Positions 1 to 21,023 of a stretch of DNA of 21,023 nucleotides are shown in pieces. The notes under the pieces were generated by a model that worked only from the letters and a program-made list of their open reading frames with translations, ran no database searches and had not been told where the DNA came from. Source of the stretch: a virus; the IMG/VR virus record IMGVR_UViG_3300039309_000253, positions 1 to 21,023 of that record, one strand, 5' to 3'. The first letter of the stretch is position 1, and each line of letters begins with the position of its first letter. The position numbers were made by a program, and so were the translations under genes.

Positions 1-394
1 CAACCTCGATGAGGTTCAGTCCGACCTGGACAGCGTTGCGCAGGTATTCGAAGGAGATCGGCGCCTGCTCGAAGGTGACGAGCACGCCCGTGGTCGAGCC
101 ACCGGGATTGGGGACCGTGTAGGTGAACGCTTTCCACGGGCCCTGCATCGACTCCCAGAACGCTTTGAGCTGGTTGGCTTCCGTCCAGCCCAGGTTCGGC
201 CGCTTGAACTGAAACTTGCGTGGGCCGATCCCGACGTAGTACCGCTGCTCCTGCTTGGCGTCGAGGCTGCCGAATCGATGCACGATCACCGGGCGCTCGA
301 CCGAGAAGCCGAACGGGTACTGTGTGGTGAGCGGGAATGTCTGGCCGGAGTTGATCACCGTTGGGACGGTGATGCGACCGATCGTGTCTGACAT
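1..394 (-). CDS. Minor tail protein, 3' end outside the window
   Basis: Open minus-strand frame starting at ATG 392-394 (MSDTIGRITVPTVINSG...) and running 131 codons off the left edge with no stop. The middle holds a pattern of basic-aromatic strand, then QLKAFWESMQGPWKAFTY, then a Pro/Gly turn, and it ends ...GLNLIEV. The same order of elements (RTFRLSKRLS, LYSFW, PFAFYNP, ...LELVEV) appears in the gene at 1095-1511, so the two are probably paralogues, and the end GLNLIEV suggests that only a few codons are missing. Its position downstream of the tape measure gene fits a minor tail or baseplate-proximal protein. A DUF2460-like fold is possible but not demonstrated. It is separated from the rest of the late operon by the oppositely oriented hicAB pair, so its transcription must read through hicAB antisense or use another promoter. 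Confidence 0.75.
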   Translation of the reverse strand, partial: MSDTIGRITVPTVINSGQTFPLTTQYPFGFSVERPVIVHRFGSLDAKQEQRYYVGIGPRKFQFKRPNLGWTEANQLKAFWESMQGPWKAFTYTVPNPGGSTTGVLVTFEQAPISFEYLRNAVQVGLNLIEV

Positions 395-401
395 TTAAGC
401 T

Positions 402-430
402 TTGACAGGGTAACCACAAATGGTTACCAT
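402..430 (+). promoter_or_regulatory. sigma70-like promoter of hicAB
   Basis: TTGACA at 402-407 is a perfect -35 hexamer. TACCAT at 425-430 is a 4-of-6 match to the -10 hexamer, with the optimal 17-bp spacing. A start point 6-7 nt downstream would fall at about 437, exactly the GTG start codon of hicA. Confidence 0.7.
409..428. promoter_or_regulatory. Palindromic operator, probably bound by HicB
   Basis: Perfect 8-bp inverted repeat GGTAACCA / TGGTTACC separated by CAAA. It fills the promoter spacer and overlaps the -10 hexamer. HicB antitoxins with a C-terminal DNA-binding domain repress their own operon by binding such palindromes; binding here is inferred from position only. Confidence 0.7.
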
Positions 431-436
431 TGAAGT

Positions 437-616
437 GTGAAGGCGAGCGAGCTTAGGCGGTGGCTAAAGAAACAGGGCTGCACGTTCGTAGAGGAATCCC
501 GCCACACGCGGATCGTTCTCGGCTCGAAACTCTCGCGCATGCCCCGCCATCCGGCGAAGGAAATCAAGACGGGGACGCTGCAGAGTATTCTGAAAGACCT
601 CGATTTGGAGATGTGA
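437..616 (+). CDS. hicA: HicA-family mRNA interferase toxin
   Basis: 59 residues starting from GTG 437 (VKASELRRWLKKQGCTFVEE). HicA is a small double-stranded-RNA-binding-fold ribonuclease that cleaves mRNA and is neutralised by HicB. The family layout is visible: an N-terminal helix (SELRRWLKKQG), a central ESRHTRIVLGSK strand with the probable catalytic His23, then MPRHPAKEIKTGTLQSILKDL, which closely follows the MPRHP..EI......ILK pattern of E. coli HicA as I recall it. The length is typical. An in-frame TGA lies at 431-433, two codons upstream, so GTG 437 is the only plausible start. No Shine-Dalgarno precedes it and the predicted transcription start is at the same place, so a leaderless mRNA is likely. 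The gene is too short to appear in ordinary ORF lists, and a longer frame at 460 overlaps it. Confidence 0.88.
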   Translation: MKASELRRWLKKQGCTFVEESRHTRIVLGSKLSRMPRHPAKEIKTGTLQSILKDLDLEM

Positions 617-624
617 GGACCGAA

Positions 625-1059
625 ATGGAACCCTATCTGGCATTATTCGAACCCGACCGGAAAGCTGGCGGATACGTCGTCACGTTCCCGGATTTCGGCT
701 ACGGCGTAACGCAAGGCGAAACGGATCAGGAAGCCATGGAGATGGCGCAAGATCTCTTGATGCTGACGATCGGCGACTACATGAGGGAATCCAAACCGTT
801 GCCCACGCCCAAGCGCCACCGCGGCGCGAAGTTCCGTCCCGTGCCGCTACCAGCCCTACAATCTGCGAAAGTGGACCTCTTCATTGCATTTCTGGAATCG
901 GGCATGAAGAAAGCGGAGTTTGCGCGCCGCATCGGGATACCCAAGACACACATCGAGCGTTTGTTTTCTCTACGGCACCACTCCCGTTTGAACCAGATCG
1001 AATCTTCATTCGCAGCACTGGGCAAACGTCTGCACGTCGAAGTACGAAACGCAGCTTAG
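625..1059 (+). CDS. hicB: HicB-family antitoxin with C-terminal DNA-binding domain
   Basis: 144 residues from ATG 625, preceded by GAGG at 615-618. The start lies 8 nt after the hicA stop, so the two genes form one operon. The N-terminal half is the HicB RNase-H-like fold: YLALFEPDRKAGGYVVTFPDFGYGVTQGETDQEAMEMAQDLL, with the characteristic G-Y-V-V-x-F-P-D-x-G and T-x-G-E-T strands. The C-terminal half (about residues 85-144) contains MKKAEFARRIGIPKTHIERLF, a helix-turn-helix of the Cro/XRE type that would bind the palindrome in the promoter. HicB binds HicA and blocks its active site. The long frame beginning at 460 that contains this gene is not the real start, because that region is hicA read in another frame. 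The pair lies opposite to the surrounding tail genes and has slightly lower GC, as expected for an acquired phage accessory module. Confidence 0.92.
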   Translation: MEPYLALFEPDRKAGGYVVTFPDFGYGVTQGETDQEAMEMAQDLLMLTIGDYMRESKPLPTPKRHRGAKFRPVPLPALQSAKVDLFIAFLESGMKKAEFARRIGIPKTHIERLFSLRHHSRLNQIESSFAALGKRLHVEVRNAA

Positions 1060-1094
1060 ATTTTGACGTGGCCCGGCGATCTGCGCCGCTTGCG

Positions 1095-1511
1095 TCAAGC
1101 CACCTCCACCAGTTCCAGTCCCGGCACATTCGTCCGCGCGATATCGGTGGTCTGCGCCCAGTTGCCGCGAAACACCACCGTCACGCGGCCCTGCGTGTTG
1201 TTGCCCGTAGGATCGTAATTGCTGCCAATCTGCTGGCCCGACGCCACGTCGAACGGATTGTAGAAGGCGAATGGGGTCAGCTCGGCGTTCTGCGATACCC
1301 AAAAGCTGTACAGCGCGGAGAGCACCGATGCGCTCAGGCGTTTGCTGAGCCGGAACGTCCGCCGCGAGGTCTGCGCGAGCTGCGACCGCTGGATCGTTCC
1401 ATCGTGATACTGGTTCTGGAGTTGGGCAGACTCCCGCAACTCCGTGAACGCGGTGCACAGCGACGCCGGCATCACCCCACTGGGCACGGATTGTACGAGA
1501 TTTCCTGGCAT
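1095..1511 (-). CDS. Minor tail protein, paralogue of the gene at 1-394
   Basis: 138 residues (MPGNLVQSVPSGVMP...LELVEVA), starting 6 nt after the tape measure stop. The central stretch RTFRLSKRLSASVLSALYSFW followed by PFAFYNPF, with a Gly/Asn-rich loop and a closing VTVVFRGNW strand, looks like a beta-rich tail-tip or distal tail protein of the DUF2460-like sort. The same motif order occurs in the partial gene at the left edge. It lies directly downstream of the tape measure gene, which is the usual place for minor tail proteins. The stop at 1095 faces the hicB stop at 1059 with 35 bp between them. Confidence 0.75.
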   Translation of the reverse strand: MPGNLVQSVPSGVMPASLCTAFTELRESAQLQNQYHDGTIQRSQLAQTSRRTFRLSKRLSASVLSALYSFWVSQNAELTPFAFYNPFDVASGQQIGSNYDPTGNNTQGRVTVVFRGNWAQTTDIARTNVPGLELVEVA

Positions 1512-1517
1512 ACGGGA

Positions 1518-4500
1518 TCACGCCACTGTCAAGCCGGGTAGCTGCATGTTGGCCGATTGCTGCGTGCGCCCGTAGCTCGAATACTGCGCGGCCATCGCTT
1601 GGTCGGTCACGAACTGCGGCGTGACGAACTGTCCGGTCATGAAGTTGGCGGCGTCGTTCCCGCTGATGTTCAGCGAGAGATAGGTCGCGCCACTACCGCC
1701 AGTGGTGTTCGGACCACCGGGCGTTGGGTATGTTCCCGCCGCAATGCCGCCGAGCGTCGGAATGTTCGAGGCGTAGGCGTGAGCCTGACCATCCTGGTAG
1801 CTGGCCTGTTGATAGAGCTTTCCGCCCTGCTCCACCAGACTCCCCGCGTACGGCGTCGTGGCCGATAGCGGCATCTTCTGGCCGGTGGCTTCCGAGTACA
1901 ACATCACAAGTTGCCGAACGCTCGGGGACCGCACGGCCACCGCGATCTGGCCGCCGTACTGCGACTGGGCAATCTGGACCACCTGCTTGATCGTGCCGCT
2001 GTTCTGGGGAATATCGACACCGTAGATGCTCTTGATGTCGTCGTGTGCCTCCCTCTGCGGAGACTTGACGCCGGCTATCATCTCTCCAATGCCAATACCG
2101 AAACCGGCGGCGCCGCCAATCAGCGCGCCCAATGGGCCTCCCATCTGGAACCCGATGGCCGCCCCGCCAGCAGTCCCTTCCGCTGTGCCCGTCCATGTGC
2201 CACGGCTGTTCCCGAGCAGCCCTTGTTGCGCCAGCATCGTGCCGCCCGCCAGCATCGCGGCCCCGGCCACGCCACCTACACCCGTGATCTTGCCGCCGGA
2301 ATCTCCGGTTTGGACGTCGTTGCCGTTTTCATCCGTGCCGTAGGTCGGATTAGACGGGCTCCGCTTGAAGCTCCCCCAGTTCGTGCGCTTCAGGTTACTG
2401 ACAATTCCCGACAGACCGTTCGACCCGCTCCCACCAGCCGCGCCGCCGAACAACGTCGCCAGTGGATTGAATCCGCCCGTCCCGCCCGGCGCCCGATTCA
2501 ACGTCGGCATCCCCGCCGATGCGCCGGACCAGTCTCCCCCGCCAGCAGCCCAAGGAGCGGGAGTATAACCGCCGGTGGGCGTGCCCGACGAAGAGTGATC
2601 CGTCCCCTCGCCCCCCGCACCGCCGCCAACCGTGCCGGAGCCGCTACGTGTGGCACTGCTGAACAGAATTGCCATCGGGTTAAGTCCGGTGCCGCTGGAA
2701 CTCCAAGGAGCGGGGGACATCTTGGCTGGCGCCGAGATCGATGGAATGGAAATTCCCAAGACGCCAGCGGCGCCGGTAGCGCCACTTTGCAGGGATGGGG
2801 CCGCCACGCCCATAGTGGCGGCCAGAATGCCCGTCAACGCCGCCATGACCGCGCTGTTCTGCATGGTTGCGGCGGTGTTCTGGTCGGTGGACACGCGCAC
2901 CGGGTCCTGCTTACCGCCCTTGAGAATGCCTGCGAGGCCGCCCTGCCCGTCCGCGCCGTAGATGATCGGATGGAGGACGTTCGCCGCCATGCCGCCCAGC
3001 GTTTCGGTCACAGGCTTGAGCACCGCGGCGTGGACCGTGTTTAGCAGGTCCTTCCCGAAATTCTTGGGCTTGGTGAACAGAACGTCGAACAGTTTCTCGG
3101 CCTGCTTCTGCAAGCTGTCGAACTGCGACTGGATCTCCTGCTGGCGCTTCTGCTGGAGCTGCGCCTGCTTTTCCTCGAGCTGGTCCTGCGCCTGGGCGAT
3201 TTCCGTGTACAGATCCTTCTGCGCCTGCGCCGCCAGGACGGAGCGCTTGGCCGCGTTCTCTTCTTTCGATATCCGTTCCGCTTCGATCCCCGCCAATTGG
3301 ACAGCCAGATCGAGCCGGATCTGATACGCCTGCTGCGCCGCTGCCTCTTCCTTTCGTGCCGTCTGCTCCCGCTTTTCAGACTCAGACATGGCCATCGGCG
3401 TCTCCTGGCCGGCAGTCAGTTCCGCCATGCGCGCGGATCGCGCGGCGCGCCGCCGCAATTCGTCGCGCTGCGCCTGGACTCCGATGTCCTCGATCCGTTC
3501 CTGCGCGGCGAAGCCTTCCTCCCATTCCTTCATCTGCTCCTTCGATGGCATCATGAGGGCGAGCATTTTCTTCTGCTGCTCGGCCGCTTGCTTGTCGGCG
3601 TACTTTTCGAACTCCTCCCATGCCTTTTTCGAGAGCACGGCTGCCTGCTCGTCCGCTGCTTTGCGGATCGCGGCAATTTCCGATTCCGAAGCCTTGACCT
3701 TCGCGGCCTGCTGTAGAAGCTGGTCGCGCTGATAATAGATTTTGCCGATCGCGTCAAGCTCGGCTTCATCGCCCTTCTTCTCGAACTCGGCCGCCTGGCG
3801 GCGGAAATCCTTGAGCTGCTCCGCGCCCTTTGCCACCGCGTCCAATGCCGCCTTGCGGCGCGCCTCGGTAGCTTCCGCGGTGTGGAGTTGTTGGCCCAGA
3901 TCCTGTGCCTGAGCCTTCGTCAACGGCTTGTCGGGTTCGAGCAGTTGCTTCTGGAGCCGCTCGACATCCTTCTTGGCGTCGGCGTAAGCCTTCTCCATGC
4001 CGTCGTGCGTGCCGAAGAACCGGGCGCGAATGCGATCTGTTTCTTCCTTGCCTGCACGGAGGTCTGTCCGCTTGGTGGCTGCCTCGGCATCCGCCAGCAT
4101 CTTCTGCAACTGTTGGATTTGGTCTTGGATATCGCTCGCGCGCTTCGCTCGGGCCTCCTCGTCGCGGGTGGGCGCAATCGCTTGCAGGATGCCGAAATCG
4201 CCGACCAGCCCTTGCTGTTGGGCCCGCAAATCCTCGATGCGCTTCAAGGTGGCATCGCGGTTCTTCATGATCTCGGGCGCCTGGCGCTCCATGTCAGCCA
4301 CCTGTTGACGATGACCGGAGATGGACATCTTCGCCCCGATGCCGCCCGCCGCCCGAATGTCGGCGGCGTCCTGCATTGCCTGTTCCTCTTCGCGGCGCTG
4401 CCGTTCATCATCGCCGGCAGTCGAAATGTTATTGAGGAACCAGTCGACGCCCTTGCCGACCCACGTCACGGTGACGACCAGCCCCTCCTTGAACTTGCGG

Positions 4501-5555
4501 ACCAGGGCGTCCCACTTGGTTTCGAGCACCGTCACTTCGCGCTGGTATTCGGCAAAGCGGCGGATGTCGTCCTCAGTAGGCCCGAACCCCTGCTCGTGGG
4601 CGACGCGCAGGTTCTCGTTGAGTTCCGTCATGAACGGAATCGCCTCGACGCCAACCTTTTTGAACAGGTCCATGGCGGCGGCGTCCCGCTGAAGGCCCTC
4701 CGGGAGCTTGTTCAGACCCTCGGAGATCTCCGTCAGAATCTCGGAGGTGGGCTTCATCTCTCCGGTGGCGGTGTGAAAATCGATGCCCATTCCGCGTAAG
4801 GTGGCCCGCGCCTTTTCGCCCTCCCTGGAATTGTCGTCGGCTGCCTGGGACAAACCACGCATCAGGCGCTCGACAATCGAGATGTCCTGCCCGACCGCGC
4901 GCGCCGCGAAGCCGAACTGCCCGACTTCCTTCGCGGTCAAACCGGTACGCAGCTCCGCGTCCTTCACGCGGGTGCCGTATTCGCCGAGACTCTTCGCAGC
5001 CTCGAATGCGGACGCCGCAATGGTGCCGAGGACCGCCGCGCCGGCAGTGACGGCTACACCAAAGGGACCAAGAGTCGTCAGCACGGACGACAGAGCGCCC
5101 TTCGCCCCTTGGAGCGGATTCTCCATGAACTGGCTGACGCGGTCACCGAACGAAGTAATCGCTTCGGACTGCTTCCGCAATGCTTCTTCGGCTTCCTTCG
5201 CCGCCTTAACCGCGAGAGCTTCGCGTGCGGCCTTCTCCTCCATGGCGATCATCTTTTCGTAGGATCTGGTGATCGCGTCGATGGCCTGTGGCTCGCGGTT
5301 GTATCGCTGGAGAAGCTGGTCCCGCTGGGTAATCAGCCGGTCCACGCCGCTTTTGCCATAGGTCTCGGCCTGCTTTTCGAGGGAGGCGATGAGCCGCTGG
5401 ACCGAGGACCGGGTCTGATCCGAAATCCGGATGACCTTGCCATGCGACGATTCCGCTTTCTTCTCGAAGCCGTCGAGGGCTGCGTTGGCCTTGTCTGTTA
5501 TCGGGGTGACCTGGTCCTCGGCTTCGAGAATTACGCGTTCCGCTTGGTCTGCCAT
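1518..5555 (-). CDS. Tail tape measure protein
   Basis: 1345 residues, by far the largest gene, at the expected place in the late operon. It begins MADQAERVILEAEDQVTPIT. Residues 20-150 are helical and charged; 154-184 is a hydrophobic stretch (SSVLTTLGPFGVAVTAGAAV...) typical of tape measure proteins. A region of several hundred residues is dominated by Lys/Glu/Gln/Ala coiled coil (for example EEKQAQLQQKRQQEIQSQFD). The last 400 residues are Gly/Ser/Pro-rich, with a second Gly-Ala hydrophobic segment (GGPLGALIGGAAGFGIGIG). The protein sets tail length and is ejected ahead of the DNA. At roughly 1.5 angstrom per residue this would mean a tail near 200 nm, which is a rule-of-thumb estimate. 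Its ATG directly abuts the stop codon of the preceding gene (TAAATG). Confidence 0.92.
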   Translation of the reverse strand: MADQAERVILEAEDQVTPITDKANAALDGFEKKAESSHGKVIRISDQTRSSVQRLIASLEKQAETYGKSGVDRLITQRDQLLQRYNREPQAIDAITRSYEKMIAMEEKAAREALAVKAAKEAEEALRKQSEAITSFGDRVSQFMENPLQGAKGALSSVLTTLGPFGVAVTAGAAVLGTIAASAFEAAKSLGEYGTRVKDAELRTGLTAKEVGQFGFAARAVGQDISIVERLMRGLSQAADDNSREGEKARATLRGMGIDFHTATGEMKPTSEILTEISEGLNKLPEGLQRDAAAMDLFKKVGVEAIPFMTELNENLRVAHEQGFGPTEDDIRRFAEYQREVTVLETKWDALVRKFKEGLVVTVTWVGKGVDWFLNNISTAGDDERQRREEEQAMQDAADIRAAGGIGAKMSISGHRQQVADMERQAPEIMKNRDATLKRIEDLRAQQQGLVGDFGILQAIAPTRDEEARAKRASDIQDQIQQLQKMLADAEAATKRTDLRAGKEETDRIRARFFGTHDGMEKAYADAKKDVERLQKQLLEPDKPLTKAQAQDLGQQLHTAEATEARRKAALDAVAKGAEQLKDFRRQAAEFEKKGDEAELDAIGKIYYQRDQLLQQAAKVKASESEIAAIRKAADEQAAVLSKKAWEEFEKYADKQAAEQQKKMLALMMPSKEQMKEWEEGFAAQERIEDIGVQAQRDELRRRAARSARMAELTAGQETPMAMSESEKREQTARKEEAAAQQAYQIRLDLAVQLAGIEAERISKEENAAKRSVLAAQAQKDLYTEIAQAQDQLEEKQAQLQQKRQQEIQSQFDSLQKQAEKLFDVLFTKPKNFGKDLLNTVHAAVLKPVTETLGGMAANVLHPIIYGADGQGGLAGILKGGKQDPVRVSTDQNTAATMQNSAVMAALTGILAATMGVAAPSLQSGATGAAGVLGISIPSISAPAKMSPAPWSSSGTGLNPMAILFSSATRSGSGTVGGGAGGEGTDHSSSGTPTGGYTPAPWAAGGGDWSGASAGMPTLNRAPGGTGGFNPLATLFGGAAGGSGSNGLSGIVSNLKRTNWGSFKRSPSNPTYGTDENGNDVQTGDSGGKITGVGGVAGAAMLAGGTMLAQQGLLGNSRGTWTGTAEGTAGGAAIGFQMGGPLGALIGGAAGFGIGIGEMIAGVKSPQREAHDDIKSIYGVDIPQNSGTIKQVVQIAQSQYGGQIAVAVRSPSVRQLVMLYSEATGQKMPLSATTPYAGSLVEQGGKLYQQASYQDGQAHAYASNIPTLGGIAAGTYPTPGGPNTTGGSGATYLSLNISGNDAANFMTGQFVTPQFVTDQAMAAQYSSYGRTQQSANMQLPGLTVA

Positions 5556-6014
5556 TTACGCTGCCTTGAGCATCACGAAGGGACGAGCCTGAAATGCGGC
5601 GAGCACGGCCTGGCGGTCGCGCGGCGATACACCCCACTGCGCCTCGCGCCGGTTGTTGTAGAAGGCAATCTGCGAAGCCGTCTGCCGCCGGCCAGGAAGG
5701 GCTTCGTCCAGGAACCCGATCGCCGCGCGGTTTTCGTTCGCCGTCAGTACCTTGAGGCATCGCAGAGTGTGCCCGCTCCACGTCCAATCGCGGATGGGCT
5801 GGAGACCGCGCGCCGCTTTGTAATCCGGATAACCGCGGCGGCCAGACTGTCCCGGCTTCAGCGGCGCCGCCGCTTGGTCGTAGATGTTCCGCCCGCTCTG
5901 AATGCGTGCCCGGATCAAATCCGCCAGCACCTGAGCGAAGCCCTGCATCTCTGTCGCGGTGTAGGGCGAGTACACGAAGCGGGCGCGGCGGATGACGGTT
6001 TGGAATCTGGCCAT
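5556..6014 (-). CDS. Phage virion morphogenesis / tail completion-like protein
   Basis: 152 residues, MARFQTVIRRARFVYSP.... A helical N-terminus (QGFAQVLADLIRARI) leads to APLKPGQSGRR, WSGHTLRCLKVL, RAAIGF, QIAFYNNRREAQWGVSPRDR. That order (linker with PLK, a T/SG-x-L segment, an IGF strand, then a closing aromatic-Arg motif with a PRDR-like end) resembles the Mu gpG / HK97 gp10 type of tail completion or morphogenesis protein. The match is by motif order only, so the family is tentative. It sits between the chaperone-like genes and the tape measure gene, but a 2.4-kb insertion now separates it from the gene upstream. The ribosome binding site is weak (GAG 9 nt before the ATG), possibly because the native upstream sequence was displaced. 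Confidence 0.65.
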   Translation of the reverse strand: MARFQTVIRRARFVYSPYTATEMQGFAQVLADLIRARIQSGRNIYDQAAAPLKPGQSGRRGYPDYKAARGLQPIRDWTWSGHTLRCLKVLTANENRAAIGFLDEALPGRRQTASQIAFYNNRREAQWGVSPRDRQAVLAAFQARPFVMLKAA

Positions 6015-6051
6015 GGGTGCGCTCGGCGGAACACCAACGAAAACTCGCTAA

Positions 6052-6078
6052 CGGGTCAGTCTCCGGAATGGGCGTTTC
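6052..6078 (+). repeat. Left inverted repeat of the insertion
   Basis: CGGGTCAGT at 6052-6060, then a diverged middle, then GGCGTTTC ending at 6078. It pairs with the reverse complement of 8466-8491. Confidence 0.55.
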
Positions 6079-6564
6079 GCGGCAACTTGAGGGGGGCGGA
6101 CCTGACGGGAGCGATCCGGCGAAGCTTCCTCGAACGCCGATTGGGGCAAGATCCCGACAATACCGCTATCGGTCCACTGGCCCCAACGGACCCGCTCAAC
6201 CACAGTTACACGGACCGGACTGTTTATCTTCGAGACAGCAAGCTCAAGCGCGCCAGGTTGGAGTTTATAGGCAACACCCCCCCACGGCTGGCGCTGCTGC
6301 GATAGGAAGGGTGTTGAACCCGATCCGCATGAGCAGCGGTTTCGCAAGACAATCACGCGCTTTCGGACGGAAGCGCGGTTGCTGCGACAGATCGCGGCAT
6401 ACCTTCACACGGAACGCCGCTTTGCCCTCTGCCCGGAGTGGGTCGCCGTGGCAGCACTGCTGCCATTGCACGAATCCTGAGGGCCGCCTGGTGATCGAAG
6501 ACGACATGGCCACCTCTGCCGCCAAATCCGACAGTTCTGAGCAACGCCAATCTTCGATGGCGTA

Positions 6565-6599
6565 TCACCAGTCAAGCCGCTCGTCAGAAATGCTGGTGA
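6565..6599 (-). repeat. Inverted repeat just after the Cys-rich peptide gene
   Basis: TCACCAG (6565-6571) and CTGGTGA (6593-6599) form a perfect 7-bp inverted repeat with a 21-nt loop, beginning immediately after the stop codon of the peptide gene. There is no T-tract, so a Rho-independent terminator is not supported. It could stabilise the 3' end of a short peptide mRNA. Confidence 0.35.
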
Positions 6600-6770
6600 C
6601 TAGGTACAGGCATCACTGCCATCAGCGCTGCCACAGTCATCACAGGGCTCGTCATTATTGCTGCAATTGGAAGCGGAATCACCTGTTACTCCGAGAAACT
6701 CAACCGAGCACGGTTCAGTGAGCAAATCGAGATCCTCGGCACTTTGCGTTAGCGTTTGTGTTGTTCCCAT
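6600..6770 (-). CDS. Cys/Asp-rich small peptide, candidate RiPP precursor
   Basis: 56 residues from ATG 6768-6770, 5 nt after the radical SAM gene stop (TAA-GAACA-ATG). A longer in-frame start at 6836 would overlap the radical SAM gene by 61 nt and add a basic tail unlike a leader, so I prefer the internal ATG. A purine-rich GGAAAGGG lies upstream inside the radical SAM gene; its spacing is long (about 15 nt), so translational coupling may be used. Residues 1-20 (MGTTQTLTQSAEDLDLLTEP) are acidic and Cys-free, like a leader. Residues 21-56 hold five Cys (C21, C36, C43, C46, C55) among Ser, Asn, Asp and Gly, ending ...DGSDACT. Two Cys have Asp four residues on (C36...D40, C46...D50), the spacing of Cys-Asp thioethers in freyrasin-type ranthipeptides. 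The substrate role is inferred from adjacency to a SPASM maturase; I recognise no family. Confidence 0.65.
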   Translation of the reverse strand: MGTTQTLTQSAEDLDLLTEPCSVEFLGVTGDSASNCSNNDEPCDDCGSADGSDACT

Positions 6771-6775
6771 TGTTC

Positions 6776-8197
6776 TTATGTATTTCCCTTTCCTGTTTGA
6801 GCTCTTAAGCGAAGTTCTTCTTCGAGAAGGCGGCATGTGAGTTCACGAGAACTGTTGCACCATTCGGAGTCCTGGGCCATGCGTCTCCCAGAAACGACCA
6901 GATTATTGTAGTAGCATCCTGCCGTGCATTGAACGTTCGCGATACATTCTTTACAGCATTCTGGCGTGGAGGCCAAATCGGCTAACATCGAATCCAGAAG
7001 GGGCAGATCAATTACAAAGTGCTGAGTCGTTGGGTCATAGTTCCCGTAATGGAAGTGTTTCCCAATAAAGCCGCTGTCGTCAGCAGATCTGTGGCAAGAA
7101 GTAAGCCGTCCATTCGGCGTGACGCAAACGGCCTTCGCCGCCACACTGCATCGCCGATTAGTCCCGTCGAAGCGTGCAATAGAAGATGTCACCCGCATTC
7201 CGAGGTCCCGTCCACGCAGACGAGCGGACCAAATCGCTTCGACGAACGCAGACTGGGATGGCGGCATGATGCCTGACTGATGGGCACGGCCAACCTTGGC
7301 CAATGGTTCAAAATGAACTTTCCGAACTCCGAGGGAGTGAAACAGTTCTAGCGCGGCAGGCATATCTGACACGCTCTGCGCACTTACAGTGCTCCTGATT
7401 CCAACTTTGCAGCCCCGATCGATCAGAAAGCTGATATTCTGCACAACTGTTTCGAAGACGTTCTTGCCATTTCGTGAGGGCCTGTGAAGCGCCATCACAT
7501 TCGCAGTTCCGTCGAGCGAGACCGTTACCCTAGAAATGTGCTGGGCTATCCATTCACCAGTGGGCCGACCCCATGTGCCATTTGTAGTGAGAACCGCGTC
7601 GAAGCGAAGCGTTTTCGCGTTACAAACGTCGTATGCGTATTTCCAAGTTTCTCGCACAAGATCCCAAGAACTGGTGGGCTCGCCTCCACCGCAGAAACTT
7701 AGAGAAAAATGGCGTTCACCGTTGCCGTCGATTAGGCCGATGACGAGGTCGACGGCCGCTTTGGCGACATGTTGAGAGATGGTGGTCGTGTCGGTGCCGC
7801 CAGCACTAAAACAGTACGCACAACGCAAATTGCAATCGGCTGTCGGAAGAAGGATCAGGCGAGTAGGATTGAAGGCTGGCTTTATCTCCTCGTTGTTTGA
7901 CGGATAGTTGTCAATGAAACCATGCTGAAAAAGCTTCCCGAGAAACTGGCTACGGGATGGGCTAGAAGTCGAGATGAAGGAGATATTGCGGCCACTGACA
8001 CTCCTCAAGAAGTCCCACGTAGCCTCGTTGACCTCGAACACGAGGCGCTTGGAGGGCGCATACACCAAAACTCGATTGTCGCCACGTTTCTGGCCGAGAA
8101 GACGACACAGAAAGTGATCGCTCCCGCCCAGCGATGGAGGCGTGTCCGTAGTCGATCCTGGGAACATGGCTGCGGGCATAGCGCTGTGTGGCCTCAT
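6776..8197 (-). CDS. Radical SAM/SPASM peptide maturase
   Basis: 473 residues. Residues 26-100 (VFEVNEATWDFLRSV, FLGKLFQHGFID) resemble the PqqD-like peptide-recognition region found at the N-terminus of many maturases; this is tentative. The radical SAM core starts at ILLPTADCNLRCAYCF with the CX3CX2C cluster C122/C126/C129. The GGEP motif (FCGGGEPTSS) is at 171-174, and VTVSLDG and GIRSTVS are core strands. The C-terminal SPASM region carries C350, C358, C368, C414, C415, C418, C424, C428, C447 and C455 (CVTPNGRLTSCH; CCKECIANVQCTAGC), enough for two auxiliary 4Fe-4S clusters. Such enzymes form thioether or C-C crosslinks in ribosomal peptides. The start at 8197 overlaps the preceding 27-codon ORF by ATGA and has AAGGG 9 nt upstream. 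Codon use is less GC-biased than in neighbouring phage genes. The substrate is probably the Cys-rich peptide encoded 5 bp downstream. Confidence 0.93.
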   Translation of the reverse strand: MRPHSAMPAAMFPGSTTDTPPSLGGSDHFLCRLLGQKRGDNRVLVYAPSKRLVFEVNEATWDFLRSVSGRNISFISTSSPSRSQFLGKLFQHGFIDNYPSNNEEIKPAFNPTRLILLPTADCNLRCAYCFSAGGTDTTTISQHVAKAAVDLVIGLIDGNGERHFSLSFCGGGEPTSSWDLVRETWKYAYDVCNAKTLRFDAVLTTNGTWGRPTGEWIAQHISRVTVSLDGTANVMALHRPSRNGKNVFETVVQNISFLIDRGCKVGIRSTVSAQSVSDMPAALELFHSLGVRKVHFEPLAKVGRAHQSGIMPPSQSAFVEAIWSARLRGRDLGMRVTSSIARFDGTNRRCSVAAKAVCVTPNGRLTSCHRSADDSGFIGKHFHYGNYDPTTQHFVIDLPLLDSMLADLASTPECCKECIANVQCTAGCYYNNLVVSGRRMAQDSEWCNSSRELTCRLLEEELRLRAQTGKGNT

Positions 8198-8277
8198 GGT
8201 ACTAGCCCTTGATTGCGACGAATTGCCCAGATGGTAAATGATGGAAGGCGACGAGATCTTTTATCCAGCGTCTCCAT
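8194..8277 (-). CDS. 27-residue ORF overlapping the radical SAM gene
   Basis: ATG at 8275-8277 is preceded by AGGAG with a 6-nt spacer, the best ribosome binding site in the insertion. It encodes METLDKRSRRLPSFTIWAIR plus seven residues and ends in TGA that shares ATGA with the radical SAM start (4-nt overlap). The peptide is basic, with one Trp and two Phe/Ile-rich positions, and has no Cys. It may be a translational-coupling leader that sets maturase expression, or a second peptide substrate. I recognise no family. The ribosome binding site and overlap are seen directly; the function is not known. Confidence 0.6.
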   Translation of the reverse strand: METLDKRSRRLPSFTIWAIRRNQGLVP

Positions 8278-8305
8278 TTCGGACTCCTGTGTCCTGTCCA
8301 CTATC

Positions 8306-8328
8306 CACCCAGTCTAGTATACACCCAG
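8306..8328 (-). promoter_or_regulatory. Possible promoter and direct repeats upstream of the RiPP cassette
   Basis: On the minus strand, TATACT (8316-8321) is a good -10 hexamer about 39 nt upstream of the 27-codon ORF; no good -35 is seen at the right distance. It is flanked by two copies of CTGGGTG (8322-8328 and 8306-8312) with a 16-bp period, which could be a regulator site. The remaining sequence from 8329 to 8465 shows no gene I can support. Confidence 0.35.
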
Positions 8329-8465
8329 CCACCGTCTATTGATTCTGGTGTTGCGTCGTGCGTCGACGATGGATCTCGTTGGTGGGCCGGTTAAGTCCGG
8401 TTGGGGGAAGTTTGCACTGCGGGATGCCTCCAATGAGACGCCGCTCATCGCATCCACTTGGACAA

Positions 8466-8491
8466 GAAACGCCAAACCGCTAACTGACCCG
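8466..8491 (-). repeat. Right inverted repeat of the insertion
   Basis: Read on the minus strand from 8491: CGGGTCAGT, a diverged middle TAGCGGTTT, then GGCGTTTC. It matches the left repeat at 6052-6078 with one gap. It forms the last codons and the stop of the gene at 8480-8878. Confidence 0.55.
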
Positions 8492-8878
8492 TGACCGACG
8501 ACCCTGAGCGCCGGTGTCCCCATTGTTGATCTGCTCCTGCCGCTCGGCCTCCGTCATTTCCAGTACCCGGAACTCCTCTTCCGTGATATCCGCCAGCGTG
8601 ATCGTCAGCCCGATACTCTTTGCGTTCAGAAGGCGGAAACACCGCCGAACGAGAGCGCCGTTCGGCGTATCCATCGCCTCTTCGAGCATATTCTTCGGAC
8701 AGCCGGGCCCATGGCTGACGTCGACGGCCTTCCAGTCCGCACCGCAGGCAGGGCAGCCATCCAACTCCGTTTGGTCTGAGTAGCCGCACTTCCGGCAACG
8801 GAAGACGCGGTCGGGACAATCTTCCTCGGCTCCGCACAGCCCACCCTGATGCAGCACCGACCGGATCAGGAATCGCAC
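8480..8878 (-). CDS. Zinc-ribbon protein, second tail-assembly-chaperone-like gene
   Basis: 132 residues from GTG 8876-8878, located between a tail-assembly-chaperone-like gene and the tape measure region, where the T part of a G/GT pair is usual. A zinc ribbon is visible: C28-R-K-C31 and C42-P-A-C45 (FRCRKCGYSDQ...GCPACGADW), with further Cys at 15 and 21. The C-terminal part (EEEFRVLEMTEAERQEQIN) is helical and acidic. The frame stays open upstream to 9028, and it is -1 relative to the preceding gene, so it may be expressed as a frameshift product; the stretch just before the GTG (APGDWPDEPG) reads like real protein. Its last three codons and stop (CGG GTC AGT TAG) lie in the inverted repeat of the insertion, so its C-terminus has probably been replaced. 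Confidence 0.7.
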   Translation of the reverse strand: MRFLIRSVLHQGGLCGAEEDCPDRVFRCRKCGYSDQTELDGCPACGADWKAVDVSHGPGCPKNMLEEAMDTPNGALVRRCFRLLNAKSIGLTITLADITEEEFRVLEMTEAERQEQINNGDTGAQGRRSRVS

Positions 8879-8910
8879 GCCCGGCTCGTCCGGCCAGTCG
8901 CCGGGCGCTG

Positions 8911-9498
8911 CTATTCCGGGTCTTCGTCGGCCTCGATTGCCAGTTGCGCGATAACTTCGGACACCGCCGCCGACTTGTGAACGATGGGCACGGCACCGGC
9001 ATAGCCGTCGTGCGAGATGTGCAGCTTGTCATAGAGCGCGCCGCTCGGCTCCAGGAACGCCCGCGTCTCGATGGACCGCCGGGCAGCGACTACGCTGGTC
9101 GAAGCCCGCTCGTGGTCCTGCATCTCCTTGGCGGTCGGCATCCGCAGCACGTGAACCACGCGCGTGCCGGGGACTTTCATCTCGATCCGGTAGTTGATCC
9201 CTTCGCGCTCCACGTTGGCCACGGCGCACCGCTCGATGCGGCCGATCACCATGCCGGCCTCGGCATCATCGAAGACCGGGCCGTCCTTGTCGGTGCGGAT
9301 CTTGGCGAACAACTCCGCGTTGATCTTCGGCAGGTCCACGTCCTCGCTCTGCGACTTCCCGCGCCCCAGAAAATGTCGCACGGTGCGTTGCGCGCGCGCC
9401 CAAGCACACCACTCCTCGTCCGAAGGGAACCGCACCTCGCAGCTCTTCTCGCCGCCCGACAGGATCGGCACCACAAACGGCTTGCTTGCGTCAAACAT
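8911..9498 (-). CDS. Tail assembly chaperone-like protein
   Basis: 195 residues, MFDASKPFVVPILSGGEKSC.... It follows the major tail protein gene and precedes the tape measure region, the usual location of the tail assembly chaperone. The sequence is mixed alpha/beta, with FPSDEEWCAWARAQRTVRHFLGRG near the N-terminus and IAQLAIEADEDPE at the end, as expected for a small cytoplasmic chaperone that coats the tape measure protein and is absent from the virion. GGAGA lies 9 nt before the ATG (from 9508 back to 9499), between it and the major tail gene stop. Assignment rests on gene order more than on sequence. Confidence 0.65.
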   Translation of the reverse strand: MFDASKPFVVPILSGGEKSCEVRFPSDEEWCAWARAQRTVRHFLGRGKSQSEDVDLPKINAELFAKIRTDKDGPVFDDAEAGMVIGRIERCAVANVEREGINYRIEMKVPGTRVVHVLRMPTAKEMQDHERASTSVVAARRSIETRAFLEPSGALYDKLHISHDGYAGAVPIVHKSAAVSEVIAQLAIEADEDPE

Positions 9499-9507
9499 TT
9501 GAATCTC

Positions 9508-10536
9508 CTATTGGCAGATGCCCTGTAGCGGCGTGGTGACGGTCATCGTGACCATCCCGTTGGTGGGGTCGTAAAGCTGAACGCCGGTGATCTGGAGCGT
9601 CACGATGCCATCCGTGTTTCCGAGTTCGGCGACGTTGAAGCCCATCTTCTGGATGAGCATCGTGAACGAGTTGTTGGCGTCGCGGGTCATGGTGAACGTG
9701 GCCGTCCCGGTGGTCAGGTTGATCAGGTTCGCGTACTCGGTCGATCCCGCCTGGACGCGCACCACAAACTGAACCGCGAAGGCGCGGTCACCCCATTCGA
9801 AACGGCCTTGGATCTGGTAGCCATCCTGAGATCCCGAGCCAGGGAAAAAGCCGGGCCGGAAGTTGTTCTCCCAGGACGCCTCCATGGACACGAACTGTTT
9901 GGCGCTGCCGCCGGTAAGATAGTTGATTCCGTTAAACGTCAGAGCGCTGATCATGCCGGCATTGAATTCGTGCGGCGTGGAGATGGCCGGCAGCGTGATG
10001 CCACTGGGTGAAGTGTACTGGCCGGTGGTGACGCACTCCACCGCGCACATCGCGCTGGCGCGGCCGGGGGAGTTCTTGATGGAGAGCTTCCAGCCCTTCA
10101 CCGCGCAGCCGACCAACATTTCGTCCAGCACCGCCGAGCCGCCGGGCCGGATCTGCTGCACGAACGAGAAGTAGGGCAACTCCAGTCCTGTCGGGTTCGT
10201 CGCCCCCAACGCCGGAAGGATGGTGTACGTGTACGGACCGCTGCCGCTCACAGCGACGTTGCCCATGGAGAAGGACATCGCCCACGCGAGGAATTCCGAC
10301 GAGGCGTACTTCGAGAGCTCGTAGGCCGGCATGTTGTAATGCGACTTGAAGAGCTGCGTGGGGAATTCGTGCCCTTTGCCGATTTCCGCGCGGTCATCCT
10401 CGTTCACGGGGACCTTCGCCCACGGTTTGGTATTGAGATTCGTGTGACGCCAGATGGTGGCTACCAGATTCGCCGTTCCGATGGCGGTCTGTTTGCCGAA
10501 TCCCCAACCGTTCAGGAGTTCGCTGATATTAGCCAT
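9508..10536 (-). CDS. Major tail tube protein
   Basis: 342 residues from ATG 10534-10536 (MANISELLNGWGFGKQTAIG). AGGAGG lies 9 nt upstream, which decides this start over an ATG eight codons earlier. Features of tail tube proteins: a N-terminal AIGTAN...IWRHTN region, repeated beta strands (GPYTYTI, GLELPYFSFVQQI, VKGWKLSIKN), a FTMLIQKMGF strand and a C-terminal strand-rich domain ending TMTVTTPLQGICQ. The VKGWKLSI-type strand following a Gly-rich loop is common in major tail proteins. It polymerises into the tail tube around the tape measure protein. It overlaps the preceding small gene by 8 nt. The C-terminal extension (about residues 230-342) may be an Ig-like decoration. Confidence 0.8.
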   Translation of the reverse strand: MANISELLNGWGFGKQTAIGTANLVATIWRHTNLNTKPWAKVPVNEDDRAEIGKGHEFPTQLFKSHYNMPAYELSKYASSEFLAWAMSFSMGNVAVSGSGPYTYTILPALGATNPTGLELPYFSFVQQIRPGGSAVLDEMLVGCAVKGWKLSIKNSPGRASAMCAVECVTTGQYTSPSGITLPAISTPHEFNAGMISALTFNGINYLTGGSAKQFVSMEASWENNFRPGFFPGSGSQDGYQIQGRFEWGDRAFAVQFVVRVQAGSTEYANLINLTTGTATFTMTRDANNSFTMLIQKMGFNVAELGNTDGIVTLQITGVQLYDPTNGMVTMTVTTPLQGICQ

Positions 10537-10693
10537 GCTGTTCTTCCTCCTCAGCCACAACTACAGGCTTCTGCGCCGCCGTCGGCGCGGGAACCTGATG
10601 CCAACCGGACGCCATCAAAATCGTGAGCTTTTCGGTGGTCGCCTCGACTTCTTTCACTTCGCCCTCGGGCGAGCGCATGAAAACTGAATTCAT
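10529..10693 (-). CDS. Small phage protein of unknown function
   Basis: 54 residues from ATG 10691-10693 (MNSVFMRSPEGEVKEVEATT...). The start is chosen because GAGGAG lies 7 nt upstream; the longer frame from 10774 is a shadow of the gene before it. The pattern 'MRSPEGEVKEV...LTILMASGWHQV' is shared by small phage structural-region proteins with a G-W-x-x-V end. The tail is Ala/Glu-rich (VVVAEEEEQHG). The stop overlaps the start of the major tail gene, so the two are translationally coupled. I recognise no defined function. Confidence 0.7.
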   Translation of the reverse strand: MNSVFMRSPEGEVKEVEATTEKLTILMASGWHQVPAPTAAQKPVVVAEEEEQHG

Positions 10694-10703
10694 ACCGTTC
10701 TCC

Positions 10704-11207
10704 TCATTCCCCGCCGGGATTGCCTTGTTCCACCAGCGTTGCCTGAACTTCGAAGTAATCGAGCGTTGCCCCATCCGCGCTCACCACAACCGTGTTTCGC
10801 TGCGCGGAGGGCAGATCCATGTCCATCGGGTAACAATCCGGATCGATCTGCACATGCAGAAGCGATTCCCATGACGGAGCGCCCGTCGGCCTGGCGCTCA
10901 CCAGCAGCCAGAACAGATCGGCATACGTGGCAGTGGAATCCTGCTCCGGCGCCCGCAAGTAGATCGAGAAGCGATGCGCGAAGTGCAGCGACCCGCCAGT
11001 GAGACGCCGCGGCGTGGTGCCGTTCCACGCGATCAGGATCGACCCGGGTGGCATCTGCAGGATCGCAAGCCGCAGGTTATTGTCTGTGGCCAGCCCTTCC
11101 ATGAATGCGCGGATGTTGTCGCCGTCGCCGCCAATCGCGGTGACTAGGTCCGGACAAGATTGGAGCGCGGTCACCCACTCGCCAAGAATTGTTTTCGGAT
11201 TGATCAC
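10704..11207 (-). CDS. Tail completion/terminator-like protein
   Basis: 167 residues from GTG 11205-11207 (VINPKTILGEWVTALQSCPD), which shares GTGA with the stop of the preceding gene. An ATG-started frame at 11300 would overlap that gene by 97 nt, so the GTG is preferred. An N-terminal helix (ILGEWVTALQSCPDLVTAI) precedes beta strands (SLHFAHRFSIYLRAP) and the stretch WESLLHVQIDPDCYPMDMDL. The length and location just before the major tail protein fit a tail terminator or tail completion protein; no family motif confirms it. Confidence 0.7.
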   Translation of the reverse strand: MINPKTILGEWVTALQSCPDLVTAIGGDGDNIRAFMEGLATDNNLRLAILQMPPGSILIAWNGTTPRRLTGGSLHFAHRFSIYLRAPEQDSTATYADLFWLLVSARPTGAPSWESLLHVQIDPDCYPMDMDLPSAQRNTVVVSADGATLDYFEVQATLVEQGNPGGE

Positions 11208-11527
11208 GACCGTTGAAGAAGTGCCAGGTTGAGCATGCCGTAGGCATCCGGCTGGCGCACCGTCGTCACCACGTACTGCGTGCCCCAGGCCGTCACCCAA
11301 TCGCCTTTTGCCGGCGGATTCGAGAAGTCAGTCGGATTCACCGAGATCTCCTCGAAGTTCGCCGTCGCGCCCGACTCCTCGCGCACACGAAGGTGCCGAA
11401 TCGCGGTCACCGTGAACGCGTTCCCGTGCGCCGCGCCCGCCTGCACCGGCTGGTACACCACCGGCTCGCCGAACGTCTGCAACATCACGCCGTCCACGAA
11501 CGCTTCAATGCCGGGCCAGTTTGGCAT
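11204..11527 (-). CDS. Head-tail joining protein, gpFII-like
   Basis: 107 residues, MPNWPGIEAFVDGVMLQTFGEPVVYQPV.... It has the head-tail attachment pattern: N-terminal helix, then VVYQP, SNPPAKGDWVTAWGTQYVVTTVRQPDAYGMLNLALL, matching the 'G-D-x-V-T...G..Y.V....D..G...L.L' shape of gpFII / head-tail joining proteins. It starts just 1 nt after the previous gene stop (TGAGATG) and its last 4 nt overlap the next gene. It would sit at the neck of the virion, attaching the tail to the filled capsid. Identification by pattern and position. Confidence 0.65.
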   Translation of the reverse strand: MPNWPGIEAFVDGVMLQTFGEPVVYQPVQAGAAHGNAFTVTAIRHLRVREESGATANFEEISVNPTDFSNPPAKGDWVTAWGTQYVVTTVRQPDAYGMLNLALLQRS

Positions 11528-11528
11528 C

Positions 11529-11855
11529 TCACGTCCAATAGGCGACGATCAGTCCTTCGCCCGCGTTGTTGGCGTCGACGTAGTAATCGGACGGCAACAG
11601 CAAGTGCCTGGAGTCTTCCGCCCAGATCTCGTAAGCATCCGCGACGCCGCCACCAGCACCAGTAGGCCAGAACTCCTTGACTACGCCTGTAGCGTTCGCC
11701 TTGTTCATACCGGAGACGCCGAGGAACACGCGCCCCGTATCGCCGATGGCCGCCGCGAAGCGCATCCGTTCGACGCGCAGGTTCGTGTCAGTGCTAACCG
11801 GAACTGGCGTGCCGGGCGTCGGGACGGGGATTTTGCCGAACGATTTTGCTTTCAT
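11529..11855 (-). CDS. Hypothetical phage structural-region protein
   Basis: 108 residues (MKAKSFGKIPVPTPGTPVPV...). Pro/Thr-rich N-terminus, then beta-strand-rich segments FLGVSGMNKANATG, YEIWAEDSRHLLLPSDYYVD and a final AGEGLIVAYWT. It is packed between two other small genes (5-bp gap upstream, 1-bp gap downstream). I do not recognise the family; location and composition suggest a virion decoration or neck protein. Confidence 0.65.
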   Translation of the reverse strand: MKAKSFGKIPVPTPGTPVPVSTDTNLRVERMRFAAAIGDTGRVFLGVSGMNKANATGVVKEFWPTGAGGGVADAYEIWAEDSRHLLLPSDYYVDANNAGEGLIVAYWT

Positions 11856-11860
11856 CGGAA

Positions 11861-12169
11861 TCAGAGCCAGGCCAGGATCTTATACTTGGCGTTGTTGGTC
11901 ACCGTCACCTTCACGTTGGTGGCGTCGTGCGTTCCCTCGGTCACCGTGAAGACGTTGGCGCTCCCGCTGTTGTCGGCGCAGGATACCAGCACGCCCGCAG
12001 GCACCGCGCCCAGGCCGTGCGCGATACTCTGCTGCGCGCCGTTGCCCGTTTGCACCGCCGACAGGAACTGCTTCTGCTTCGACGGATAGCTGCCCTTGAA
12101 GTTCGGCTGCGGGCCCGCGCTCTGAAACTCCGGAGCGTTAACGGGTGTTTTTTCCACTTTGACTGCCAT
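11861..12169 (-). CDS. Hypothetical phage protein with fibre-like beta domain
   Basis: 102 residues from ATG 12167-12169 (MAVKVEKTPVNAPEF...), with AAAGGAAA about 7 nt upstream. The C-terminal 55 residues (QQSIAHGLGAVPAGVLVSC, ...VFTVTEG, NVKVTVTNNAKYKILAWL) follow the 'I-x-H-G-L-G-x-x-P-x-x-V' pattern of small beta-sandwich domains common in phage fibres and appendages. The N-terminal part is unstructured. A longer frame from 12265 overlaps the preceding gene and is not supported. It could decorate the capsid or the neck. Confidence 0.65.
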   Translation of the reverse strand: MAVKVEKTPVNAPEFQSAGPQPNFKGSYPSKQKQFLSAVQTGNGAQQSIAHGLGAVPAGVLVSCADNSGSANVFTVTEGTHDATNVKVTVTNNAKYKILAWL

Positions 12170-12428
12170 GTCGCTTTTCCTTTCCCGGCTTGGCCGGTTC
12201 GTGCTGAGGAAGCTTGGAGAGCGCCCGCTCCGCTTCGGGCTGAGTCCCGATCCGGCGCTGCTCATAAAGCTGCCGCGCCCGCATCAACTGAACCTTGTTT
12301 GTGGCGTCGGGCGCGGGATACTCGTCGCCGATGTCAGATGGCGTAAAGCCCTGCAACGGGCGCAGGACGTACAGGGGCGGAACCATGCCCCTGGTCAGCC
12401 GCGCCCACGATTCACGACGAAGCATCAT
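12138..12428 (-). CDS. Small basic hypothetical phage protein
   Basis: 96 residues (MMLRRESWARLTRGMVPPLYVLRP...), starting 2 nt after the capsid gene stop (TAGCCATG). Middle: GFTPSDIGDEYPAPDATNKVQLMRARQLYEQRRIG, a helical segment; the C-terminus is rich in Lys/Arg/Gly (KPGKEKRHGSQSGKNTR). It overlaps the next gene by 32 nt. No family recognised; the tight spacing to the capsid gene argues that it is real. Confidence 0.6.
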   Translation of the reverse strand: MMLRRESWARLTRGMVPPLYVLRPLQGFTPSDIGDEYPAPDATNKVQLMRARQLYEQRRIGTQPEAERALSKLPQHEPAKPGKEKRHGSQSGKNTR

Positions 12429-12430
12429 GG

Positions 12431-13444
12431 CTACACCGCCGAGATCACGTTATTGAAGAAGAAGCCGAGATCCGCAGAGACCAGGCGCATGTCGAACGCC
12501 GAGTCGATCTCCACGCGATCCGAAGCCAGGTGCTCCATGCGGAACGTCTTGATGCGGACGCCCGCGCCGCCGGTGGTCCCAATCAGGCCGGTCCAGTTGA
12601 ACACGTACCCGGCGCTGGGCGTCATCAGGCCGGCATTCTTCGGGCGGTAAAACAGCGCGGCGCTCATGCCGCCGATAAACGCGTTGGACTCGGCCGCGCC
12701 TTCCGCCGCCTGGTTGTACACGGCGTCGATGACCAGAACATCTTCCAGTTCCAGAATCTCGGCCATGATCTGCCGGGTGGCCACCGCCGGGTTCGGCGCG
12801 GTCTGGCCGTACTTGGTGCGGTCGATGAAGTCCGGGTGATCGACGAGCTTGTCGAACACCGGGCGGCTGACGACGAAGATGTTGGGCGCGAAGCCGCCAC
12901 TCGACAGCCGCATCTGGGTCTTGGCGTGGCGAATATCCGTGATCGGATTGCCATTGGGGTAATTCCCGGAGTCCCAATAGACGACGTGCGTGGAATCCGC
13001 CGTCGCCTGGCCACTGGCCTGGTTGGTCCAGATTCCGGTGCCGAAGAACTTCGAGACCCACTGGTTTTCGCGCCGGATCAGCGCCTTCTGGGTCAGGAAG
13101 ATCGTGGCGTCGCGGTCGGGGGCGAGCGGCGAGTCGCTGTTGGAGCGGATCTGATCGTCCACATCCTTGTGCAGCGACCAGACGTCGCAGTTGTACGTGC
13201 CGGTCGAATTCAGGTTGTAACCCGTGCCGGCGGATTCAGCGGAAAGCGCGCGCTTCTGCATCTCGTCGCGGTTGAAGTCGGCCCGCGCGTAGGTGTAGTA
13301 GAGGTCGCTTTTGTTTTCGACCGGGACCGCCGGAAAGGCTTTGTCCGCGACGAATTCGACTCCGGCGGCCTCCTGAAGGTAGGCCACGGAGATGTTCGTC
13401 AGCGGTCGGTTAACGTGAACGTCCTGCAATGTCGGTTGAGGCAT
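12431..13444 (-). CDS. Major capsid protein (lambda gpE-like)
   Basis: 337 residues, MPQPTLQDVHVNRPLTNISV.... AAAGGAG stands 9 nt before the ATG. Family features: N-terminal NISVAYLQ, then an AFPAVPVENKSDLYYTYARADFNRD segment, helix NQWVSKFFGTGIW, PNIFVVSRPVFDKLVDHPDF and a C-terminal FRMEHLASDRVEIDSAFDMRL segment, all in the order of HK97-fold gpE-type capsid proteins. The protein forms the icosahedral shell; it needs the protease/scaffold encoded just upstream. It lies between the decoration-protein gene and the joining genes, the standard place. Confidence 0.88.
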   Translation of the reverse strand: MPQPTLQDVHVNRPLTNISVAYLQEAAGVEFVADKAFPAVPVENKSDLYYTYARADFNRDEMQKRALSAESAGTGYNLNSTGTYNCDVWSLHKDVDDQIRSNSDSPLAPDRDATIFLTQKALIRRENQWVSKFFGTGIWTNQASGQATADSTHVVYWDSGNYPNGNPITDIRHAKTQMRLSSGGFAPNIFVVSRPVFDKLVDHPDFIDRTKYGQTAPNPAVATRQIMAEILELEDVLVIDAVYNQAAEGAAESNAFIGGMSAALFYRPKNAGLMTPSAGYVFNWTGLIGTTGGAGVRIKTFRMEHLASDRVEIDSAFDMRLVSADLGFFFNNVISAV

Positions 13445-13483
13445 TTCTTATTTCTCCTTTGAGTTGTTGCGGCTCGCTGACGG

Positions 13484-13867
13484 CTACATCTTGTACGGGC
13501 CGAGAAGCAGCGCGGGGATGATCACACCAGCCCCCGCCGAGGAAGCCAGAGCGCGCGCCCGCACGAAATTACCGGCGGTCGCGGTGATGGCCTGCCCGCT
13601 GGCGTTGGCCATCAGCGGGTCGCCCGCAGTAACCGCAGCGCCGGTCACCAGCTTCGTGATGCCCAGGATGGCGACCTCGGCCTCGACTCCCTGCGCGTTG
13701 GGCTTATCCTGGACCACGCCATCGGCGACGGCCCCAGCGCCCGTGAAAGTAATCTGTCCGGACGCGTTGGTGGTCACGAAGTAGAACTGCGGATTCACAG
13801 TTCCACCGCTCGTGAGGTCCGACGCCGCCGGAAGCCCTACTGTGCGTAATGTCTGTTCGAATGCCAT
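13484..13867 (-). CDS. DUF2190-like capsid decoration protein
   Basis: 127 residues, MAFEQTLRTVGLPAASDLTSGG.... AAAGGAGA lies 9-10 nt before the ATG. The sequence repeats a beta pattern: FYFVTTNASGQITFTGAGAVADGVVQ, VAILGITKLVTGAAVTAGDPLMANASGQA, RARALASSAGAGVIIPALL. This is the shape of DUF2190 capsid cement proteins, where a V-x-x-G-A-x-V-x-x-G-D-x-L stretch is typical. Position between the protease/scaffold and the capsid gene matches lambda gpD. It would stabilise the expanded capsid. Confidence 0.75.
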   Translation of the reverse strand: MAFEQTLRTVGLPAASDLTSGGTVNPQFYFVTTNASGQITFTGAGAVADGVVQDKPNAQGVEAEVAILGITKLVTGAAVTAGDPLMANASGQAITATAGNFVRARALASSAGAGVIIPALLLGPYKM

Positions 13868-13888
13868 GTCTGTTGGTCTCCTTTCGCC

Positions 13889-14551
13889 CTACCGGGCGAG
13901 GCGAACGCCGGCCCGCTCGAGCGTGGCGATCAGGCCCTTCGCGTTGTGCTGCGCCACAAACGCGCCGTAAACTTCGGGATGCTCTTCGAGCATCTGGGCG
14001 TAGGCGCGCTCCTTGGTCAGCTTGGTGGTACCGCTTTCGGCATAAAGATTGGAAGTCTCTTTGCCGCGATTCTGCCGGGCGTAGGTGGTGGCCTGCGCTT
14101 CGATTTCCTGAAGCGAGCCAACCGCGCCCTGGTTCGGGTTGACGTGGGAAGTAATCATGCTCCTCTCGCTTTCGATCACGCGGGCGGCGGTCAGTTCATC
14201 GCTGATTTCCGCCACGCTGAAGTACTGGCCGGTGGACTTCTTCTTGGTGAGGAGTTCCGCAGCCTTGTCGGGACATCCGGCCATCTTGCACAGTGCGCCG
14301 ATGGCTTCGATGTCACCTTCGGGACGCATCTTCAACGCTTCGCCAGCCACGGCAGCCAGGCCGGTGAGCGGGGCCATGCCTTCCGGCTTCTTGGCGTCGC
14401 CCTTTACGTTCTCGCCGCAGGCGTGGCAGAATGTCGCATCCGCGTGAAGCTTGGTTCCGCATGCGTGGCAGTACTTCGGCTCGTTGTTGGTCTTCTCGTC
14501 GCCGTTACTGGGCTTCTTACCCTCGGTGGCGATCGTCGTTTCATCGGGCAT
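13889..14551 (-). CDS. Nested scaffold protein (internal start, Nu3-like)
   Basis: Internal in-frame ATG at 14549-14551 (residue 305 of the protease gene, MPDETTIATEGKKPSNGDEK) is preceded by AAGGAGGT at 14562-14569 with a 10-nt spacer, the best ribosome binding site in the window. The 220-residue product would hold the zinc ribbon and the helical C-terminus, without protease. The arrangement is that of lambda C/Nu3, where an in-frame overlapping gene makes the capsid scaffold. Seen directly: start and ribosome binding site. Inferred: that it is used. Confidence 0.75.
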   Translation of the reverse strand: MPDETTIATEGKKPSNGDEKTNNEPKYCHACGTKLHADATFCHACGENVKGDAKKPEGMAPLTGLAAVAGEALKMRPEGDIEAIGALCKMAGCPDKAAELLTKKKSTGQYFSVAEISDELTAARVIESERSMITSHVNPNQGAVGSLQEIEAQATTYARQNRGKETSNLYAESGTTKLTKERAYAQMLEEHPEVYGAFVAQHNAKGLIATLERAGVRLAR

Positions 14552-15463
14552 ACTTGCTGTTACCTCCTTGGTTGTGGATATTGCGGCAATCGCCGCCGTT
14601 GACTTCTGCACCGGCTCACCCAGCAGTTGACGAAGCGCGTTCATGGCATCGCCAAGCGTTCCGACCGCGTCTGCCAGCAGCGGAACGGCATTCTCCGCCC
14701 AGCACACGCCGGCCTGCGTCGCGATGATCTTTTCCGCGCTGGCCTTCCGGTTCCGCGCGACCGTTGCTACGAACTGGTCGTACTGCCGGTCAATTTCGGA
14801 CTGGATGTCTTTCTCGGCCCGCTCCGACAGCGGTTCGTGCGGATTCCCGTCGACCTTCTTGTCGCCTTTGAAGATGTAGGTGTACTTGAACCCCTGCTCG
14901 CCGTTGAACTTCGAATCTTCCGTGTGGAGCACGACGACGCCAACGGAACCGACCGCTCCCATGCGCGTGACGAAGATCCTGTCGGCCGCGCTGGTCAGCG
15001 CGTAGGCCGCCGAGAATGCGAAATCGTCGGCGACCGCAAAGATGGGCTTCAAGCCGCGAAGGGAGTAGATGTAATCGGACAGTTCCAGGCATCCGGTGGT
15101 CTCGCCGCCCGGCGAATCGACCTGCAGGAGAATCGCCCGCACTCCGGCGTCGTTCACCGCGTCCTGAAGGTAGCCCCCAATCTGCGCATAGGAACTGCAA
15201 CCACTCAGCGCCGAAACCCAGGATTCCGCTTTCGTCAGCACGCCCTGGATCGGAATGATCGCGATGCCGTCGATCACCTGGTAGCCGCTGTCATCCGACT
15301 GCTCGATATACGAGGCGGCGAACGGTTCGGCTCCCGCACCGATGCCGACGGGAATGATCCCCAGCCGCGGGCCCAGCGCCTGCACCATGACGTCCAGCTT
15401 GGGCGGATGAATCATGAGTGGCGTGTTCACAAACCGCGATGCCACACGAGTCAGATTCCTCAT
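13889..15463 (-). CDS. S49-family head maturation protease with fused scaffold
   Basis: 524 residues from ATG 15461-15463, which shares ATGA with the portal stop; a longer frame (to 15745) is portal sequence read in another frame. Residues 60-270 are an S49 (SppA/ClpP-fold, lambda gpC-like) protease: ILLQVDSPGGETTGC at 111-125, the Ser nucleophile S151 in FAFSAAYAL, GAVGSVGVVVLH at 169-180 and the probable catalytic Lys203 in GDKKVDGNP. It cleaves scaffold and portal during capsid maturation. Residues 331-350 are a zinc ribbon (C332, C335, C346, C349), unusual here. The C-terminal 150 residues are helical and charged, as in a scaffold. An internal start with a perfect Shine-Dalgarno gives a separate scaffold product. 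Confidence 0.85.
   Translation of the reverse strand: MRNLTRVASRFVNTPLMIHPPKLDVMVQALGPRLGIIPVGIGAGAEPFAASYIEQSDDSGYQVIDGIAIIPIQGVLTKAESWVSALSGCSSYAQIGGYLQDAVNDAGVRAILLQVDSPGGETTGCLELSDYIYSLRGLKPIFAVADDFAFSAAYALTSAADRIFVTRMGAVGSVGVVVLHTEDSKFNGEQGFKYTYIFKGDKKVDGNPHEPLSERAEKDIQSEIDRQYDQFVATVARNRKASAEKIIATQAGVCWAENAVPLLADAVGTLGDAMNALRQLLGEPVQKSTAAIAAISTTKEVTASMPDETTIATEGKKPSNGDEKTNNEPKYCHACGTKLHADATFCHACGENVKGDAKKPEGMAPLTGLAAVAGEALKMRPEGDIEAIGALCKMAGCPDKAAELLTKKKSTGQYFSVAEISDELTAARVIESERSMITSHVNPNQGAVGSLQEIEAQATTYARQNRGKETSNLYAESGTTKLTKERAYAQMLEEHPEVYGAFVAQHNAKGLIATLERAGVRLAR
14562..14569 (-). promoter_or_regulatory. Internal ribosome binding site for the scaffold
   Basis: Minus-strand AAGGAGGT, a full match to the anti-Shine-Dalgarno sequence, inside the protease coding sequence and 10 nt before an in-frame ATG. 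Confidence 0.8.
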
Positions 15464-17064
15464 GGCTTCACGTCCACCTCGCCCTTGCTGGCATCCTGCT
15501 GGATCTCGGCTTCCGTCAATCCGGCGTTGCGCCCGGTCAGAACCTTCCGGCCATCGCTGTCGTAGGACAGACCAAGCTTGTCGGCCCGCTCGTTGTCGGC
15601 AGTCTGCTCCGCGTCCACTGCACCGGCGTCGCGCCCTTGCGCCGCCACCTCGGCAGAACGCGTGGACAAGCCGCTGCGGATGGCGTCGTTGGAAGCCTTG
15701 ATGTCCTTTTCGGGATCGACCCACGGCCAGCCGGGCGTTACCCACTGCACTTCCTCGAATGGCTCGGGATCTTTGCTGTACGCGTTCAGCAGGTCAATGC
15801 CGAACACCAGTGCCAGCATCGCCTCGCGCAGCCAGCGCTTATAAACCGGGTGGCAGACCTGGAAGATGAAAACCGAATGCTGATACTGCTCGCACTTGCG
15901 GCGGAACTCCAGCAGGCCGGCGCGGATCGAAGAGTAGTTGATCCCCGACAGGTCGCCGCTGATCTGATACTCGGCAAGCCCGGCGCCGCTCGAAAACGCC
16001 TGCAGGCACGTCCGAATGAACGATTTGAAATCGCCGCTGTCCTTGGCCTCGGCGAACGACACCTCTTCGCCGAAGTTCAGCACCTGGAACGTGCCGGGTT
16101 CGAGCTTGCTGATCTGCGTCCCCGGCTCCGTCTGGCCCGGCCCGTTCTGATATTGGTCCGGGGGGATGATCGGATTGTCCGGGCTGGCCTGCGTGATGAA
16201 CCCGGTGATCATCGCCGCGAGTTTCTTGCGGACGATCTCGGCGTCGGTGTACTGCTCCAACTCGTAGAGCTTCGCGATCACCGATGTCAGCCACGGCTGC
16301 CCCCGGAACTGGCCGGCACGAATCGGCTTGTAGACGTGCAGCACCTCGGTAGCTGGCACGCGCTCCACCGACAACGCTTCCATCGGGAAGAACATCGTTT
16401 CGCCCGGATGCGCTTTCCAGAAGTGGTACGCCGCGCGCCGTCCGTCGGTCTGAAATTCGATGCCGCACCGGACCGAGTTCTTCGGCGGCATCTGCTCAAT
16501 GGCAGTGCGCCACAGCGGCAACTGCTCGGCTTCAATGAGTTGCAGTTGCAGCGGAACCGTGAGGCCTTCCTTCGGCGAGCGCGGCCGGAACCGGACGAAG
16601 CACTCGCCGGCCTCCATGACCTCGCGGGCAATCACCATCTGCTGGCCGTAGAAATCCGTCTGGCCCGAGGCGGGATTCCGCGGGTCGTACTCGACATCGC
16701 ATTCGCGAGTCCATCGGTTCCACTTCCTGGTGATCAGGTCGCGGATCTTATCGTCCGGATGGTGAGGCACCAGGCGAATCCCACGCCCGATCGCATTCGC
16801 CACATACGAATCCACCGCCGCAGCCGCCCACGCACTGTTGCGAACCGCGTCCCGGTTCCGCGCCTGCAACTCCAGGCCATGCGAAAACAGGAGCGTGTTG
16901 AGGCCGAGAAATGGAGGATTCCATCCGATGCCGCGACGCCCGCGCCCCGCGGCGTCGAACGGGAACGTCCCCATCGCGCGGGTGCGCGGCACGCGCTGAA
17001 CGGGGATCGGCATCGGCTCGTGCCCGGCCTGGCGGGCGAGCGTCATCAACGTTTCAATTGGCAC
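15460..17064 (-). CDS. Portal protein (lambda gpB-like)
   Basis: 534 residues, MPIETLMTLARQAGHEPMPI.... Portal features: RNRDAVRNSAWAAAAVDSYVANAIGRGIRL near residue 70-100, FYGQQMVIAREVMEAGECFVRF, an LQLIEAEQLPL strand, then VLHVYKPIRAGQFRGQPWLTSVIAKLYELEQYTDAEIVRKKLAAMITGFI (the conserved central helix region), and YSSIRAGLLEFRRKCEQYQHSVF. These match the lambda-type portal family. The dodecameric ring sits at one capsid vertex and is the channel for DNA packaging and ejection. Its stop overlaps the protease start by ATGA, and its ATG lies 6 nt after the joining-gene stop, so the four genes from terminase large subunit to protease are translationally linked. Confidence 0.92.
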   Translation of the reverse strand: MPIETLMTLARQAGHEPMPIPVQRVPRTRAMGTFPFDAAGRGRRGIGWNPPFLGLNTLLFSHGLELQARNRDAVRNSAWAAAAVDSYVANAIGRGIRLVPHHPDDKIRDLITRKWNRWTRECDVEYDPRNPASGQTDFYGQQMVIAREVMEAGECFVRFRPRSPKEGLTVPLQLQLIEAEQLPLWRTAIEQMPPKNSVRCGIEFQTDGRRAAYHFWKAHPGETMFFPMEALSVERVPATEVLHVYKPIRAGQFRGQPWLTSVIAKLYELEQYTDAEIVRKKLAAMITGFITQASPDNPIIPPDQYQNGPGQTEPGTQISKLEPGTFQVLNFGEEVSFAEAKDSGDFKSFIRTCLQAFSSGAGLAEYQISGDLSGINYSSIRAGLLEFRRKCEQYQHSVFIFQVCHPVYKRWLREAMLALVFGIDLLNAYSKDPEPFEEVQWVTPGWPWVDPEKDIKASNDAIRSGLSTRSAEVAAQGRDAGAVDAEQTADNERADKLGLSYDSDGRKVLTGRNAGLTEAEIQQDASKGEVDVKP

Positions 17065-17070
17065 GGCGAT

Positions 17071-17283
17071 TTAGTGGCCCCAACCGTTCGTCGTGTAGAT
17101 GCGCACCTGGCGCACTTGCTGCGGCCCGGACTGCTGGGCGATGTCATTCAGGATCAGATTTCGAAGCTTCAAATAGTCATCCACGGAATCGAATTCGAAC
17201 TCACGATCCTGAAAGCGGACACGCCTCGCACCCTGCTTGCGCGCGGCGTCGAGAGCATCGAGGTCGGACTGGGTGAATGCCAT
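17071..17283 (-). CDS. gpW-like head-tail joining protein
   Basis: 70 residues, MAFTQSDLDALDAARKQGAR.... The short protein has the gpW layout: an N-terminal helix (SDLDALDAARKQG), RRVRFQDREFEFDSVDDYLKLRNLI and a second helix. Lambda gpW is about 68 residues and sits between terminase and portal genes, as here. It joins the portal to the tail-attachment proteins. Its ATG overlaps the terminase stop by one base (17283). Confidence 0.75.
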   Translation of the reverse strand: MAFTQSDLDALDAARKQGARRVRFQDREFEFDSVDDYLKLRNLILNDIAQQSGPQQVRQVRIYTTNGWGH

Positions 17284-19196
17284 TAGAGATCCATCCTGAA
17301 GCGCACCCGGTTACGCGCAGGCGGCGTCCCATCCGTGCGCCGTTGCTGCGCTGGTTTCACTTCTTTCACCGGAGGGGCGCCGACCCGGCGCTCGAAGTCG
17401 GCCCAGTGCTTCTCCTGGAAACGATCAATGCCGATCCGGCCTGCCGCTGCGCGCGCATACACGCGGCAATCGAGCGCTTCATTGCGCTCGCGCATCTTCT
17501 GCCATTCATGCCGCCGGTAGCCTTTGACGAGCTTCGTCACCAACTGCTCGGCAGTGATCTGTTTGAAGTACTCCTCGCCGTACTTCGGAAAGTGGCAGTA
17601 GCCTGCGGGGAACGGCACACCGCCGGCAAGGTCCTCGTCGGTGGGCCGCTCGAGGCGCAGCCAGCGGTACAACTCTTCCTTCGCCATGCCGGAGTTGACC
17701 GGCCACACGCGAATACCGCGTTTGATTTTGGCGCCCAACGGGCCCACGTCCACGGGCGAAGCCGCCCCGAGCAGCGCCGGTGCGCGTGAATCGCCTTTGA
17801 TCACTAGCACGCGCCCGCCCTGCCGCCGCGCCCAATGGTAGACCTCGGTGGTCGCAAATCCGGAGTCGATCGCGAGTTGCATGATGGGCAACTCCAGCCC
17901 CGACGCGGTCGTGAAGGTTTCGTTCAGCAGGCCGGTGAGTTTCTCCCACACCGCCGGGCGCGAGGTGTCGCCTTCGAACACGCGGTAATCGACCGACCAC
18001 GATTCCTTCCCACGGCCCCAGGCGGCGATCTCGACCTCGATGCGGTCCTTCTGGACGTCCGCGCCCGCCGTAAGGAACAGACCGCCGCGCGGGACCAGCC
18101 CGATCTTGTAGTCCTCGCGGCGGTCGTAGAGCTTCTGCCAATCCGGAGCTTCGCCGAGCTGGGTCCAGGTCTCGCCCAGCACGGTGTTGACGAATACCTG
18201 CAGCAGCGAGGAGTTCTTCTGGGCCTGCTCGAACTGCTTGGCGGCGTCGCCCCAGGAGAACCAGCCAACCGGGCTGTAGAGGCTGGAGATGTGAAAACCC
18301 GCCGTCTTGCCATCGCCCTTCGTGCCCGCGCGCCACTCGCCCTGAGCCAGCATCCAGTGCTTCTGGTGGTTCTGGATCTCCTGGCCGCAATGCTCGCAAA
18401 CGTAAACCGCCGCCTGCGGATTGCCCTTTGGCCACCGGAGTTGCGCGAATTTCAGAACCTGGAAATCGCGGCAAGTCGGGCACGGCACGAAGTACCTGCG
18501 CCGATCGCTCTCTTCATACGCCGCCTCGATCCGGCTCATGCCGGTGATCTTGGGCGTCGAGCAGAGGAACACCTTCCGCCTGGCGAACGTGCGCGTGCGG
18601 GCCATCGCCAGCGTGATCGGGTCGCCCTCGCCTTCCACATCGCCGGGATAAGCGTCTACTTCGTCCAGGAACAGATACCGCGCGGCCATCGACCGCAGGC
18701 CGACCGCACTGTTCGCGCCGGTCATCACCAGTACGCCACCCGGAAAATCCTTCGACAGGACCGTGTTGCCGGAGTCGCGCGACCGTGGATCGCGCACGAG
18801 CTTCCGCAGAACCTCCGACTCCTCGATCAACGGGTCGATGCGCTGTTTCGAGTTGCGCTTCGCCATCTCGACGGTGGGCTGAACCGCCATCATCGGGCCC
18901 GGTGCCTGGTGGATGATGTAGCCCATCCAGTTGTTGCCGCACTCTGTGCCGCCTATCTGCGCGCCCTTCATGAACACCGTGCGCTCGATGGGCGACATCG
19001 GCGAGAGGCAGTCCATGATCTCGCGCAGATAAGGCGTCCGCTCCGTGCGCCAGCGACCGTGCTCGGCCGACGCCCGTTGCGAGAGCCAGCGATAGCGGTC
19101 GGCCCACTGCGAGATGGTGAGCAGCGGGTCCGGGCGCGCGCCGGCCGCGGCGGCGGCGGAATAGATTTGCTCAGCCGTTAGCGTCGGCGAAATCAT
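17283..19196 (-). CDS. terL: Terminase large subunit (GpA family)
   Basis: 637 residues. Residues 77-85 (KGAQIGGTE) form the Walker A-like loop and LFLDEVD near 175-181 is Walker B. Two Cys pairs (C239-P-T-C242 and C267-E-H-C270) mark the zinc finger typical of GpA terminases. GADVQKDRIEVEI starts the nuclease domain with its first metal-binding Asp at about 380. IDSGFATTEVY fits the second nuclease motif. The protein packages DNA into the prohead through the portal and cuts it at packaging ends; GpA-type enzymes are typical of cos-type phages. The start at 19196 overlaps the terminase small subunit gene by 26 nt. Confidence 0.95.
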   Translation of the reverse strand: MISPTLTAEQIYSAAAAAGARPDPLLTISQWADRYRWLSQRASAEHGRWRTERTPYLREIMDCLSPMSPIERTVFMKGAQIGGTECGNNWMGYIIHQAPGPMMAVQPTVEMAKRNSKQRIDPLIEESEVLRKLVRDPRSRDSGNTVLSKDFPGGVLVMTGANSAVGLRSMAARYLFLDEVDAYPGDVEGEGDPITLAMARTRTFARRKVFLCSTPKITGMSRIEAAYEESDRRRYFVPCPTCRDFQVLKFAQLRWPKGNPQAAVYVCEHCGQEIQNHQKHWMLAQGEWRAGTKGDGKTAGFHISSLYSPVGWFSWGDAAKQFEQAQKNSSLLQVFVNTVLGETWTQLGEAPDWQKLYDRREDYKIGLVPRGGLFLTAGADVQKDRIEVEIAAWGRGKESWSVDYRVFEGDTSRPAVWEKLTGLLNETFTTASGLELPIMQLAIDSGFATTEVYHWARRQGGRVLVIKGDSRAPALLGAASPVDVGPLGAKIKRGIRVWPVNSGMAKEELYRWLRLERPTDEDLAGGVPFPAGYCHFPKYGEEYFKQITAEQLVTKLVKGYRRHEWQKMRERNEALDCRVYARAAAGRIGIDRFQEKHWADFERRVGAPPVKEVKPAQQRRTDGTPPARNRVRFRMDL

Positions 19197-19659
19197 TCAG
19201 GGCCTTCCGAATCTCAACCGTGAGAGTTTCATGCACCTTGGCGGCTTCACTCTCGGCGGCAAGCATCGCGGCGAGGCGGTCGGGAAGATTGAGCATCGCG
19301 TCGCGGAACTGCCGGAACTTGTTGTAAGCGGCTACCTGGACCTCATCCCCGGAAACGAGGTGCGCTATTCGTTCCTCGTATTCGATCTTGGCGAGTCGCG
19401 CCTGGTAGTGTTCCCGCACGGCCCGCGCCTTGGTGTACTGCGACGCGCCGAAGACTTCCCCGTCCTCGTCTGCCTGGCCGCGCCGGTCGACCGCTGGCGC
19501 ATGAGTCTGCGTGTTGCGGGCCCACTCTTCGTCTGCCACATCGGAGTCGATTTGCCCGGTAGGCAAGGTCGAGATACGGCCTGTCTCGATGGCCTTCTGG
19601 ACGGTGCTTACAGAAACGCCACGCTGCCGGGCATAGGCCCGCTGGCTCATGATCGCCAT
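19171..19659 (-). CDS. Terminase small subunit (Nu1-like)
   Basis: 162 residues. A winged-helix-like N-terminus (MSQRAYARQRGVSVSTVQKAIETGRIS) is typical of Nu1-type small terminases, which recognise the packaging site. A linker follows, then a helical C-terminal region (EHYQARLAKIEYEERIAHLV and FRQFRDAMLNLPDRLAAML) for oligomerisation and TerL contact. It is first in the leftward head operon. The start could be ATG 19657-19659 or the Met at residue 4; ribosome binding is weak (GGGAA). The 93-bp gap to the divergent gene at 19753 should contain the promoters. Confidence 0.85.
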   Translation of the reverse strand: MAIMSQRAYARQRGVSVSTVQKAIETGRISTLPTGQIDSDVADEEWARNTQTHAPAVDRRGQADEDGEVFGASQYTKARAVREHYQARLAKIEYEERIAHLVSGDEVQVAAYNKFRQFRDAMLNLPDRLAAMLAAESEAAKVHETLTVEIRKALNDFADANG

Positions 19660-19697
19660 GAAAGAATTCCCAAACTTTCCGCTTGCCTTCCGGGGCG

Positions 19698-19719
19698 ACC
19701 GGAGTGATGAATCGTCATG
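19698..19719 (+). repeat. 22-bp direct repeat, first copy
   Basis: CCGGAGTGATGAATCGTCAT with one further base at each side, identical to 20282-20303. It contains GGAG and an ATGA-ATCG-TCAT inverted repeat, just upstream of the gene at 19753. Confidence 0.85.
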
Positions 19720-19752
19720 CGCGGATCACCCGCCGAAAGGAAAAGCACCCCG

Positions 19753-20193
19753 ATGACGAACGCAGAAGCTACCAAGACCACCGAAACCGCCGCCGTTGCG
19801 GAACACGGCGCGCAAGTCGCGCCGGAGAAGGCCACCTCGAAGAAGGCTGCCAGCCAGAAGAAGGGCGCGCCCAAGGCCAGCAAGGGCGCGAAGAAAGCCG
19901 CCAAGCAAGCCAAGGCCGCGCCGAAGAAGCAGGCCAAGGAGAAGACCACCAGCAAGAAGGCACCGAAAGCGAAGGAGGCCGCGGTGCCGCGCGAATTCTC
20001 GAAAAAGAGCATCGTCCTGGACCTCCTGCGCCGCCCCAAGGGCGCGACCATGGCCGAGATCGCCAAGGCCACCGACTGGCAGAACCACTCGATTCGGGGC
20101 TTCATCAGCGGAAACCTCAGCAAAAAGATGGGCCTCACGGTCGAGTCCGGCAAGAACGAGGCAGGCGAGAGGACGTACCGGATCGCGAAATAG
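19753..20193 (+). CDS. DUF3489-domain protein with Lys/Ala-rich N-terminal tail
   Basis: 146 residues from ATG 19753 (MTNAEATKTTETAAVAEHGA), AAAGGA upstream. An in-frame earlier ATG at 19717, within the 22-bp repeat, could add 12 residues. Residues 24-76 are almost entirely Lys, Ala, Ser, Pro and Gln (KKAAKQAKAAPKKQAK), resembling a histone H1-like tail. Residues 77-146 form a DUF3489 domain: IVLDLLRRPKGATMAEIAKAT, DWQNHSIRGFISGNLSKKMGL, TYRIAK, a winged-helix-like fold. DNA binding is therefore likely; its target is unknown. Codes opposite to the head operon. Confidence 0.88.
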   Translation: MTNAEATKTTETAAVAEHGAQVAPEKATSKKAASQKKGAPKASKGAKKAAKQAKAAPKKQAKEKTTSKKAPKAKEAAVPREFSKKSIVLDLLRRPKGATMAEIAKATDWQNHSIRGFISGNLSKKMGLTVESGKNEAGERTYRIAK

Positions 20194-20218
20194 GCCCTTG
20201 CACGCTCCGCTCCAAACC

Positions 20219-20245
20219 AGCCGCCTGGAAACGGGCGGCTTTCTT
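20219..20245 (+). terminator. Rho-independent terminator after the DUF3489 gene
   Basis: AGCCGCC (20219-20225), loop TGGAAACG, GGCGGCT (20234-20240), then TTCTT. A strong 7-bp GC stem 26 bp after the stop. Confidence 0.75.
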
Positions 20246-20281
20246 GCGGGCGGCGCGATTATTCCCTTGCCTTGTTGGCGC

Positions 20282-20303
20282 ACCGGAGTGATGAATCGTC
20301 ATG
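20282..20303 (+). repeat. 22-bp direct repeat, second copy
   Basis: Identical to 19698-19719. Ends 14 nt before the ATG at 20318; the ATG inside it at 20291 is in frame with that gene. Confidence 0.85.
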
Positions 20304-20317
20304 TACGGAGAACGCAG

Positions 20318-20626
20318 ATGAAAGCCACCACCACCAAGAAGCAAAGAGCCACCACCCCAGGATTCGCAATCCTAATGACGGACGACACGGAACTGGGCCT
20401 CGCGACGCTGATCGCGGAATCCGAAGAAGGCCAGTATGAGCCCATCGGCGTAGTCGTAAGCATCAACGAGGCGCGCGAGATCGCACAATGCGACCTCCGG
20501 AACAGGATGAAGAAACTGGAGCGCGGCGGCGATCCCGGCCTTTGCCCCTACTGCTACAAAGTCTGGGCGCAAGGACTCGAAGGCGGCTACCGCGTCGCCG
20601 CCGAATTGCTGGCGTCCGGCCTGTAG
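20318..20626 (+). CDS. Hypothetical protein with CPYC motif
   Basis: 102 residues from ATG 20318 (MKATTTKKQRATTPGFAILM), CGGAG about 9 nt upstream. In-frame ATG at 20291 inside the 22-bp repeat would add nine residues (MNRHVRRTQ) but has a poorly spaced ribosome binding site. A basic start is followed by ILMTDDTELGLATLIAESEE, EPIGVVVSINEAREIAQCDL and DPGLCPYCYKVWAQGLEGGYRV. CPYC could bind metal with C-terminal partners, but only that pair plus one other Cys is present. Not recognised. It shares the repeat and orientation with the DUF3489 gene, so they may be co-regulated. Confidence 0.75.
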   Translation: MKATTTKKQRATTPGFAILMTDDTELGLATLIAESEEGQYEPIGVVVSINEAREIAQCDLRNRMKKLERGGDPGLCPYCYKVWAQGLEGGYRVAAELLASGL

Positions 20627-20654
20627 AAGAAGGCGAACACCAACGTCACTCACC

Positions 20655-20690
20655 GCCGCCAGCGTCCTGCTGGCGGCTTTCTCTATTTGG
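20655..20690 (+). terminator. Rho-independent terminator after the CPYC gene
   Basis: GCCGCCAGC (20655-20663), loop GTCCT, GCTGGCGGC (20669-20677), followed by TTTCTCTATTT: a perfect 9-bp stem and a T-rich tail, 28 bp after the stop. It reaches into the end of the convergent gene. Confidence 0.85.
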
Positions 20691-20916
20691 GCGCGTCGTC
20701 CGCAACCGGCGGCAGCAACGCCACCAGGAACTCCGCGATGCAGGCCTTCCAGGTGTTCCCGACGTGTTCATCCATCACATCGAACGGCGCGGCGGCTACA
20801 TCGACGCCAACCGAACGGGCGATCTCGATCAACGAAGCGAAGGACCGATCCGCCAACGTCTGCAGGTGCGGCGCCACGCGCGGATCGTCACAACGATCAG
20901 ACCACTGCGATTCCAT
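20683..20916 (-). CDS. Small hypothetical phage protein
   Basis: 77 residues, MESQWSDRCDDPRVAPHLQT.... TGGAGG lies 7 nt before the ATG (strong). The sequence is helical with a central FASLIEIARSVGVDVAA and a C-terminal FLVALLPPVAD. It overlaps the gene to its right by 20 nt and reads leftward with the head operon. Position upstream of the terminase genes suggests a regulatory or early-region gene; no family recognised. Confidence 0.65.
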   Translation of the reverse strand: MESQWSDRCDDPRVAPHLQTLADRSFASLIEIARSVGVDVAAAPFDVMDEHVGNTWKACIAEFLVALLPPVADDAPK

Positions 20917-21023
20917 TCGAAGCCTCCAGAGTTTCTGTCGCCACCGGATGAGCTACCACCTCGGTCCCTCCAACCAGATCGTTGAACGCGCGGCCGGAGT
21001 CGGCTTGTCGCGCGAAATCGCCC
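20897..21023 (-). CDS. C-terminal end of a gene running off the right edge
   Basis: A minus-strand frame open from the edge to TGA 20897-20899 (GDFARQADSGRAFNDLVGGT, then 21 residues ending NGIAVV). The sequence is protein-like with the codon use of the phage genes, and the next gene starts 20 nt before its stop with a ribosome binding site inside it. Function unknown. Confidence 0.55.
   Translation of the reverse strand, partial: GDFARQADSGRAFNDLVGGTEVVAHPVATETLEASNGIAVV

Follow-up and report, generated by a model that had tools for sequence, protein, structure and literature searches.

A probable minimal radical SAM RiPP cassette carried as a moron between the tail-assembly and tape measure genes of a siphophage

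How does a gene for a radical SAM/SPASM maturase, closely followed by one for a small cysteine-rich peptide, come to lie among the tail genes of a bacteriophage, and what might the pair do there? RiPP pathways are usually found on bacterial chromosomes or plasmids, together with genes for export and immunity. The question is raised by virus record IMGVR_UViG_3300039309_000253, the whole of which (21,023 bp) forms the window analysed here. We consider it probable that the pair is a minimal radical SAM RiPP cassette, carried as a moron in a phage hotspot between the tail-assembly and tape measure genes. What is new is the combination, that is, a probable minimal RiPP pathway of enzyme and peptide in a phage hotspot; the enzyme family itself is known.

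The window carries the structural operon of a siphophage on its minus strand, with genes for terminase, portal, head protease, major head protein, tail protein and tape measure. The maturase and peptide genes (Table 1) share the strand of this late operon. The conserved gene that separates the tail protein gene from the hotspot matched no Pfam or PHROG family; it presumably occupies the position of a tail-assembly chaperone. Just beyond the tail genes, on the plus strand, positions 460–1059 encode a HicB-like antitoxin [PHROG 497, 8.2e-23], whose HicA partner, if there is one, may lie outside the end of the record. Rfam and tRNA searches gave no matches. When a host was sought, 297 Acidobacteriota genomes contained nothing that matched the major head protein; for the terminase, only four of 396 genomes gave matches, at 42–46% identity.

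Table 1. Positions of the maturase, the candidate precursor and the surrounding features in the window
Feature	Position	Strand	Basis
Tail tape measure protein, 1345 aa	1518..5555	-	PHROG tail length tape measure, 1.5e-08
Conserved downstream flank gene, 152 aa, directly before the tape measure gene	5556..6014	-	81–95% identity, 80 loci kept
Accessory cargo interval, outer edges approximate	6016..8500	.	Homology breaks; G+C
Candidate RiPP precursor, 56 aa, acidic, 5 Cys	6600..6770	-	ORF; composition and shuffles; neighbours of relatives
Radical SAM/SPASM RiPP maturase, 473 aa, intact	6776..8197 (start codon 8197)	-	ORF; Pfam; NCBIfam; AlphaFold2; CteB match
SPASM region, seven Cys (C350 to C447), auxiliary clusters	6857..7150	-	Sequence; 7/7 invariant in 52 relatives
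CX3CX2C motif, C122-X3-C126-X2-C129	7811..7834	-	Sequence; invariant in 52 relatives
RRE-like leader-binding domain, N-terminal, residues ~29–95	7913..8113	-	Secondary structure of the model; start of the CteB/TigE alignment
Conserved gene flanking the site upstream, 132 aa; cargo boundary at its 3' end	8480..8878	-	~72–91% identity, most sister phages
Conserved upstream operon gene, 195 aa, between tail protein gene and hotspot	8911..9498	-	88–99% identity, 80 loci kept

The earlier note on this DNA had described a complete radical SAM/SPASM maturase, and all the motifs are indeed present. The end that it had set for the locus, 8277, has to be corrected: the maturase begins at 8197, 80 bp further in. 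The CX3CX2C motif is the site of the SAM-cleaving 4Fe-4S cluster, a GGGEP motif occupies residues 170–174, and the SPASM region follows the pattern C350-X12-G-X4-C368 ... C415-X2-C418-X5-C424-X3-C428 ... C447. These ten cysteines, three in CX3CX2C and seven in SPASM, are the set expected for three iron-sulfur clusters, and all ten are invariant in an alignment with 52 relatives. The maturase scores above the cut-off for Pfam Radical_SAM [PF04055; 3.4e-10, 40.8 bits, cut-off 29.5], while no NCBIfam model was matched above its cut-off. The best of these was PapB [NF047865; 4.8e-35, residues 113–438, 121.3 bits against a cut-off of 340]; the SCIFF model [TIGR03974] gave 101.9 bits (cut-off 425) and the nif11 model 97 bits (cut-off 519). 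By each feature examined the protein belongs among the radical SAM/SPASM RiPP maturases in the broad sense. It falls in no named subfamily, and the earlier note had recognised none.

An AlphaFold2 model of the maturase, built on 47 alignment rows (pLDDT 86, pTM 0.87), found its top solved match in CteB [5wgg; Z 34.0 over 412 residues, model residues 25–465], a RiPP maturase that forms a thioether. TigE was also matched (Z 29.0, model residues 23–466). The N-terminus of the model consists of three strands (residues 29–57) followed by helices (residues 58–91). Because CteB and TigE cover this part, whereas enzymes that lack it, such as anSME and ChlB, align only from residue 106–111 onward, the N-terminus looks in the model like the leader-binding domain of such maturases, which in CteB is an RRE. 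In a tree the maturase stands on a long branch outside the SCIFF rows, its immediate neighbour being left unsettled. A pairing with an Edwardsiella plasmid enzyme (80/35) was discarded as a weakly supported meeting of long branches. Membership of the SCIFF maturases was rejected as well, on the score below cut-off, the position outside the SCIFF rows of the tree, and the different pattern and position of the peptide.

The peptide gene begins 5 nt past the maturase stop codon (intervening bases 6771–6775). As the earlier note had it, residues 1–20 are acidic and free of cysteine. The five cysteines stand at positions 21, 36, 43, 46 and 55, and the whole peptide has 12 Asp/Glu and no Lys/Arg (charge about -12.5, pI about 4.05). 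Chance was estimated from 5000 dinucleotide shuffles of the DNA downstream of the maturase. Since a 56-codon ORF beginning at most 40 nt away arose in 18% of the shuffles, the length of the peptide is by itself unremarkable. Such an ORF with a Cys-free stretch of 20 residues at its start and at least five Cys arose in 1.2%, and one that combined five or more Cys with 12 or more acidic residues in 0.24%; composition and position together are remarkable. Cys-X3-Asp motifs, which involve two of the five Cys, are not above shuffled sequence (P about 0.15), and this chance-level count was not accepted as a sign of PapB chemistry.

No close relative of the peptide was found in viral contigs, nor did a single-sequence search of viral and genome contigs find one of the maturase. 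As these scans return mostly radical SAM core matches, the absence of closer maturase kin is only as good as the scans. Relatives of the maturase without a neighbouring peptide had been named in advance as the finding that would count against the pair, and the neighbours were read individually. Most of the nearest relatives do adjoin a small Cys-bearing gene, the peptides being dissimilar to the one of 56 residues. What most relatives have in common is the position of the neighbour and not its sequence. A maturase from Acidobacteriota, 34% identical over residues 119–428, is followed directly by a 50-residue acidic peptide with a terminal six-Cys tail. Its locus (L415:1390–2805, L432:4884–10820) comprises a gene for a seemingly trypsin-like protease, the maturase, the 50-residue peptide and three further genes on the same strand, and is the nearest cellular counterpart of the phage pair. 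Behind the relatives on Salmonella and Edwardsiella plasmids come 57–59-residue peptides and genes for an ABC transporter and S8 peptidases. The relatives in Methylocystis, Coriobacteria and a Nitrospirae MAG have Cys-rich neighbour proteins of 127–146 residues (128 in Methylocystis). Further relatives have candidate peptides of 57 and 65 residues nearby, and the one from Caballeronia has a Tat-signal-like Cys-bearing protein as its neighbour. A wider sampling of 303 Gammaproteobacteria and 318 Alphaproteobacteria genomes contributed one additional, weaker maturase relative.

For some of the maturase's close relatives the partner is a WD40-repeat protein and not a small peptide. In four loci (L244, L249, L298 and L419) the WD40-repeat partner has a Tat-signal-like twin-Arg N-terminus, sometimes accompanied by a second radical SAM gene, and these pairs may represent another uncharacterised maturase-substrate system.

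No second copy of the phage pair, on which conservation of the peptide frame (the other check named in advance) could be read, came out of these searches. The peptide is best supported as partner by what it is made of, by its spacing from the maturase and by the arrangement seen in relatives. It is the probable RiPP precursor and substrate of the maturase. The earlier suggestion of an enzyme with its precursor is in keeping with the rarity of this composition by chance, with the neighbours in relatives and with the CteB-like fold.

Sister phages were gathered by their terminase, by the gene upstream of the site and by the gene downstream of it, and in most of them the flanking proteins are about 75–98% identical. 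DNA homology to them stops at 8448–8539 (mostly 8501–8530, in one case 8766), inside the 3' end of the upstream flank gene, and restarts mostly at 6005–6033, the boundary being placed at 6014–6016, the start of the downstream flank gene. The site between these boundaries (loci L088–L167 and L324–L399) was met in 154 occurrences, which reduce to 80 distinct inserts in 72 clusters, ranging from 48 to 6734 bp with a median of 1.4 kb; the minimum of 48 bp is found in relative L160. None of the inserts of sister phages, over the 154 occurrences, held a radical SAM gene or the 56-residue peptide. The content of the site differs in nearly every sister phage; the pair is not integral to the morphogenesis operon, and the locus behaves as exchangeable accessory cargo, a moron. 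Of the phage operon setting described in the earlier note, the shared strand within the structural genes stands.

Base composition was compared as well. The insert of the window has a G+C of 0.553 versus 0.621 (s.d. 0.012) for the backbone, and the mean of 71 other intervals is 0.556 (s.d. 0.021); GC3 is 0.57 in the maturase and 0.47 in the peptide gene versus 0.74–0.86 in phage genes. Antisense orientation relative to the operon was seen in 46 of the 72 insert clusters, and the cassette of the window is in the sense orientation. Neither a sigma-70-like promoter nor an excess of terminator-like sequences was recognised in 5900–8700, by a consensus which may not be that of the host. Given that no promoter of its own was recognised and that it is read in the same direction as the late operon, the cassette may be expressed only late. 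In the same interval six-frame translation of the plus strand at 6016–6480 gave two coding-like frames, one of them with NLRGADLTGA as in pentapeptide repeats. This stretch, which has no close relative in the phage set, is probably the remnant, in two frames, of an older, decayed cargo gene.

When 99 proteins encoded by the hotspot inserts were compared with Pfam and PADLOC, the scans recognised TIR, AIPR/AbiU, FRG, GmrSD and PemK domains, Mrr and DpnII-like nucleases, and further C5 methylase, Vsr, ORC-CDC6-like ATPase, HD-CE, CARF and PD-T4-6-like kinase domains; many inserts have no recognised domain. Judged by its high turnover and these defence-type sequence families, the site appears to be an antiviral-type hotspot. 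Its association with the cassette yields likelihood, not function. Several big inserts carry ORC-CDC6-like ATPases (L131:4917–10409, L104:8817–15220 and L116:9241–12885). That of L131 has a CARF protein besides [6e-83]; matches to HD-CE, C5 methylase and Vsr are also present among the large inserts. The ORC-CDC6-like inserts look like uncatalogued multi-gene defence systems. With 72 unrelated clusters beside the tape measure gene, the hotspot is a ready source of candidate antiviral genes, in most of which no domain was recognised.

As to mechanism, we propose that the N-terminal RRE of the maturase would bind the Cys-free acidic N-terminus of the 56-residue peptide. The CX3CX2C cluster would then cleave SAM, and the resulting 5'-deoxyadenosyl radical would take hydrogen from the peptide core. 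At least one of the five Cys within residues 21–56 would be converted to a thioether or another Cys-dependent crosslink, the SPASM clusters assisting. Sactipeptides and ranthipeptides, in which a thioether runs from Cys sulfur to an alpha or a beta/gamma carbon respectively, had served the earlier note as examples, and either linkage is at most a candidate here. Within the lysogen or the infected cell the product would act on competing phages or serve as a superinfection factor. Across the record we recognised neither a transporter nor a protease that would serve the peptide, as the earlier note had stated for the cassette. Since none is adjacent and the company at the site is of defence type, intracellular action is the most likely. 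As to function we favour a peptide that works within the cell as an antiviral or superinfection factor, at a little under an even chance. A more specific version, an antiviral system of maturase and RiPP only, with a crosslinked intracellular effector and swapped through the tail-operon hotspot, is possible though rather less than likely. Some weight remains on roles not listed here.

A bacteriocin is our second choice, and a doubtful one: the modified peptide would be freed at lysis of the lysogen or infected cell and kill related bacteria. As its gene shares the strand of the late operon, the peptide could be produced shortly before lysis, which would take the place of an exporter, and the Salmonella and Edwardsiella plasmid relatives with their ABC transporter and S8 peptidases fit secreted peptides. 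However, no immunity gene, leader peptidase or transporter is adjacent, 56 residues with the leader attached and a charge of -12.5 would be unusual for a membrane-active bacteriocin, and the other inserts at the site are, as far as recognised, not bacteriocin-like.

One might also suppose that the insert is a decaying passenger, in which the peptide ORF arose by accident and the maturase has another substrate or none. The single known copy would agree with this, as would the frequency of 56-codon ORFs in shuffled DNA, the decayed-looking opposite-strand gene in the same interval and the want of a recognised promoter. We regard it as unlikely, for the maturase gene has 473 unbroken codons and keeps each of the cluster Cys, the composition of the peptide is rare by chance, and the 5-nt spacing and the pattern in relatives indicate a real partner.

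The virion-linked role which the earlier note had listed beside the other two, whereby the maturase would modify a small peptide or a tail protein entering the particle, is quite unlikely. It would suit the location within the tail operon, and unrelated large phages do have a radical SAM/SPASM gene placed between the genes for a Cys-repeat tail protein and a free Cys-repeat protein on one side and a tail-fibre-like gene on the other. Here, however, the site is dispensable, its content being unrelated between sister phages and reduced in one to a few dozen bases, the flanking tail genes are without a Cys-repeat domain, and the maturase is nearer to cellular enzymes than to those of the Cys-repeat phages (about 25% identity). 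Because the content of the site varies and often consists of defence-type proteins, a superinfection or defence role is favoured over a virion-linked one at this locus. Lastly, a viperin-like enzyme producing modified nucleotides is very improbable: viperins are antiviral and PADLOC pVip models match the maturase [4.3e-10 and 6.5e-07, 37.5 bits], but only over core residues 119–278, viperin structures reach a Z of about 19 where CteB is far better, and the maturase has an RRE-like part and a seven-Cys SPASM region, which viperins are not known to have.

The phages with Cys-repeat tail proteins merit description in their own right. At least five unrelated phage contigs (L170/L435, L172, L436, L437 and L442/L443) carry a radical SAM/SPASM gene in the tail module. 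The gene order is tape measure, small tail protein, a protein of 847–1025 residues with a C-terminal Cys-repeat domain (38–89 Cys; 87 in L436), a free Cys-repeat protein of 115–292 residues, the radical SAM/SPASM enzyme, itself with N-terminal Cys repeats, and a tail-fibre-like gene (L170:4918–9137, L436:4059–9482, L437:1723–7066, L172:3000–7241 and L442:3738–8963). In two more viral contigs small Cys-repeat proteins accompany a radical SAM/SPASM gene; baseplate and tail fibre genes lie nearby in one (L218:4702–9095), an opposite-strand tape measure gene in the other (L169:2347–11218). The arrangement in the five contigs suggests that virion proteins are crosslinked enzymatically. Among the papers searched by text, none joined radical SAM with cysteine-rich phage tail proteins.

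Returning to the proposed cassette, its enzyme and peptide may be set beside characterised RiPP systems. The CteB/SCIFF-type maturases [5wgg, 5why; comparison loci L253–L263] likewise combine RRE, radical SAM and SPASM domains and have an adjacent gene for a Cys-rich precursor. CteB and the phage maturase, however, share about 19% identity, and the SCIFF precursor has six Cys in about 45 residues and is usually encoded upstream, whereas the phage peptide has five Cys in another pattern and is encoded downstream. The PapB type (freyrasin) provides the top NCBIfam model and has an acidic Cys/Asp-rich precursor, PapA, with six Cys-X3-Asp (PMC9413430) against two in the phage peptide.

The setting also has parallels. 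The portions of Rousset et al. (2022, PMC9122126) drawn on here describe antiviral hotspots of P2-like phages and P4 satellites as high-turnover, defence-rich intervals, typically of 1–5 kb, between conserved genes, and in those portions no description of a RiPP cassette was found. On that account our site is similar in being a small, high-turnover, defence-rich interval between two conserved phage genes; the P2/P4 hotspots are placed near cos, whereas this one belongs to another phage family and lies beside the tape measure gene. Accessory genes among structural genes include that of Tab of phage JBD26, a late-operon moron which blocks rival phages (PMC10884400), and that of HK97 gp15, which protects the lysogen from rival phages (cited in PMC10884400). 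These are single unmodified small proteins, whereas here there is an enzyme with a probable modified peptide.

RiPPs directed against phages have their precedent in the Streptomyces anti-phage lanthipeptides, which act intracellularly (reviewed in PMC12360287; cited in PMC12715929), and co-location of RiPP with defence genes is reported (PMC12715929). The likeness lies in a RiPP pathway that is antiviral inside the cell, which for the phage cassette is a proposal; the differences are lanthipeptide chemistry in actinobacterial defence islands as against predicted radical SAM chemistry in a phage genome. If the product does block rival phages, radical SAM RiPPs would stand with the lanthipeptides among antiviral peptides, and compact RiPP pathways could be sought in phage hotspots.
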